In this document: positions 1-64,000 of the stretch, piece by piece
How positions within the stretch are numbered: position 1 is the first letter of the stretch
Layout of the letters: every line of letters starts with the position of its first letter
NCBI GenBank assembly: GCA_016744775.1
Contig: JADGDS010000001.1
Coordinates: 223,628-287,627 of the forward strand
Direction of reading: 5' to 3'
DNA: 64,000 nucleotides
From: Candidatus Marithrix sp.
GTDB lineage: Bacteria > Pseudomonadota > Gammaproteobacteria > Beggiatoales > Beggiatoaceae
The notes under the pieces: generated by a model
Database searches by the model: none
Seen by the model: only the letters and a program-made list of their open reading frames with translations
What the model was told of the DNA's origin: nothing
Position numbers and translations under genes: made by a program

Positions 1-73
1 CATTTAGAACATATCCATCACAAATTATACCGGGTATTAATTCTACTTTTCCATAATGTATAGCTTCTTGCAT
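1..73 (-). CDS. 5' end of an unidentified gene running off the left edge
   Basis: Twenty-four codons are visible on the minus strand, starting at an ATG at 73-71 and reading MQEAIHYGKVELIPG and then IICDGYVLN before the window ends. An AGGAAA ribosome binding site lies about 7 bases upstream. The clean ribosome binding site and open frame make it a likely real N-terminus. The family is not identifiable from so little. A second copy of the ribosome binding site and first codons occurs at 3057-3090, so this gene start has been duplicated. Confidence 0.55.
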   Translation of the reverse strand, partial: MQEAIHYGKVELIPGIICDGYVLN

Positions 74-302
74 AAATAATTTTCCTTTATAAAAAACTTT
101 TATTATAAAGGAAAAGTTTGTGAATTAAAATTGAAGAATAATAATTTCTAGTTATTTAACTACTTCAACAATAACCATGTCAACCATATATACTTTTGAA
201 GCCAAATCTAATAGCCATGAAGGGGCGAAATAATGAGTTTTATGTTTTAATACGTCCCTTCAAGGCGAGATCATTACAATGTAAAGTTTTTTTCTTAATA
301 CG
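74..302. other. Intergenic region with a weak inverted repeat
   Basis: This 230-base AT-rich gap separates two divergent genes. It holds a 10-base inverted repeat with one mismatch (TGAAGGGGCG near 218 and CGTCCCTTCA near 256) and a TATAAT-like hexamer on the minus strand that could serve the gene at the left edge. No further gene or RNA is seen. Confidence 0.35.
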
Positions 303-305
303 ATG

Positions 306-335
306 TTGGAAATTGGGAACAAAATCTGTTATAAT
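306..335 (+). promoter_or_regulatory. Candidate sigma-70 promoter of the GH114-like gene
   Basis: A -35-like TTGGAA (306-311) is followed after 18 bases by a perfect TATAAT (330-335). Transcription would start near 342, about 24 bases before the ATG at 366. This argues against the earlier in-frame ATG at 303, which lies upstream of the promoter. Confidence 0.5.
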
Positions 336-365
336 CAAAAATTATTATTCACAGGAAATTTAAAA

Positions 366-1640
366 ATGACCAAGCAATTAACTATATATCTAAAAAGTCT
401 TTTGTTCCTGATCTTAGTTGGATTACCCGGACTAGCCTCAAGTGTATTCGCAAGTACTCAGATCCTCACCCCAACCAAGCTCAAAAGCCAAAAAGGCAGT
501 CACAGTGACCAATCACTGGAAGTTTTGACCCAATTTGAGCAAACCAATTCCGATAATGACTGGAATACCTACATTGAGTTCAATCCATCGAAAAAATATG
601 TTGGCTTTTTTACTTTTAAGCTGCCCAGCAATACAAAGGCAGTTGACCTTAAGACTCTCTCCTTAGAGCTTAACTACCTTGGTCCCACCAAAGCTGAACA
701 ACGTTGGGTTTGGCATATGCGAAACTTTTGCACCAACAAATTGGTTTTAGTAGGCGACAATAAAAATGCCAGCGATTGGCTATGGACTAAAATGAGTTTT
801 GATATTAACAATCCCAGTTGTTATGTAAATGATAAGGGTAATCTGAAACTACGTTACTACAGTAATACCAACAAGGATATGAGCAATATAGACTACCTAG
901 TCCTCAGCTACACCACCAATCAGAAACCTCCTAGCAATTGGTGGCAACCGAAACCGGGTACCAGTTGGCAATGGCAAATCACTGGAAATATAGACACCTC
1001 CTTTAACGTAGATATGTACGATATTGATCTTTTCGATACACCCGTAGCCACCATTAATAAACTTCACAACGATGGACGTATAGTGATCTGCTACTTCAGT
1101 GCTGGTAGCTGGGAAAATTGGCGTGATGATGCAAATGATTTTCCTACCTCTGTACTAGGTAAGACTCTTGACGGTTGGGAAGACGAAAAATACTTGGACA
1201 TACGTGATATAGATTCCTTGGCTCCGATTATGGAAGCCCGCCTTGATGAAGCGGTTAATAAAGGTTGTGATGGTGTAGAGCCGGATAACATAGATAGTTA
1301 TGCCAATGATTCTGGCTTTCGATTAACTTATCAAGACCAATTAAATTACAATATTTGGCTAGCAAATGCAGCACACAAGCGTAATTTGTCTATAGGTATC
1401 AAAAACGATTTGGGGCAAATAGCTGATTTGATACACCATTTTGACTGGGCCTTAAATGAGCAATGCTTTGAATATAATGAGTGCGAGTTGCTGTTTCCAT
1501 TTATACAAGCTGGCAAGGCAGTCTTTGGAGTCGAGTATAATCGTAATACGAATAGCTTCTGCCCGCAAGCCAACGTCATGGAATTTGATTGGCTGAAGAA
1601 GAATCTTGATTTAGATGCGTGGCGAGTTAGTTGTCGCTGA
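366..1640 (+). CDS. Secreted GH114-like (endo-alpha-1,4-polygalactosaminidase family) protein
   Basis: The 424-residue product has a clear signal peptide (MTKQL, a hydrophobic stretch, then cleavage after VFA). Residues of about 25-200 form a beta-rich region with no recognised family. The second half matches the GH114/TM1410 TIM-barrel family: WQWQITGNIDTS, VICYFSAGSWENWR, a conserved KYLDIRD, and CDGVEPDNIDSY, whose acidic residues are the presumed active site. These enzymes attack galactosamine-containing exopolysaccharide, so a role in sheath or biofilm polysaccharide turnover is an inference. An AGGAAA ribosome binding site 7 bases before 366 fixes the start. It stands alone, convergent with glf. 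Confidence 0.8.
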   Translation: MTKQLTIYLKSLLFLILVGLPGLASSVFASTQILTPTKLKSQKGSHSDQSLEVLTQFEQTNSDNDWNTYIEFNPSKKYVGFFTFKLPSNTKAVDLKTLSLELNYLGPTKAEQRWVWHMRNFCTNKLVLVGDNKNASDWLWTKMSFDINNPSCYVNDKGNLKLRYYSNTNKDMSNIDYLVLSYTTNQKPPSNWWQPKPGTSWQWQITGNIDTSFNVDMYDIDLFDTPVATINKLHNDGRIVICYFSAGSWENWRDDANDFPTSVLGKTLDGWEDEKYLDIRDIDSLAPIMEARLDEAVNKGCDGVEPDNIDSYANDSGFRLTYQDQLNYNIWLANAAHKRNLSIGIKNDLGQIADLIHHFDWALNEQCFEYNECELLFPFIQAGKAVFGVEYNRNTNSFCPQANVMEFDWLKKNLDLDAWRVSCR

Positions 1641-1680
1641 GTTTATGGTGGGTTGAAAATAATGTAGTCAACTTTTAGAT

Positions 1681-1715
1681 AAACCTGACAGGTTTTTAAA
1701 ACCTGTCAGGTTTTG
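1681..1715. repeat. ACCTGACAGG fold-back repeat, copy 1
   Basis: A near-perfect inverted repeat (AAACCTGACAGGTTTT / AAAACCTGTCAGGTTT) lies between the convergent GH114-like and glf genes and ends in a T-run, so it may act as a bidirectional terminator. Related copies lie at about 21466-21492 and 62091-62123, which marks it as a dispersed repeat rather than a private terminator. Confidence 0.7.
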
Positions 1716-1746
1716 TTGCGCATTTTATTTCATGCACGTTCCTAAT

Positions 1747-2874
1747 CTAAGAAGTCACCACATGCTTATCAAACAAATGCAAAGCTCGCGCAACCGCTTG
1801 ATCCATATTATAATATTGATATTCCGCTAAACGCCCAGCAAATAATACTTCTCCTTTCAGTTTTTCTGCTTCTTGCTGATACTTTTTATATAATGCCTTA
1901 TATTCATCTTTTGGAATCGGATAATAAGGAGTATTTTCTCCACGTTTATAGGCTTGTGGATATTCCTCTATATAGCTACTGCCATAACTACGTTGACCAG
2001 TTAAGTGTTTAAATTCTGTGATTCTAGTATAATTATATTCATTCGGATAATTAACTGTTCCAACCGCTTGCATTTGATCTTGTTCTGTATAATGGAACTT
2101 AAAATCTAAGCTACGATAAGGCAATTCTCCATGTGTATGTTCAAAAAATTCGTCAATTGGTCCAGTGAAAATCATGCGTTTATATTGAATATCTTTCATG
2201 ATTTCTTGGTATGATGTGTTTAATAACACTTTGATATTAGGATGATTTAGCATGTTCCTAAATAAGCTGGTATAACCATGTTTAGGTAAACCTTGATAGC
2301 TATCTTGAAAATAACGATTATCGCGACTAATATAAATTGGCACACGCGCTGTTACTGATGGTGCTAATTCTTCTGGTTTTAATTCCCATTGTTTTAATGT
2401 ATATTTATGAAAAACATTATCATAAATATAATCAGCTAAAAATTTTAAGTCATTATTTTTAGCTGTTTCACGAATTTTCAAAATAGGCACTTTAACATTA
2501 AAGCCATATTCTTCAATTAATTGTTGTGATAATTTATCAGCATAATGGCTTGGAAATAAAGCAGATAAAGTATTTAAATTAAAAGGAATTGGTACCTCTT
2601 TACCATCAATAACTCCTAAAACCTGATGATAATAACTTCGCCATTCGGTAAATTGAGCTAAATAATCCCAAATATACTGTGCATTAGCATGAAAAATATG
2701 GGGTCCATATTTATGTACCAATATACCTTGTTTATCATAATAATCATAAGCATTACCAGCAATATGATCTCGTTGTTCAACAATTAAAACTTTTTGATTC
2801 AATTGAGAAGCAATACGCTCTGCTAATACGCTTCCAGTAAAACCAGCTCCTACAATCAGCCAATCAAATTTCAT
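1747..2874 (-). CDS. glf: UDP-galactopyranose mutase
   Basis: This flavoenzyme converts UDP-galactopyranose to UDP-galactofuranose, the donor for galactofuranose in cell-surface polysaccharides. The 375-residue length is normal. The N-terminus carries the FAD-binding Rossmann motif (DWLIVGAGFTGSVLAE, glycines at about 8-13) and the family sequences HIAGNAYDYYD and YGPHIFHAN; YGSSYIEEYP and FAGRLAEYQYYNMD near the C-terminus line the substrate and flavin sites. The gene is monocistronic. Its ATG at 2874-2872 follows a purine-rich GGAGAAA stretch. No other polysaccharide genes adjoin it. Confidence 0.95.
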   Translation of the reverse strand: MKFDWLIVGAGFTGSVLAERIASQLNQKVLIVEQRDHIAGNAYDYYDKQGILVHKYGPHIFHANAQYIWDYLAQFTEWRSYYHQVLGVIDGKEVPIPFNLNTLSALFPSHYADKLSQQLIEEYGFNVKVPILKIRETAKNNDLKFLADYIYDNVFHKYTLKQWELKPEELAPSVTARVPIYISRDNRYFQDSYQGLPKHGYTSLFRNMLNHPNIKVLLNTSYQEIMKDIQYKRMIFTGPIDEFFEHTHGELPYRSLDFKFHYTEQDQMQAVGTVNYPNEYNYTRITEFKHLTGQRSYGSSYIEEYPQAYKRGENTPYYPIPKDEYKALYKKYQQEAEKLKGEVLFAGRLAEYQYYNMDQAVARALHLFDKHVVTS

Positions 2875-2914
2875 TTATTTCTCCAATATTAAAGATAATC
2901 ATGTAAGGAATTTT

Positions 2915-3054
2915 CTCGTTCCCACGCTCCAGCGTGGTAACGCATGTATCGGCGCTCCAGCGCCGAGTAAAACCACTGAAATTACCCAGTACAAAAAAAC
3001 ACTTGACGCTGGAGCGTCTGTACATGCGTTACCACGCTGGAGCGTGGGAACGAG
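2915..3054. repeat. Fold-back element with perfect 34-bp inverted ends
   Basis: The ends 2915-2948 and 3021-3054 are perfect inverted repeats of 34 bases (CTCGTTCCCACGCTCCAGCG outward). The 72-base centre carries further copies of the GCGCTCCAGCGC motif. The same CCCACGCTGGAGCGTGGG core forms the hairpin at 46823-46862. It encodes nothing convincing. It looks like a non-autonomous mobile repeat (MITE-like). Confidence 0.75.
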
Positions 3055-3056
3055 AA

Positions 3057-3090
3057 ATAATGTATAGCTTCTTGCATAAATAATTTTCCT
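3057..3090 (-). repeat. Copy of the start region of the left-edge gene
   Basis: These 34 bases are identical to 53-86 and include the AGGAAA ribosome binding site, ATG and first seven codons of the gene leaving the left edge. No open frame continues here, because the fold-back repeat at 2915-3054 interrupts it. This is a gene-start relic. Confidence 0.65.
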
Positions 3091-3359
3091 CATAATTATG
3101 ATTTAATTACAAATATTCTGTAGGTTGGGCTGACCAACGGAAGCCCAACAATTCCAAAGTAGTCTTCATGCTCAAACCCTTATCAATAAAGGGATTAATC
3201 GTTTTTCAAGGCAAAATAGTCTTCATGCGGTTTAACGCTTCCCAACCAGTCAGTAGTTCAAATTATAACATTATTAGCTAATAAAAATATTTTGTGCATG
3301 AAAATAGCATAAACATTTATGCTATAATTGATTAGTTACGCCAAATTAAAATAAATATT
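3091..3359. other. Repeat-bearing leader region upstream of metK
   Basis: This gap holds a single arm of the GTTGGGCT repeat (about 3120-3150, itself able to form a GTTGGGCT/AGCCCAAC hairpin), two copies of TAGTCTTCATGC about 55 bases apart, and the metK promoter. No structure matching a SAM or SAH riboswitch was recognised by eye. Confidence 0.5.
3320..3328 (+). promoter_or_regulatory. Extended -10 promoter of metK-ahcY
   Basis: TGCTATAAT fits the extended -10 consensus TGnTATAAT, which does not need a strong -35; none is seen at the right distance. The predicted start near 3335 leaves a 25-base leader, too short to hold a riboswitch. Confidence 0.55.
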
Positions 3360-4520
3360 ATGTCTAATACCTTACTTTTTACCTCTGAATCAGTGTCAGA
3401 GGGTCATCCAGATAAATTATCTGATCAAATTTCTGATGCTATCTTAGATGCTTTATTAGCACAAGATGCTAATTCGCGCGTTGCTTGCGAAACTTTAGTT
3501 AAAACCGGTATGGTAGTCGTAGCCGGAGAAGTTAGAACTAATGCTCAAATTGAAGTTGAAGAAATTGTTCGTGAAACCGTAAAAAATGTCGGTTATAACA
3601 GTTCAGATGTTGGTTTTGATGCCGCATCTTGCGCAGTATTATCTGCTCTGGGTAAGCAATCAGATGATATTGCTATGGGTGTAGATGAAACTAACGATCA
3701 TGAACAAGGTGCTGGTGATCAAGGTTTAATGTTTGGTTATGCTAGTAATGAAACTGATGTTTTAATGCCTGCTCCAATTACTTATGCACACCGTTTAGTA
3801 AAACGCCAATCTGAAGTGCGTAAAAATGGTACTTTAACTTGGTTACGCCCAGATGCTAAAAGTCAGGTGACATTCCGTTATGTTGATGATAAACCAGTAG
3901 GTATTGATGCTATAGTATTATCAACTCAACATAATCCTGAAATTGATAATAAAGTTCTGCGTGAAGCAGTGATGGATGAAATTATTAAACCTGTATTGCC
4001 AGAACAATGGATTGATAAAGATACAAGCATTTATATTAATCCAACTGGACGTTTTGTAATTGGTGGACCAGTAGGCGATTGCGGTCTAACAGGGCGTAAA
4101 ATTATTGTCGATACTTATGGTGGTATGGCGCGACATGGTGGTGGAGCGTTTTCTGGTAAAGATCCTTCTAAAGTTGATAGATCAGCCGCTTATGCTTGCC
4201 GCTATGTTGCAAAAAACATTGTTGCCGCTGGTTTAGCAGAACGTTGTGAAATTCAAGTTTCTTATGCTATTGGGGTTGCTGAGCCAACATCTATTCGTGT
4301 TGAAACTTTTGGTACTGGTATCATTGATGAAATTCGTATGACTGAATTAGTACGTGAACATTTTGATTTACGCCCACGTGGTTTAATCGCAATGTTAGAT
4401 TTATTACATCCAATTTATGCTGATACTGCTGCCTATGGTCATTTTGGACGTGAAGAATCTCAATTTACATGGGAACGTACTGATAAAGCTGACATTTTAC
4501 GCGAAGCTGCTAAAGCTTAA
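3360..4520 (+). CDS. metK: S-adenosylmethionine synthetase
   Basis: It makes SAM from methionine and ATP in the cytoplasm. All three family domains are present over the usual length (386 residues): the ATP loop [15 protein letters not shown] near residue 10, [12 protein letters not shown] near residue 117, [18 protein letters not shown] near 231 and [19 protein letters not shown] near 260. The ahcY gene follows after 29 bases, so synthesis of SAM and removal of its by-product S-adenosylhomocysteine are probably co-transcribed. No clear Shine-Dalgarno sequence precedes the ATG. Confidence 0.98.
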
Positions 4521-4549
4521 TTTTTTAATTTACTAAAAAAAATATATAT

Positions 4550-5863
4550 ATGAGTACACAACCTATAATAAATGTAGAACCTGATTATAAAATTGCTGAT
4601 ATTAATTTAGCTAAATGGGGGCATCAAGAAATTAGAATTGCAGAAACCGAAATGCCCGGTTTAATGCAATTAAGAACAGAATATGGTGATGAAAAACCAC
4701 TAAAAGATGCTCGCATTGCTGGTTGTTTACATATGACTGTACAAACAGCAGTTTTAATTGAAACTTTAATAGCATTAGGAGCCGAAGTACGTTGGTCATC
4801 ATGCAATATCTTTTCAACTCAGGATCATGCAGCAGCAGCTATCGCTGATCAAGATATTCCAGTCTTTGCTTGGAAAGGTGAAACTGATGAAGAATTTTGG
4901 TGGTGCATAGAACAAACAATTTTTGGACCAAATGATTGGCGTCCAAATATGATTTTAGATGATGGCGGTGATTTAACTCAAATCATGCACGATAAATATC
5001 CTGATTTATTAGAAAATATTAAGGGTTTATCTGAAGAAACTACTACTGGTGTACATCGTTTGTATGAAATGATGAAAGATGGTTCACTAAAAGTTCCTGC
5101 ATTTAATGTTAATGATTCTGTAACCAAATCTAAATTTGATAATTTATATGGTTGTCGTGAATCCTTAATGGATGGTATTAAACGCGCCACAGATGTAATG
5201 ATAGCTGGTAAAACTGGCGTAGTTTTAGGTTATGGTGATGTTGGTAAAGGTTGCGCTCAAGCATTTCGCGGTTTAGGTGCTACTGTGTGGGTTACAGAAA
5301 TTGATCCTATTTGTGCTTTACAAGCGGCTATGGAAGGTTATCGCGTTGTAACTATGGAAGAAGCGGCTGCTTTAGGTGATATTTTTGTTACTACAACTGG
5401 TAATATAAATGTCATCACCCATGAACACATGAAGCAAATGAAAGATCAAGCGATTGTGTGTAATATTGGACATTTTGATTCAGAAATTGAAGTTGCAGCT
5501 TTACGTGAATATGAATGGGAAAACATTAAACCGCAAGTTGATCATATCATTTTCCCAGATGGTAAACGCATAATTTTATTAGCAGAAGGGCGTTTAGTAA
5601 ACTTAGGATGCGCTACAGGACATCCTAGCTTTGTAATGTCAAATTCTTTTACTAATCAAGTGCTTGCGCAAATAGAAATATGGCATAATGCTGATAAATA
5701 TGAAAATAAGGTTTATGTATTACCTAAGCATCTGGATGAAAAAGTAGCACATATGCACTTAGAACGCTTAAATGCACATTTAACTGCATTAACTCCAGAA
5801 CAAGCGGAATATTTAAATATATCCATAGATGGACCTTATAAACCCGAGCATTATCGCTATTAA
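4550..5863 (+). CDS. ahcY: Adenosylhomocysteinase (S-adenosylhomocysteine hydrolase)
   Basis: The enzyme splits S-adenosylhomocysteine to adenosine and homocysteine, relieving product inhibition of methyltransferases. At 437 residues it is normal in size. The NAD-binding motif [18 protein letters not shown] lies near residue 225, and [20 protein letters not shown] and the C-terminal [10 protein letters not shown] are family signatures; the C-terminal Lys-Tyr residues reach into the partner subunit's NAD site. It follows metK closely. A GC-rich hairpin after the stop codon separates it from rapZ. No strong ribosome binding site is seen. Confidence 0.97.
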
Positions 5864-5866
5864 GTA

Positions 5867-5890
5867 AAATTCCCCCGATTAGGGGGATTT
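5867..5890. terminator. C5/G5 hairpin after ahcY
   Basis: AAATTCCCCC and GGGGGATTT form a 9-10 bp stem around a 5-base loop directly behind ahcY. It lacks a long T-run. It could terminate or attenuate transcription into rapZ, which begins 15 bases later. Confidence 0.45.
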
Positions 5891-5904
5891 AGGCAGTAAT
5901 TAAA

Positions 5905-6777
5905 ATGAAACTTGTAATTGTAACTGGTTTGTCAGGATCAGGTAAAACAATAGTTTTAAATAGTCTGGAAGATATGGGTATCAGTTGTGTTGACAACTTA
6001 CCAGTAGGTTTATTACCAGCTTTTATTGAACATATTAATAAGCAACAAAACCAATCAAACAGTTTTGCTGTAGGAGTAGATGCACGTACTATTACAGAAG
6101 AATATGATGTCAAAGTACTATTAAAAACTCTCAGCGTCACCACAATTTCCTATCAAATATTATTTATTGAAGCTGATCATCGCGAATTACTAAAGCGTTT
6201 TAGTGAAACACGCCGTAAACATCCATTAACTCGCAAAGATTTATCCTTAGAAGAAGCGGTTAAATATGAACGTCAATTAATTCAACCATTAGCTGATATA
6301 GCTGATCTTCGTATTAATACTAGTCACACTCATATTCATCAATTACGTAATACAATTCATAAAGCCATTGAATTACGTCCCAAACAAGGATTATCTTTAC
6401 TAGTTCGCTCATTTGGTTTTAAACATGGAATACCATTTGATACCGATTTTGTGTTTGATGTACGTTGTTTACCCAACCCTCATTGGGAAAAAGATTTAAA
6501 GAAATTTACTGGGCGTGATAATAATGTAATTGAATTTTTACAACAATATCCAAAAGTGGATAAAATGTATCAACATATCTTAACTTTTTTAGAAACATGG
6601 ATTCCAGAATTTGTTTCTGATAATAGAAGTTATTTAACAGTAGCAATAGGTTGTACAGGTGGGCAACATCGCTCAGTATATTTAGCAGAACAATTGGCAC
6701 AACATTTTAGTAAACAACAGAAATATGGTGTATTAGTACGACATCGAGAACTTGGAATTCAAGAAATTAGGAATTAA
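5905..6777 (+). CDS. rapZ: RNase adapter protein RapZ
   Basis: In enterobacteria RapZ binds glucosamine-6-phosphate and small RNAs and guides RNase E to GlmZ, controlling glmS. The 290-residue product has the Walker A motif GLSGSGKT at residues 8-15, DNLPVGLLPA, and the C-terminal RNA-binding block with FGFKHGIP, DVRCLPNPHW, IGCTGGQHRSVYLAEQLA and RHREL. The usual rpoN/ptsN neighbours are absent; here it follows ahcY. Whether the sRNA circuit exists in this organism cannot be seen. Confidence 0.92.
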   Translation: MKLVIVTGLSGSGKTIVLNSLEDMGISCVDNLPVGLLPAFIEHINKQQNQSNSFAVGVDARTITEEYDVKVLLKTLSVTTISYQILFIEADHRELLKRFSETRRKHPLTRKDLSLEEAVKYERQLIQPLADIADLRINTSHTHIHQLRNTIHKAIELRPKQGLSLLVRSFGFKHGIPFDTDFVFDVRCLPNPHWEKDLKKFTGRDNNVIEFLQQYPKVDKMYQHILTFLETWIPEFVSDNRSYLTVAIGCTGGQHRSVYLAEQLAQHFSKQQKYGVLVRHRELGIQEIRN

Positions 6778-6868
6778 ACTAGTAGGTTGGGCTGACGATA
6801 GGAAGCCCAACACAACACAATTATTCCACGATTCGTTGGGCTTCCTATCGTCAGCCCAACCTACTAGT
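6778..6868. repeat. GTTGGGCT fold-back repeat, full copy
   Basis: The ends 6778-6811 and 6835-6868 are perfect 34-bp inverted repeats enclosing 23 bases. Each arm also contains an internal GTTGGGCT/AGCCCAAC hairpin. Related copies lie at 3120-3150, 59737-59812, 61781-61823 and 62375-62405. It sits between the convergent rapZ and cas6-like genes and has no coding content. A MITE-like or REP-like dispersed element is the best reading. Confidence 0.8.
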
Positions 6869-6871
6869 TAA

Positions 6872-7552
6872 TCAATTACTCTGATCAGGATTTACAGCCT
6901 TAATATCTTTATGAGGAATAAACAAACCACAACCCATTTTTCTACCTTCACCTATACCTTGTTGTTGCAAACGAATTGAATCATTCGCTTCCATATCTGC
7001 AATCATTAAGCTACGAGTAAATAATTCTGTTTCTGCTAATTTCACAATATTAGTTTTGCCACATAATGCCTTACGACATTCAATATCCATATTTTTTAAC
7101 TCAGCAACCACAGATTCTATAAAAGCATCCTCATCTTGCTCAGGATTGGCAATTATATGTCGTGCAAATAATACTGGCATTTGTATTAATGGTTTTTGTT
7201 TAGCGGCACCAATTGTTAAAGAATAGCCACTAATATCTAATGTCATGCCAGTTAATACTTGTGCATCAGCAATGCGATGTTCAGGAACACGTAGCGTCAA
7301 TTTAGTACGACGCGATAAATATAAAATACTATCAGCTGGGCGATACCAACCATTACCTGATTCAGCTCCATGAATTAAATGTAAACCCACATCTGCCTCA
7401 TTGTTAAACCACGGTAATGCTTGAATAATTGCTTCAGACAAAGCATAAGCATGATCTAATGACAGACAAGTACAATTAATATCAAATACTAAATCTACAA
7501 TATTTGTAGATATAATTTTATCTACTTCAGAATTTTCTTCTTGCCACAACAT
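6872..7552 (-). CDS. Cas6/Cmx6-like RAMP protein (type I-MYXAN Cas6 family), no CRISPR array nearby
   Basis: I recognise this 226-residue protein as like the Cas6/Cmx6 family: a beta-strand start VDLVFDINC (19-27), LSLDHAYAL with His34 at the place of a possible catalytic histidine, GLHLIHGAESGNG (57-69), LRVPEHRI (88-94), and a C-terminal glycine-rich loop GIGEGRKMGCGLFIP (199-213), the hallmark of Cas6 RAMP folds. Cas6 enzymes cut CRISPR precursor RNA. No array, cas3 or cascade gene lies in the window, so the substrate is unknown and the true role may not be CRISPR. A 60-aa gene 13 bases upstream forms an operon with it. Confidence 0.75.
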   Translation of the reverse strand: MLWQEENSEVDKIISTNIVDLVFDINCTCLSLDHAYALSEAIIQALPWFNNEADVGLHLIHGAESGNGWYRPADSILYLSRRTKLTLRVPEHRIADAQVLTGMTLDISGYSLTIGAAKQKPLIQMPVLFARHIIANPEQDEDAFIESVVAELKNMDIECRKALCGKTNIVKLAETELFTRSLMIADMEANDSIRLQQQGIGEGRKMGCGLFIPHKDIKAVNPDQSN

Positions 7553-7565
7553 AATCTAATCACCA

Positions 7566-7748
7566 TTAATAAAAAGCAGCTTCTAAACGATCTTCCCAAT
7601 TTTCGGGTGTATCTGGATAACTTGGGCGTACATCCATACGAAAAAAACGCTCACCACTGGTTTCAGCCTTTTGTTTAATTACTTTGACTAAGTCTTCAAA
7701 ATTATTTAGTTCATGATGTTCCATCATAACTTCACTAAGATTTAACAT
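7566..7748 (-). CDS. Small acidic protein upstream of the Cas6-like gene
   Basis: This 60-residue frame begins at an ATG preceded by an AAGGAATT ribosome binding site and ends 13 bases before the cas6-like start, so it is likely the first gene of a two-gene operon. It is acidic with an N-terminal helix-forming stretch (LSEVMMEHHELNNFEDLVK) and the motif ERFFRMDVRPSYPD. I do not recognise the family. It has no Cys, signal peptide or membrane segment. A subunit or regulator of the Cas6-like protein is an inference from position alone. Confidence 0.6.
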   Translation of the reverse strand: MLNLSEVMMEHHELNNFEDLVKVIKQKAETSGERFFRMDVRPSYPDTPENWEDRLEAAFY

Positions 7749-7811
7749 ATTTATAATTCCTTATGATTGAAAATTTGTTACAATTTTATATATTTTACTT
7801 TAAACACAACT

Positions 7812-9062
7812 ATGAATACAAAAAATTTAACTACTGCAATTTTATTTGCAATGATCTTAGGTGCCATTTTAGGTGGTATTTTTAATCAGTTTTTTATGGA
7901 TCATTCATTTGTCAGTGAATTTTTAGTTGGCAATGTGTTCCATGTTATTGGTGCAATTTTTGTAAGTTCACTGAAAATGTTGGTTGTACCACTGGTATTT
8001 GTCTCATTAGTATGTGGTGTTGCCGCTTTAGGTGATATTAATAAATTAGGTCGTTTAGGCGGTAAAGCTTTATTATTCTATTTAGCTACCACAGCTATTG
8101 CAATTACTATTGCATTAAGTATAGCAACAATAGCTGCCCCCGGTCAAGGTTTTGAAATTTCTTCAACTAATATTCAAACTTTTATTCCAAAAGAAAGCCC
8201 TTCTCTTGCTGATACCATCATTAATTTAGTTCCTACCAATCCTATTGAAGCAATGGCAAAAGGCGAAATGTTACCTTTGATCCTATTTTCCTTGTTGCTT
8301 GGAATTGCGATTGTCATGGCAGGTGATGCTGGTAAACGTATTGAACAACAATTCAATGACTATAACGATATTATCATGCAATTGGTAATGATTTTAATGA
8401 AGTTAGCCCCTATAGGAATATTTAGCTTAATTGCAAAAACTTTTGCTTTGCAGGGATTTGACGTAATAAAACCCTTATTATCTTATTTTATGGTTGTAGT
8501 TTCAGCATTAATAATACATGCCTTAATTGTTTATCCACTGTTATTAAAATCATTATCAGGTTTAAGCATTAGCACTTTTTTAAGAAAAATGCGCAGCGTA
8601 CAAATATTTGCCTTTAGTACCGCTAGTAGCAATGCTACAATTCCATTTAATATTCAAAACACTGAAAAAAAATTAGGAGTAGATAATTCAGTAGCATCAT
8701 TTACCATTCCGCTTGGAGCAACTATCAACATGGATGGTACAGCGATTATGCAAGGGGTTGCTACAGTATTTATTGCCAATGTCTATGGTATAGATTTAGC
8801 AATCAGTGATTATTTGCTAGTAATTTTAACAGCCACTTTAGCCTCAATAGGAACCGCAGGAGTACCCGGTGTTGGATTAATTATGTTAGCAATGGTACTA
8901 AATCAAGTTGGATTACCTGTAGAAGGAATTGCTTTAATTATTGGGGTTGATCGTTTATTAGACATGATACGTACAGCAGTCAATGTAACAGGTGATGCAA
9001 CTGCAACCGTGGTAATTGCTAAAAGCGAAGGGGCTTTAGATACAAAGATCTATAATAATTAA
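7812..9062 (+). CDS. Sodium/dicarboxylate (glutamate/aspartate-type) symporter
   Basis: A membrane transporter of the DAACS (SLC1-like) family that imports dicarboxylates or acidic amino acids with Na+ or H+. About eight hydrophobic segments and two re-entrant loops fit the 416-residue length. The signatures STASSNATIPFN and GATINMDGTAIMQGVATVF (sodium and substrate binding) and VNVTGDATATVVIAKSEG near the end are clear. The ATG at 7812 was preferred to 7767 because it gives the family's usual N-terminus. It is divergent from the cas6-like pair. Exact substrate cannot be read from sequence. Confidence 0.93.
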   Translation: MNTKNLTTAILFAMILGAILGGIFNQFFMDHSFVSEFLVGNVFHVIGAIFVSSLKMLVVPLVFVSLVCGVAALGDINKLGRLGGKALLFYLATTAIAITIALSIATIAAPGQGFEISSTNIQTFIPKESPSLADTIINLVPTNPIEAMAKGEMLPLILFSLLLGIAIVMAGDAGKRIEQQFNDYNDIIMQLVMILMKLAPIGIFSLIAKTFALQGFDVIKPLLSYFMVVVSALIIHALIVYPLLLKSLSGLSISTFLRKMRSVQIFAFSTASSNATIPFNIQNTEKKLGVDNSVASFTIPLGATINMDGTAIMQGVATVFIANVYGIDLAISDYLLVILTATLASIGTAGVPGVGLIMLAMVLNQVGLPVEGIALIIGVDRLLDMIRTAVNVTGDATATVVIAKSEGALDTKIYNN

Positions 9063-9064
9063 AT

Positions 9065-10342
9065 ATGAAGCTGTTTAAAAAGAAAAAACAATCATTTAAA
9101 AAGCAATGGAAAAAATCTGATTACTGTAAATTCAATTTAATTATACATAATAATAAATTATTAATTGGTAAACGTAATCAGTCCATAATTAAATCAGATG
9201 ACTCTATAGTTAAATTAACGCCAATAGAAATTGCAACTGCTGCACGACGCTTATTACCTTCAAGAGCAAAAAGGCAGCACATTGCTTTAACATTACCTAG
9301 TTCAGAATTTGTAGCAACTAGTTTAAATTTACCGGCAATAGCGGCTCAAAATCTTGAAAATGTCGTTAATTTACAAAGGGAAACTTTATTGCCCGGAGTC
9401 ACTGAACCACTATTGTTAGCAGTACAAGCTCCTTTAGAGGGAGAGCGAACTATTGCTTTATGGTTGCCACTAAAACGCGCCGAAGAATTATGGCAAGCTT
9501 TTAAACAGGTAGGCTTGTTTCTGCGTTGCATAATACCCCGCCCTTTAATTGCTTTTCCTCCGAAGAAATCAACGCCATATTTTGTTTATGATGAAGATAA
9601 TAATAATATAACAGGCGTAGAATGGTCATCTGGTGTCATTAAAAATTGGTTACATGTACCTAAGATAGATCGTGAAAATCAGAATTTTGAGGAGCAGTTT
9701 GAAGAAGCTCTATTAACATTTCGTGACATACAACAAAACTGGAAAACCAATTTAAAAGATTGGAACAAATTAACTAAATTACCGCCAAAAGCTTATGATT
9801 ATGCCTTTACACCACCTAGTGCATCAGCTTTTTTAAGTAATAAAGTTAAGAAAAAGAACACTACTAGGATTAGTTTACTAATTTTATTAGTAGTGGCAAG
9901 CTTAGGCGGAGGTGCGAGTTATGCTATAGATTATAAAAAGGGCTTAGAAGAACAATTAGTTAAACTAAAAAAACGTACATTAAACATTAGTAGATTACGA
10001 GCAGAAGTTGGTGAAATAAAGGAAAATATTGGGGCAATTACAAATTTTCCAAATCAACCTCTAATCATCATCTTAAATAGTTTAAATCAAATGATTCCAG
10101 AAGATAGCTGGCTAGTTGGTTTTAGAATTGAAGGTGGTAAAATTAAATTTGAAGGTTATAGCCAGAATCCAACAGCTCTGATTGAGATATTAAATAAAAT
10201 ACCTCAAATTTATCAAATTGAACAAAACCGTGGCACTACAACTGAACTTGGCAGAAAAGAATTAAGATTTGGTATTAGTTTCAAGCTCAAAGGGTATGAT
10301 TTAGCTAGTTATTGGACGGAATATTTTCCTAAGAAACGCTAA
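9065..10342 (+). CDS. PilN-domain (PilMN/GspL-like) inner-membrane protein
   Basis: The 425-residue protein has a basic N-terminus, a cytoplasmic region of about 250 residues that resembles the PilM/GspL actin-like half only loosely (IALTLPSSEFVATSLNLP, NVVNLQRETLLPG), one membrane span near residues 275-295 (ISLLILLVVASLGGG), a short coiled coil, and a C-terminal PilN-type domain (LNQMIPEDSWLVGFRIEGG, FEGYSQNPTALIEILNKI). Such proteins tie the ATPase to the pseudopilus in type II secretion or type IV pili. It starts 2 bases after the symporter stop. No other gsp or pil gene adjoins it, but gspK and an exeA-like gene lie at 56.5 and 62.4 kb. Confidence 0.75.
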   Translation: MKLFKKKKQSFKKQWKKSDYCKFNLIIHNNKLLIGKRNQSIIKSDDSIVKLTPIEIATAARRLLPSRAKRQHIALTLPSSEFVATSLNLPAIAAQNLENVVNLQRETLLPGVTEPLLLAVQAPLEGERTIALWLPLKRAEELWQAFKQVGLFLRCIIPRPLIAFPPKKSTPYFVYDEDNNNITGVEWSSGVIKNWLHVPKIDRENQNFEEQFEEALLTFRDIQQNWKTNLKDWNKLTKLPPKAYDYAFTPPSASAFLSNKVKKKNTTRISLLILLVVASLGGGASYAIDYKKGLEEQLVKLKKRTLNISRLRAEVGEIKENIGAITNFPNQPLIIILNSLNQMIPEDSWLVGFRIEGGKIKFEGYSQNPTALIEILNKIPQIYQIEQNRGTTTELGRKELRFGISFKLKGYDLASYWTEYFPKKR

Positions 10343-10346
10343 GTTT

Positions 10347-10372
10347 TAAATTTCCCCGTTAGGGGAAATTTA
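10347..10372. terminator. Hairpin between convergent pilN-like and fccB genes
   Basis: TAAATTTCCCC and GGGGAAATTTA make a perfect 11-bp stem with a GTTA loop in the gap between two convergent genes. A-rich and T-rich flanks let it work in both directions. Confidence 0.6.
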
Positions 10373-10401
10373 GTATAGGTACTTCGGACAAGCTAACTAA
10401 G

Positions 10402-11700
10402 TTAATTAAACATCTCATCAGTAATATTATTAAACCAACTATGAGCATAAGCCACTTCATATTTTCTGGTTTGTGCTGAAGCATCTAAAGGTGAAATGCC
10501 ACCAGAATCTTTAACTGATACTATCTTACCATTTTCCAAGCGATAAACAGCCGCTACCGAAATACCAAAATCATCTCCTACAACACTATAACAGGTATTA
10601 ACATAAGATGGTGTTGCCATTTCTCGCCCTTGCAATTCAGATAAAATGGCTTCAGCACATACTTTTGCTTGAGTATTAGCCGCATAAGCTGATTTAGGCA
10701 TCGGACCAGCTATACAAGCATCACCAATAACATAAATATCTTTATGCAAGCTTGATTCAAATGTCTTCTGATTCACTGGGCACCAACCACTATCATTTGT
10801 TAAACCACTATCAATAGCAATTTTAGCTGCGGTTTGTGGAGGAATTATATTTAGAACATCTGCTGAATATTCATCTTCAAATTCACCAGCAATAACTGCA
10901 TTTGCCTTAACATTGACTCCGACGACTTCACCTTCTTCATGAGAAGGAATCCATTCGATCATACTATTATCGGTGCCATATCCATACATCTTTTCCCATC
11001 CTTGAGTAAACAAACCTTGTTTAGAAAAAGCTTGATTGGCATCAAACAGCAATATCTTTGATTTTGGCTTATGATGTTTAAAATAATTAGCTATCTGACT
11101 AGCACGTTCATAGGGTCCGGGGGGACAACGAAATGGCTTAGGTGGTGCAGAAATAATTACCGTACCACCATCTTTCATCTCTTCTAACTGTTTTCTTAAA
11201 GTAACAGTTTGTGATCCAGCCTTCCAAGCATGAGGTATTTTTTCTGCAACCTCAGCATTATAACCATCAATAGCATCCCACTTAAACTCAACACCCGGTG
11301 ACACAATTAATTTATCAAAAGCAACTTCTTCTCCACCAGCAAGACGAATCGTTTTAGCTACAGGATCAATATTAATTGCTCTACTATAAATAAAATTGAT
11401 GCCGTATTTGTTTAAACCTTTATAGCTAAACTTAATAGAATCTATTGTGCGTTCACCGCTTAAGACTTCATTACTCATAAAACAAGTATGGTAATACTTA
11501 TTTTGTTCAATCAGCGTCACATCAATAGTCGGATCCGCCATACGAATATATTTAGCGGCAATAACACCACCTGAACCACCACCAATTACAACCACTTTTT
11601 GATTAGCACCTCGTGCTATAAATGGAAAACTTACCATAGCAGCAGCAGCTACACTACCTGCCGCTATAGTTACAAATTGTCTTCTACTTAGATTTGACAT
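10402..11700 (-). CDS. fccB: Flavocytochrome c sulfide dehydrogenase, flavoprotein subunit
   Basis: FccB oxidises sulfide to sulfur in the periplasm with covalent FAD and hands electrons to the haem subunit. The product (432 residues) starts with a Tat signal (SRRQFVTIAAGS then AAAAMVSF), as expected for a cofactor-loaded export substrate. The FAD motif KVVVIGGGSGGVIAAKYIR follows; RCPPGPYERAS contains one of the family's redox-active cysteines, DIYVIGDA is the second FAD contact, and NTCYSVVGDDFGISVAAVY is typical of the C-terminus. It lies 10 bases after the cytochrome gene fccA. Confidence 0.96.
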   Translation of the reverse strand: MSNLSRRQFVTIAAGSVAAAAMVSFPFIARGANQKVVVIGGGSGGVIAAKYIRMADPTIDVTLIEQNKYYHTCFMSNEVLSGERTIDSIKFSYKGLNKYGINFIYSRAINIDPVAKTIRLAGGEEVAFDKLIVSPGVEFKWDAIDGYNAEVAEKIPHAWKAGSQTVTLRKQLEEMKDGGTVIISAPPKPFRCPPGPYERASQIANYFKHHKPKSKILLFDANQAFSKQGLFTQGWEKMYGYGTDNSMIEWIPSHEEGEVVGVNVKANAVIAGEFEDEYSADVLNIIPPQTAAKIAIDSGLTNDSGWCPVNQKTFESSLHKDIYVIGDACIAGPMPKSAYAANTQAKVCAEAILSELQGREMATPSYVNTCYSVVGDDFGISVAAVYRLENGKIVSVKDSGGISPLDASAQTRKYEVAYAHSWFNNITDEMFN

Positions 11701-11710
11701 ATTTTATTCC

Positions 11711-12307
11711 TTATTGTTCTTTTTGACTAGCGTAAAAGTGAACCAATTCATCAATACTATCTTTGCCATAACTTTCAGCTATGAATTCTAAACGTTTATT
11801 CATCTTAGTAGGAGCAGGGCGATCAGATAAAAATTCTAATAAGCTAATTTTCAGGTAAGGCATCCATTGTCCAGCAAGAATACCGGAATTATGTTCATCT
11901 TTTCGACCATTATCTCTATGACAACTTTCACAATAATATTTATGAAGTCTTGCACCTTTCTTAGCTTTTTCGGCATTTACTTGTTGCGGATAAACTACAA
12001 GTTTTTGTTCAGAAAAGAAATCAGCCATAGTTTCAATATCTTCATCCGTATAACCGCGTGCTAAACGTCCCATAATAGTAGTTGGACGTTCATTACGTTT
12101 TGCTTCCTGCATTGCTTGAATAAAAGCAAATTTAGACATTCCAGCAATAGACGGTGTTGCTGGACCCAAACTAGATCCATTAGGACCATGACAACCTACA
12201 CAAGTATTAACTAACATCAATGTATTTATATCTACCGCCATAACTGGAAGGCTGAAAATCAGCCCAATTATAGAAAATAATATATACCTTAGTATTTGAC
12301 TCAACAT
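11711..12307 (-). CDS. fccA: Diheme cytochrome c subunit of flavocytochrome c sulfide dehydrogenase
   Basis: The 198-residue periplasmic protein has a signal peptide ending near residue 24 and two haem c sites, CVGCH (36-40) and CESCH (126-130), with methionines M57 and M169 placed as axial ligands. Two c-type folds in this order before fccB are the usual FccA layout. It passes electrons from the FccB flavin to the respiratory chain. An AGAAGGT ribosome binding site precedes the ATG. It shares its upstream region with the divergent hao-like operon, so sulfide and nitrogen metabolism may be regulated from one region. Confidence 0.92.
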   Translation of the reverse strand: MLSQILRYILFSIIGLIFSLPVMAVDINTLMLVNTCVGCHGPNGSSLGPATPSIAGMSKFAFIQAMQEAKRNERPTTIMGRLARGYTDEDIETMADFFSEQKLVVYPQQVNAEKAKKGARLHKYYCESCHRDNGRKDEHNSGILAGQWMPYLKISLLEFLSDRPAPTKMNKRLEFIAESYGKDSIDELVHFYASQKEQ

Positions 12308-12699
12308 ATTGTTACCTTCTTTTTATATATAAAATAATACTTAATTAAGATAAATCTATCAGTTTGCTAGTTTAATCAACTTTATCAAAAACTGCAATAA
12401 AAATTATAATCATATTTTTATCTCACAATATTAGAATATTATAATATCAATAGATAATCATTTAATTAAATATATATGTAATTTCAATATGTTATATTTC
12501 CAGTAATTAATATTAATAATAATTATTATCATTAATTAAACAATTACTAATTAATGGTTTTTATTACTTTTTAAAAAGTATAATAGATTGAAAAATAAAT
12601 ATTTTTTTATAAAAAAGTAAAAAAAATTGCTAAAATATATTTTTATTGTTATGATAGTAAGCTAATAAATATTTCACTATTCATATAGGAGGACGATTT
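12308..12699. promoter_or_regulatory. 390-base AT-rich divergent control region of fccAB and the hao-soxYZ operon
   Basis: No gene is seen. The right part carries a good sigma-70 promoter for the hao-like operon: TTGCTA (12627-12632), 17 bases, TATGAT (12650-12655), start near 12662. A candidate Fur box lies in the middle at 12518-12536 and matches 15 of 19 consensus positions on the minus strand (ATTAATGATAATAATTATT), but the base composition makes chance matches easy. No clear FNR box was found here. Confidence 0.5.
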
Positions 12700-14181
12700 G
12701 TGATCATCCGAAAATACATTAAAAATATAGGTATAATATTCGTAGGTTTACTAATATTATTTTCAGGAATGGCAAATGCAGCTCGCCCAGCTGGTAAAAT
12801 TGGAGTAGATTGGGGTAAGAAGGAAGGACAATTTTGTATAAATTGTCACATGACAGAAACACCGGGTATTTATCACCAATGGAATAATAGTCAACATGGT
12901 CAAAGTGGTGTAAATTGTCTTGATTGCCATCAAGCAGAAAAGACTGAGAAAGATGCTTTTTTACATGAAGGTCAATATGTAGCTGTGATTGTCAGTCCAA
13001 AAGACTGTTCTAAATGTCATCAAGCTGAATCGAAGGAATTTCAACGTTCTCATCATTCCAGTGCTGCTGAAATTTTAGCGTCTTTAGATAATTTATTAGG
13101 CGAAGTTCTTGGTGGACCAGAAGCTGTAACAGTAGGATGTAAGCAATGTCATGGTAATAAAATTGAGATTGATGAAAAAGGTAAGCCCACACTTGATACA
13201 TGGCCAAATACCGGTATTGGTCGCATAAATACAGATGGTTCACGTGGAGCTTGTACCGCATGTCATGGTCGTCATAAGTTTTCTCGCGCTCAAGCCCGTA
13301 CTCCTGATACTTGTGGTAAATGTCACTTAGGTCCTGATCATCCACAAAAAGAAATTTATGAAGAATCTAAGCATGGTATTATTTATAAAGCCAGTATTGC
13401 TGAAATGAATCTTGGTTCTGATAAATGGGTAGCAGGTGTTGATTATAGTGCCGCTCCTACTTGTGCTACTTGCCATATGAGTGCAGCACCTTTATTACCA
13501 AAAACTCATGATGTCGGTGAACGTATATCTTGGAATTTACGTACTCCTATTTCTAAAAAAATTAATTTGGTACGTTTAGATAATGATCATCAATATGATG
13601 TACCTGAAGGCAAGCCTTTACCTAAAGTAGGTGATAAACCTAATCATCCTGACGCTAAAGGTGGTACAGTTATAGAAATTATGACTTGGAAAGATCGACG
13701 TGAAAATATGGAAATGGTATGTAATGCTTGTCATACCAGCGGCGTAATCAAAGGGCATTATAAACAATTTGATGATTTAGTTAATTTATATAATAATAAA
13801 TTTGCTAAACCAATTGCAGCGATTATGGCAGAACTGAAAAAGACTGGTAAAATCACTCCATCACCTTTTGATGAAACAATTGAATGGGTTTGGTGGGAAA
13901 TTTGGCATCATGAAGGTCGTCGCGCTCGTCACGGTGCTGCTATGATGGGTCCTGATTACGCTTGGTGGCATGGTATGTATGAAGTAGCAAAACATACTTA
14001 CTTTGAATTTATTCCTGAGCTAAAAGAATTAGTCGGCGACAAAGAAGCAGAACATTTACTTGAAAAATACTTTAAACCAATTAAAGGTCATGCTTGGTTC
14101 TTTGATGGCTTAAATAAAGATGCAATTGATCAGGTTCGTAAAGGCTATGAAGCTCGTTACGGTAAAGGTTCAATGAAATAA
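12700..14181 (+). CDS. Octaheme cytochrome c of the hydroxylamine oxidoreductase family
   Basis: A periplasmic enzyme with a signal peptide (cut near MANA) and exactly eight CxxCH haem sites, at residues 46, 73, 103, 147, 185, 205, 255 and 341. The C-terminal block HHEGRRARHGAAMMGPDYAW, HGMYEVAKHTYFEF is characteristic of HAO-type proteins. In nitrifiers HAO oxidises hydroxylamine; in sulfur bacteria lacking ammonia oxidation relatives are thought to reduce nitrite or hydroxylamine, and that is the more likely direction here. Whether the haem-crosslinking tyrosine is kept needs an alignment. A GTG start is fixed by AGGAGG 7 bases upstream. It heads an operon with a TPR protein and soxYZ. Confidence 0.85.
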   Translation: MIIRKYIKNIGIIFVGLLILFSGMANAARPAGKIGVDWGKKEGQFCINCHMTETPGIYHQWNNSQHGQSGVNCLDCHQAEKTEKDAFLHEGQYVAVIVSPKDCSKCHQAESKEFQRSHHSSAAEILASLDNLLGEVLGGPEAVTVGCKQCHGNKIEIDEKGKPTLDTWPNTGIGRINTDGSRGACTACHGRHKFSRAQARTPDTCGKCHLGPDHPQKEIYEESKHGIIYKASIAEMNLGSDKWVAGVDYSAAPTCATCHMSAAPLLPKTHDVGERISWNLRTPISKKINLVRLDNDHQYDVPEGKPLPKVGDKPNHPDAKGGTVIEIMTWKDRRENMEMVCNACHTSGVIKGHYKQFDDLVNLYNNKFAKPIAAIMAELKKTGKITPSPFDETIEWVWWEIWHHEGRRARHGAAMMGPDYAWWHGMYEVAKHTYFEFIPELKELVGDKEAEHLLEKYFKPIKGHAWFFDGLNKDAIDQVRKGYEARYGKGSMK

Positions 14182-14231
14182 AAGTTACTTAATATTCAGG
14201 GTTTATTTAAGCCTTGAATATTGGAAATATT

Positions 14232-14657
14232 ATGCGAAAAATTATTATTTTAATTTTTATTACGATACCAATATTTGCACAAGCAACTAATATAGATACA
14301 CTCATTTTAGATGGTAATAAATATTGGAAAGCTGGTAAAATGAAACAGGCAGAACAAAGTTATCTGCAAGCATTAAAACTAAATGACAAATCCTTAGCTA
14401 TTCATTTAAAACTGGGAGCATTGTATTTAAATCAACATCGCTTAAAAGAAAGTATTTCCTATTTTCAACGCGCTTTGAGTTTAGATACTAATAATGCTAA
14501 ACTATTTACTATTCTTGGTATAGCTTATTGGCATAATGGAGCTTATTCTTTAGCGCAAGCTACTTTCCAACAAGCATTAAAGATAGATGCAAATCAACCA
14601 GAAGCTAAGAAATTACTAAAAAGAATTAATAAAAAGCTTAATCACCACAGTAAATAA
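14232..14657 (+). CDS. Secreted tetratricopeptide-repeat protein
   Basis: After a signal peptide (MRKIIILIFITIPIFAQA) come three TPR units of 34 residues: YWKAGKMKQAEQSYLQALKL, LYLNQHRLKESISYFQRALS and AYWHNGAYSLAQATFQQALK. The rest is a basic tail. The ATG at 14232 is chosen over the in-frame TTG at 14214 because it begins the signal peptide. It lies between the octaheme gene and soxY with gaps of 50 and 12 bases. A periplasmic scaffold or maturation factor for the cytochrome or SoxYZ is an inference from position. Confidence 0.75.
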   Translation: MRKIIILIFITIPIFAQATNIDTLILDGNKYWKAGKMKQAEQSYLQALKLNDKSLAIHLKLGALYLNQHRLKESISYFQRALSLDTNNAKLFTILGIAYWHNGAYSLAQATFQQALKIDANQPEAKKLLKRINKKLNHHSK

Positions 14658-14669
14658 GGAGATTAATAG

Positions 14670-15113
14670 ATGAGTTTATCACGTAGAACGATTTTAAAAA
14701 GCGTTAGTGGAATACTAGCCTTGGCATTACCATCAGCAGTAATGGCAAAATGGCCACAAATAGCCTTTGAATCTAAAAATGTTGACGCTGTTTTAAATAA
14801 ATTATATTCTGATTCAGAAGCAATAGAAAGTTCTGATATAACCATTAAAGTTCCAGCTACTGCTGAAAATGGTAGATTTGTTCGCATTGAAATTGAAACA
14901 ACTTTAGCTAAAGTAGAATCAATTAGCATTATATCAGAAACTAATCCAGTACCATTACTTGGTGAATTTAAATTTGCTGATAATGTTCTACCTTGGATTA
15001 AAACTCGTGTAAAAATTAGTAAAACTGGTAATGTAATTGTAATGGTCAAAACAAATAATCAATTATATACTGCACGTAAACAAGTAACAGTAAATCTTAG
15101 TGGCTGTGTATAG
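14670..15113 (+). CDS. soxY: Sulfur carrier protein SoxY
   Basis: SoxY carries sulfur intermediates on a cysteine at the tip of a flexible C-terminal arm during thiosulfate/sulfide oxidation. The 147-residue product has a Tat-type leader (SLSRRTILKSVSG then ALALPSAVMA) and the SoxY immunoglobulin-like fold (VPATAENGRFVRIEIETTL, SETNPVPLLGEF, PWIKTRVKI). The tail reads VTVNLSGCV: the cysteine is second from the end, and the usual GGCGG arm is reduced to SGCV. A GGAG ribosome binding site precedes it. soxZ follows after 9 bases. Confidence 0.93.
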   Translation: MSLSRRTILKSVSGILALALPSAVMAKWPQIAFESKNVDAVLNKLYSDSEAIESSDITIKVPATAENGRFVRIEIETTLAKVESISIISETNPVPLLGEFKFADNVLPWIKTRVKISKTGNVIVMVKTNNQLYTARKQVTVNLSGCV

Positions 15114-15122
15114 GAGTATAAG

Positions 15123-15401
15123 ATGGCAAGAATTAGAACACGTATTCTATCTATGGTAAAAGGTGATGTTACTACAGTGAAAGCAGTAGTGAAACATCCA
15201 ATGACAAGAACACATTTTATTAAAGAAATAACTTTTGAACATAATGGTAAAGTTGTAATGTCAGCTAATTGGGGAATGGGTATATCTTCTAACCCTTATT
15301 TTTCTTTTAAATTTAAAGGTGGCAAAATAGGTGAACCTGTAAAATTGAGTTGGAAAGATAGTCAAGGTGAGACAGGTGAAATTGTGAAAAAGATTAAATA
15401 A
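15123..15401 (+). CDS. soxZ: Sulfur carrier complex subunit SoxZ
   Basis: SoxZ forms the heterodimer that presents the SoxY arm to the other Sox enzymes. At 92 residues it is slightly short but complete. Typical features are RTRILSMVKGDVTTVKAVVKHPM, EITFEHNGKVVM, and PYFSFKFKG followed by LSWKDSQGETG. No signal peptide is present, as usual; it is co-exported with SoxY. It is the last gene of the operon and is followed by a perfect hairpin. No soxXA, soxB or soxCD is in the window. Confidence 0.93.
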   Translation: MARIRTRILSMVKGDVTTVKAVVKHPMTRTHFIKEITFEHNGKVVMSANWGMGISSNPYFSFKFKGGKIGEPVKLSWKDSQGETGEIVKKIK

Positions 15402-15412
15402 TTAATAACGGC

Positions 15413-15436
15413 TAGAGATTGAAAACTCAATCTCTA
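15413..15436. terminator. Perfect hairpin between soxZ and fimV
   Basis: TAGAGATTGA and TCAATCTCTA form a 10-bp stem with a 4-base loop (AAAC) in the gap between convergent soxZ and fimV, flanked by short T- and A-rich stretches. A bidirectional terminator is likely. Confidence 0.65.
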
Positions 15437-15444
15437 CATTTTCG

Positions 15445-17079
15445 CTATTTTACGGCTTCTTTCTCATAAATGTAATTTAAACTTCTTAAAGGTATAGATT
15501 CATTAGCAAGCGATAGTTCTTCTAACATATCATCCATAGTATCTATATCATAACCCATACTCTTTAAAAACAATTCATCTTCTGATGATAATTCATCGTC
15601 TGTTATCAACTGACTTTCTAAATTCAATAAATTATCCAAAGATACTTCACTATCTTCTGCTACTAATTCTAACGGATAATTATTATCAAAATCTGAAAAA
15701 TAGCATTCTTCACTCAAAGATAATGGTTCTTCATCTGCTTCAAATAGTTCCTCTTCTACTACAATAATTTCCTTATTAGCATCTAATAATTCTTCTTCTA
15801 AAGATAAAGTTGATTCTCCTTTTAAATACTTTTCTAATTCATCAGTAATTCCAGTTGACAAATCATCATTATCATCAGACTGATCCTCATTTCTAAAATC
15901 ATTTGCCGCTAATTGATAATTTATTGTGGATTCACTATCACTGGAACGCATTATTTTAATAATGAAAAATATTAGCAATAATAACAATGTCATCGCACCA
16001 ATACTTAACCAAGCTAGAGGTGAATTCAGCCATTCTGTTGTTACTTCTATAAAATTATTTTTATTCTCCTGTTGCTGTTTATTTAGTATATTATTTATAT
16101 CTATCTGTTTATTTAATTGGACTTGCAATTCTGATAATTGTTGATTTTGCAGTACAACCATCCGATTCATGTCATCCAACTGTTTCTTCATAGCTACTAA
16201 CAATTCATGATTTTTTGATAATTTTTGCTTTAAATAACCATTTTCAGATTCAATACTAGTATTTTTTTCTATCAGTTGATTAACTTGATCACGTAATTTT
16301 GTTAATTTTTGTGTCTGAATTTCAGCATCATTAACTATTTTTTCATCAGCTTTAGGCGTAGTAATATGCAATCGTGGTGATGAATCTACCGGGGGCATTA
16401 CTACTTTTTGTTTTACTTGAATTGTTTCTGGTGCGGTTTCTATATTTTCAGTTAAACTTGCACGATCAGTTATATATGTTGATTCGATATTTTTCCAATC
16501 TGGAATTTTTAATATTGCGCCAACCCTAAGCAAGTTCATATTTTTTCTAACAAAAGCATTTTTATTTTTCTGAAATATATCCAACATTTGCTGTCTTACA
16601 GTTTTTCCCTTGCCACGGGTTTTATCTGCTATTTTCCATAAACTATCATCCTGAGTAACCTGATAGGAATTCTCATTTTTTTTCTTCTTATATAATGGTG
16701 GATCTAATAATAGTGCATATTCACGTAAAATTCTCCCACCTGTCCAATTTAGTTGAATTAAAAAATTTAATACCCGTTCCTTAACGATTTCCTTACTCTT
16801 AATTTTTATTAAAGCAGAAGTATTATCAGTATTTTCAATAGCAAATTGTAGTTTTTCTAAAAATGCGACTGGTTTAATACCGGCTCTATTAAAATTACTA
16901 GTTGATGCAAGTTGAACTTTAAGACTAGAAATACTGTTCTTCGGAATAGATAAAACCTTTATTTCAGCATTTAAGGCTTCATTTAATTTAGAATTTAATG
17001 TAATATGACTTAATTCTAAAGCATAACTATTTGCAATAAAAAAGCTGGTTATTATTACATAGACTATATGTATCATCAA
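15445..17079 (-). CDS. fimV: FimV-like polar/pilus assembly protein with LysM domain
   Basis: FimV is an inner-membrane hub that anchors polar structures and supports type IV pili and type II secretion. The 544-residue protein has a signal peptide, the FimV N-terminal region (LELSHITLNSKLNEALNAEI), a LysM peptidoglycan-binding stretch near 135-195 (YQVTQDDSLWKIADKTRG), a coiled coil near 250-335, one membrane span (PLAWLSIGAMTLLLLLIFFI) and a strongly acidic cytoplasmic tail. It is shorter than the Pseudomonas protein. The fimV-asd-leuB order is conserved in gammaproteobacteria, which supports the call. Confidence 0.85.
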   Translation of the reverse strand: MMIHIVYVIITSFFIANSYALELSHITLNSKLNEALNAEIKVLSIPKNSISSLKVQLASTSNFNRAGIKPVAFLEKLQFAIENTDNTSALIKIKSKEIVKERVLNFLIQLNWTGGRILREYALLLDPPLYKKKKNENSYQVTQDDSLWKIADKTRGKGKTVRQQMLDIFQKNKNAFVRKNMNLLRVGAILKIPDWKNIESTYITDRASLTENIETAPETIQVKQKVVMPPVDSSPRLHITTPKADEKIVNDAEIQTQKLTKLRDQVNQLIEKNTSIESENGYLKQKLSKNHELLVAMKKQLDDMNRMVVLQNQQLSELQVQLNKQIDINNILNKQQQENKNNFIEVTTEWLNSPLAWLSIGAMTLLLLLIFFIIKIMRSSDSESTINYQLAANDFRNEDQSDDNDDLSTGITDELEKYLKGESTLSLEEELLDANKEIIVVEEELFEADEEPLSLSEECYFSDFDNNYPLELVAEDSEVSLDNLLNLESQLITDDELSSEDELFLKSMGYDIDTMDDMLEELSLANESIPLRSLNYIYEKEAVK

Positions 17080-17101
17080 TTTGGTTCCTTCTAAAAAATA
17101 A

Positions 17102-17164
17102 GCCCCCCTAACCCCCTAAAGGGGGGATATATTCCCCCCCCCTTTAGGGGGGGTTAGGGGGGCT
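17102..17164. repeat. Poly-C/poly-G fold-back repeat, copy 1
   Basis: CCCCCCTAACCCCCTAAAGG opens an inverted repeat that closes with the matching CCTTTAGGGGGGGTTAGGGG, in the gap between fimV and asd. The same TTAGGGGGG arm occurs at 21424-21446 and, as a full element, at 52055-52159. The runs could also form G-quadruplexes. It may terminate asd transcription before fimV. Confidence 0.65.
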
Positions 17165-17171
17165 TTATTAA

Positions 17172-18182
17172 TTAAGCTAAATAGTCTTGTATTAAAATTT
17201 CTGCAATTTGCACACTATTTAGTGCTGCACCTTTACGAATATTATCAGAAACTACCCATAAATTTAATCCACGTGGATGTGAAATATCCTCACGAATACG
17301 CCCCACAAAAACCGGATCTGTACCAGCTCCTTCAGTTACTGCGGTAGGATATTCATCCACAACAACTACACCGGGAGCATTTTGTAACACTTCACGCGCA
17401 TGTTCGACGCTAATTTTCTCACGAGTTTCAATATGCACCGCTTCAGAATGCCCATAAAATACCGGAATACGAACCGCAGTAGGATTTACTAAAATTTTAT
17501 CATCCTCAAAAATCTTTTGCGTTTCCCACACCATTTTCATTTCTTCCTTGGTATAACCATTTTCCATGAAAACATCAATATGTGGTAAAGCATTAAACGC
17601 TATTTGTTTTGGATAAACTTTCGCAGTAATCGGTTTAGCATTTAATAAATCAGCAGTTTGCTTAGCAAGCTCTTCAAGCGCATCTTTACCAGTGCCTGAA
17701 ACTGATTGGTAAGTTGCAACATTAATTCGTTCAATTCCTACTGCATCATAAATTGGCTTTAATGCTACCAACATTTGAATTGTAGAACAATTAGGATTTG
17801 CAATAATATTGCGTGGTTTATAGTTAGCGATAGCATGAGGATTAACTTCTGGCACCACCAAGGGAATCTCAGGATCACGGCGAAATTGTGAAGTATTATC
17901 TATAACGACACAACCAGCTTCACCAGCACGCGGTGCATAAATTGCTGAAACTGAGGCACCGGGTGAAAACAAAGCAATTTGTGCCTTAGAAAAATCAAAT
18001 TTAGCTAAATCACCAACAACTACAGATTTACCTTTAAACTGAATACGCTTACCAGCAGAACGCTCACTAGCTAAAGGATATAAATTATCCACTGGAAAAT
18101 CGCGCTCTTCCAAAATGGAAATCATGGTTTCACCAACTGCACCAGTAGCACCTACTACTGCAACATTAAACTTTTTAGTCAT
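17172..18182 (-). CDS. asd: Aspartate-semialdehyde dehydrogenase
   Basis: It reduces aspartyl phosphate to aspartate semialdehyde, the branch point to lysine, methionine and threonine. The 336-residue protein shows the NADP loop [12 protein letters not shown] at about 8-19, the catalytic cysteine in NPNCSTIQM near residue 130, and HSEAVHIET with the substrate-binding histidine. The start ATG overlaps the leuB stop as ATGA, so translation is coupled to leuB. The group leuD-leuB-asd reads in one direction. Confidence 0.97.
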
Positions 18183-19258
18183 TTATTTTCCTTAACTGCT
18201 GCAACTACAGCATCACCCATTTCACTAGTAGTTACTAATTTTGTGTTTTCACTTACAATATCTTGAGTGCGTAAACCATCTTGTAAAACCTTACTGACAG
18301 CATTTTCAATTCGTTCAGCAAATGTCTCTTGATTAAAACTATAACGTAATAACATCGCAACTGATAAAATTGTAGCCAAAGGATTAGCAAGATTTTTTCC
18401 AGCAATATCAGGAGCTGAACCATGTATTGGTTCATACATACCTTTATTATTAGCATCTAAAGACGCAGAAGGTAACATCCCAATCGAACCAGTTAATTGA
18501 GAAGCAAGATCAGACAAAATATCACCAAACATATTAGTTGTGACTATCACATCAAATTGTTTAGGTTCACGTACCAATTGCATAGCAGCATTATCAACAT
18601 ACATATGACTAAGTTCCACATCTGGATAATCCTTACTCACAGTTGTTACCACTTCACGCCATAACTCAGTAGATTCTAATACATTAGCTTTATCTACAGA
18701 ACAAAGGCGTTTATCTCGCTTATTAGCACTATCAAAAGCTACTCGCGCAATTCGTTCAATTTCAGTTTCACTATAAACTAAAGTATTAAAACCTTGTCTT
18801 TCACCACTATCGAGAGTACGAACACCTCGTGGTTGCCCAAAATAAATACCACCAGTTAATTCACGTACTATTAGTAGATCTAAATTCTCTACCACTTCAG
18901 CTTTTAAAGTTGACGCTGAAGCTAATTCAGGAAATAACAAAGCTGGTCTTAAATTAGCAAATAGTTCAAGTTCTGAACGCAAACCTAATAAACCCTTTTC
19001 AGGGCGAATAGCAATATCTAACTGTTCCCATTTATATCCACCTACCGCGCCTAATAAAACCGCATCAGCTTGTTTTGCTAAAGCCAAAGTTTCGGCTGGT
19101 AAAGGCTGCCCAGTAGCATCAATAGCAGCACCGCCTACCAAAGCTTGTTCTAACTCTACATCTAAACCATCTTGTTGTAAAACTTCTAATACCTTAATAG
19201 CCTCAGCTATTATCTCTGGACCAATTCCATCACCGGGTAAAATTGCAATCGTTTTCAT
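18179..19258 (-). CDS. leuB: 3-isopropylmalate dehydrogenase
   Basis: It carries out the NAD-dependent oxidative decarboxylation step of leucine synthesis. The 359-residue length is standard. LPGDGIGPE near the start, [13 protein letters not shown] near 140, the metal and substrate aspartates in [20 protein letters not shown] near 240, and [18 protein letters not shown] near 278 are all present. Its ATG overlaps the leuD stop as ATGA and its stop overlaps the asd start in the same way. Confidence 0.98.
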
Positions 19259-19896
19259 TTATTAAATATCCAAGGTTCCGTTTGTTTACGCCGCTGTTCA
19301 TAGGCTGTAATTTCATTAGTATATTGTAAAGTTATTCCTATATCATCTAAACCATTAATCAAACAATGCTTTCTAAAAGCATCAACTGTAAAATTAAAAA
19401 CTTCCCCATTTGGAGTAGTTATAGTTTGCGTTTCTAAGTCAATAGTAAGTTTATAATCTGGAGTCGATTCAACCGCCTTAAACAAACCATCAAGCTGATT
19501 TTCATCTAAAATAATTGGCAAAATACCATTTTTAAAACAATTATTATAAAAAATATCAGCAAAACTAGGAGCGATAACCGCCTGAAAACCATAATCTAAC
19601 AAAGCCCAAGGCGCATGTTCACGACTTGAACCACAACCAAAATTACGACGCGCTAATAAAATTTCCGCGCCCTGATAACGAGGCAGATTAAGTATAAAAT
19701 CAGTATTTAAAGGGCGATTAGTACAATCTTGCCCCGGCTCACCATGATCTAAATACCGCCACTCATCAAATAAATTTGGACCAAAACCACTACGATGAAT
19801 GGACTTTAAAAACTGTTTAGGAATAATAGCATCAGTATCGACATTTGCTCGATCCAAAGGTGCTACTAAACCTGTTAAAATTGTAAATTTTTGCAT
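19255..19896 (-). CDS. leuD: 3-isopropylmalate dehydratase small subunit
   Basis: With LeuC this forms isopropylmalate isomerase of leucine synthesis. The 213-residue product has [15 protein letters not shown] near the start and the swivelling-domain motif [19 protein letters not shown] near 85-105. The large subunit leuC, usually immediately upstream, is missing; tyrS occupies that place and ends 9 bases before leuD. LeuC must be encoded elsewhere. Confidence 0.97.
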
Positions 19897-19905
19897 TAAT
19901 TATTA

Positions 19906-21105
19906 TTACTTCTCACTCACCGAAACCCGTGCAAAGCGACGTTTTCCGACTTGATAAACATGTTCTGAATTACTAGGAATTTTCAAATTACGATCACTAA
20001 CCCGCTCACCATCAATTCTAACCGCACCTTGCTTAATCATACGCATTGCATCTGATGTGCTTGGAGTTAAGCCAGCGTCTTTGAGTAAATTAGCAATCGG
20101 TATTTGTTGTGCTACTAAAGTAATTTCTGGCATATCTGCTGGCATTTGCCCTTTTTTAAACCTAGCTACAAATTGTTCATAAGCATCTTTTGCCGCTGCA
20201 CGACTATGAAAACGTTCAACAATTTCCTGAGCAAATTGTACCTTAATATCACGTGGATTTGCACCATCATCTACCGATTGTTTCCAATTTCTAATTTCTA
20301 CCGGCGTTTTAAAACTCAATAAATCTATATAACGCCACATCAATGTATCAGAAATTGACATTAATTTACCAAACATCTCATTTGCTGGCTCATCAATACC
20401 AATATAATTATTTAAAGATTTAGACATTTTTTGTACACCATCTAAGCCTTCTAAAATCGGCATCATTAAAACGACTTGTGGAGTTTGCCCCTCACTTTTT
20501 TGCAATTCACGCCCAACCAATAAATTAAATTTCTGATCAGTGCCGCCTAATTCAACATCAGCTTTTAACATTACTGAATCATAGCCTTGAATTAATGGAT
20601 ATAAAAACTCATGAATAGCAATAGCCTGCCCATTAGTATAACGCTTATGAAAATCATCGCGCTCTAACATCCGTGCAACAGTATGTTTAGCCGCTAGCTG
20701 AATTAAATCGCTAGCTGACATTTTATTCATCCACTCAGAATTAAAACAAATCTGAGTTGTATCTGGATCAAGAATCTTATAAATTTGTTCTTGATAGCTG
20801 CGAGCATTTTCTATGACTTGCTCAGGTGATAAAGCTTGACGAGTGACATTTTTGCCGGTTGGATCACCAATCATGCCAGTAAAATCACCAATTAAAAATA
20901 AAATTTTATGACCTAATTGTTGAAAAGTTCGTAGTTTATTTAATAATACCGTATGTCCTAAATGTAGATCAGGAGCAGTAGGATCAAAACCAGCCTTAAT
21001 ACGTAAAGGCTTATCCGCTGCTAATTTAGTACGTAATTCGTCTTCAACTAATATTTCAGAACAACCTTGTTTGATTTGTTCTAATTTTTCTGTTATATTT
21101 AACAT
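19906..21105 (-). CDS. tyrS: Tyrosyl-tRNA synthetase
   Basis: It charges tRNA-Tyr. The 399-residue enzyme has the class I signatures HLGHTVLL near residue 47 and KMSKS near residue 231, and a C-terminal S4 RNA-binding domain ([16 protein letters not shown]). The HLGH form and length fit the TyrZ-like branch. It seems co-transcribed with leuD-leuB-asd, since the gaps are under 10 bases. The odd pairing of a tRNA synthetase with leucine genes suggests that a single promoter upstream of 21105 drives all four. Confidence 0.97.
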
Positions 21106-21154
21106 AATAAATTATTAATATATTTTAAATGCTTATTTTAACATAAGTAAAATT

Positions 21155-21436
21155 ATGAAAAATTTCAGATATTCTGGCATTGAGGTGGATCCACTTACTG
21201 GTTTTAAAAAAAAAACTCTCAAGTGTATCTTTAACTCAGAGCCTAAAAATGGAAAACCATTTAAAATAGTAAATGATGATAATAGTTTTTTTGACTATAC
21301 TTTTATTAAACTATTTTATCATCGTTTACTTTTTAAGATAAAAGTACATCCCAATTATCATCGTTACAAATTTATAATACAAGCTAAGAAATTAAAAATA
21401 AGAACCAAAATTTCGCGCCTATTAAAGGGGGGTTAG
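21155..21436 (+). CDS. Small basic hypothetical protein
   Basis: A 93-residue, lysine-rich frame divergent from tyrS. It has no signal peptide, membrane span or recognised domain; FRYSGIEVDPLTGF near the start is its most distinctive stretch. The final residues (LLKGG) and stop are supplied by half of a poly-G repeat (21424-21446), so the original C-terminus may have been replaced. No good ribosome binding site precedes the ATG. It may be a real small gene or a relic. Confidence 0.35.
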   Translation: MKNFRYSGIEVDPLTGFKKKTLKCIFNSEPKNGKPFKIVNDDNSFFDYTFIKLFYHRLLFKIKVHPNYHRYKFIIQAKKLKIRTKISRLLKGG

Positions 21437-21492
21437 GGGGGATTTTTTATGATACAGCGATTAAAGCTGACAAGTTTTAAAAACCTGTCAGA
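21424..21492. repeat. Poly-G half repeat and ACCTGACAGG fold-back, copy 2
   Basis: Bases 21424-21446 carry one arm of the TTAGGGGGG repeat. Bases 21466-21492 are a diverged copy of the GACAGGTTTT/AAAACCTGTC inverted repeat seen at 1681-1715. Together they fill the gap behind clpA, where they may stop transcription. Confidence 0.55.
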
Positions 21493-21498
21493 TTTATA

Positions 21499-23763
21499 TT
21501 AATTTTGAGCTAATTCCGCTGTTTTTACATTTTCTTCAAACACAAAATGTAATTTATTATCAAGTTCATGGACTTTTACATGTCCACCATTTTCCAATTT
21601 ACCAAATAGCAGTTCTTCGGCTAATGGCTTTTTGATCCTTTCTTGGATTATACGCGCCATTGGTCTAGCTCCCATTTTAGGATCATAACCTCGCTTGGCT
21701 AACCAACGTCGTGCTGCTTCATCGATTTCAATTGTTACTTGTTTTGCTTCTAATTGACTTTCTAATTCAATTATGAATTTATCAACTACATGCGCTATAT
21801 GTTCAGGGCTTAATGCTTTAAATTGTACAATTGTATCTAAACGATTGCGGAATTCAGGAGAAAATGTGCGCTTAATTACTTCCATTGCATCAGTCGAATG
21901 ATCTTGACTTTTAAATCCTATTGATGCTCGGCTAGCCTGTTCAGCACCGGCATTAGTTGTCATGATAATAATTACCTGACGGAAATCGGTTTTACGTCCA
22001 TTAGTATCCGTCAATGCACCATGATCCATTACTTGTAATAATAGATTAAAAACATCAGGATGGGCTTTTTCGATTTCATCTAATAATAAAACTGCATGAG
22101 GATTTTTATTAACAGCTTCAGTCAGTAAACCACCTTGATCAAAACCAACATAACCCGGAGGCGCACCAATTAAACGAGATACAGTATGCCGCTCCATATA
22201 TTCTGACATATCAAAGCGAATTAATTCGATGCCCATCATACGTGCTAATTGGCGTGTGACTTCAGTTTTACCTACTCCCGTGGGTCCTGCAAATAAAAAT
22301 GAACCTACTGGTTTTTCCTCATTACCTATACCAGAACGTGACATTTTTATAGCGGTGGTTAAGCCTTTAATTGCATCATCTTGACCATATACCACCATTT
22401 TTAAATCGCGTTCCAGATTTCTAAGAGTTTCCTTATCTGATAACGATACATTTTTAGCTGGAATTCGAGCAATTTTGGCTATCAGATTTTCAATCTCAGT
22501 AACACCAATGACGCTTTTAGGTTTTAACTTTAAACGTTGAGTTGCTCCGGCTTCATCAATTACATCAATTGCTTTATCAGGTAAATGTTTATCATTTATA
22601 TATTTTGCAGATAATTCAGCGGCAGCAGATAAGGAACTTGGAGAATATTTGATATGATGGTGCTTTTCATAGCGTGACTTTAAGCCTTTTAAAATTTCTA
22701 TGGTTTCTTCAACCGAAGGCTCATTGATGTCGATTTTTTGAAAGCGGCGTGATAAAGCTCGATCTTTTTCAAAAATTCCACGAAATTCTTGGTAAGTAGT
22801 TGATCCTATACATTTCAATTCACCAGATGCCAATCCCGGTTTAATTAAATTTGAAGCATCTACCGCGCTACCAGACGCTGAACCAGCTCCAATTATAGTA
22901 TGAATTTCATCAATAAATAAAACAGCACCTTCTTGTTGTTTTAATTGAGATAAAACACCTTTTAAACGTTTTTCAAAATCACCACGATATTTAGTACCAG
23001 CTAATAATGCACCTACATCTAAGGAATAGATTATATTATCGGCTAAAATTGTTGGAACTTGTTTATCTACAATTAACTTTGCTAAACCTTCAGCAACTGC
23101 GGTTTTACCTACACCTGCCTCACCAACATATAAAGGATTATTTTTACGCCTACGACATAAAATTTGTAGAGTTCGTTCAATCTCTTTGTCTCGCCCTATT
23201 AATGGATCTATTTTTCCTGCTTTAGCTTGTTCATTGAGATTAATAGCATAAGTATCTAATGGACTTTTTTTGGGTTTTTCTTCAAATTCTTCATCCTCTT
23301 CTTCGTAAAAAGGATTTTCTTCATTATCATTGAGTTTTGAAATACCATGAGAAATGAAATTGACTGCATCGAGGCGGGTAATATTTTGTGTATCGAGAAA
23401 ATAGACTGCCTGTGATTCACGTTCTGAAAATATTGCTACTAATACATTGGCACCGCTAACTTCTTTTTTACCAGATGATTGTATATTAAAAAGAGCCCTT
23501 TGCATGACTCGTTGAAAACCGATTGTGGTTTGTATATCTTCTTGCCTATCTATCGGAAGTTTCGGAATCATTTGTTCTAAAAATTGAGATAAATCTTGTT
23601 TAAGTAAATCCATCTCCACGCCACACGCATTTAAAACTTTAACAGCCGAACTATTTTCTAATAATGATAATAATAAATGTTCAACTGTGATAAATTCATG
23701 TCGTTGTTGACGCGCTATGTTATAGACACTGTTTAAGTTTTGTTCAAGTTCTTTATTTAACAT
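21499..23763 (-). CDS. clpA: ATP-dependent Clp protease ATPase subunit ClpA
   Basis: This AAA+ unfoldase feeds substrates into ClpP. The 754-residue protein has the Clp N-domain (1-140), an acidic linker (NPFYEEEDEEFEE), the first AAA module with Walker A GEAGVGKT near 214, and the second with GPTGVGKTEVTRQ near 493, followed by the GARPMARIIQ sensor-2 region. It lies 14 bases downstream of clpS, its N-end-rule adaptor, as in most gammaproteobacteria. Confidence 0.98.
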   Translation of the reverse strand: MLNKELEQNLNSVYNIARQQRHEFITVEHLLLSLLENSSAVKVLNACGVEMDLLKQDLSQFLEQMIPKLPIDRQEDIQTTIGFQRVMQRALFNIQSSGKKEVSGANVLVAIFSERESQAVYFLDTQNITRLDAVNFISHGISKLNDNEENPFYEEEDEEFEEKPKKSPLDTYAINLNEQAKAGKIDPLIGRDKEIERTLQILCRRRKNNPLYVGEAGVGKTAVAEGLAKLIVDKQVPTILADNIIYSLDVGALLAGTKYRGDFEKRLKGVLSQLKQQEGAVLFIDEIHTIIGAGSASGSAVDASNLIKPGLASGELKCIGSTTYQEFRGIFEKDRALSRRFQKIDINEPSVEETIEILKGLKSRYEKHHHIKYSPSSLSAAAELSAKYINDKHLPDKAIDVIDEAGATQRLKLKPKSVIGVTEIENLIAKIARIPAKNVSLSDKETLRNLERDLKMVVYGQDDAIKGLTTAIKMSRSGIGNEEKPVGSFLFAGPTGVGKTEVTRQLARMMGIELIRFDMSEYMERHTVSRLIGAPPGYVGFDQGGLLTEAVNKNPHAVLLLDEIEKAHPDVFNLLLQVMDHGALTDTNGRKTDFRQVIIIMTTNAGAEQASRASIGFKSQDHSTDAMEVIKRTFSPEFRNRLDTIVQFKALSPEHIAHVVDKFIIELESQLEAKQVTIEIDEAARRWLAKRGYDPKMGARPMARIIQERIKKPLAEELLFGKLENGGHVKVHELDNKLHFVFEENVKTAELAQN

Positions 23764-23777
23764 ATTTAAAGCCTCAC

Positions 23778-24095
23778 TTATACTTCTTCCATTATAGACA
23801 TAAGAGGATGCTCATTTTCACGAGCATAATTATTAATTTGAACAACTTTAGTTTCAGCAATATCACGACTATAAGTGCCACAAATACCTTTGCCTTGACT
23901 ATGTACTTGTAACATCACATTAGTGGCTTTTTCTTGATTCATATTAAAAAATATTTTTAATATATGAACCACAAATTCCATTGGTGTATAGTCATCGTTT
24001 AATAAGATAACCTTATATAATTTTGGTCGTTTAAGTTTTGGTTGTGCTTTTTCAACAACAGTATCGTTATCACTATTATCAGATAAATATGCCAT
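23778..24095 (-). CDS. clpS: ATP-dependent Clp protease adaptor ClpS
   Basis: ClpS recognises N-degrons and delivers them to ClpA. The 105-residue length is normal. VILLNDDYTPMEFVVHIL (substrate pocket) near 30-47, NMNQEKATNVMLQVHSQGKG and the conserved AETKV are diagnostic. A disordered, charged N-terminal tail of about 25 residues is expected in this family. It is first in the clpSA operon, divergent from the RDD gene. Confidence 0.97.
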   Translation of the reverse strand: MAYLSDNSDNDTVVEKAQPKLKRPKLYKVILLNDDYTPMEFVVHILKIFFNMNQEKATNVMLQVHSQGKGICGTYSRDIAETKVVQINNYARENEHPLMSIMEEV

Positions 24096-24139
24096 TTTAT
24101 TATATCATTTCTTAATGTAAAAATGAAAATCCTTTAATT

Positions 24140-24538
24140 ATGTTAGTAGAAAAAATTTCTAAAATTAGTTTGTTACGCCGTTTTATTGCAATAATATATG
24201 ACACTTTATTATTATTTTCAATATTATTTTTTGCTGCTGCTCTGGTGATGCCAATTACTAATGGAAAAATTAGCGTTTTATATCAATTATATTTGTTTAT
24301 AGTATGTTTTTTCTATTTTTCAATATCTTGGAAACGTGGTGGACAAACTGTGGGTATGAAAGCATGGCGAATTAAGTTACAATCAACTAATGAACAAGCG
24401 GTTACTTGGCAACAAGTGACTATACGTTTTTTCATGGCAATAATCTCATGGATTACAGTAGTGGGATTTTTTTGGGCTTGGCATGATTCGGTCTCAAATA
24501 CACAGTTAATATTATTACCTCATAAAAAAAAGAAATAA
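24140..24538 (+). CDS. RDD-family membrane protein
   Basis: The 132-residue protein has three to four hydrophobic segments and the RDD-family pattern: LLRRFIAIIYDTLLLFSILF (the R and D of the motif), WKRGGQTVGMKAWRIKL and VTIRFFMAIISW. Some RDD proteins act in ion transport or stress tolerance, but the function here is unknown. The symporter gene follows 3 bases later, so the two are probably translated from one mRNA. Confidence 0.85.
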   Translation: MLVEKISKISLLRRFIAIIYDTLLLFSILFFAAALVMPITNGKISVLYQLYLFIVCFFYFSISWKRGGQTVGMKAWRIKLQSTNEQAVTWQQVTIRFFMAIISWITVVGFFWAWHDSVSNTQLILLPHKKKK

Positions 24539-24541
24539 TTT

Positions 24542-25882
24542 ATGGAATTGTTAAGCGAATATATTAAAGCACTGAATGCTATTGTTTGGGGCACTCCAAT
24601 GTTGGTACTTATTTTAGGTACTGGTATTTATTTAATGTTAGGTTTACGATTGATACCCTTTCGTAAATTAATCTATGGTTTTGTCATGCTATGGCGTGGT
24701 CGTAAGCATAGTGGTGAGGGTGATATTAGTCCTTTTAATGCTTTGATGACTTCATTAGCGGCAACTATTGGTACAGGTAATATTGCCGGTGTAGCCACAG
24801 CAATTTTTCTAGGTGGGCCGGGAGCCTTATTTTGGATGTGGTTTACCGCCTTCTTAGGTATGGCAACTAAATATGCTGAAGCTGTATGTGCTGTACATTA
24901 TCGCGAAACTGATAAAGCTGGTAATCATATTGGTGGTCCAATGTATTATATTAAAAATGGTTTAAAGAGTCATTGGGCTTGGTTGGGTACCACATTTGCC
25001 ATTTTTGGTATGATTGCAGGTTTTGGTATTGGTAATACAGTACAAGCAAATTCAGTTGCTGATGTCTTAAATTCTTCATTTAATATTCCTCATTGGCTAA
25101 CTGGTGTAACATTGGCTGTGTTAGTAGGAGCGGTATTAATTGGTGGTATTCGTAGGATTGCAGACATAGCAGGTAAATTGGTACCTTTTATGGCTGTTGC
25201 TTATGTAGGCGGTAGTTTAAGTATTTTATTCATTCATTCAGCAGAAATTCCTGCCGCTTTAGAGTTAATTATTACTAGTGCTTTTACACCAGTTGCTGCT
25301 ACTGGCGGATTTGTAGGAGCAACTGTTTGGGCTGCGATTCGTTTTGGGGTTGCACGGGGTATTTTTTCTAATGAAGCTGGTTTGGGTAGCGCACCAATTG
25401 CTCAAGCCGCAGCGGCAACTAATAGTCCTGTAAAACAAGGTGTTATTGCCATGTTAGAAACATTCATTGATACGCTTATTGTGTGTACTGTTACTGGTTT
25501 AGTAATTATTATTTCAGGTGTTTGGACAACTGGTATTACTGGCGCATCCTTATCTGCTGCTGCATTTGAACATGCTTTGCCTAATTTTGGAGGCTATATT
25601 GTAACATTTGGTTTAACTGTATTTGCATTTACAACTTTATTAGGTTGGAGTTTTTATGGTGAAAAATGTGTGCAGTATTTATTTGGATTTGATTCTATAA
25701 AATTTTTTAGAATCTTATGGATCATAGTGATACCAATTGGCGCAGTTGGTCAATTAGAATTTATCTGGTTGGTTGCGGATACGCTGAATGCTTTAATGGC
25801 GATTCCTAATTTAATTGCATTGCTGTTACTCAGCCCTGTGGTTTTTAAACTAACTCGTGATTATTTTGCGGCTGCACATTAA
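24542..25882 (+). CDS. Sodium:alanine (AGCS-family) symporter
   Basis: It imports small neutral amino acids (alanine or glycine) with Na+ across the inner membrane. The 446-residue protein has about ten membrane spans and the AGCS signatures FNALMTSLAATIGTGNIAGV, GGPGALFWMWFTAFLGMATKY and FSNEAGLGSAPIAQAAA. The shared operon with the RDD gene suggests joint use. A strong hairpin follows at 25932. Confidence 0.95.
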   Translation: MELLSEYIKALNAIVWGTPMLVLILGTGIYLMLGLRLIPFRKLIYGFVMLWRGRKHSGEGDISPFNALMTSLAATIGTGNIAGVATAIFLGGPGALFWMWFTAFLGMATKYAEAVCAVHYRETDKAGNHIGGPMYYIKNGLKSHWAWLGTTFAIFGMIAGFGIGNTVQANSVADVLNSSFNIPHWLTGVTLAVLVGAVLIGGIRRIADIAGKLVPFMAVAYVGGSLSILFIHSAEIPAALELIITSAFTPVAATGGFVGATVWAAIRFGVARGIFSNEAGLGSAPIAQAAAATNSPVKQGVIAMLETFIDTLIVCTVTGLVIIISGVWTTGITGASLSAAAFEHALPNFGGYIVTFGLTVFAFTTLLGWSFYGEKCVQYLFGFDSIKFFRILWIIVIPIGAVGQLEFIWLVADTLNALMAIPNLIALLLLSPVVFKLTRDYFAAAH

Positions 25883-25931
25883 GAATTAGCGTCAATGCTG
25901 GTAATCTAAATATCATTTTGCCTTTAAAGGG

Positions 25932-25958
25932 GGAAATACTTTTTTTTAGAGTATTTCC
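25932..25958 (+). terminator. Terminator-like hairpin after the AGCS symporter
   Basis: GGAAATACT and AGTATTTCC form a perfect 9-bp stem around a T-rich loop, about 50 bases after the symporter stop and between convergent genes. A broken piece of the CTCGTTCCCA repeat follows at once. Confidence 0.5.
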
Positions 25959-26017
25959 TCGTTCCCATGTCGAGTATAATAAAACCTAATAAATTTATTT
26001 AAAATTCGTTGTACTCA

Positions 26018-27802
26018 TCAATAAACCCTCTCTTTAGGAGGAATAACTTCAACATCATTAGTCAAGGTAAACATATGAACTGCACGATAATCAATCTCAA
26101 CTTTGCCTTCTGCATTTAGCCATGCTAAACTGTGTTTTAGCCAATTTTCATCATCGCGCTTTGGATAATCTTCACGGGCATGGCTGCCTCTACTTTCGGT
26201 GCGATTTAGAGCAGAGTTCATCGCTACTACTGCTTGCCCACGTAAATTGTCTAGTTCTAAGGTTTCAATTAAGTCTGAGTTCCAAATTAGTGATCTATCT
26301 GTTACTTTTACATCAGAAAAGCTGTTATATACTTGTTCAATTTTTTCTGCTCCTTGTTCCAAACTCTCTTGAGTTCTAAATACCGAAGCATGGTTTTGCA
26401 TTACTTGTTGCATATTCTGGCGAATTGCAGCAGTATTTTGATTGCCATTAGCATAGCGTAATTTATCTAAGCGTTCTAAAGATTGTTCACCAGCATTTTT
26501 TGCTAATGGTTTATGTGGAGCTTTGCGTGTCATTATTTGGGCACAACGTATTGCTGCCGCTCTTCCAAATACAACTATGTCGAGTAAAGAATTAGAACCT
26601 AAGCGGTTGGCTCCATGAACTGAGACGCAAGCACATTCTCCAATTGCCATTAATCCCGGAACAACTCGTTCAGGATTGCCATCTTTCAGCGTCACAACTT
26701 CGCCATAATGATTAGTAGGAATGCCGCCCATATTGTAATGAACTGTAGGTAAAACTGGAATTGGTTGCTTAGTAACATCAACGCCTGCGAAAATTTTGGC
26801 TAATTCTGCAATTCCGGGTAAACGTTCATTAATTATGTCTGAACTTAGATGTTCTAAGTGTAAATGAATATAATCTTTATTTTTGCCAAAACCACGCCCT
26901 GCACGTAATTCCATAGTAATAGCGCGACTTACAACATCACGTGAAGCTAAATCTTTAGCATGAGGAGCATAGCGTTCCATAAATCGCTCACCTTCAGAAT
27001 TCATCAAAAATCCGCCCTCTCCACGCACACCTTCACTAATCAAACATCCAGAACCATAAATACCTGTAGGGTGAAATTGTATAAATTCCATATCTTGTAA
27101 TGGCAAACCGGCACGAAGTGCCATTCCATTACCATCACCAGTACAAATATGAGCAGAGGTACAAGACAAATAGGTGCGCCCATAACCACCAGTTGCTAAC
27201 ACTACCATATGGGCACTAAAACGGTGAATAGTTCCATCAGCCATATTTAAAGCCATGACTCCGCGACAACTACCATCATCATCCATGATTAAATCAAGTA
27301 CAAAATACTCAATAAAAAATTCGGCGTGATGTTTCAATGATTGCTGATAAAGAGTATGTAAAATAGCATGACCAGTTCTATCAGCGGCAGCGCAAGTGCG
27401 TTGAGCAGTACCCTCGCCATAATTAGTAGTCATACCACCAAATGGACGCTGATAAATTTTACCATCCTCAGTACGTGAAAATGGAACACCATAATGTTCC
27501 AACTCAATAACTGCTGGAACAGCTTCACGACACATATATTCAATAGCATCCTGATCACCCAACCAATCAGAACCTTTAACCGTATCATACATATGCCAAC
27601 GCCAATCGTCTTCACCCATATTACCCAATGAAGCACTAATACCCCCTTGAGCGGCAACCGTATGACTACGAGTAGGAAAAACTTTGGTAATACAAGCAGT
27701 TATTAAACCCTTTTCTGCCATACCTAAAGTAGCTCTTAAGCCGGCACCACCAGCACCGACAATAACTACATCATAACGATGATCTATAATTTTATAAGAC
27801 AT
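26018..27802 (-). CDS. sdhA: Succinate dehydrogenase flavoprotein subunit
   Basis: SdhA oxidises succinate to fumarate in the TCA cycle and respiratory complex II. The 594-residue enzyme carries the FAD-binding start [20 protein letters not shown], the FAD-linked histidine in [10 protein letters not shown], the active-site [21 protein letters not shown], and [17 protein letters not shown] 27802 is preferred over an upstream TTG at 27811. It follows sucA by 34 bases. No sdhC, sdhD or sdhB is present, which departs from the standard sdhCDAB-sucAB order. Confidence 0.97.
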
Positions 27803-27836
27803 AGCGACCAATTAAATTAATTTATGCTGATAAACA

Positions 27837-30536
27837 TTAATTATAGCATAAAGCCTCATCAATCAACTGTTGCCGCTGCTGGCGATGAAGTTGCAAATAA
27901 CCCACTGCCGGTGACGCTGATGCAGCACGTCCAACATATTCAAGTGCATGACTATGCCCAAGATTTAAATGGTGCGCACGTATATATTCCCATGCCCCTT
28001 GATTACGCGGTTCTTCTTGTACCCAAACCCGATCCGTAACATCTTCATAACGCGCTAACACTGTTGCCATCGCCTGTTCTGGAAACGGATATAATTGCTC
28101 TAAACGAATTATACCGATATGTTTTAATTCATGTTGTTGACGCGCTTCTAACAAATCATAATAAACCTTACCACTACAAAATAGTAACCGCTTAATTTCT
28201 TTTGGCTCTACAATATCATCAATCACCGTTTGAAAACCTTGCTCAGTAAACTCATCAAACTGAGAAACAGCAAGTTTATGACGTAATAAACTCTTAGGAG
28301 TCATTATAATCAAAGGTTTACGATATTTCCTTAACATTTGCCGTCTTAACAAATGGAAAAATTGTGCCGGTGTTGTAGGAATACATACCTGAATATTATC
28401 TTCTGCACATAACCATAAAAAACGCTCTAATCGCGCTGAAGAATGCTCAGGCCCCTGTCCATCATAACCATGTGGTAAAAACAATACCAAACCACAATAA
28501 CGTTGCCATTTAGCCTCAGATGAACTTAAAAATTGATCTATCACAACTTGAGCATTATTAACAAAATCACCAAATTGTGCTTCCCAAATAACTAGAGTTT
28601 TAGGAGTAGAAGAACTATAACCATACTCAAATCCAAGCACGGCTGCCTCAGACAGTAAAGAATTAATAACTAAAAAATTTGCTTGTTTATCAGATAGATG
28701 TTGCAATGGAATATATGTATCACCATTATTTTGATCATGTAACACCGCATGACGATGAGCAAAAGTACCACGTGCGCTATCCTGCCCAGATAAACGTATT
28801 GGATAACCATCTTCTAACAATGAAGCATAAGCCAAAGTTTCAGCACAACCCCAATCTATAGGCAGAGTACCCATAGCCATTTGTTGACGAGCTTTTATCA
28901 ACTTAGCAACAACATGATTCAGTTGAAATCCATCAGGTATAGTAGTTAATTTTTTAATTAAACTTTGTAATTGTTCAAGACTAATTTGAGTATTTGTTTT
29001 TGCAATCCAATTAATTCCAATATACTGTTTCCAATTCACTGCTTCTTTAAAAGAGTGATGTTGCGCTATAGAAACAATATCCTTAGTCTTTAAATCAGCG
29101 CGATGCTGATCTAATAAACGCCCAGCTTCATCAGTATCAATAATACCTTGCTCTAATAAACTCTGCGCATAAAGAGATTGTGTGGTTGGATGTTCAGCAA
29201 TTTTTTTATACATCATAGGCTGAGTCACAAAAGGATTATCAGCCTCATTATGTCCCTGACGACGATAACATATCAGATCAATTACCACATCTTTCTTAAA
29301 ATTCATGCGATAATCTAATGCTAATTTAGTAACAAACAATACCGCTTCAGGATCATCAGCATTAACATGAAAAATCGGTGCTTGCACCATTTTAACTACA
29401 TCAGTACAATATAAAGTTGAACGCGAATCAAATGGCTCACTAGTAGTAAAACCAATTTGATTATTAATAATAATATGTACAGTGCCCCCAGTGCCATAAC
29501 CATGCGTTTGTGATAAATTCAAAGTTTCCATAATCACACCTTGCCCAGCAAAAGCGGCATCTCCATGAATCAATAGCGGCAATACCATATTACGTTCCGT
29601 ATCACCACGTCGCTCTTGACGGGCACGCACTGATCCTTCTATCACAGGATTAATAATTTCCAAATGAGAAGGATTAAAGCCCATAACCAAATGCACAAGC
29701 CCACCAGAAGTCATGATATTAGAAGAATATCCTAAATGATATTTAACATCACCCGAACCAAGTTGCTGATTATCAACCTTACCCTCAAATTCAGAAAATA
29801 AATCTTTAGTACGTTTACCTAATAAATTGACTAATACATTTAAACGCCCACGATGCGCCATACCAAGAACAATTTCTTTAACACCTAAATGACCTGAATG
29901 TTGAATAAATTCATCTAATAACGGTATTAAAGTTTCTCCACCTTCAAGGGAAAAACGTTTTTGTCCAATATATTTAGTATGTAAAAACTCTTCCAAACCC
30001 TGTGCAGCACTTAAGGCTCTTAAAATATGTAATTTCTTTTCAACACTAAAATAAGCTTTAGCAAGTGAACCTTCTAAACGTTGTTGAATCCAACGCTTTT
30101 GTTTAGTATCAGTGATGTGCATATATTCAGCACCAATACTGCCACAATAAATTGTTTCTAAGCGCGTCAGAATCTCAGACAATGTAGCTTTTTCAATACC
30201 ATATAAAGAACCAACATTAAACACAGTCTGCATATCAGTTTTAGTAAAACCATAATATTCAGGATACAATTCCTCAATATTAGCAGTAGGATGTAAATTT
30301 AATGGATCTAAATTAGCTTGTTGATGCCCTCGAAAACGATAAGCATGAATTAATTGTAAAACTGCACTTTGTTTTGTAAGAGTAGCAGTCTTTAATACTG
30401 TTGCTGTTGGTTTTTTTTGTTCTAACTGCTCAAAATAACTACGCCATTCCGCGCTAACATTCATTGGATTGACTAAATAACTGTCATATAATGTCTCAAT
30501 AAAAGTAGCGTTATAAATATCTGATTGTTCTTTCAT
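27837..30536 (-). CDS. sucA: 2-oxoglutarate dehydrogenase E1 component
   Basis: This thiamine-diphosphate enzyme decarboxylates 2-oxoglutarate and feeds the SucB lipoyl arm. The 899-residue length is slightly below the E. coli size. LEGGETLIPLLDEFI, GMAHRGRLNVLVNLLGK, HGDAAFAGQGVIMETLNLS (ThDP/Mg region), RQGHNEADNP, and QFGDFVNNAQVVIDQFLSS are diagnostic. sucB (E2) does not follow; sdhA does. A complete oxidative TCA cycle is implied but not shown. Confidence 0.97.
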   Translation of the reverse strand: MKEQSDIYNATFIETLYDSYLVNPMNVSAEWRSYFEQLEQKKPTATVLKTATLTKQSAVLQLIHAYRFRGHQQANLDPLNLHPTANIEELYPEYYGFTKTDMQTVFNVGSLYGIEKATLSEILTRLETIYCGSIGAEYMHITDTKQKRWIQQRLEGSLAKAYFSVEKKLHILRALSAAQGLEEFLHTKYIGQKRFSLEGGETLIPLLDEFIQHSGHLGVKEIVLGMAHRGRLNVLVNLLGKRTKDLFSEFEGKVDNQQLGSGDVKYHLGYSSNIMTSGGLVHLVMGFNPSHLEIINPVIEGSVRARQERRGDTERNMVLPLLIHGDAAFAGQGVIMETLNLSQTHGYGTGGTVHIIINNQIGFTTSEPFDSRSTLYCTDVVKMVQAPIFHVNADDPEAVLFVTKLALDYRMNFKKDVVIDLICYRRQGHNEADNPFVTQPMMYKKIAEHPTTQSLYAQSLLEQGIIDTDEAGRLLDQHRADLKTKDIVSIAQHHSFKEAVNWKQYIGINWIAKTNTQISLEQLQSLIKKLTTIPDGFQLNHVVAKLIKARQQMAMGTLPIDWGCAETLAYASLLEDGYPIRLSGQDSARGTFAHRHAVLHDQNNGDTYIPLQHLSDKQANFLVINSLLSEAAVLGFEYGYSSSTPKTLVIWEAQFGDFVNNAQVVIDQFLSSSEAKWQRYCGLVLFLPHGYDGQGPEHSSARLERFLWLCAEDNIQVCIPTTPAQFFHLLRRQMLRKYRKPLIIMTPKSLLRHKLAVSQFDEFTEQGFQTVIDDIVEPKEIKRLLFCSGKVYYDLLEARQQHELKHIGIIRLEQLYPFPEQAMATVLARYEDVTDRVWVQEEPRNQGAWEYIRAHHLNLGHSHALEYVGRAASASPAVGYLQLHRQQRQQLIDEALCYN

Positions 30537-30555
30537 TTTTTTGTAAAATCATCAA

Positions 30556-31209
30556 ATGACTAAAAAAGCCGTTATATTACTATCAGGTGGATTAGATTCT
30601 GCCACTACCTTAGCCATTGCTAAATCACAATCTTATGATTGTTACGCCCTCAGCTTTGATTATGGGCAACGTCATCGCGTTGAACTAGAAGCAGCTACTA
30701 AAGTAGCAAATACATTAGGTGTTATTGAACATAAATTCATTCATCTAAACTTAAATGATATTGGTGGTTCTGCTTTAACAGATAATAACATTAAAGTACC
30801 TATTGAGGGTATAACTGATGACATACCAGTTACCTATGTACCAGCTCGTAACACCGTATTTCTAAGCTTAGCACTAGGATGGGCAGAAGTATTATCAGCT
30901 AATAATATATTTATAGGCGTAAATGCTATTGACTATTCAGGCTATCCAGACTGCCGCCCAGAATTTATAAAAGCCTTTGAAACAATGGCAAACTTAGCCA
31001 CAAAAGCAGGAGTTGAAGGGAAAAACTTTAAGATACATACACCATTGATTAACTTAACTAAAGCTGAAATAATAAAAACAGGAATAGAATTAGGAATAGA
31101 CTATAGCATGACAATATCATGCTATCAACCAAACTCAAAAGGAGAAGCTTGCGGAATCTGTGACTCTTGCCGCTTGCGGGCAAATGGCTTTCAGGAACTG
31201 GGGCTTTAG
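30556..31209 (+). CDS. queC: 7-cyano-7-deazaguanine synthase
   Basis: QueC converts carboxydeazaguanine to preQ0 in queuosine synthesis. The 217-residue enzyme has the PP-loop [15 protein letters not shown] near the N-terminus, [18 protein letters not shown], and the four zinc cysteines in a C-terminal motif (C-x8-C-x2-C-x2-[19 protein letters not shown]). It stands alone, divergent from sucA with a 19-base gap. A YhhQ-type queuosine-precursor transporter lies at 39.6 kb, so the cell may both make and import precursors. Confidence 0.97.
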
Positions 31210-31220
31210 CCCCATTGCCC

Positions 31221-33110
31221 CTATTTTCCTAATAATCTTTGAATAACAGCTTCTGTAAACGGATTAGTTCCCTCACGAAGCTGATTTAACCATTGTTCTC
31301 GTTGTACTAGCTTATGCTGCAATTTTGCATGTTTAATATAAAATTCAAAATCTGAGATTGCGCCTTTAAAATCGCCTATTAATGCTCTTGCTAAACCTCG
31401 ACTATCTCGATAAGATTCGTTTTCTGGTTGCAACTCAACTATTTTATTACAAGCATTCATCACTAAAGCAGCATTTCTATATAAACTGCCATACCAACAG
31501 AGGCTACTCCAAAACTTTTCAAAATATAAACCTTTTGGATCAAGAACATGTGATTTAATATTCACAATTAATGCTTGTTTTATATTAGCTTGCCGTAAGG
31601 ATTGTATTCCTTTCCTTATTAAAGGCTTAATTGCAATGTTTCTTAATTTTTCATCAGGATCAAACTTTAAATTAGCATTAATTGTTCTTGCTGTTTGAAA
31701 CTTTATTAAAGCAGTTTCAACTTCTCCCGCTTCCGCTAATTTTTCACCTTGTTTAATTAATTCATCAGCAGCAAGTCGTCGTGTTTCTTTATCTGGATTA
31801 ATTCTAAACTTTGAATAAATCTGCATGGCTTTTCTAAATTTCGCCCTAGCCGCTTTCATTTTTATTTGTTCAGCTAATTTTTCTGCTTTATAAATTTGAG
31901 CCTGTGCAGCAATCCAACGCGCCTTATCTTCTGGATTAAACTTTAAACAGTGATCAAGTTTACTTGCTTGTTTAAATTTTTTTATGGCTGCTTTAATCCT
32001 ACCTGCCCGTGCCTGTTTATCTCCTGATTCCATTAATATCTGGCTTTTTAATTTAGGCAAAGCAAATCTCTCACGTTGCTCTGGAGTTAGACTGCAACGT
32101 GGAATAATTTCTCTGGCGTAATCAATTAATTGTTGACTAGATAATTTCAATAATAATTCACTAGTTTTATCATATAATGCTTCATCAAATTCTAAAGCTG
32201 GCAGATCTAAATTTGATTTAACAAAATATTGCAATTTTTTTATTAATGGGGGAACAAAATTACCTTGTAATAATTTATATTCTATAAGACTTTGCGCTTG
32301 TTTTAATATAATTTCAGCATATTCAGATTCTCTACCACCACCATAAATTTTAGCTCCCTGATCATGACTGGGATAAAACTTATATTTGTGCCCAACACTA
32401 AAACAAATTCTCCCACCCTGTGGAAAAAATTTTCTGATACTTTTAAATAAAATAAAAGCTAACTGCAATTGTTCAGCTTCATTGTGAATCCATTTAGCAT
32501 GTTTTGGATTAGTAGCAAATAAAGATTCCAATAAAACTGCTGGCATTTTTAAATATTTTAAATTACCATTGCCACGCCCATCATAACCACCAACTAATAT
32601 TCCTTTACCTAAATATTGACGAACACTAAATGTTTTTGCAATATTTTTAACATACCACTTTGCCCATTTTCTAACTTTTTTAGATGACTCATATGAGACG
32701 ATTACCATACTATAACCATCGCGCTTACTTGCGGAAGCATTAAAATGTTGTTCCACATAAGCCGCACAATGGGCTTTATTTGCTAATGCTTGTCGCCATC
32801 TATAATTACCAGTATAAAAACTAACTTCATATTTGTTTTCAGAATCTAGCGCAGTTGAGAAAAAATCAAAATTTTCATAATATTCATGTAATTGTAATAG
32901 CCCATTCAATAATGCAATTTCAGCCTCAACTACATATGGTTTATCTGGTTTATATATATTTTTAGGTAATGCTTCTAAAGCTAATAAAATTCCATTAGTA
33001 GCATTACCTGCTAATATTTCTTGTTCTGCTAATTCAGTTAAACGTAAAGATTCATTTGCATTTGCATTTGCATTAATAGATAAAATTATGATTATAAATA
33101 GATATTTCAT
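31221..33110 (-). CDS. Exported protein with a permuted amidase_3-like domain and TPR-like repeats
   Basis: The 629-residue protein has a signal peptide (to about residue 19), a helical leader, then a region that looks like N-acetylmuramoyl-L-alanine amidase (amidase_3) cut and rejoined. The family's last half comes first: YVEQHFNAS (His122) and [14 protein letters not shown] (Glu195). The first half follows: [12 protein letters not shown] (His241), DQGAK, and GGRESEYA (Glu261 or Glu263). All zinc and catalytic residues exist but in the order 3-4-1-2. Residues of about 360-510 hold helical repeats of roughly 46 residues, each with a G..A..KF..A pattern, and more TPR-like units follow. Its ATG overlaps the rnhA-fusion stop (ATGA). 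Peptidoglycan cleavage is inferred. Confidence 0.6.
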
Positions 33111-34153
33111 TGTAATATTGAATCAACACCTTTATTTGCTAAACCATCAACCATTTCATTTTCAGTATGCCCACTATGCCCTTTTACCCATTTCCATTCA
33201 ACCTGATGTTTTTGAGTAGCGGCATATAAACGTTGCCATAAATCGACATTTTTAACCGGCTTTTTACTTGCTGTTTTCCAATCGCGTTTGATCCAATTTT
33301 GAATCCATTCAGTGATACCCTTTCTCACATATTGAGAATCAGTAGTTAAACAAACATTACAGGAACGTTTTAAATTTTCTAATGCCATAATAGCTGCTAA
33401 TAATTCCATACGATTATTAGTTGTATCAAGTTCGCCGCCATATAATTGTTTTTCATTGTTTTTATAACGTAATAAGACACCCCAACCTCCAGCTCCGGGG
33501 TTGCCTCGACAAGCACCATCAGTAAATGCTTCAACAATTGTGTCATTCATTTTGTTCAAAATCCATTTAGGCTGTATAGGAGTTAAATTTGCGACACGTT
33601 TTTTGGCAAGCACTACATATACTTTTCCTAGATTTTCTTGTTGTATTACTTCAAAACCTAGTAAAGCTAGCCAATCTTTTAAACGTAATAAGGAGATAAA
33701 ATTTCCACACCAAGGTGCTGTTTTAGTTGGTAATTTAGATCTTAATCCCCAAATACTAAATGGATTAAATCCTAATATCACAACATAAGCTTCAGGAATT
33801 AAAACACGTTCAACTTCACGTAGAACATCATGTGGATTTTCTGCAAATTCTAAGACATGTGGTAATAAGACTACATCAAGACTATCTTGAGCAAAAGGTA
33901 AAGAGTCTGCTAAACCATAGACATTGGAAAATTTCTTAATTGGATGATCAATTAAGTCATTTAATATACAAGAGTGTCTAATCAGACTGCTTTCAAATAA
34001 ACACCCATGCCCTACACTGCCTATTTGTAATAAATGATATCCAAATAAATTGGGTAAAAATTTTTTTAATACGGCAGTTTCTTCATTTAATAAACATTGC
34101 CCTAACGGAGTATTAAACCATCTATTTCTTCGTATTAGACAAAGTTTATTCAT
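33107..34153 (-). CDS. rnhA: Fusion of a SAM methyltransferase (YafS-like) and ribonuclease HI
   Basis: Residues 1-200 resemble class I methyltransferases: the glycine-rich [11 protein letters not shown], an acidic motif [28 protein letters not shown] and [14 protein letters not shown]. From Met202 the protein is a complete RNase HI, with the catalytic carboxylates in [38 protein letters not shown] and [16 protein letters not shown]. coli keeps a yafS-type gene next to rnhA; here they share one frame. The internal ATG at 33550 could still start a separate RNase HI. RNase HI removes RNA from RNA-DNA hybrids. Ribosomes pass by ATGA overlap to the amidase-like gene. Confidence 0.88.
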
Positions 34154-34157
34154 AATA

Positions 34158-34469
34158 TTAAAATGGTAATTTCATACCTTCAGGAAGCCCCATTCCCGAT
34201 AATTGTTCTTGACTGGTTTTTTCGACTTTACGCACCGCATCATTAATAGCGGCTGCTACTAAATCTTCTAACATTTCCTTATCTTCAGTCATTAATTCTT
34301 TATCAATTTCAACACGTCGTACATCATGTCGCCCAGTCATGGTAATTTTCACCATTCCACCACCGGATTCGCCATTTATTTCCATTTGAGCTAATTCTTG
34401 TTGTGCTGTTTCAAAGTTAGCTTTCATTTGTTGAGCTTGCTTCATCAAGCCGCCAATTCCACCCTTCAT
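34158..34469 (-). CDS. ybaB: YbaB/EbfC nucleoid-associated protein
   Basis: The 103-residue protein starts [20 protein letters not shown] and contains [18 protein letters not shown], both standard for the YbaB/EbfC family, which binds DNA as a dimer. Linkage to dnaX upstream is widely conserved, though recR, the usual third gene, is missing and one unfamiliar gene (34485-35663) lies between. Spacing of 15 and 4 bases to its neighbours points to one operon. Confidence 0.95.
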
Positions 34470-34484
34470 TATTATATCTATCCT

Positions 34485-35663
34485 TTATTGACTAAGTTTT
34501 TGAGTAAGTATTGCAAATTCCTGTTTCATTTGCTTATTTTCAAATATCAGTAAATCTGGTACCTGAATATTCAATAATATTTCAAATGATTTATTACTAG
34601 AACGTAATAAATTAATTAATTCGCCGCCAATTCTAACAGTTTTATAGGTATTTTGCGCAATCTGTAAATCTTGACGGGTTTTTTTTATGGCTTTTACAAT
34701 TTTATAACTTTGTTTGATTAAGTGTTTTTTATATAATTCTGCTGTTTGCAAAGTTAAATTTTGAGCTTGCAGATTAGCAAATAAATGTTTACGATGAGTT
34801 TTATCGTGTATAGAACGTAATAAATTACCAGTTGTAACGTTAATATTTTTAACTTCTATAATGATATTAGCGATTTTGGGTAAATATTGATTTTCAATTT
34901 TATTAATGAAATTTTGTTGCATATGCAACAATATTTTTAATAGCACTGTGTACATACCATAATAGCGTTGACTAATATTAATATCTTCACCACTTTTTTC
35001 TGTCAAAATCATTAGTTGTTGACTTATTTGTTTAATATTATTATACACAATACTACTTTGAATAATATCATCTCCAACTACGCTTGATAATAAGACTTCT
35101 AATTGTTCTGTTGAAATTGATAAGCCTTTATTGGAGAGTTCTTGCGCAAATTCTGCTTTTAACTTGCTTATATGAGTATTGCTTTGTTCAATTGATTCAG
35201 TAAGTTGCTTAATTTTAACCTCATAATCAGCAATAGTGGTTTTCCAAGTTGAATTAACTGGAGCGGTAATTTGAGCTTGATGATATTTAGCAATATCTTG
35301 TTTCATTTCGCGAATTCTTTCTTCTTCAGCGCGAATAGCTTCTCGAATATTATTGGTATTAGAAATACTTAAAATTTCTACAGCTTCATCAAGCAACTGA
35401 TTGATTTCTTGATTAAGATCTTCTTTGTCGGTGCCTAAACCTAACCAGACGCTATCTGGTGTAGTTTCAGCTTGTTGTTCAAGTTCTAATACTTCATTTA
35501 GTTTTGGAGTGACATTTTCCCAGACTTCTGCAAATTCTGTAGTGCTAGTAGTATTCCATAAATTTACAACTGCTTTAGTAGAACTATCCCACCAATTTTC
35601 TTCATTAGCATAACTATAATTGATTATCGTAAAACTTAGTAATATTAACCATAATTTATTCAT
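34485..35663 (-). CDS. Exported coiled-coil protein of unknown function
   Basis: The 392-residue product has a signal peptide (MNKLWLILLSFTIINYSYA), an N-terminal WWDSSTKAVVNLWNTTS stretch, and long heptad-rich helices at about 100-180 (REAIRAEEERIREMKQDIAK) and 280-350. It contains no known catalytic motif. I do not recognise the family. It is inserted between dnaX and ybaB in what looks like a single transcript. A periplasmic structural role is suggested only by the signal peptide and coiled coil. Confidence 0.7.
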   Translation of the reverse strand: MNKLWLILLSFTIINYSYANEENWWDSSTKAVVNLWNTTSTTEFAEVWENVTPKLNEVLELEQQAETTPDSVWLGLGTDKEDLNQEINQLLDEAVEILSISNTNNIREAIRAEEERIREMKQDIAKYHQAQITAPVNSTWKTTIADYEVKIKQLTESIEQSNTHISKLKAEFAQELSNKGLSISTEQLEVLLSSVVGDDIIQSSIVYNNIKQISQQLMILTEKSGEDINISQRYYGMYTVLLKILLHMQQNFINKIENQYLPKIANIIIEVKNINVTTGNLLRSIHDKTHRKHLFANLQAQNLTLQTAELYKKHLIKQSYKIVKAIKKTRQDLQIAQNTYKTVRIGGELINLLRSSNKSFEILLNIQVPDLLIFENKQMKQEFAILTQKLSQ

Positions 35664-35683
35664 AATAATACCTCACTACAATA

Positions 35684-37198
35684 CTAGATAACTTCTATAT
35701 TTGATATACGCGCTCCACATTTTTCCTTAAAAAACACTACAAAAGGATCTTCATTAATAGCCGTTGTTACATATTGTGTATGATTTTCTTTAACGCGCTG
35801 TTCTTGTGTTGCTGCTGTTTCTGTCTTAATTTGCCCTAAACGAATATTGACAATTTGTGATTCACCATATTTTGCTTTTATTTTATCTTCTAATTTGTTT
35901 CTTCTACTTAATAGATGTTTATGATCAGATGATAATATTAAGTTCCAAGTATTACCTTCACGTTGTAATTCACATTGTAAAGCCAGTTGTCTTATTAAAC
36001 CTTCTAAGTCTAATTCATGGATTATATTATGCCATTCATTACCAATCTTAGATGGTGTTGGTGTTGGTGTTGGTGTTGGTGTTGGTGTTGGTGTTGGTTT
36101 TGGTGTTGGTTTAACACTAATTGTATTAGGGCGAAATGCTAACATTCGCAACATCAACATTTCAAAACCACCACGTTGATCTGGAGCTAATGGTAAATCA
36201 CGTCGTCCTAATAAGGCTATTTGATAAAATAATTGTACATCTTCTGCTGATAATTGTTTTGCTAATTGTAAAATTGCTTCATTATCAGTATTAGGCTTTT
36301 GCTGCACTAACTGTGCCAATGCCACTGATTGTAATAAGGATAATATATCAGCTAAAACCATTACAAAATCTGGATTTTGTTCTGATAAATTAGCAACTTG
36401 TTCTAATACAGCATTAGCATCAAACTGTGCAAGTCTTTTGACTAATTCTAAAACCAGATTTTTATCCATCGTACCTAACATACTACTAACATCATCATTT
36501 AATAGTTTGCCGGCACCATAAGCAATTGCTTGATCTAACAAACTTAAAGCATCGCGCATACTACCATCAGCCGCTTGTGCTAATTGATTTAATGCAGTTA
36601 CTTCAGATGGAATATTTTCTTTTTCTAGGATTGTTTGTAAATGTTGTTGAATTTGTTCAATTGGCAGACGTTTGAGATTAAATTGCAGACAACGGGATAA
36701 AATGGTTGGTGGTAATTTTTGAGGATCGGTGGTTGCTAATATAAACTTGACATGTGATGGTGGTTCTTCTAAAGTTTTCAACAAAGCATTGAAACTATGA
36801 GTAGATAACATATGTACTTCATCAATTAAATATACTTTATAACGTCCGCGCGTTGGAGCATATTGTACATTATCTAATAAATCACGAGTATCTTCGACTT
36901 TAGTGCGTGACGCTGCATCAACTTCGATTAAATCAACAAAACGTCCTTCATTAACCTCACAACAAGTAGAACATTTACCACAAGGATAAGCACTAACACC
37001 AGTTTCACAATTTAAAGACTTTGCAAAAATGCGTGCAATTGTAGTTTTACCTACACCGCGTGTACCGGTAAATAAATAAGCATGATGAAGACGGTCATTG
37101 TCTAGTGCGTTTGTCAAGGCTCGAACGACATGGGTTTGCCCAACCATTTCTGGAAAGTAGCGGGGTCGCCATTTACGGGCTAATACTTGATAAGCCAT
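35684..37198 (-). CDS. dnaX: DNA polymerase III subunit tau/gamma
   Basis: DnaX is the motor of the clamp loader. From the ATG at 37198 (MAYQVLARKWRPRYFPEMVG) it has 504 residues; the ORF extends upstream only into the 4.5S RNA gene, so earlier starts are rejected. Walker A GTRGVGKTTIARIF, the four-cysteine zinc site (C-x8-C-x2-C-x2-C) and the SRC motif are present. The tau linker is replaced by a Pro-Thr repeat coded by a GGTGTT hexanucleotide array (36054-36107), then a tau-like C-terminal domain follows. It is shorter than E. coli tau (643). No obvious A-AAA-AAG frameshift site was seen. Confidence 0.95.
   Translation of the reverse strand: MAYQVLARKWRPRYFPEMVGQTHVVRALTNALDNDRLHHAYLFTGTRGVGKTTIARIFAKSLNCETGVSAYPCGKCSTCCEVNEGRFVDLIEVDAASRTKVEDTRDLLDNVQYAPTRGRYKVYLIDEVHMLSTHSFNALLKTLEEPPSHVKFILATTDPQKLPPTILSRCLQFNLKRLPIEQIQQHLQTILEKENIPSEVTALNQLAQAADGSMRDALSLLDQAIAYGAGKLLNDDVSSMLGTMDKNLVLELVKRLAQFDANAVLEQVANLSEQNPDFVMVLADILSLLQSVALAQLVQQKPNTDNEAILQLAKQLSAEDVQLFYQIALLGRRDLPLAPDQRGGFEMLMLRMLAFRPNTISVKPTPKPTPTPTPTPTPTPTPSKIGNEWHNIIHELDLEGLIRQLALQCELQREGNTWNLILSSDHKHLLSRRNKLEDKIKAKYGESQIVNIRLGQIKTETAATQEQRVKENHTQYVTTAINEDPFVVFFKEKCGARISNIEVI
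36054..36107. repeat. GGTGTT hexanucleotide microsatellite inside dnaX
   Basis: Seven perfect GGTGTT units, then GGTTTT and GGTGTT, encode the alternating Thr-Pro linker of DnaX on the minus strand. The 6-base period keeps the reading frame whatever the copy number, so slippage would only change linker length. Confidence 0.8.
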
Positions 37199-37223
37199 GA
37201 GAAAATTTGAATAGAAGATAGGG

Positions 37224-37338
37224 CGGCAGCCAGCACCAGCCACACCCCGGCACATGTATTTATTGCTGCCGCTGCTTCCTTCCGGATCTGACGGGATTCA
37301 CAATAAAGCCATTGCGAGGGGACCAATACCAACCACCA
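37224..37338 (-). ncRNA. ffs: Signal recognition particle 4.5S RNA
   Basis: The minus strand carries the universal SRP apical domain: GTCAGATCCGGAAGGAAGCA, then GTGCCGGGGTGTGGCTGG. The two ends, GGTGGTTGGTATTGGTC and GGCTGGTGCTGGCTGCC, pair over 17 positions, many as G-U wobbles, giving the expected 115-nt hairpin. It guides Ffh to membrane protein nascent chains. It lies between tRNA-Ser and dnaX, and its 3' end is about 25 bases from the dnaX ATG. Exact ends are estimated from the pairing. Confidence 0.93.
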
Positions 37339-37344
37339 TATTGT

Positions 37345-37434
37345 TGGCGGAGAGAGAGGGATTCGAACCCTCGATACCTGTTAAGGTATACACGCTTTCC
37401 AGGCGTGCTCCTTCAGCCGCTCGGACACCTCTCC
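37345..37434 (-). tRNA. tRNA-Ser (anticodon GGA)
   Basis: A 90-nt class II tRNA with a long variable arm. The anticodon stem CACGC/GCGTG encloses CTGGAAA, giving anticodon GGA for serine codons UCC and UCU. GGTTCGAATCC is the T-loop region, and the acceptor GGAGAGG pairs with TCTCTCC, followed by G and an encoded CCA. The placement next to ffs and dnaX resembles other gammaproteobacteria. Confidence 0.97.
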
Positions 37435-37480
37435 AACTTGTTACTCAGAATATTATAACAAGTATTGAAGAGTAATTCAA

Positions 37481-39406
37481 TTAATTAATTGTTAAAATCG
37501 GTGAAGATGATAAATTTCCTAATGATAAAAACATATTATTCAAGCGATTAACAAATTCTGCTGGATCTTCTAATTGCCCACCTTCACTTAATAAAGCTTG
37601 GTCAAATAAAATATTTGACCAATCATTAAAGCGATTTTCATCTTCTTCATCTTTTAAAGCTTGGATAATTGGATGTTGAGGATTTATTTCTATAATTGGG
37701 TTACTAGTAGGCATACTTTGCCCAGCAGATTTTAATAATCGTTCTAAACTTGCATCCATTGCATGTTCATCTGCTACTAAACATGCAGGTGAATTAGTTA
37801 AACGATATGTTACTCGAACATCTTTAACTTTATCAGTGAGAACATTTTTAATACGTTCTAATATTGGTTTTAATTCATCAGTAGCCTTTTCAGCTTCTTT
37901 TTTCTCTGCTTCATCTTCTAAATCACCTAAATCTAGTTGACCTTTAGTGATTGATTGTAAAATTTTACCATCAAATTCAGTTAGATGAGTTCCTAACCAT
38001 TCATCAATTTGATCTGACAATAATAAAACTTCAATACCTTTCTTACGGAAAATTTCTAAATGCGGGCTATTTTTAGCAGCGGCAAAACTTTCGGCAGTTA
38101 TAAAATAAATTTTATTTTGCCCATCTTTCATACGCCCTATATAGTCTTCTAATGAAATAACAGGAGTAGGGTTATCATCATGGGTAGTTGAAAAACGCAA
38201 TAATTTAGCAATACGCTCTTTATTAGTAGTGTCATCAATCACACCTTCTTTAAAGACTTTACCAAATTCCTTCCAAAAAGTAGCGTATTTATCAGTTTTC
38301 GCCATACTTTCTAAACTACTAAGTATTTTCTTAACTATACCAGCACGAATAGAATCGATTTGCTTATTATGCTGTAAAATTTCCCGTGAAACATTTAGGG
38401 GTAAATCATTAGTATCTATGACACCACGCACAAAACGTAAATAAGATGGTAATAAGTGTTCATTATCATCCATAATAAAAACACGTCGAACATAAAGTTT
38501 TAAACCATGACGCTGATTACGATCCCATAAATCAAAAGGCGCACGACTTGGAATAAACAATAAACTTGTATATTCCATTTTACCTTCGACTTTATTATGA
38601 ATATGTGCTAATGGTGCTTCAAAGTCATGGGAAATATGCTTATAAAATTCAGTATATTCTTCATCAGATATTTCTGATTTAGATAATGTCCATAATGCTG
38701 TAGCTGTATTTACTACTTCATCTTCAATAGTAGTTTCATCTTTTTCCTCATCAGTTGTAACTTTTGACATTACAATTGGAAAGGTAATATGATCAGAATA
38801 TTTTTTAATGGTGTCACGCAAACGATAATCTGACAAAAATTCATCAGCATCATCTTTTAGGTGTAATATAATTTCTGTTCCACGTTGTTTACGATCTATA
38901 TTTTCAAGACTGTAAGTTCCTTCGCCTTCTGATTCCCATTGTACTGCTTCTGATGGGTCTAAGCCTGCACGACGAGTAATTAATGTTACTTTATCAGCCA
39001 CAATAAATGAGGAATAAAAACCTACCCCAAATTGACCAATTAACTGACTATCCTTTTCTTGATCACCAGTTAAGGATTTGAAAAATTGTTGTGTGCCTGA
39101 TTTAGCAATTGTACCAACATTTTCAATTACTTCTTCACGTGACATGCCGATACCATTATCACGTAAGCTTATAGTCTTGGCATCTTTATCAAAGTCGATC
39201 CAAATTTTTAATTCAGCGTCGCCTTCAAATAAAGAATCATTTGATAATGCTTCAAATCGTAATTTTTCAGCGGCGTCTGAAGCATTAGAAATTAATTCGC
39301 GTAGAAAGATTTCCTTGTTACTATACAAGGAATGTATCATTAAATTTAATAATTGTTTTATTTCTGTTTGAAAACCAAGTGTTTCTTTTTGAGTCTCAAC
39401 CGTCAT
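37481..39406 (-). CDS. htpG: Hsp90 chaperone HtpG
   Basis: The 641-residue chaperone has the GHKL ATP-binding domain with [38 protein letters not shown] and [17 protein letters not shown], the middle domain with [12 protein letters not shown], and a C-terminal dimer domain. It folds client proteins in the cytoplasm. A sequence resembling a sigma-32 promoter lies upstream at 39446-39473. It is monocistronic and downstream of tRNA-Ser. Confidence 0.98.
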
Positions 39407-39445
39407 TATAATGTTCTCTTTGGCGTGAAAATTGACATGCCCAGA

Positions 39446-39473
39446 TACATAAGGTTATTAACAGAAGTTTCAA
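39446..39473 (-). promoter_or_regulatory. Candidate heat-shock (sigma-32) promoter of htpG
   Basis: On the minus strand TTGAAA (39473-39468) is followed after 14 bases by CTTATGTA (39453-39446), close to the sigma-32 pattern CTTGAAA-N(11-16)-CCCATnT. The -10 part is imperfect. Position 40-70 bases before the htpG ATG fits. Confidence 0.4.
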
Positions 39474-39582
39474 TATGTAAAAAAAATTTTTAATTAACTA
39501 TTAAATCTATGTGTTTTCTCAAACCCCATAGATTTTTCAAACGGTAGGCTTTTGAACTCAAATTAGGTTGCAATGAAATCAT

Positions 39583-40317
39583 ATGATTGAATTTATTAAT
39601 ATTTTCACCTTTCAAGATGGCTTATGGTTATTTACAGTTATTCTTGATTTATTTCTGACATTATTACTTTATAAACTGTTTGGTAAAAAAGGTTTATATG
39701 CTATTATAATTTTTAATATCATGTTAAGTAACTTGCAAGGTCCTAAATTAACAGTTATTTTTGGTATGGAAACCAGTTTAGGGGTTATACTTTATTCTAG
39801 TATTTATTTTGCAACTGATTTATTAAGCGAAAAATATGGTCGTAAAGAAGCACAAGGGGCAATATTACTAGGATTTTTTATAAGTATAATTATGGTTCTG
39901 ATGATTTTTATCAGTCTATTATTTTTACCATCGCAAACGGTATATTCTCACAATGTTCATAATGCCATGAACGTCTTATTCAGTTTTACCCCTATTTTTG
40001 TGTTTGGTTCTCTATTTGTATATTTAATTACACAAAGTGTTGATATTTGGATATTTGATACGATTAAGAAAAAAACTAATGGTCGTCATTTATGGTTAAG
40101 AAATAATGCATCAACAATTTTATCTCAAGGATTGGATACTGTATTATACGCACTTATTGTGTGGGCACCAATTGTGGGTTTTTGGAAAGCAATTGCTCTT
40201 GCGATGAGTAAATATGTAATTAAAATTTTGATAGCATTAATTGATACAGTATTTCTTTATTGGGCAATCGGATGGAAAGAATCCACGTCTTGGAAAAAAA
40301 GACTGCAATTAGATTAA
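39583..40317 (+). CDS. yhhQ: Queuosine precursor transporter (YhhQ/QPTR family)
   Basis: An inner-membrane protein of 244 residues with six to seven hydrophobic segments that imports preQ0/preQ1 or related bases. NIMLSNLQGPKLTVIFGMET, YFATDLLSEKYGRKEAQGA and WLRNNASTILSQGLDTVLY are strong signatures of the family (formerly DUF165). Its 3' end overlaps the convergent glgA by 4 bases. Together with queC it points to active queuosine modification. Confidence 0.92.
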   Translation: MIEFINIFTFQDGLWLFTVILDLFLTLLLYKLFGKKGLYAIIIFNIMLSNLQGPKLTVIFGMETSLGVILYSSIYFATDLLSEKYGRKEAQGAILLGFFISIIMVLMIFISLLFLPSQTVYSHNVHNAMNVLFSFTPIFVFGSLFVYLITQSVDIWIFDTIKKKTNGRHLWLRNNASTILSQGLDTVLYALIVWAPIVGFWKAIALAMSKYVIKILIALIDTVFLYWAIGWKESTSWKKRLQLD

Positions 40318-41777
40318 CTATTATCAAATAAGAGCTTTTGATAAAGCGAATAATATTCCTCAGCGCGTTTGTGCCAACTAAAATCACGACTCATAGCGTT
40401 TACTTGTAAACCAGTCCATTTTTTCTTGTCACTAAATAATTTTAATGCGCGTTGAATACACAGCAGTAGTGCATCAGGAGAGGTTTCATCAAATACAAAA
40501 CCAGTTGCTGTTTTATTTGTAATGTTTGCGAGGCTAGCATCTATGACTGTATCTGCTAAACCGCCTGTGCGTCTCACTATTGGTATAGTGCCATAGCGCA
40601 TACTATAAATTTGATTTAATCCACAAGGTTCAAATTTTGATGGCATTAGAAACATATCAGCTGCCGCTTCAATTTGATGTGCAAGTTTTTCATCATAGCC
40701 AATGTTGACGCTAATTTGTTTTGGATAAGTGTTTGCTAAATTTTGCAGACTACTTTCTAAACCTTTATCTCCACTACCTAGTATTACTATTTGCGCACCA
40801 GATTTAATAATCTTTGGAATTATAGGTATTAATAAATCTATACCTTTTTGTTCTGCCAGACGAGTAATGATACCAAGTAATGGTGCTGTAGTTGGGGCTA
40901 GATTTAGTTCTGTACGTAAAGTTTGAGTATTACGTATCTTATTTACTATTTTTTTGACGCTATAGTGGTTTTTGATGCAAGGATCAGTTTCTGGATTCCA
41001 AGCCATAGTATCAATACCATTTAGAATTCCAGATAATTTATTTTGACGCTGGCTTAATAAGCCCTCTAAACCACAACCATATTCTGGAGTTTGAATTTCT
41101 TTAGCATAAGTAGGGCTGACTGTTGATATCCAATCAGAATAATATAAACCTGCTTTTAGAAAGGATACTTGTCCATAATATTCTAATCCTGACATATGAA
41201 AACTTTCAGGCGGCAAACCAAATAAGGGTACGATTTCTGGTCCAAAAACGCCTTGATAAGCCATATTATGTATGCTCATCAAGGTTTTAGCTTGTCGTTT
41301 AGAATCAAAATTTAAAAAAGCAGGTGTCAAGCCAGTTTGCCAATCATTACAATGAATTAATTGTGGTTTAAACAAGAAATGATGTTGTCCAAACTTAGCT
41401 GCAATTTTAGAAAGTATTCCAAAACGTAATGGATTATCATACCAACTTTTACCATTAGTATCTTGATATGGACCACCTTCGCGTTCATATAATGTTGGAG
41501 CTTCAACTACATAAACAGGCGTAATTCCATCAGGCATTATACCGGCTAATAAACGCACAGGCTCTTGCAAAGGAAAGACCCTAATATTTTCATGTACTTC
41601 TATAAGAGACAACTGTTCAAGTACAACTGGATAACCGGGCAATAATAAGCGAACATCAATACCCATATTTCTTAAAGCGTTAGGTAATGCAGCACTGACA
41701 TCTGCTAAACCACCAGTTTTAACAAGTGGATATGCTTCTGATGTGGCGAATAGTACGGATAACTTTGAATCTCTCAT
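40314..41777 (-). CDS. glgA: Glycogen synthase (ADP-glucose)
   Basis: A GT5 enzyme that extends glycogen from ADP-glucose. The 487 residues include the N-terminal substrate motif KTGGLADV near residue 21, HNMAYQGVF, LGIITRLAEQKGIDLL and the C-terminal EPCGLNQIYSMRYGTIPIVRRTGGL. It is followed at 12 bases upstream side by the small antitoxin gene on the same strand, but no other glg genes adjoin. Glycogen storage is common in large sulfur bacteria. Confidence 0.96.
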   Translation of the reverse strand: MRDSKLSVLFATSEAYPLVKTGGLADVSAALPNALRNMGIDVRLLLPGYPVVLEQLSLIEVHENIRVFPLQEPVRLLAGIMPDGITPVYVVEAPTLYEREGGPYQDTNGKSWYDNPLRFGILSKIAAKFGQHHFLFKPQLIHCNDWQTGLTPAFLNFDSKRQAKTLMSIHNMAYQGVFGPEIVPLFGLPPESFHMSGLEYYGQVSFLKAGLYYSDWISTVSPTYAKEIQTPEYGCGLEGLLSQRQNKLSGILNGIDTMAWNPETDPCIKNHYSVKKIVNKIRNTQTLRTELNLAPTTAPLLGIITRLAEQKGIDLLIPIIPKIIKSGAQIVILGSGDKGLESSLQNLANTYPKQISVNIGYDEKLAHQIEAAADMFLMPSKFEPCGLNQIYSMRYGTIPIVRRTGGLADTVIDASLANITNKTATGFVFDETSPDALLLCIQRALKLFSDKKKWTGLQVNAMSRDFSWHKRAEEYYSLYQKLLFDNS

Positions 41778-41789
41778 AATTTTTTATTC

Positions 41790-42083
41790 CTATCTAGTTT
41801 TGATTTGACCAGTTGTGATTTTATGGATCATATGAGAAATATAGGTTTGATAAGGCATACCCTCATTGAGTGCAATCGCTTTTAAGCGATCTATGTCATT
41901 TTCAAGTAATCTAATAGTAATTGATTTTCTTTTTGATAATTTTTCAATAGTATTTTTAGCTGCTGTTTGAAAAGATTGCTTTAGCTCTTCAAATTCATTA
42001 CCCGTTATCGATTCAAACCGTTCTTCTTCAACATCATTGATAATATTTAATTCTTCTTCAGATTCAATTAGTTTTTTACTCAT
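41790..42083 (-). CDS. Antitoxin of a BrnTA-like type II pair
   Basis: The 97-residue protein has an acidic N-terminal half that would wrap the toxin and a C-terminal ribbon-helix-helix-like DNA-binding part (RKSITIRLLENDIDRLKAIA, then MPYQTYISHMIHKITTGQI), as in BrnA/CopG antitoxins. It starts 2 bases after the toxin-like gene. The toxin-first order and close spacing fit BrnT-BrnA. It probably represses its own operon, whose upstream region also serves the divergent Crp/Dnr-like gene. Confidence 0.8.
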   Translation of the reverse strand: MSKKLIESEEELNIINDVEEERFESITGNEFEELKQSFQTAAKNTIEKLSKRKSITIRLLENDIDRLKAIALNEGMPYQTYISHMIHKITTGQIKTR

Positions 42084-42085
42084 AA

Positions 42086-42352
42086 CTATTCCTTTAAATA
42101 TTTTTTTGTCATTTTTCTGCTTGGATAAATTGTTTTTAAGAAAAAATTTTCACCATTCTTAACAAATGGCACTACATAAGCATAATTTCCTATATCAATT
42201 ATCATGCAATATTGATTATTATAATTTAAACTGGGATTTTTAACAAAATCTAAAAGTTTTCCATTATGAATACTTACAACAACATCTTCAAAACAAATAT
42301 TTCGCGTTTGTTTTAATAAAAAATTTTTTTCATCGTTCCATTCAAAAATCAT
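42086..42352 (-). CDS. BrnT-like toxin
   Basis: An 88-residue basic protein that begins IFEWNDEKNFLLKQTRNICF and ends TIYPSRKMTKKYLKE, matching the layout of BrnT/RelE-fold toxins (N-terminal FEWD..K, middle beta strands, C-terminal SxR..T..E). Such toxins are mRNA endonucleases. It is first in a two-gene operon with the antitoxin above. A DUF4258-like toxin is the alternative name. Confidence 0.7.
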   Translation of the reverse strand: MIFEWNDEKNFLLKQTRNICFEDVVVSIHNGKLLDFVKNPSLNYNNQYCMIIDIGNYAYVVPFVKNGENFFLKTIYPSRKMTKKYLKE

Positions 42353-42383
42353 TTCAAACTCAAATAATTTAATTAATTTAACA

Positions 42384-42398
42384 TTGATTGTACATCAA
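42384..42398. promoter_or_regulatory. FNR/DNR-like palindrome between the TA operon and the Crp/Dnr-like gene
   Basis: TTGATTGTACATCAA is a perfect TTGAT/ATCAA inverted repeat with a 5-base centre, one base longer than the FNR/DNR consensus (4). It lies 34 bases before the regulator's ATG and 32 bases before the toxin's, so it could be an autoregulatory operator. Confidence 0.4.
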
Positions 42399-42431
42399 TT
42401 GTATTAATTATGCAATACACATATATATAAC

Positions 42432-43100
42432 ATGATAAATATTCAATTAGAAATGCGTAAATCTCATCTTTTCAGTGCTTTTGATGATAAACAGTTTAAG
42501 CAAATACTAGCTTATACGAGTATAAAAACATTAGAAACAGCAGAAGTTTTATTTTCTCAAGGGGAAGAATTCAAGCAAATTTTCTTATTAATATCTGGCA
42601 ATATAAAACTAACTAACGTAGCTTCTAATGGACAAGAAAAAATATTTACTATATTTAATGCGGGAGAGAGTTTTGCGGAAGCAATAATGCTGATGGGAAA
42701 AAAAACATATCCAATCAGCGCGGTTGCCCTAAATTCTGTAACAATAGTTGCTATTGATGCAAAGCATTATAAAAAAATGTTATCTGAATCTATAGATGTT
42801 TGTTTTCAATTAATGACTGCAATGAGTCAAAGAATACATTGGTTAGTTAATGAAGTCAATAGACTATCATTGCATGATGCAACATATCGTTTAGTTACAT
42901 TTTTATTAGATAAAAAACCTAACACTTCTAATATTATTCATTGTAAAGTTCCAAAAAATGTAATTGCATCTCGATTATCTATCAAACCAGAAACATTATC
43001 TCGTCTTTTGAAAAAGTTATCTGATAAAAAATTAATCAAAATTCATAATAATAAGATTGAAATATTAGACGCGGAAAAGTTAGAAAATCTTATTTTATAA
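42432..43100 (+). CDS. Crp/Fnr-family transcription regulator, Dnr-like
   Basis: The 222-residue protein has a cyclic-nucleotide-binding-type beta barrel (FSQGEEFKQIFLLISGNIKL, GESFAEAIMLMGKKTYPISA) and a C-terminal winged helix with recognition helix VIASRLSIKPETLSRLLKKL. The recognition helix resembles Dnr regulators, which sense nitric oxide through haem. It lacks the N-terminal cysteine cluster of oxygen-sensing FNR; Cys appears only near residues 125 and 169. It converges on the truncated haemoglobin gene, whose promoter bears a matching site. Regulation of nitrogen-oxide metabolism is the likely role. Confidence 0.85.
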   Translation: MINIQLEMRKSHLFSAFDDKQFKQILAYTSIKTLETAEVLFSQGEEFKQIFLLISGNIKLTNVASNGQEKIFTIFNAGESFAEAIMLMGKKTYPISAVALNSVTIVAIDAKHYKKMLSESIDVCFQLMTAMSQRIHWLVNEVNRLSLHDATYRLVTFLLDKKPNTSNIIHCKVPKNVIASRLSIKPETLSRLLKKLSDKKLIKIHNNKIEILDAEKLENLIL

Positions 43101-43469
43101 TTAACGACACAAAACATCATTTCGAGTGCCTTCAAGAATTTTGCCGGCTTCTTCGATAATATCTTCAGGCACCTTTAAATCTCGCAATGCTTTTACTAAG
43201 TTTTCTACTGTAGCGTCAAAATGCAGATCCGACAAACCTTTCTGATCAACAAGAGGTTGATGTGCGGCACGCATATCTTTGCCACTATAACCGCCATCAG
43301 CACCTAAAGCATAGGAAATGAAATCTTTTTGATGTTGACGTTGTTTATCCATATTGACATCTGTGAAAAAGTCTTTCACACGTTCATCTGAAAGCATATA
43401 TTCATAAAAACGATCAACGGCTGCATCAACTGCTTCTTTTCCACCGATTTTTTTATAGACACTTCTCAT
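43101..43469 (-). CDS. Group 1 truncated haemoglobin
   Basis: From the ATG at 43469 the product has 122 residues. LYKKIGG-type start (VYKKIGGKEAVDAAVDRFYEYM), the B-C-E helix pattern with QRQHQKDFISYALGA, and HQPLVDQKGLSDLHFDATVENL, which contains the proximal haem histidine of the F-G region, match trHbN. These proteins detoxify nitric oxide or bind oxygen. The stop codon abuts the convergent Crp/Dnr-like gene without a gap. An FNR/DNR box with class II spacing lies upstream. Confidence 0.92.
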   Translation of the reverse strand: MRSVYKKIGGKEAVDAAVDRFYEYMLSDERVKDFFTDVNMDKQRQHQKDFISYALGADGGYSGKDMRAAHQPLVDQKGLSDLHFDATVENLVKALRDLKVPEDIIEEAGKILEGTRNDVLCR

Positions 43470-43502
43470 AATAATTTCCATGTTTTAAACATCAAAAATT
43501 AA

Positions 43503-43544
43503 ATTATATTGTATTTTTTAATATTATGCTTTGACTTAGATCAA
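43503..43544 (-). promoter_or_regulatory. FNR/DNR box and promoter of the truncated haemoglobin gene
   Basis: TTGATCTAAGTCAA (minus strand, 43544-43531) fits the TTGAT-N4-(A/G)TCAA consensus with one half-site change. A perfect TATAAT lies at 43508-43503. The site centre is then at -41.5 relative to the predicted start (43496), exactly the class II activation position for Crp/Fnr proteins. Confidence 0.65.
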
Positions 43545-43584
43545 GTTTTCAATTGGTTTACGACTAAAAATAATTAACCAGCCA

Positions 43585-43869
43585 TTATCCAAACTCTGTT
43601 TCTTCACCAATTAAGATTGATTGAATGATTCTTTCTACTCTTGGTTCTGTTAATTTGTCTGCTAACTGATCTAAATGCGTATCTCGACGCTTAATTAAAA
43701 TTTCAGCGGTATTTTTTACATTTCGATAATCACGAATGTCACGTAAACCTATCATACATAAAGCATGAGGAAAAGCACGTGGTCGTCTAGTATAACCATT
43801 TCGTAATTGTCGCAACTGTGCGTTAATCAAAATAGAAATTAAAACCGAGTGTTGCGTGGACCTGAGCAC
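43585..43869 (-). pseudogene. Relic of an AAA-type ATP-binding protein
   Basis: The frame joins LRQLRNGYTRRPRAFPHALCMIGLRDIRDYR to ILIKRRDTHLDQLADKLTEPRVERIIQSIL. As I recall the family (AAA-like ATPases common in cyanobacteria and Beggiatoa), these two blocks are normally separated by well over 100 residues, and the N-terminal P-loop is absent here. It therefore appears to be a 3' fragment with an internal deletion. No ribosome binding site is evident. The P-loop-containing part is not seen upstream. Confidence 0.6.
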
Positions 43870-44126
43870 TTTGCCCTTAAAAGACCGCGAAGCTGTCGAT
43901 TTTTTTTGTACTAATTTAACTTATTATGATTATGTTATATAATTGAATTTAGGGAAGGATTGGAGTTCAAAGCTACGCTTTGAACTCCATATTAATATTT
44001 TTGGATTTAGTACAACGAATATTAAAATGATAATTTATTTACTAGTCAACTAACAGTTATTATATCGTGGATATATTATAATACAACATAGAACTGATTT
44101 TTTTCTTTTAGAAGAGAATAAACAAT
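43870..44126. other. Gap with a perfect 13-bp hairpin
   Basis: TGGAGTTCAAAGC and GCTTTGAACTCCA pair perfectly around a 3-base loop (43961-43989). The rest is AT-rich and holds the upstream region of the DUF29 gene. No gene is seen. Confidence 0.5.
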
Positions 44127-44627
44127 ATGACTGAATTAAATAGCTTATATGATAAGAATTATACAGAATGGGCGCATAAAAACGCAGTTTTACTCAAAGC
44201 TAGACGTTTTGCCGAATTGGATATTGCACATTTATTAGAGGAACTAGAGGATATGGGAAAAAGTGACCATAGAGAATTAGCAAGTCGGTTGCGAATTTTA
44301 TTGGCACATTTACTAAAATGGCAATTTCAGTATCAGCAATTATCTGATAAATGGCGAGAATTTGATGGACGAAGTTGGAAATCAACAATTATCGAACAAC
44401 GTATATCTATTCATATCTTGTTACGCAAAAAACCGGGCTTAAAATCTTTTGTTATAGATGCTATAAATGATGCTTATCCTGAAGCTGTCGAATTGGCAAC
44501 ACATGAAACCGGTTTGCCCATTGAAGAATTTCCAAATACTTGCCCTTATACACAAGGACAAATTTTGGATAAAGAATTTTATCCTTCTCCCCAACGAGCC
44601 AATAAATCATGTTCAACAGATAAATGA
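44127..44627 (+). CDS. DUF29-family protein
   Basis: The 166-residue protein shows the DUF29 layout: LYDKNYTEWAHKNAVLLKAR, then DIAHLLEELEDMGKSDHREL, RLRILLAHLLKWQFQY and the C-terminal NTCPYTQGQILDKEFYP. DUF29 genes are plentiful in cyanobacteria and filamentous sulfur bacteria and often lie near mobile or repeat DNA; the function is unknown. An AGAAGAG stretch precedes the ATG. The last 49 bases overlap the convergent ubiX 3' end. Confidence 0.85.
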   Translation: MTELNSLYDKNYTEWAHKNAVLLKARRFAELDIAHLLEELEDMGKSDHRELASRLRILLAHLLKWQFQYQQLSDKWREFDGRSWKSTIIEQRISIHILLRKKPGLKSFVIDAINDAYPEAVELATHETGLPIEEFPNTCPYTQGQILDKEFYPSPQRANKSCSTDK

Positions 44628-45187
44628 TCTAAAATCCGCGCGACAATAAAATCTATAATTTCACTGATTTTTTCAGGATTATGATAAAATCCGGGGTTTG
44701 CAGGCAAAATTAATGCACCGATTTTTGCAAGTTTTAACATGTTTTCTAAATTAATTACTGATAATGGTGTTTCTCTATGCACTAAAATTAATTTACGTTG
44801 TTCTTTTAATATTACATCAGCGGCTCGTTCAATTAAATTGTGACTTAAACCATTAGCAATGGCTGATAATGTGCCGCTAGTACAAGGGCATATTACCATT
44901 GCGCTAGTTACTGAGCTACCACTTGCAATAGGTGCCATCCACTGTTCACGCCCAAATACCTGCAATTGCCCCGGTTTTGCATTATAATATTCAGTTAATA
45001 TAGCTTGTATTTCAGCAGGGCTTGAAGGTATTTTCAAACTAGTCTCCATATTAATAACGATTTGTGCAGGTTTAGATATTAATAAATAAACCTTTTTTTT
45101 CGCAATAATTAATTGTTCTAATAAGCGTAAGCCATAAGCGGCTCCAGAAGCTCCAGTCATAGCTAAAGTAATAGCTGATTCACTCAT
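44579..45187 (-). CDS. ubiX: Flavin prenyltransferase UbiX
   Basis: UbiX prenylates FMN to make the cofactor of the UbiD decarboxylase in ubiquinone synthesis. From ATG 45187 the product has 202 residues. TLAMTGASGAAYGLRLLEQL near the start, SGSSVTSAMVICPCTSGTLSAIANG in the middle, and NPGFYHNPEKISEIIDFIVARI at the C-terminus are diagnostic. The upstream in-frame TTG at 45199 is less likely. It is divergent from the YbjQ pair. Confidence 0.94.
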   Translation of the reverse strand: MSESAITLAMTGASGAAYGLRLLEQLIIAKKKVYLLISKPAQIVINMETSLKIPSSPAEIQAILTEYYNAKPGQLQVFGREQWMAPIASGSSVTSAMVICPCTSGTLSAIANGLSHNLIERAADVILKEQRKLILVHRETPLSVINLENMLKLAKIGALILPANPGFYHNPEKISEIIDFIVARILDHLSVEHDLLARWGEG

Positions 45188-45214
45188 AAATTTTCTCAAA
45201 ATAGGAATAGAAAG

Positions 45215-45529
45215 ATGATTTTAACAACACTTGAAGGTGTACCCGGTAAAACCATTGTTGAACATTATGGCATAGTACAAGGTAGTACCATACGTGCTAA
45301 ACATATTGGTAAAGATATTATGGCAAGTTTTAAAAATCTAATTGGTGGAGAATTAAAAGGTTATACCGAATTATTACAAGAAGCGCGTGCAGAAGCCATT
45401 GAACGTATGCAACAACAAGCCACAGAATTAGATGCTAATGCAATATTAAATATTCGTTTTGCTACATCCTCAGTAGCCCAAGGAGCCGCAGAATTATTTG
45501 CTTATGGTACAGCCGTGAAGGTAGAATAA
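45215..45529 (+). CDS. YbjQ/UPF0145-family protein
   Basis: A 104-residue cytoplasmic protein with the family motifs TTLEGVPGKTIVEHYGIVQG, DIMASFKNLIGGELKGYTEL and ANAILNIRFATSS. YbjQ folds resemble small beta-alpha barrels that form pentamers and have been proposed to bind metals, but no biochemical role is established. It is first in a three-gene set with a second YbjQ paralogue and an M48 protease. Confidence 0.9.
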   Translation: MILTTLEGVPGKTIVEHYGIVQGSTIRAKHIGKDIMASFKNLIGGELKGYTELLQEARAEAIERMQQQATELDANAILNIRFATSSVAQGAAELFAYGTAVKVE

Positions 45530-45531
45530 TC

Positions 45532-45987
45532 ATGGATATTGTATTTCAAATTTCCCTGTTTCTATTTTTATTGATTTTAGGATATGCTATAGGTAGTTAT
45601 CTTGAAAAGCAACATTATAAATCAATTCAACAACGTGAACATGAAACTCTTCATGTACCTGTTATCACCATTGGTGTTAAACAAGCAATGCCAAATGCAG
45701 AACAAGCACAATTATTTGTTGGAACAGTTGTAATTTCCATTGATTATTTTAAACGATTCTCAGCCGCTTTAAGAAATTTAGTTGGTGGGCGCATTACAGT
45801 TTATGAAACTTTATTAGATCGTGGGCGTAGAGAAGCATTGTTACGTATGAAAACAGATGCAATTGAATGGGGAGCAGATAAGGTTATGAATGTCCGTATA
45901 GAAACTGCTACAATTGGTGGACGTTCAGGTGACAATAATAGCTTAGGTTCAATTGAAGTGATTGCCTATGGCACTGGAATCAAGTGA
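45532..45987 (+). CDS. Membrane-anchored YbjQ-family protein
   Basis: The 151-residue protein is a paralogue of the preceding gene with an added N-terminal membrane anchor (FQISLFLFLLILGYAIGSYL). The YbjQ core follows: VISIDYFKRFSAALRNLVGG, RITVYETLLDRGRREALLRM and KVMNVRIETATIGG. It begins 2 bases after the first YbjQ stop, and its stop TGA shares one base with the ATG of the M48 gene, so all three are translationally linked. A soluble/membrane YbjQ pair with a protease suggests a joint envelope function (inference). Confidence 0.88.
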   Translation: MDIVFQISLFLFLLILGYAIGSYLEKQHYKSIQQREHETLHVPVITIGVKQAMPNAEQAQLFVGTVVISIDYFKRFSAALRNLVGGRITVYETLLDRGRREALLRMKTDAIEWGADKVMNVRIETATIGGRSGDNNSLGSIEVIAYGTGIK

Positions 45988-46814
45988 TGAAATTTATCCC
46001 TAAAAAAATACCAGAAGACATTAATATTACTAAGCGTCATCCACTTAGTAATTTAGCCCACTTATTAGGAATGGTGATAATAATCGGCGTTATAGGTTTT
46101 ATGTTACTAGGTGTAGCTGCTAATCTAGCAAGTCGTTGGATAAGCCCAGAAATGGAAAATAAAATCGGTAATAGATTATTTGATATGGTTGCTGAAAATG
46201 AAATTAAAGATGAGAAACGTATTAAGTATCTAACAGAACTCATATATAGTTTGCCAAAAAAAGATGAACAAATTCGCTTACCACTGAAATTGCATTTAAT
46301 TAAAAGTGATGTAATCAATGCCTTTGTAATAACGGGTGGGCATATTTTTATTCATACTGGCTTATTAGATGCTGTTGAATCAGAAAATGAACTAGCTTTT
46401 GTACTAGCGCATGAATTAGGACATTTTCAAGCACGCCATCCTATAAATGCTATGGGACGATCATTAATTTTTATGATAGCGACAAATATACTAAACTTTG
46501 GCACAAATGTTAGTGTACCTGACATTCTATCTCTAGGCTCAAATTTATATTTTCTCAATTACAGCAGAAAGCAAGAAACAGCGGCGGATTTATACGCTTT
46601 AGAAAGAGTAGTTAATCGCTACGGGCATGGCGGGCATACAATGGATTTCTTTAAACGGCTAGAAAAAGATGAAGCAGAAGGAAGCTTAGTAAAAGTTTCA
46701 GAATACTTTTCAACTCATCCACTAAGTAAGGAAAGAATTGACAGGCTAATGTTAGAAGCAGAAAAACAGAGTTGGAAAATGCAAGGTGATGCTACTTCTG
46801 TTTCTAATATTTGA
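45987..46814 (+). CDS. M48-family zinc metalloprotease, membrane-anchored
   Basis: The 275-residue protein has one membrane span at about 25-48 and a catalytic domain with HELGH in FVLAHELGHFQARHP and the third zinc ligand in ETAADLYALERV. Lys-rich N-terminus suggests the protease faces the periplasm. It resembles BepA/HtpX-type proteases without the TPR tail. ATG 45987 is chosen over GTG 45984 because of the stop-start overlap. Confidence 0.92.
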   Translation: MKFIPKKIPEDINITKRHPLSNLAHLLGMVIIIGVIGFMLLGVAANLASRWISPEMENKIGNRLFDMVAENEIKDEKRIKYLTELIYSLPKKDEQIRLPLKLHLIKSDVINAFVITGGHIFIHTGLLDAVESENELAFVLAHELGHFQARHPINAMGRSLIFMIATNILNFGTNVSVPDILSLGSNLYFLNYSRKQETAADLYALERVVNRYGHGGHTMDFFKRLEKDEAEGSLVKVSEYFSTHPLSKERIDRLMLEAEKQSWKMQGDATSVSNI

Positions 46815-46822
46815 TAACAATG

Positions 46823-46862
46823 TTTATCTAGTTCCCACGCTGGAGCGTGGGAACTAGATAAA
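46823..46862. terminator. Perfect 19-bp hairpin after the M48 gene
   Basis: TTTATCTAGTTCCCACGCT and AGCGTGGGAACTAGATAAA pair completely around GG. The core is shared with the fold-back element at 2915-3054. It sits between convergent M48 and HNH genes and probably serves as a two-way terminator recruited from a repeat. Confidence 0.65.
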
Positions 46863-46880
46863 GTGATTCTTCAACTAATG

Positions 46881-47543
46881 TTAGCCATTATTTTTTTTAT
46901 TCAAGCCATAATAATTAGAAAGAAAATAGCTAATAACACTACAAAAAGCCTCGTATTGACCATTGACATCGCGTTGTTGGTAGCTCTTGATTAGTTTTAT
47001 AGCTTCATCTTGAGTTAAGTCATCTAAACCTTCTAGTGCTTCCTCACGCATTTTTATAAGTATGGCATGATTTAACTTACAATGATTGATGGTTGCTTCG
47101 GCAGCTTTTGATTCAGGTGCTGCATAATTAGGACGTATTTCACCTATTGCTGTGTATTGAAAATATTTTTCACAGTCAGGATTCAAAGGAGAAACCATAA
47201 GTTTTTCATCAAACCAATTAGCCTTGCTAGCACCACAATGTTCTTGTGGATCAGTGCTTTTTCCTTGTTTCCATCCGGGGCAAGAACATAAGAAATTGTT
47301 ATAAATTAAAGTTAAATCAGGATAAGTTTCTCTAGGTCTAAAATGTTCTATATGACTGGTTGTTTTATTTAGGCGTTGTTCACAATAGCAGCAAATATAG
47401 CCTTGTTCATTAAGTAGTGCTTGATGAACAATCACCTTTTCCGGTTTTTGAAAATTATTCCAATCAGCTTGCCAGTCTTTATTTGATAATGCTTTCCATT
47501 CAATAAACTCTACAGGTTCTAGCCCTTTTTGAATGTATTTCAT
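46881..47543 (-). CDS. PtuB-like HNH endonuclease (TIGR02646-type)
   Basis: The 220-residue protein carries the HNH core YICCYCEQRLNKTTSHIEHF with cysteine pair C-x2-C and the histidine of the HxxHF motif, then YNNFLCSCPG and HCGASK, which complete the zinc-binding HNH site. This pattern matches the nuclease partner of AAA ATPases in Septu defence and in retron effectors. Its ATG overlaps the ATPase stop (ATGA). In Septu the ATPase complex controls the nuclease on phage infection. No reverse transcriptase lies nearby, which argues against a retron. Confidence 0.8.
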   Translation of the reverse strand: MKYIQKGLEPVEFIEWKALSNKDWQADWNNFQKPEKVIVHQALLNEQGYICCYCEQRLNKTTSHIEHFRPRETYPDLTLIYNNFLCSCPGWKQGKSTDPQEHCGASKANWFDEKLMVSPLNPDCEKYFQYTAIGEIRPNYAAPESKAAEATINHCKLNHAILIKMREEALEGLDDLTQDEAIKLIKSYQQRDVNGQYEAFCSVISYFLSNYYGLNKKNNG

Positions 47544-48760
47544 ACCCCTAGAATTTCTTTACGGTGAATAAGTACATAAGCCTTGGTAAGTTTAGGTTCC
47601 TGAGTGCCAATTTTTTTCTCTAAGTGTCGCAATAAGTTACGTGCATCATTGAGTTGATTATCATCAATGAAACGAAATAGTTGTATGATTTCTTCTTTAA
47701 CCTCAGCCGGGCGTTCTGGCGTTTCCATCAGCCCTTCCAGAATAAAATTACTATCTTTACCATAAGCATCTGTCACTAAATTGGCAACAATACCTTCGTC
47801 TGTGACGCGCAAGAAATAAACATTTCTACCCGGTTGTTTAACTTCGCTAATGATTTGCGGTGAATGCGAAGATATAATGAATTGACAATTAGGAAACGTT
47901 TGTTCTAGTTTAGAAATAATAGTTCGTTGCCATTGTGGATGTATATGTAATTCAATTTCATCAATTAAAACAATAGCCGCTCCTTCCAGTGGATTTGGTA
48001 ACTCTGGATTAGCAATAGCTAAGCGTCTTACCAAATCACCAGTTAAAGCCAGTACACATTTTTCACCTTCAGATAATTGCTTGATTATTAATTCTTGCTT
48101 TTGTTTGTTTAAAGTCATACGCAAGGGTGAACGACGCACTCGCAAATTAGTATAACCGGGCATCAGTGTTTGAATGGCTTGTCTTATGGCTTCAAGTTGT
48201 CTATCACGATAATTGGCATTATTATCAAGCCTTTTTTCATTTTCAATATCTTCTCGATTACGGAACCATTCAAAAAAAGACTGGAAATCAATCTTTTTTT
48301 CTAGTGCTAAATCTAAGGCAGTCAATTGATTAAAATCAGGTTGTTGTGTTATATTTAAGGCAATATCCACATCTAATACTGCCCTATTAACTGGGTAATA
48401 GACAACCAAAGGAATACCAGCTTTTGAAATTTCTTCAAGAGAAGACGAAATATGTATGCCATTTTTACGAAGAATACTTGTCCATGTGACTTCACGCCCA
48501 TCTATTGAAATTGTTATTTTATTTTGTGTCTCGCTTGCGCCATTATAAATATCTGAGTCTTTATAAAGGCGTTCTTTTATACCAGTTATTTGGTTCATTA
48601 GATGAGATAACAAAATTGCTAAACAATCCAGTATCGCAGTTTTTCCAACACCATTAATCCCCACAAATACGTTAGTACGTGGAGATAATTCTAATTCAAG
48701 GTGTTTGATGCCACGAAAAGCATTTATTTGTAATGAATTTACTTTTATTGAACTTGACAT
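47540..48760 (-). CDS. PtuA-like AAA/ABC ATPase
   Basis: The 406-residue ATPase has an SMC/Rad50-like architecture: Walker A VGINGVGKTAILD near 33-45, ABC signature LSEGEKCVLAL near 235, Walker B GAAIVLIDEIELHIHP near 265, and switch histidine FIISSHSPQII near 300. There is no TOPRIM nuclease, unlike OLD proteins. The closest described context is Septu PtuA with PtuB. It starts 14 bases beyond the iscX stop and could be read through from the isc operon. No strong ribosome binding site is seen. Confidence 0.82.
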   Translation of the reverse strand: MSSSIKVNSLQINAFRGIKHLELELSPRTNVFVGINGVGKTAILDCLAILLSHLMNQITGIKERLYKDSDIYNGASETQNKITISIDGREVTWTSILRKNGIHISSSLEEISKAGIPLVVYYPVNRAVLDVDIALNITQQPDFNQLTALDLALEKKIDFQSFFEWFRNREDIENEKRLDNNANYRDRQLEAIRQAIQTLMPGYTNLRVRRSPLRMTLNKQKQELIIKQLSEGEKCVLALTGDLVRRLAIANPELPNPLEGAAIVLIDEIELHIHPQWQRTIISKLEQTFPNCQFIISSHSPQIISEVKQPGRNVYFLRVTDEGIVANLVTDAYGKDSNFILEGLMETPERPAEVKEEIIQLFRFIDDNQLNDARNLLRHLEKKIGTQEPKLTKAYVLIHRKEILGV

Positions 48761-48774
48761 CGTTTTCTAAGCCA

Positions 48775-48975
48775 CTAACTAGCTTCTTCAATCCAAGCCA
48801 TTTGAATAGCTTCCAGAATTTTCTCGCCGCTGCGTTCTGGATCATCATCAAATTCTTCTAATTCACAAATCCATTTATGTAAATCAGTAAAGTTGACATA
48901 TTGTGGATCTGTATCTGGATATTTTTCATAGAGTTCAATTGCAATCTCTATTGTGTCTGTCCATTTTAACTCCAT
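48775..48975 (-). CDS. iscX: Fe-S cluster assembly accessory protein IscX
   Basis: The 66-residue acidic protein binds IscS and iron and tunes cluster assembly. [20 protein letters not shown], the [13 protein letters not shown] helix and the C-terminal [10 protein letters not shown] are diagnostic. It is the last gene of the isc operon; the PtuA-like gene follows after 14 bases. An AGGAGAAAC ribosome binding site precedes the ATG. Confidence 0.96.
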
Positions 48976-48986
48976 GAGTTTCTCCT

Positions 48987-49325
48987 TTAATGGTTTTCAG
49001 ATACCATGTTAATTGTGTATTTTGGTATTGCTATTACTAAATTTTTATCTGCCACTAATGCTTGGCAACTTAAACGTGATTCTGGTTCTAATCCCCATGC
49101 TTTGTCAAGCAAATCTTCTTCTATTTCAGATGCTTCTTCTAAAGAATCAAAACCTTCAGTAATCACTATGTGACAGGTAGTACAAGCGGCTGATTTTTCA
49201 CAGGCATGTTCGATTTCAATTCCATTTTTTAATGCCGCATCACAAATAGTGATTCCTTGTTCTACTTCAATTTCGGCACCTTGTGGGCAAATTTCATCAT
49301 GAGGTAAGAATGTTAGTTTTGGCAT
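48987..49325 (-). CDS. fdx: ISC-type 2Fe-2S ferredoxin
   Basis: It donates electrons for cluster assembly. The 112-residue protein has the cysteine pattern [14 protein letters not shown] (C-x5-C-x2-C) near 42-52 and the fourth ligand in RLSCQAL near 87, as in adrenodoxin-type ferredoxins. It lies between hscA and iscX with gaps of 4 and 11 bases. Confidence 0.97.
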
Positions 49326-49329
49326 GTAT

Positions 49330-51195
49330 TTAATTTTCCATAAATTCGTTGACAGTATGCCCTTTCATAGCTTTACTAATGCTGGCATCCATTCTTTTAG
49401 CTGCAAATTCTGTTGTAACTTCATCAAGCTTTTCGATGCTATGTTTAATTGCGTGAGCATCTGTACCATCTTTTAATTTTAATAAGTTATTTAGGGCTGT
49501 ATTGATAGTTAAGAATTCTTCTTGTTTGAGTAAACTTTGCCCATCAATTTTCAATGCTGCTCGTAAAGCATTAATTACACGATCAGCTTCTACTTGTTGT
49601 TCGCGCAAAGTTCTAGCAGCTACGTCATCTTTCGCATGTTCTAATGAGTCTTTTAACATGCGTTCAATTTCTTGATCTTCTAAGCCATAAGATGGTTTAA
49701 CAGTAATTTCACTGCGTATTCCAGTAGTTTCTTCTGTTGCGGAAACACTAAGTAGTCCATCTGCATCTACCTGATAAGTAACTAGAATTCGCGCTGCTCC
49801 GGCAACCATAGCTGGAATTCCACGTAGTTCAAAACGAGCCAGTGAGCGGCAATCAGTAACTAATTCACGTTCTCCTTGCACCACATGAACAGCCATTGCT
49901 ATTTGCCCATCTTTAAAAGTAGTGAATTCTTGTGCCTTTGCTACTGGTATAGTAGTATTGCGGGGAATAATTTTTTCTACTAAACCACCCATAGTTTCAA
50001 TACCTAATGATAATGGAGTTACATCTAATAATAACATTTCATCATCAGGTTTATTGCCAGCTAAAATATCTGCTTGAATAGCGGCACCAATAGCAACAAC
50101 TTTATCAGGGTCAATATCAATATGTGGTTCACATTGGAAAAATTCACTAACTTTTTCACGTACACGCGGCATTCTAGTTGAGCCGCCAACCATTACAACA
50201 TCATTGATGTCATCAATTGTTAATCCAGCGTCGCGCAGTGCCCGCCTACAGGGCATAATGGTTTTTTGAATTAATGGATCAATTAATTGCTTAAATTGTT
50301 GTTGATTTAATTCACCTTGCCATCCAATGAACTTAATATTTAACAATGCAGAATCTTCAGTGCTTAAAGTTTCTTTTGCGGTTCGCGCTATTTCCAATAA
50401 TTGACGAATATGCTGATGTTCAGCATCATCAGCAATTCCAGCTTGTTGCATAATCCATTGAGCAATCAAACGATCAAAATCATCGCCACCCAAAGCTGAA
50501 TCGCCAGCAGTTGCCATGACTTCAAATACGCCTTTTTCCAAACGTAAAATTGAAATATCAAAAGTACCACCACCTAAATCATAAATAGCATGAATACCCT
50601 CAGCACTTTTATCTAAGCCATAAGCAACAGCGGCTGCTGTGGGTTCATTAAGCAGACGTAATACTTTTAAACCTGCTAAAGTCGCAGCATCTTTAGTAGC
50701 TTGACGCTGTGCATCGTCAAAATAAGCGGGTACAGTAATAACTACACCAGTTAAGTCACCACCTAAACTTTCCTCTGCTCGTTGCTTAAGACTCTTAAGA
50801 ATATCTGCCGATATTTGCGGCGGGCTAAGTTCACCTGCCGCTGTTTTTATCATCGGCATTGCCCCATCGCTTTCGACAAAGTCATAAGGCAAGCGTGTGC
50901 CAGTAGTTTTAATATCCTCTAATCCACGCCCCATAAGCCGCTTAACAGAAGCAATAGTATTAAGAGGATCGCTATTAGCTAATTTTTGGGCAGCATAACC
51001 AACTAGCGGCTCATCTGCATAATGTACAATGGAGGGTAATAAATGATAACCATCATTATCGGGAAGAGTCTCTGCGATGCCGCTACGCACGGTAGCAACT
51101 AAAGAATTAGTAGTTCCTAAATCTATGCCAGCGGCAAGACGGTGTTGATGTGGAGCAGTAGATTGCCCCGGTTCGCTGATTTGTAACAACGCCAT
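49330..51195 (-). CDS. hscA: Hsp70-type chaperone HscA
   Basis: HscA with HscB releases Fe-S clusters from IscU. The 621-residue protein has [30 protein letters not shown] and [15 protein letters not shown] in the ATPase domain and a substrate-binding domain with [16 protein letters not shown]. HscA recognises the LPPVK motif, which is present in the IscU of this cluster. hscB precedes by 3 bases. Confidence 0.98.
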
Positions 51196-51198
51196 ATT

Positions 51199-51711
51199 TT
51201 AAATAAGTTCTTCTTCAAGTTGAAGAGCTTGCTCATGTAAACGATTAAAAAATTGAAATTGACGCACTGAGTCATGAGCTTGTTGCCAATTCTCTTCAGC
51301 AAATTGTTGGCTCAATTTATTGCGTAAATCGTGTTGATATTTTTCAATACGACTTAAAAATTCATTGAGTTGCTCTAATTGCGTAATTTCAGCCAATTGC
51401 TCACGCAATTCCATTTGCATCATTAAAAATTCACCATCCATCATGGTATGATGTTCATCATTGGTGTTAATGCCTTGCAATTGCAATATATACAGTGCGC
51501 GTGTTAGGGGATTTTTTAAGGTTTGAAAAGCTTCATTAATTTGCGCCGCTTTTTGCATCGCTAAGCGACGCTCTCTTTCTGGCGCGTTGGCGTATTTATC
51601 AGGATGAATAGTACGTTGTAAATTGCGGTAACTTTCAGCAAGTTTTTTTGTATCTATCTCAAAACTAACCGCTAATTGAAAAACTTCAAAATGATTAAAA
51701 GATAAAGACAT
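51199..51711 (-). CDS. hscB: J-domain co-chaperone HscB
   Basis: The 170-residue protein has an N-terminal J-domain with the HPD motif (RTIHPDKYANAPERERR near 34-50) and a C-terminal helical IscU-binding domain (FLSRIEKYQHDLRNKLSQQF). It stimulates HscA and delivers IscU. Its length is typical. It starts 2 bases after the iscA stop. Confidence 0.97.
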   Translation of the reverse strand: MSLSFNHFEVFQLAVSFEIDTKKLAESYRNLQRTIHPDKYANAPERERRLAMQKAAQINEAFQTLKNPLTRALYILQLQGINTNDEHHTMMDGEFLMMQMELREQLAEITQLEQLNEFLSRIEKYQHDLRNKLSQQFAEENWQQAHDSVRQFQFFNRLHEQALQLEEELI

Positions 51712-51713
51712 AA

Positions 51714-52037
51714 TTAGACGGTGAAACTTTCACCACAACCACATTCATCTTTAACATTAGGGTTATTAAATTTAAAACCTTCATTTAAACCTTCTCGCGT
51801 AAAATCAAGTTCAGTACCATCAATATAAATCATACTCTTAGGATCAATAACAAGTTTAATATTGTTGGATTCAAAGACTTGATCTTGATCATCGAGTTTA
51901 TCAACAAATTCCATAACATAAGCCATACCAGAACAACCAGTAGTTTTTACGCCAAGACGTAAACCTATGCCTTTACCTCGACTATTAAGACTTTTTTGAA
52001 TGTGTTTAGCTGCGGTTTGAGTGAGTGTGAGTGCCAT
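51714..52037 (-). CDS. iscA: A-type Fe-S carrier IscA
   Basis: The 107-residue carrier has the three cluster cysteines in [13 protein letters not shown] near 35 and DECGCGESF near 99-101. It passes clusters to target proteins. A 105-base fold-back repeat separates it from iscU upstream, an unusual interruption of the operon. Confidence 0.97.
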
Positions 52038-52054
52038 ATTTTTATCCTATAAGG

Positions 52055-52159
52055 AAATCCCCCCTAACCCCCCTTTAACAAAGGGGGGGATCTAAAGACA
52101 TAGATAGATAGATAGATAAAAAGTCCCCCCCTTTGAAAAAGGGGGGCTAGGGGGGATTT
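52055..52159. repeat. Poly-C/poly-G fold-back repeat inside the isc operon, copy 3
   Basis: AAATCCCCCCTAACCCCCC opens and the matching GGGGGGCTAGGGGGGATTT closes this 105-base inverted repeat between iscU and iscA. Inner arms CTTTAACAAAGG and CCTTTGAAAAAGG also pair, and the loop holds a (GATA)n run at about 52101-52117. The stem could halt RNA polymerase or protect the iscRSU part of the mRNA. Confidence 0.75.
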
Positions 52160-52167
52160 AAAATTAA

Positions 52168-52554
52168 TTAAGCAATTTTTTGTTTTGATTGATAATCAGA
52201 AACAGCGGATTTGACAGCACTTTCTGCTAATACACTACAGTGAATTTTAACCGGTGGAAGTGCTAATTCTTCTGCGATTTCAGAATTTTTGATTGCTGCG
52301 GCTTCATCTAAAGTTTTGCCTTTTACCCATTCAGTTAATAATGAGCTTGAAGCTATGGCACTACCACAACCATAAGTTTTAAACTTAGCTTCTTCAATAA
52401 TACCCTCATCACTTACCTTAATCTGCAAGCGCATTACGTCTCCACAAGCAGGTGCGCCAACCATACCAGTACCTACTGATGGATCGTCTTTATCCAATAC
52501 TCCCACATTACGTGGATTATCATAATGATCTAAAACTGCGTCGCTATAAGCCAT
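52168..52554 (-). CDS. iscU: Fe-S cluster scaffold IscU
   Basis: The 128-residue scaffold carries its three ligand cysteines in GAPACGDVMRLQI, YGCGSAIASSS and IHCSVLAE, the regulatory aspartate of ACGD, and the HscA-binding motif LPPVK. It receives sulfur from IscS, encoded 25 bases upstream. All features are canonical. Confidence 0.98.
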   Translation of the reverse strand: MAYSDAVLDHYDNPRNVGVLDKDDPSVGTGMVGAPACGDVMRLQIKVSDEGIIEEAKFKTYGCGSAIASSSLLTEWVKGKTLDEAAAIKNSEIAEELALPPVKIHCSVLAESAVKSAVSDYQSKQKIA

Positions 52555-52579
52555 AATTATTACTCCTATTTAGTATAAA

Positions 52580-53794
52580 TTAATGAGCATCCCACTCAAT
52601 CGTACTTAAATCTATTCCTTCTTTATACATATCCCATAATGGGGATAATGCGCGTAATTTTTCAATTTTAGAGCGAATAAGAGGAATGGCGTAATCAATA
52701 TCTTCTTCAGTAGTAAAACGACCAAAGCTAAAACGAATCGAGCTATGCGCTAGTTCATCATTACGCCCTATGGCTCGCAACACATAAGATGGCTCTAAAC
52801 TAGCGGAAGTACAGGCTGAACCACTTGACACAGCTAAATCTTTTAATGCCATTATTAATGATTCACCTTCAACAAAGTTGAAGCTCAAATTCAAATTACC
52901 GGTAATACGATGATCAAAATCACCATTTATATAAATTTCTTCCATATCTTTTAAGCCTTCCCATAAACGATTACGTAACTGACTAATACGTTCATTATCA
53001 ATTGCCATTTCTTCTTTAGCAATACGGAAGGCTTCACCTATACCAACAATTTGATGAGTTGGCAAAGTTCCTGATCGCATACCCCGTTCATGCCCACCAC
53101 CGTGCATTTGCGCTTCTATACGAACACGTGGTTTACGACGCACATAAAGGGCACCAATGCCTTTAGGTCCATAAATTTTATGGGCTGAAAAAGACATTAA
53201 ATCTACTTTCATTTTCTGTAAATCAATAGGTACCTTACCGGCACTTTGGGCAGCATCTACATGAAATAATATTTTACGAGCACGAGTAATTTCGCCGATT
53301 TCGGCAATATCTGTAATCACGCCAATTTCATTATTAACGTGCATAAGGCTTACCAAAATTGTGTCTTCACGAATAGCGGCTTCAAGCTTTTTCAGATCAA
53401 TCAAGCCATTAGCTTCAGGATCTAAGTAGGTCACCTCAAATCCTTCACGTTCTAATTGACGACATGTATCTAATACAGCCTTATGTTCGGTTTTACTAGT
53501 AATAATGTGTTTGCCCTTTTTTTTATAAAAGTGAGCAACACCTTTAATAGCTAGATTATCTGATTCTGTGGCACCTGATGTCCAAACAATTTCTTTAGGA
53601 TCTGCATTTATTAATGCAGCTACTTGTGCCCTTGCTTCATCTACTGCTTTTTCAGCATCCCAGCCAAATTTATGTGAACGCGATGCAGGATTACCAAACT
53701 GACCTTGTTGAGTCAAATATTGCATCATTTTTTCTGCCACACGGGGATCAACTGGTGTGGTTGCCGAATAATCAAGGTAAATTGGTAAATTCAT
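52580..53794 (-). CDS. iscS: Cysteine desulfurase IscS
   Basis: A PLP enzyme that takes sulfur from cysteine for Fe-S clusters and tRNA thiolation. The 404-residue protein has the PLP lysine in [12 protein letters not shown] near 205, the mobile catalytic cysteine loop [16 protein letters not shown] near 327, and the C-terminal IscU-docking tail ending STIEWDAH. It follows iscR by 89 bases. Confidence 0.98.
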
Positions 53795-53883
53795 ACTCTT
53801 CTCTATAATTTATTTATAATAAATATTGGTATTGTTAAGCATAGCAAAGTCAAATGGCTTCCTGCATGATGTAAATTTCAATT

Positions 53884-54363
53884 TTAAGCAGCGGCTACTT
53901 GTACTTTTTTAGCTGATTTTGTTTCTTCTTGTCGTGTAAGTTCTTCAGAAACTTCATTAGGACGCTTTTTGAGTACTTCAGCTAAACTAATGCTGCCTAA
54001 AAAATCTTGAATCTGACCGCTTAAATCACTCCATAATTGATGGGTTAAACAAGCGCGACTATCATCACCGCAATTTTTTAAACCTTTGCATTTAGTGGCA
54101 TCCACACTTTCATCAACTGCTGAAATAACTTCAGCAACTGCAATTGCTTCAGCGGCACGACTAAGGCGATAACCACCACCCGGACCACGGGTACTATCGA
54201 CTAAACCCCTTTTACGTAAACGGGAAAACAATTGTTCTAAGTAAGATAAGGAAATACCTTGTCTTTGTGAAATATCAGACAATGTTATAGGGCCATGATC
54301 ACGATTAATTGCTAAATCTAACATTGCGGTGACGGCATAGCGTCCTTTAGTAGTGAGTTTCAT
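53884..54363 (-). CDS. iscR: Fe-S cluster regulator IscR
   Basis: IscR is an Rrf2-family repressor of the isc operon that senses Fe-S supply. From the ATG at 54363 ([19 protein letters not shown]) it has 159 residues. The winged helix includes [20 protein letters not shown], and the cluster ligands are the cysteines of [20 protein letters not shown] plus its histidine. The longer in-frame start at 54411 is rejected because it would run through the predicted IscR operator and promoter. Confidence 0.97.
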
Positions 54364-54382
54364 TATTTTATATCCTTTATGG

Positions 54383-54415
54383 TTATTAAGGTACTTTAGT
54401 AAATTAATCAAGTAT
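54383..54415 (-). promoter_or_regulatory. IscR promoter with a type 1 IscR operator
   Basis: On the minus strand the 25 bases at 54415-54391 open ATACTTGATTAATTTACT and run closely parallel to the operator I recall from the E. coli iscR promoter (ATAGTTGACCAATTTACT). The -35 TTGATT (54411-54406) is inside it, and TAATAA (54388-54383) follows at 17 bases. Binding here would give feedback repression. The implied leader to 54363 is only about 13 bases and would cut into the AAAGGA ribosome site, so the exact start may differ. Confidence 0.6.
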
Positions 54416-54654
54416 TTTTTAGAAAAAAAATTGATTAAGAAAAAATCTTCACCAATAGAAAATAAGAGATAACAATATATAGAATAGATAGTTATCTCTA
54501 TTTAAATAATATTTAGGGAAGAAATCTTTAGAAAATTCGTGTTTATCTAGGTAATACTAACTACGAATTTTGAATTTTGATGTTTAGATATTTCATGAGT
54601 GAAATAAAAACCATAGTCATTATACTTATATATAATAATAAGTCAAGTAATAAA

Positions 54655-55641
54655 TTACCAAGGGCGTGGCGGTGATGTACGCCCGCCTTCAGTATCAACC
54701 CATGCTTGTTTTAATAATTTGTGTACTGTTGTAAATAGAACAGCTTTGTTTTTTCTTTCAGTTTGTTTGCTTAAAGAATTTTTCAAAATACGTAATTTAA
54801 ACCATAATCGTTTCATATGCAACCATAACCATGCCGATGATTTACCATAATGTTTACGATAAAATAACAAGGCACTACGCATTTCCCATAGATAAATTTG
54901 TTTGCCAGTATCAGACATGCTAAATTGTGTTAAGGTTTTAGAAGATTCACCTCCTAAATGAGTGACTATTACATCTGGCCAATACCATACTTTATATCCA
55001 GCCGCCTTAATTCGTTTACACAATTCAACTTCTTCATAATAAAGAAAAAAATCTTCATTAAAATAGCCAACTTCTTCAAGTATCTTACGTGGAATAATCG
55101 AGAATGCACCGGGTACCCAATCTACCATAGCGGCTTGATCTGGATCTGCCCAAGTTCGATCGACACGACCAAAAAACCGTGATTTAGGATATTTATCTCC
55201 TAATCCTGATGTGGTAATAAACTCATTTAATAAGCTTGGAAACATACGAGCTGACGGTTGCCATTCTTCTTTTGGACCAACTAAGCGTGCGCCACCAAGC
55301 CCGATAGTAGAATCAGCTTGCATATAGGCTAAGGCTTTTTCTAATGCCATAGGTTTTAAAAAAGCGTCTGAATTTAGTAATACTACATATTCTCCTCGCG
55401 CTTTAGCAAAACCAAGATTATTAGCGGCACCAAAACCTAAGTTAATTTCACTACGAATTAATGTTATTTCTGGAAATTCGCATTCTACCATATCAGCCGA
55501 GCCATCTTTTGAGCCATTATCAATTATTATGGTTTCATAATTAACATTACCGGCTTCTTTGGCTAAGGATTGTAGGCAATCACGCAACAAATCAATTGTA
55601 TTAAATGATACTATTATAATAGATATATCTGGCTTATTCAT
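54655..55641 (-). CDS. Family 2 glycosyltransferase (rhamnosyltransferase-like)
   Basis: The 328-residue GT-A enzyme starts ISIIIVSFNTIDLLRDCLQS, has the nucleotide-sugar-binding VVLLNSDAFLKP near 95, VDWVPGAFSIIPRKILEEVG, and the catalytic ED-like FFLYYEEVELCKRIKAAGY followed by IVTHLGGESSK. This matches the WbbL-like rhamnosyltransferase branch that builds surface polysaccharide. Its start overlaps the WecG-like gene stop by 8 bases. The C-terminal tail (TEGGRTSPPRPW) looks like read-through and may be recently altered. Confidence 0.9.
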   Translation of the reverse strand: MNKPDISIIIVSFNTIDLLRDCLQSLAKEAGNVNYETIIIDNGSKDGSADMVECEFPEITLIRSEINLGFGAANNLGFAKARGEYVVLLNSDAFLKPMALEKALAYMQADSTIGLGGARLVGPKEEWQPSARMFPSLLNEFITTSGLGDKYPKSRFFGRVDRTWADPDQAAMVDWVPGAFSIIPRKILEEVGYFNEDFFLYYEEVELCKRIKAAGYKVWYWPDVIVTHLGGESSKTLTQFSMSDTGKQIYLWEMRSALLFYRKHYGKSSAWLWLHMKRLWFKLRILKNSLSKQTERKNKAVLFTTVHKLLKQAWVDTEGGRTSPPRPW

Positions 55642-56449
55642 GTGTTAATTCTCGATTGCTCGTCGTTTTTTGAAAAATTTCTTTTTTCCATTCTTTGCTA
55701 AACAAGATAAATAGAGAGAAACTGCCTAATATATATCTTTTCCACATTCTTCTTGGTTCTGTTAATAGTCTATGCAGCCATTCTAATCCTAGTTTTTGTA
55801 AATACATTGGTGCTCGTTTTTTAATTCCTAAATAAAATTCCGCAGATGCACCTAAGCATAAAATTAGTGGTGATTGAATATTTTGTTGTTTTAATGTTTT
55901 ATGAATAAATAAACCTAACCATTCTTGTTTAGGAAAACCTACGCCTATAAACAGATATTTAGGTTGAAATTCTTTAACTTTATTTAGAATTTCTTGATAA
56001 GTTTGAGTAAAACTTGCTGTGTCTAGTTCAAACATAGGCGGCACATAATATTCAATATTTTGGTAATCTTGTTTTAGTTTTTTACCTAAAGTTTCATTAC
56101 TGACAACTATAAATATTTTTTCTTGTTTTTCTTTAGCGCGTTGCCATACTTGAGGAAATAAGTCACTACCAGCTAATCTAGCTTGTAAAGGTTTACGAAC
56201 TAATTTGCTAAACCAAATTATAGGTTGCCCATCAGGTAGAATGAATGAGGCTTTGCTTAGTTTTTTCTTTAAAACCTGATGCTCAACTTTATCTAATTTT
56301 ACTATTTGATCAGCATTTGGTGTAATGAGGAATGGAATTTTTTCCTCATTATCGGCAAAACTTTTAGCATTTATAATTTGATCCAGAATTTTTGTCTGAT
56401 TTGGAGCAGAAATAAAATCAAGATCAAAGAGCTTAATGGTTTTATTCAT
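55634..56449 (-). CDS. WecG/TagA/CpsF-family glycosyltransferase (GT26)
   Basis: The product of about 271 residues has the GT26 signatures PFLITPNADQIVKLDK, LPDGQPIIWFSKLV and LFIGVGFPKQEWLGLFI, and GASAEFYLGIKKRAPMYLQ with the C-terminal LEWLHRLLTEPRRMWKRY. The family transfers N-acetylmannosaminuronic acid or similar sugars to lipid-linked saccharides. ATG 56449 or the in-frame GTG 56458 could be the start. It forms a pair with the overlapping family 2 enzyme. Confidence 0.93.
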   Translation of the reverse strand: MNKTIKLFDLDFISAPNQTKILDQIINAKSFADNEEKIPFLITPNADQIVKLDKVEHQVLKKKLSKASFILPDGQPIIWFSKLVRKPLQARLAGSDLFPQVWQRAKEKQEKIFIVVSNETLGKKLKQDYQNIEYYVPPMFELDTASFTQTYQEILNKVKEFQPKYLFIGVGFPKQEWLGLFIHKTLKQQNIQSPLILCLGASAEFYLGIKKRAPMYLQKLGLEWLHRLLTEPRRMWKRYILGSFSLFILFSKEWKKEIFQKTTSNRELTHE

Positions 56450-56521
56450 ATTTAACACTTTATGTAATTTATAATTTTATCTATTGTTAAATATGGGAGT
56501 CAATATTTATGCCAACACTAT

Positions 56522-57712
56522 CTAAAAGGGCATTGAACTACCACCACCACTGAATCCTTCACCTTCAAATTCTAACATTCCATCTTCAAACATTTGTTGC
56601 AATTGTTTAAGGGGAATTCGTTCGTGACGAGTATCTGGTAAAACCCCATAAGGATTCACCTTATATATAATAGGTAGTTGATTTACCCCTTTAGGTTGTA
56701 TTGTTACCATGTAGGCAGATTGTTTTTCTGATGTTGATGCTGGAAGTTGAAATGGATCTTCAATTTCTTGTTCTAATTCATTAACTTCTTCAATTTCTTG
56801 TTCTTGCTCTTCATCCTTTTTGGCTTCAATAGCTGCTATTTCTTCAGGTGATTTGGCTTGTATGGCAATTGTATAAAAATTACTTGTCGAAAAATTTACC
56901 CATGGTTTAAATAATGCCAATTGCTCTGGCTCGATTAAAAAGCTAAAATCAGAAACTGATTTAATTTCTTTGACTCGTCTTATTGTTAGAATACGATCAA
57001 TAATACTGTCATCCATGCCCGGCAATAAGGTTAAGGCTTCACGAGTGGCAAAATTAGGATTGACACCGGCACCTCCGCCATAGACTGTAAAGACATTTTC
57101 CATATCTATATCTTTGAAAACTTCATCAAATCCTTTTATTAATAATACTTCTGCTACTGTTTCTATTGGTGCATTACGCGGTTCATAGGGTGGGGTTAAG
57201 CTTTCATAATAATCTTTTTCAGCTCCATCTAAACGCGGCATATCATCTTTATCTACCCAATCTTCCCACGCATTTTCTAATGTTGTAAGTTTTTCAAGAT
57301 CTTCTGTGCCAACAAATTTTTCTAATAATTCGCGTACTTTGGCTTTAGGTAATTTTTGAATATTAATTTTGCCAGCATTATTATAAATACGTACTTTTAC
57401 AGTTTCTGGTATTGGATAGGCAAGTTCTAAGGCTTCGCCATTAAAACGAAACTTGTTATCACGACGCAGGCTTAAATCAATTTCTTCCTCTGTTCCCGGT
57501 GGATCAGGCATTTTATTGATTACTAATTCCATTTCAGCGGCGCGTAAGGCGGCAAGAGTATCATTCCATGTTTGTAATCCCATTTTGTTATAAAACACTA
57601 TTTTGGTTGATAAACGTGTTTCACTAGATAAAGTAGCTACCATGACGGTGACTATAACGATGAACCATAAGACAACGATTAAAATGGCTCCGTTTTGTTG
57701 AGAATTAGACAT
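56522..57712 (-). CDS. gspK: Type II secretion minor pseudopilin GspK
   Basis: GspK caps the tip of the type II secretion pseudopilus. The 396-residue product has the prepilin cleavage context QQNGAILIVVLWFIVIVTVM, without the usual Glu+5 as normal for GspK, then a large insert domain (GVNPNFATREALTLLPGMDD helix-hairpin region). An acidic low-complexity stretch (EQEQEIEEVNELEQEIED) near 310-330 is unusual. A GAGG site 5 bases before ATG 57712 fixes the start. No other gsp genes adjoin; the 5' end is duplicated at 60.5 and 61.9 kb. Confidence 0.88.
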   Translation of the reverse strand: MSNSQQNGAILIVVLWFIVIVTVMVATLSSETRLSTKIVFYNKMGLQTWNDTLAALRAAEMELVINKMPDPPGTEEEIDLSLRRDNKFRFNGEALELAYPIPETVKVRIYNNAGKINIQKLPKAKVRELLEKFVGTEDLEKLTTLENAWEDWVDKDDMPRLDGAEKDYYESLTPPYEPRNAPIETVAEVLLIKGFDEVFKDIDMENVFTVYGGGAGVNPNFATREALTLLPGMDDSIIDRILTIRRVKEIKSVSDFSFLIEPEQLALFKPWVNFSTSNFYTIAIQAKSPEEIAAIEAKKDEEQEQEIEEVNELEQEIEDPFQLPASTSEKQSAYMVTIQPKGVNQLPIIYKVNPYGVLPDTRHERIPLKQLQQMFEDGMLEFEGEGFSGGGSSMPF

Positions 57713-57733
57713 AATTACCTCATTATAAAATAT

Positions 57734-58522
57734 ATGACAAAAAATCTTTTTGATGCTGCTTATCAATGTATTATAGCAACTGATCCTCGTGAAAAACTAG
57801 AATTAACACAATCTGTGGTAAAAGCATGGCAATTAGGGAAATTAAACCTTAATAGCAGTAGTTCAATTAAAACTATTTTAATGCCCGGCTTACCAAAAAA
57901 GCTAGTTTTAGTACCTCCAACTAAAGTGCCGCGCCGTAAATTTTCTACTATTGAAGGGCAAGCGGCTTTATTACATGCAATATCTCATATTGAATTTAAT
58001 GCTATTAATTTGGCATGGGATGCAGTTTATCGTTTTCGTGATTTGCCTAAGAAGTTTTATGAAGATTGGATTAAAGTTGCTTATGAGGAGGCTTATCATT
58101 TTAGCTTGTTAAATGAACAGTTAGAAAAACTTGAATATAGTTATGGTGATTTTGCTGCTCATAATGGTTTATGGGAAATGGCTGTGAAAACAGAACATGA
58201 TGTTTTGATAAGAATGGCTTTAGTGCCTAGAGTTTTAGAAGCGCGAGGTTTAGATGCAACTCCACCAATTATTGCTAAATTAAAATCACAAGGCTTATCT
58301 CATTTAGTAAAAATATTAGAAATAATTTTAGCTGATGAAATTGGACATGTTGCTATAGGTTCATATTGGTTTAAGTATTTTTGTGAACAAGCTGGTTTAG
58401 AATCTGAAACTACTTTTAAAAAGTTGATGAGTGAATATTTTACTGGTAGTGTTAGATTACCTAATATTGAGGCGCGATTAGCGGCTGGATTTAGTGAGGC
58501 TGAGATTGAATTAATGAATTGA
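57734..58522 (+). CDS. DUF455 (MiaE-like ferritin fold) protein
   Basis: The 262-residue protein has a ferritin-like four-helix pattern with likely di-iron ligands in LLHAISHIEFNAINLAWDAV, AYEEAYHFSLL, LWEMAVKTEHDVLIRMALVP and LADEIGHVAIGS. DUF455 proteins are related to MiaE-type oxygenases, but their substrate is unknown. Its ATG lies only 21 bases from the divergent gspK start. Parts of this gene survive as relics at about 60596-60633 and 61917-62037, one of them identical over about 100 bases of its coding sequence. Confidence 0.88.
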   Translation: MTKNLFDAAYQCIIATDPREKLELTQSVVKAWQLGKLNLNSSSSIKTILMPGLPKKLVLVPPTKVPRRKFSTIEGQAALLHAISHIEFNAINLAWDAVYRFRDLPKKFYEDWIKVAYEEAYHFSLLNEQLEKLEYSYGDFAAHNGLWEMAVKTEHDVLIRMALVPRVLEARGLDATPPIIAKLKSQGLSHLVKILEIILADEIGHVAIGSYWFKYFCEQAGLESETTFKKLMSEYFTGSVRLPNIEARLAAGFSEAEIELMN

Positions 58523-58665
58523 TGTTATGATTCCTGTCAATTTTATCACTTGCCCCTTTCAGGGGGTTCTCGCCCAACAAATAAGTTAGGTTCACCGATT
58601 TTTTCGGCTAGGGGGTATTGGATTAGGTTCATAATAATATTAGTTTATTTTAAAGCAAACAAAAA

Positions 58666-59088
58666 CTACTTGCCCGGTTTAAGCATATTTATCATCTCTC
58701 TTAAATCATTAATTTGTTGTGTTAATTGATTATTTAATAGTTTTAAATAATCAATTTCTTTTTGTTGTTGTTCAATAATTAATTGTGTTTTTTCCTGTTC
58801 GTATTTAATATCCATCTGTTCGATAGATGTATTATTATTACATGTTAAATAATGAGTATTATTATCACCAATTAAGTTAAATACTTTTTTGTCATCCATA
58901 CTAAATAAATCTTCTAACTGAATTCCCATAATTTTAGCAATTTGTTGCAATCGAGAATACTTAACATCTGTCTCTCCGCGTTCAATCTTAGCATACGAAT
59001 AAGTAGATATTCCTAATTTTTCTGCTACTGTTTCTTGAGTGAAATTTCTTAGTTTGCGTATGCTTTTAATTTTTTTAGATAATTCCAT
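58666..59088 (-). CDS. XRE-family regulator with C-terminal coiled coil
   Basis: The 140-residue protein has a classic helix-turn-helix near residues 8-62 (LRNFTQETVAEKLGISTYSY, AKIERGETDVKYSRLQQIAK) and a Gln-rich coiled coil from about 92 to 135. The short linker (NTHYLTCNNNTSIEQ) suggests a sensor or dimer region. It is divergent from the secreted-protein gene; two CAACTT-type inverted repeats in the gap are possible operators. Regulation of that neighbour or itself is inferred. Confidence 0.85.
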   Translation of the reverse strand: MELSKKIKSIRKLRNFTQETVAEKLGISTYSYAKIERGETDVKYSRLQQIAKIMGIQLEDLFSMDDKKVFNLIGDNNTHYLTCNNNTSIEQMDIKYEQEKTQLIIEQQQKEIDYLKLLNNQLTQQINDLREMINMLKPGK

Positions 59089-59116
59089 TAATAGATACTC
59101 TCAGTGGTGTAATTAA

Positions 59117-59184
59117 CAACTTAGGCTTGCTATATTAAGTTGCTATTTAAAATAAAAAATTATGTAAATTACAACTTTTAGTTG
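59117..59184. promoter_or_regulatory. Candidate operators of the XRE regulator
   Basis: CAACTT (59117-59122) and AAGTTG (59137-59142) are spaced 14 bases apart, and a second palindrome CAACT-TTT-AGTTG lies at 59172-59184. Both sit between the divergent XRE gene and the secreted-protein gene and share AAC.T..A.TTG half-sites. Confidence 0.4.
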
Positions 59185-59260
59185 CTGGATTAGTAGCGTC
59201 TTATTAGACATAATATATCAAATAATATAATTTTATTATCATCACAATAGGAAAATAAAA

Positions 59261-59710
59261 ATGAAGAAAACACTTTTGTTATTTGTATTGCTTGTTATAA
59301 GCACAACTTCTTATGCTGGAGAAGCCGGAGGCTATCGTACATGGGGTAGTTTAAGTGATGGTGGAATGAAGTCTAAGGTTCCTTATCCAAAAGACTTTGG
59401 ATTCCACGCTCGAACACATAAAGTTAATCCAAGTTCTTATGGTAAATATCTTGGGTTTTCTATTTGGATTAAAACGACAAATGTTAATAACTATGTAGCT
59501 CTATATATAAGACTAAACAATAAAGCAGAAAAACTAATAAAATTCAAATATAGCAAAAATATCAAAGGAACAAAAAGTTGGAAGAGATATTATACTCCTC
59601 ATATATATGTTCCATTACATACGGAATCCGTTGGTGTAGGTGTTAAACTTAAAGGAGCAGGTAAAGTGGAATATTATGACGATCAACTCAAAGAATATAG
59701 TTATAAGTAA
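59261..59710 (+). CDS. Small secreted beta-sandwich-like protein
   Basis: The 149-residue product has a signal peptide (MKKTLLLFVLLVISTTSYAG) and a mature domain that is probably all beta. The C-terminal block (GTKSWKRYYTPHIYVP, VGVGVKLKGAGKVEYYDDQ) resembles jelly-roll carbohydrate-binding modules, which end in a strand with GxGxVWFDDV. I cannot assign a family. An AGGAAAAT ribosome binding site precedes the ATG. Its last 46 bases are repeated exactly at 61732-61777. Confidence 0.65.
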   Translation: MKKTLLLFVLLVISTTSYAGEAGGYRTWGSLSDGGMKSKVPYPKDFGFHARTHKVNPSSYGKYLGFSIWIKTTNVNNYVALYIRLNNKAEKLIKFKYSKNIKGTKSWKRYYTPHIYVPLHTESVGVGVKLKGAGKVEYYDDQLKEYSYK

Positions 59711-59736
59711 TCATTAGATTATTTATGATCTAGCTC

Positions 59737-59812
59737 GTAGGTTGGGCTGACGACAGGAAGCCCAACAGAATAATGGCAAAATGTTGGGCTTCCTTTCGTC
59801 AGCCCAACCTAC
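59737..59812. repeat. GTTGGGCT fold-back repeat behind the secreted-protein gene
   Basis: Arms 59737-59767 and 59782-59812 are nearly perfect inverted repeats of 31 bases around a 14-base centre, of the same family as 6778-6868. It closes the first of three tandem units described in the findings. Confidence 0.75.
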
Positions 59813-59863
59813 AACAATTCAATATCCTCAGCCATTCCAATTCCAAGCATCTAAGATTTTTTA

Positions 59864-60085
59864 TTAATGTTTTCTATAAACGCTTCCCCTATGCCCTACT
59901 TCAACGATCAACACCAATAGAATATTGTCATCTATCTCATAGATAATGCGATAATCACCTACTCACCACCCTAATTTTTTATCTAATTGTTCTGAAGATA
60001 TTGTACCTTTTTCTTCAGCTTCTTTTAGAGCTTCTTTTATAGCTTTCTTGTCAATAATATCTTCTATTTATTCAATTAAATAATC
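59864..60085 (-). pseudogene. Decayed antitoxin tail and RelE/ParE toxin relic
   Basis: In the same frame as the antitoxin gene upstream, the minus strand reads DYLIE, a TAA, IEDIIDKKAIKEALKEAEEK and GTISSEQLDKKLGW before a TGA, then VGDYRIIYEIDDNILLVL and IVEVGHRGSVYRKH. The last block is the characteristic C-terminus of RelE-type toxins. The toxin's N-terminal half is gone and the antitoxin tail has two TAA interruptions, so the module is dead. Confidence 0.7.
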
Positions 60086-60262
60086 TTATTCTATTGGAAT
60101 AGCAGCCAAAAAAATTTTGTTTTTGTATGTTAATGTTATACGTTCTTTGTCAGCAGTGGCGCGATCAAGTAACTCTATCAAAGTCGGCGAAGCTTCAATA
60201 CCTTCTATATTAAAAAATACACCAGATTGATTGCTATTGGCGTGTTCTTCTATGTAGCTCAT
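60086..60262 (-). CDS. Truncated Phd-like antitoxin
   Basis: From ATG 60262 (MSYIEEHANSNQSGVFFNI) the frame gives 58 residues and ends at a TAA (60088-60086) after AIPIE, at a point where homologues would continue; the missing tail is still readable in frame beyond the stop. An AGGAGATAAAAAT ribosome site remains. Its LIELLDRATADKERITLTYK resembles prevent-host-death antitoxins. Function is doubtful without the toxin. Confidence 0.5.
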   Translation of the reverse strand: MSYIEEHANSNQSGVFFNIEGIEASPTLIELLDRATADKERITLTYKNKIFLAAIPIE

Positions 60263-60286
60263 ATTTTTATCTCCTATATGTTGCAA

Positions 60287-60529
60287 CCTATTTATATATT
60301 ATAGTAATTTAAGCTGAATTGCTAAAATATATTTGTTTTTTTTAGATTATTCAACAATACATATGGCAAAATTATGAATGTATATAAACTTATAATCAGC
60401 TTATTAGTCTATTTATGATAGCTAATATTTGAGCACAGGTTTTATGTCAACGCTAACTATAGATGTTTCTCCTCAAGTTTACAAAAATTTTCATTAACTA
60501 ATTTTAATTTGCCAAAAACTTGTAGTTTC
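60287..60529. other. AT-rich gap with a gene-start relic
   Basis: The only coding trace is at 60444-60497 (+): an ATG followed by STLTIDVSPQVYKNFH and a stop, which looks like the beginning of a small antitoxin-like protein cut off after 17 residues. The rest shows no gene, hairpin or RNA. Confidence 0.35.
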
Positions 60530-60633
60530 ATTTCATGGTTTCCAGTTTTGTTGAGAATTATACATAATTACCTCATTATAAATATATTACAAAAAATGAA
60601 CAATTAGAAAAACTGAAATATAGCTACGGAGAT
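60530..60633. pseudogene. Relic of the gspK start joined to a DUF455 fragment (second unit)
   Basis: Bases 60546-60596 match the divergent gspK/DUF455 start region (57692-57744) with a few changes, including loss of the DUF455 ATG. The sequence then jumps to a copy of 58112-58148 (NEQLEKLEYSYG region of DUF455), so about 370 bases were deleted. The GGAG of the Tyr-Gly codons at its end lies 7 bases before the RNA ligase ATG and now serves as its ribosome binding site. Confidence 0.75.
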
Positions 60634-60639
60634 TGAATA

Positions 60640-61692
60640 ATGGCTTTTTTTGGAGTTACAAAAGAAACTATTGCATCCACTTTTCCTATTGAAAATGCAG
60701 ATGCCATTGAAGGTGCCACTTTGGAAGGATCTACCTTTGAATTTGTTATAAAAAAAGGACAATTCAAAAAAGGAGATATTGTATTATATTTTCCTATTGA
60801 TTCTCTTATACCAGAATGGGTACTAGAAAAACTAGGCTTAGTTGGTAGATTAAGCGGCAAAAATAAAAATAGAGTAAAAACTGTTAGGCTCCGAGAACAA
60901 ATTTCTCAAGGCATAGTTGCAAATCTTACATTATTAGAAAATATGCCTGCAAATACTGCTGATGAAAAAATTACCGAATTTCTCGGCGTTGAAAAATATG
61001 ATATACCACCCATTCCTTGTCAAAATGCTCAACTAATCCAACTACCTATTGGATTATCTGCTTATGATATTGAAGGCGCAGATAGATATGTTGAAGTAGC
61101 CGAAGTATTAATGCCACAACTGGTAGAAATTACCGAAAAACTTGAAGGGCAAAACTTTTCAGTGACATACGCAAGCTCGGAAGATAAAATATATGTAAAC
61201 CAACGCAATTTTTCCATTCAATCTACAGAAGGAGAACTACATGAATTTTGGAACGTTGCAGAAAAAAAAGGCATAATTAAATTTGTAGAAAGTTTGAAAC
61301 AAACCTATCCGGGCAAAAACATCACTGTTTATGGAGAATTCATAGGATCACGGGTTCAATCCAACATTTACAAATTAAAGGGTTTTGAAGTTAAACTGTT
61401 TGATATAAAAATCAACCATGAATGGCTAAGCCCAGACATTCGCCAAACTACCATCGAAAAATACTTTGGGAATCTGGAAAACCACGTACCAATTTTAGCC
61501 ACAAATATCATATTAAAAGAATGGCTGAATGGTAAAAGTATAGTTGAAGCCTCTAACGGCATATCCAAACTACATAAAACACCTAGAGAAGGAATAGTTA
61601 TAAAACCAATGACAGAAGTTAGACATAACAAAGTTGGTAGATTAGTTATCAAACAACGCGATCCAATTTACCTATCGAAGACTAATAATTAA
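60640..61692 (+). CDS. RNA ligase, DRB0094 (Rnl5-like) family
   Basis: The 350-residue enzyme belongs to the nucleotidyltransferase ligases related to Deinococcus DraRnl. An N-terminal OB-like module (FEFVIKKGQFKKGDIVLYFP, REQISQGIVANL) precedes the adenylation domain: motif I EKLEG with Lys167 as the AMP-linked residue, ITVYGEFIGSRV (motif III), GFEVKLFDIKIN (IIIa), REGIVIKP (IV) and GRLVIKQRDP (V). The family seals 3'-OH/5'-phosphate nicks in RNA or mixed duplexes. No repair or RtcB-type partners lie near. It is an intact gene inside decayed DNA, which suggests recent arrival or selection. Confidence 0.88.
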   Translation: MAFFGVTKETIASTFPIENADAIEGATLEGSTFEFVIKKGQFKKGDIVLYFPIDSLIPEWVLEKLGLVGRLSGKNKNRVKTVRLREQISQGIVANLTLLENMPANTADEKITEFLGVEKYDIPPIPCQNAQLIQLPIGLSAYDIEGADRYVEVAEVLMPQLVEITEKLEGQNFSVTYASSEDKIYVNQRNFSIQSTEGELHEFWNVAEKKGIIKFVESLKQTYPGKNITVYGEFIGSRVQSNIYKLKGFEVKLFDIKINHEWLSPDIRQTTIEKYFGNLENHVPILATNIILKEWLNGKSIVEASNGISKLHKTPREGIVIKPMTEVRHNKVGRLVIKQRDPIYLSKTNN

Positions 61693-61731
61693 AACAATTG
61701 TTCTTGTAGGTGTTCGTCATCAAGGAATAGC

Positions 61732-61777
61732 TAAAGTGGAATATTATGACGATCAACTCAAAGAATATAGTTATAAG
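61732..61777 (+). pseudogene. 3' end copy of the small secreted-protein gene
   Basis: Forty-six bases identical to 59662-59707, encoding KVEYYDDQLKEYSYK, but without the rest of the gene. It is followed by a shortened GTTGGGCT repeat, in the same order as after the parent gene. Confidence 0.8.
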
Positions 61778-61780
61778 CTC

Positions 61781-61823
61781 GTAGGTTGGGCTGACTTCGT
61801 ATCCTTTCGTCAGCCCAACCTAC
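61781..61823. repeat. GTTGGGCT fold-back repeat, shortened copy
   Basis: The outer arms GTAGGTTGGGCTGAC and GTCAGCCCAACCTAC remain perfect, but the centre is reduced to 13 bases. It closes the second tandem unit. Confidence 0.75.
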
Positions 61824-61825
61824 AA

Positions 61826-62072
61826 TTTCCTCTATGCCCTCAATAGAATAGCATCATTCCATGTTTCTAACCCAGTTTTGTTGAGAATTAGACATAATTA
61901 CCTCATTATAAAATATATGACAAAAAATCTTTTTGATGCTGCTTATCAATGTATTATAGCAACTGATCCTCGTGAAAAACTAGAATTAACACAATCTGTG
62001 GTAAAAGCATGGCAATTAGGGCAGTTAAATCTGAATCTTACAGTAAACTCTAATACATTGTCAATAAACTAA
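61826..62072 (+). pseudogene. Relic of toxin, gspK start and DUF455 5' end (third unit)
   Basis: Bases 61829-61850 retain pieces of the RelE relic (CCTCTATGCCCT, CAATAGAATA). Then comes a gspK fragment with a 109-base deletion between two TTTTGTT repeats. Bases 61875-62021 are identical over 147 bases to 57692-57838, covering both divergent start regions and 35 codons of DUF455. The frame from 61917 ends after 51 codons at 62072. The exact identity means the copy is recent or was corrected by gene conversion. Confidence 0.8.
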
Positions 62073-62210
62073 ACCTTGTCACAAGCCCCAAGACCTGTCA
62101 GGTTTTAAAAACCTGACAGGTCTAAAGTTGAAGAAGTGCTAGGTTATATTAATCTCGGGTATTAGACCCGACAGGTCTTGAGACTTGTAACAAGGTTTAG
62201 TTTATTGACA
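62059..62210. repeat. Nested fold-back element with 21-bp perfect ends
   Basis: TGTCAATAAACTAAACCTTG (62059 onward) and its complement (ending 62210) are perfect over 21 bases and extend imperfectly to about 42. Inside lies the GACCTGTCAGGTTTT/AAAACCTGACAGGTC hairpin (62091-62123), a third copy of the family at 1681. No coding content. A MITE-like element is likely. Confidence 0.7.
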
Positions 62211-62426
62211 GTGTGTCGAATTGATTACGGTGGACAAATTGAAATTGGTATTTATAATTATAAATAGTTTATAAATTTCTGCTAAGAAGATAAGCGGTAA
62301 TTTCAAGTTGTCAGCAAAACATCAAGTGTTATACAATCCTGAAAGATGGCGTTGTCACACCACAGCACCCGAAATGTTGGGCTTCCTTTCGTCAGCCCAA
62401 CCTACTTATTTTGACAATATATACAT
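62211..62426. other. Gap with a coding trace and a single repeat arm
   Basis: A short plus-strand frame (RIDYGGQIEIGIYNYK then TAG at 62265) may be the end of a lost gene. Bases 62375-62405 are one arm of the GTTGGGCT repeat, closing the third unit. Nothing else is seen. Confidence 0.4.
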
Positions 62427-63992
62427 TTAGCGTAGCAATGGTTCCCCTTTCAAAGCCTGCAATGCTAACAATGTTTGTTCCCCAATCACTCCATCAGCTT
62501 TTAAATTATGTTCAGCTTGAAAAGCAATCACTTTTCTTCTTAAAGAATAATTAAAAAAGGTTGATCTGGATTTAATATTTAATTGCTTTCTGATCCACCT
62601 AACTGCTTTATGAGTAATTCCAACTTTTAATACAGGCATTGGTAACATTGGAGGTTTCCATAAGATTAGAAATTGCCCTAGCCATAATTTGTTAATTTTA
62701 TTAATTGGTATCTCAAAGTTTCTATCAGCAACAGCTAAACTAGCAATATTATCTTGTAAATGTTTGACTACTATATGATATTGCATTCCTTCTGAAGTTA
62801 CTAACTCAATTATAGCCGGACGATTCAAATAGCGTAAATCATCCCATGTACCTATTTTTAAATAACAAGCTAATCCTTGCTTAGCAGCACGTTCACAAGC
62901 TTTCTCTCCAGCTAATTCTAAATAATCAGCTCCCCATAATTTAAATAGAGTTCTAAAAGCTGTTTCTGTACTCGTTACATTTAATAAATATTCTAAATTT
63001 GATACTGGTTTATTATCAATAGCAGTTGGCAGTATGGGAGAAACTATAGGTTCAGAACTAGAAACAGTAGATAGCTCTTGATTACTAAAATCAAGAGTTG
63101 GTTTTAATAACCAAATAATAAAAGAACTTAAGACTAAAACACTAATAAATAAATATATTTTAGGATTAAATATTCTAATAGCTTTGCCACTAATCTCTTC
63201 TATAGCTTGACGGATAATCTCTGCATTTATTTGATTTTTATTATTTACATAACCACCTAATAAAGCGCGATCACAAAGAATATTAATTAAGCGGGGTACA
63301 CCAGCAGAATAACGGTAAATTAATTTAAGAGCAGAATCGGAAAATAATGAACGTGAGACTAATCCACTAATAGCTAAACGATGATTAATATAAGCTTTAG
63401 TATCTTTTGCAGATAAAGGTAAAATATGATAACGCGCTGTAATACGCTGTGATAATTGACGTAGATTATTACCCTTTAATAACTTATTAAGTTCTGGTTG
63501 CCCAACTAAAATTATTTGTAATAATTTATGATCACCAGTTTCTAAATTAGTTAATAACCTAATTTGTTCTAATGCTTCTGCACTCAGATTTTGCGCTTCA
63601 TCAATTATAAATACTGTACGATGACCAACCCTATCAGCCGTCAACAAATAACTAGTAAGTTTATCAATAAAATCTTTATGCTGATATTGTTCCAGACTAT
63701 AACTAATTCTTAATTCATCAAATAAGGATGCCAATAATTCTATTGGAGATAGACAAGGATTGAGTAATAAGGCAACATCAAAATTGTGAGGTAATTGTTC
63801 AATTAGACTACGACATAAAGTCGTTTTACCAGTACCAACTTCACCGGTTAATAAGATAAAACCCGGACCTTCATTGACACCATATATAAGATGTGCTAAA
63901 GCCTCACTATGTCCTGTGCTTGAATAAAAATAATGTGGATCGGGAGTTATAGAAAAAGGTGCTGCATTCAGCCCAAAATGTGCTGTGTACAT
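62427..63992 (-). CDS. ExeA/GspA-like ATPase with peptidoglycan-binding domain
   Basis: The 521-residue inner-membrane protein has an AAA domain typical of ExeA (FGLNAAPFSITPDPHYFYSS, Walker A GEVGTGKTTLCRS near 50, Walker B VFIIDEAQNLS near 127), one membrane span near 280-297, a C39-like periplasmic domain (LLNVTSTETAFRTLFKLWGA, PAIIELVTSEGMQYHIVVKH) and a C-terminal PG_binding_1 domain (VIAFQAEHNLKADGVIGEQT). ExeA with ExeB helps the type II secretin cross peptidoglycan. The ATG is 8 bases from the right edge, so neighbours cannot be seen. The start agrees with the family's MYxxHFGLxxxPF. Confidence 0.93.
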   Translation of the reverse strand: MYTAHFGLNAAPFSITPDPHYFYSSTGHSEALAHLIYGVNEGPGFILLTGEVGTGKTTLCRSLIEQLPHNFDVALLLNPCLSPIELLASLFDELRISYSLEQYQHKDFIDKLTSYLLTADRVGHRTVFIIDEAQNLSAEALEQIRLLTNLETGDHKLLQIILVGQPELNKLLKGNNLRQLSQRITARYHILPLSAKDTKAYINHRLAISGLVSRSLFSDSALKLIYRYSAGVPRLINILCDRALLGGYVNNKNQINAEIIRQAIEEISGKAIRIFNPKIYLFISVLVLSSFIIWLLKPTLDFSNQELSTVSSSEPIVSPILPTAIDNKPVSNLEYLLNVTSTETAFRTLFKLWGADYLELAGEKACERAAKQGLACYLKIGTWDDLRYLNRPAIIELVTSEGMQYHIVVKHLQDNIASLAVADRNFEIPINKINKLWLGQFLILWKPPMLPMPVLKVGITHKAVRWIRKQLNIKSRSTFFNYSLRRKVIAFQAEHNLKADGVIGEQTLLALQALKGEPLLR

Positions 63993-64000
63993 ATAGGAAT

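Follow-up and report, generated by a model that had tools for sequence, protein, structure and literature searches.

The window (the whole stretch of 64,000 nucleotides of Candidatus Marithrix sp. DNA analyzed here) contains a gene for a 226-aa Cas6-like protein and, just upstream of it, a gene for a 60-aa protein (Table 1). Both ORFs and the gap between them were found as the original prediction had described them, and because a 13-base gap is too short for a terminator plus a promoter, the two genes probably form one operon. The inverted repeat between the convergent rapZ and cas6 genes is a probable bidirectional terminator. Its GTTGGGC...GCCCAAC core recurs in the window near positions 3124, 59741, 59783, 61785, and 62376, making it a dispersed, terminator-like repeat.

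Table 1. Coordinates of the cas6-like gene, its partner gene, and associated features in the window.
Feature	Position	Strand	Description
cas6-like gene	6872..7552	-	226 aa; Cas6/Cmx6 family, dsr-type clade; matches to PF09559, TIGR02807, and 8fcj_B
60-aa partner gene	7566..7748	-	MLxLSE...MDVxPxxxDTPxNWEDRLEAAF family
Gap between 60-aa gene and cas6	7553..7565	-	13 bases; the 60-aa gene is upstream
D33-H34-A35 codons (DH motif)	7448..7456	-	H34 is the putative catalytic His; coordinates calculated from the ORF
Glycine-rich loop QGIGEGRKMGCGLFI, residues 198-212	6917..6961	-	Coordinates calculated from the ORF
Inverted repeat with 29-nt arms, TAGGTTGGGCTGACGATAGGAAGCCCAAC	6783..6863	.	Between convergent rapZ and cas6; read in the sequence

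A Cas6-family protein in a genome without Cas1, Cas7, or Cas3 above cut-off

The 226-aa protein had been assigned to the Cas6/Cmx6 family, and both family models agree, with scores far above their curated cut-offs. The Pfam model PF09559 (Cas6) matches residues 19-215 with an E-value of 2.6e-64 (217 bits, cut-off 26.7), and the NCBIfam model TIGR02807 (Cas6/Cmx6) matches with an E-value of 3.6e-42 (144.5 bits, cut-off 98.85). Two of the features on which the assignment had been made, LSLDHAYAL and GIGEGRKMGCGLF, are present in the protein. By sequence, its nearest solved relative is Cas6 from a type I-B CRISPR-associated transposon (8fcj_B, E 3e-14). The AF2 model of the protein, based on an alignment of four sequences, is of low confidence (pLDDT 51); Foldseek searches with this low-confidence model returned Cas6 structures as the top PDB matches (8fcu at 5e-10, 5yi6, and 3i4h), with low TM-scores, so that the model is a weak test of the RAMP (ferredoxin-like) fold.

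The window's genome is 3.09 Mb in size and 98.4% complete. Profile searches of it found neither Cas1 nor DevR/Cas7 and gave only sub-cut-off matches to the Cas3 core, and the 64-kb window contains no CRISPR-like array. Type I-MYXAN systems have cas3, cmx8/cas8, cas7, and cas5 (and cas1) next to cas6, and cas genes of this kind do adjoin cas6 in the CRISPR-linked relatives. The original prediction would have been refuted by a complete I-MYXAN locus elsewhere in the genome, and the searches for Cas1, DevR/Cas7, and Cas3 revealed none. A CRISPR system in the window's genome was rejected on the lack of these genes in the genome and of an array in the window.

In an even sample of the class, comprising 185 genomes, we observed a PF09559 gene in 61, representing about 55 families, with exactly one copy in each genome. 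Cas1 is present in 66 of the 185 genomes, and 26 of these share it with Cas6, compared to 21.8 expected (Fisher p=0.19). Since this overlap is near expectation, this Cas6 does not follow CRISPR, and the proposal that the protein works outside CRISPR is well supported. A protein that passes the curated I-MYXAN Cas6 model could be an ordinary crRNA-processing enzyme serving in trans an array elsewhere, or the leftover of a decayed I-MYXAN locus. We consider both very improbable given the missing cas genes, the lack of association with Cas1, and the maintenance of one intact copy in so many families within a conserved non-CRISPR operon. Automatic annotation as CRISPR-associated Cas6/Cmx6 means that such proteins may be misread as immune leftovers.

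Cas6 co-occurs with reverse-dsr genes

Neighbor clustering covered 44 cas6 copies. Since their neighbors included DsrE, DsrF, DsrH, DsrA/DsrB, and DsrC-family genes, we searched for dsrA in the same 185 genomes. It is present in 62, a count that includes the split or truncated dsrA genes of G000, G033, and G079. We found 58 genomes with both genes, 3 with Cas6 only, 4 with dsrA only, and 120 with neither (Fisher 3e-39). In each of the seven exceptions, the gene lies at or close to the end of a contig, where its partner would be expected. In two of the Cas6-only genomes (G127 and G093) the contig stops inside the tauD-like gene that usually parts cas6 from dsrA, and in the third (G067) it stops about 330 bases past that gene. 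Among the dsrA-only genomes, the contig of G123 starts inside a 237-aa gene that is beside dsrQ and the 60-aa gene and next to the expected place of cas6, and in G070, G079, and G110 dsrA lies within about 0.7 kb of the contig start.

These counts indicate that this Cas6, which we call dsr-type, is a near-obligate companion of the reverse-dsr (rDsr) pathway in gammaproteobacterial sulfur oxidizers, and it almost certainly belongs to the rDsr gene set. Outside the class, none of 47 dsrA-bearing genomes of the phylum carries this Cas6, so Dsr chemistry as such does not require it. We found no earlier description of a link between Cas6 and dsr in the open-access library that was searched.

Gene order at dsr loci

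In 43 of the 58 genomes, cas6 and dsrA are 0.7-4.2 kb apart and without exception divergent; in the other 15, which include the window's genome, the two are unlinked. The usual order is dsrHFEBA on one strand and, on the opposite strand, dsrQ (tauD-like), the 60-aa gene, a 237-aa gene found in a subset of loci only, cas6, a gene for a cysteine-less DsrC, and a 68-aa gene. In many loci adjacent stop and start codons overlap or almost touch, which suggests that the genes of the operon are translationally coupled. Three further genomes of the class, probably betaproteobacterial, all have cas6 in a directly divergent position to dsrA, at a distance of 0.4-0.6 kb. Two families of oxygenase-like proteins of about 224 and 199 aa, read from the sequences, recur 1.2-6 kb downstream of cas6 in L034, L052, L067, L070, and other loci, as do Sfum_1244/DUF6866 proteins.

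The name dsrQ was given earlier to the tauD-like gene divergent from dsrA (Lenk et al. 2012, according to PMC7596348), and the loci observed here share this arrangement with those of known sulfur oxidizers. In the parts of PMC7596348 that we could consult, the description of the dsrQ-dsr arrangement makes no mention of cas6, the 60-aa gene, or a cysteine-less DsrC downstream of dsrQ. The rDsr pathway is a major route of sulfur oxidation, and the module of the 60-aa protein, 237-aa protein, Cas6, cysteine-less DsrC, and 68-aa protein appears to be an unstudied accessory to it.

The DsrC-like protein encoded beside cas6 belongs to the TusE/DsrC family and lacks the C-terminal cysteines. Among the copies listed downstream of cas6 its C-terminus is KGGY, with one extra paralogue in L049 as the exception, and the dsr operon's own DsrC ends in KPTGCV or KPTGCI. 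A TusE/DsrC-family neighbor raises the alternative that the module acts on tRNA, with a Cas6-like RNA binder and a DsrC/TusE-like protein tying sulfur status to tRNA thiolation. DsrEFH and DsrC are homologous to the tRNA-thiolating TusBCD and TusE, according to PMC3397948, and dsrQ, a member of a dioxygenase family, is in the operon. However, the adjoining DsrC-like protein is without the sulfur-carrying cysteines, no MnmA-like gene was recognized among the named neighbors, and the association is with dsrA. Action on tRNA therefore appears improbable.

dsr genes of the window's genome

In the window's genome the usual operon is split, with the 60-aa gene and cas6 in the window and dsrQ beside dsrA, still divergent from it, in a dsr cluster on another contig (C1). 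A DsrC-like gene whose product ends in KRKGGY is on a third contig. The relocation of the pair away from dsrA makes this genome atypical. Candidatus Marithrix (L031) and Candidatus Parabeggiatoa (L032 and L033), which are close relatives, keep the pair together. The original prediction, made from the window, correctly placed the protein outside CRISPR but missed the rDsr link, which emerges from the co-occurrence with dsrA and the divergent position.

The genome's own dsrA, which lies outside the window, is interrupted by about 1 kb containing an HNH-type ORF (L097:8403-9420; G000:C1, about 60403-61420). The insertion has two partial matches to group I introns (RF00028, E ~1e-8, below the gathering score). 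An intein was considered as the cause of the broken DsrA frame, and a group I intron fits better; the insertion in this key gene of sulfur oxidation is thus probably an intron of that kind.

A dedicated 60-aa partner

The 60-aa gene was found in 53 of the 185 genomes, and 52 of these carry Cas6. Put the other way, 52 of the 61 Cas6 genomes have the gene, compared to 1 of the 124 others, the exception being G123. In 36 of 44 loci it directly precedes cas6 as a conserved upstream gene. The ORF is, to judge from this conservation, a real conserved gene, and its almost complete nesting within the Cas6 genomes bears out the suggestion that it encodes a dedicated small partner. Eight residues of the protein are invariant (M1, S5, L20, P42, P48, W51, E56, and F59), and AF2 predicts three helices (pLDDT 87). 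Searches with Pfam and NCBIfam profiles placed it in no known family above cut-off, and it has no match among solved structures.

We compared the distance matrices of the proteins encoded at these loci. Cas6 correlates with the TauD-like protein (r 0.71) and with the 60-aa protein (r 0.55), both above the permutation maximum; the correlation with DsrA is not significant (r 0.29, Mantel null maximum 0.49). The accessory genes therefore change together, and DsrA is much more conserved. The dsr cluster moves laterally, and together with the lack of a significant correlation to DsrA this could mean that cas6 is a hitchhiker, caught in a cluster whose genes spread together, and that it plays no part in sulfur metabolism. 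We give this explanation next to no credence, as Cas6 is kept in the 15 of 58 genomes where it is unlinked from dsrA, and the 60-aa gene stays with cas6 even in such unlinked positions (G032, G042, and G109).

Residues shared with and distinct from CRISPR-linked relatives

We compared dsr-type Cas6 to the Cmx6 proteins of cyanobacterial plasmids, six of which adjoin cas3. The window's protein is 23-28% identical to the CRISPR-linked cyanobacterial members, and in the tree the dsr-type sequences form a clade apart from all others, with a support of 0.993 and a long branch of 0.80. In the alignment, D33, H34, the glycines, and F211 of the LSLDHAYAL and loop motifs are kept in relatives, including the CRISPR-linked ones. 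H34, the putative catalytic residue, is kept in 56 of 57 dsr-type and in 6 of 6 CRISPR-linked sequences. Among the dsr-type sequences, the loop glycines G201 and G209 are present in 57 of 57, and G199 and G207 in 56 of 57. Common to both groups are D33-H34, R88, R131, Q196, and the glycine-rich loop. The dsr-type proteins also have conserved residues of their own, W3 (57/57), W69, R82 (57/57), E141, K161, H214, and K215; of these, W3, W69, R82, E141, and H214-K215 are strongly conserved and missing in the CRISPR relatives.

The dsr-type protein thus resembles type I-MYXAN Cas6/Cmx6 in family membership by curated cut-offs, in the DH motif, R88, and Q196, and in a loop of the form GxGxxRxxGCGxF. 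It differs in genomic setting, standing with dsr genes, with no array in the window and no Cas1, DevR, or above-cut-off Cas3 in the genome, and in forming a separate clade with conserved residues of its own. The Cas6 of type I-B CRISPR-associated transposons (8fcj and 8fcu), the closest solved structure by sequence and the top Foldseek match, works in a Cascade transposition complex and has an Asn where the dsr-type protein has His34.

This pattern of residues fits a protein that kept an RNA-handling core and gained new contacts. Because the putative catalytic His34 is so widely kept, RNA binding or cutting has probably been retained, and we consider it likely that dsr-type Cas6 still binds RNA. 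The dsr-type-specific residues could also be read as those of a scaffold or sensor, in which the Cas6 fold has been reused to bind a protein of the sulfur pathway, such as the cysteine-less DsrC or the 60-aa protein, and the RNA role has been lost. The proteins encoded nearby are those of the sulfur pathway, and the searches turned up no conserved RNA target, which would both suit a scaffold, yet the retention of His34, R88, and the glycine-rich loop is what selection for RNA recognition would be expected to leave. We regard the loss of the RNA role as unlikely.

Candidate RNA targets near dsr

In the window's genome, the gap between dsrA and dsrB can form a hairpin with a stem of at least 14 bp and a z-score of -6.4 (e.g., L097:10070-10150). 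Hairpins with z<-2 in this gap occur in 57% of Cas6-linked loci and 20% of Cas6-less dsr loci, a comparison that phylogeny confounds. Of 37 Cas6-linked loci, 16 lack the hairpin, and 3 of 15 Cas6-less loci have it. The region 3′ of dsrC is also strongly folded. The dsrA-dsrB and post-dsrC hairpins have no common sequence and are commoner in Cas6-linked loci. As a target of Cas6, the dsrA-dsrB hairpin is suggestive without being decisive. RNA structure in the gaps between cas6 and the DsrC-like gene, dsrB and dsrE, and dsrH and dsrC is not above chance, and Rfam searches gave nothing relevant near the genes.

A single nucleic-acid element close to the operon is strongly conserved, and it lies between dsrA and dsrQ. 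In about 30 loci (e.g., L044, L054, L055, and L108) we observed, on the dsrA strand, a -10 box resembling CCTAGACTT, with two sites, ACCCTA-N4-TGGGGT and TATCCC-N4-GGGATA, at fixed spacing to it; this two-site element was not seen in the window's genome. The two sites were rejected as an RNA target of Cas6, since their spacing is fixed to the -10-like box and their distances to the dsrA ATG and to dsrQ vary. Changes in the TATCCC-N4-GGGATA palindrome also show no strand preference; the neighboring ACCCTA-N4-TGGGGT site shows an excess of G-U on one strand. The element looks like a dsrA promoter with protein-binding sites.

Proposed recruitment of a CRISPR protein to sulfur oxidation

The explanation that we moderately favor is that a Cas6-family RNA-binding protein was recruited from a CRISPR system into the rDsr pathway of gamma- and betaproteobacteria, where it would be an RNA-binding regulator or processor of sulfur-oxidation transcripts. 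Pointing to recruitment are the co-occurrence with dsrA, the divergent position, the conserved operon, the independence from CRISPR, the long-branch clade, and the retention of the histidine and loop, all of which are features of sequence and genome context. CRISPR proteins have been adopted for host regulation before, as in the dev locus of Myxococcus xanthus, where a Cas-family protein has a host role. In that case a cas operon acts in development, and here a lone Cas6 stands in a metabolic gene set. If true, an RNA-processing CRISPR protein would here be at work in energy metabolism, which is rare, and the rDsr link corrects a misleading annotation in many genomes.

Both the RNA target and the mechanism that follow are ones that we infer. 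Cas6 and the 60-aa protein, together with the 237-aa protein where present, may form a small ribonucleoprotein that recognizes hairpin RNA, with the strong dsrA-dsrB and post-dsrC hairpins as candidates. Binding or cutting of these hairpins would set the output of the dsr operon, and the cysteine-less DsrC may serve alongside the ribonucleoprotein as a regulator rather than a sulfur carrier. That dsr-type Cas6 acts on dsr mRNA specifically is possible but somewhat doubtful. The full version, in which Cas6 is a dedicated RNA endonuclease or RNA-binding regulator that, aided by the 60-aa protein, recognizes both hairpins and so determines the stoichiometry of DsrAB to DsrEFH/DsrC across sulfur-oxidizing Gamma- and Betaproteobacteria, is tentative and rather unlikely to hold as a whole. 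In A. vinosum the mRNA levels of dsrEFH and dsrC are higher than that of dsrA (Grimm et al. 2010, cited in PMC3397948), a ratio that a processing step could produce.

Plasmid pGMOR1 of Gloeobacter morelensis (L088:3977-7240) also carries a Cas6/Cmx6 gene, and no further cas gene is annotated in the 8.6 kb read there. The gene stands in a row with others that encode a cupin protein and a member of the PAPS-reductase family.
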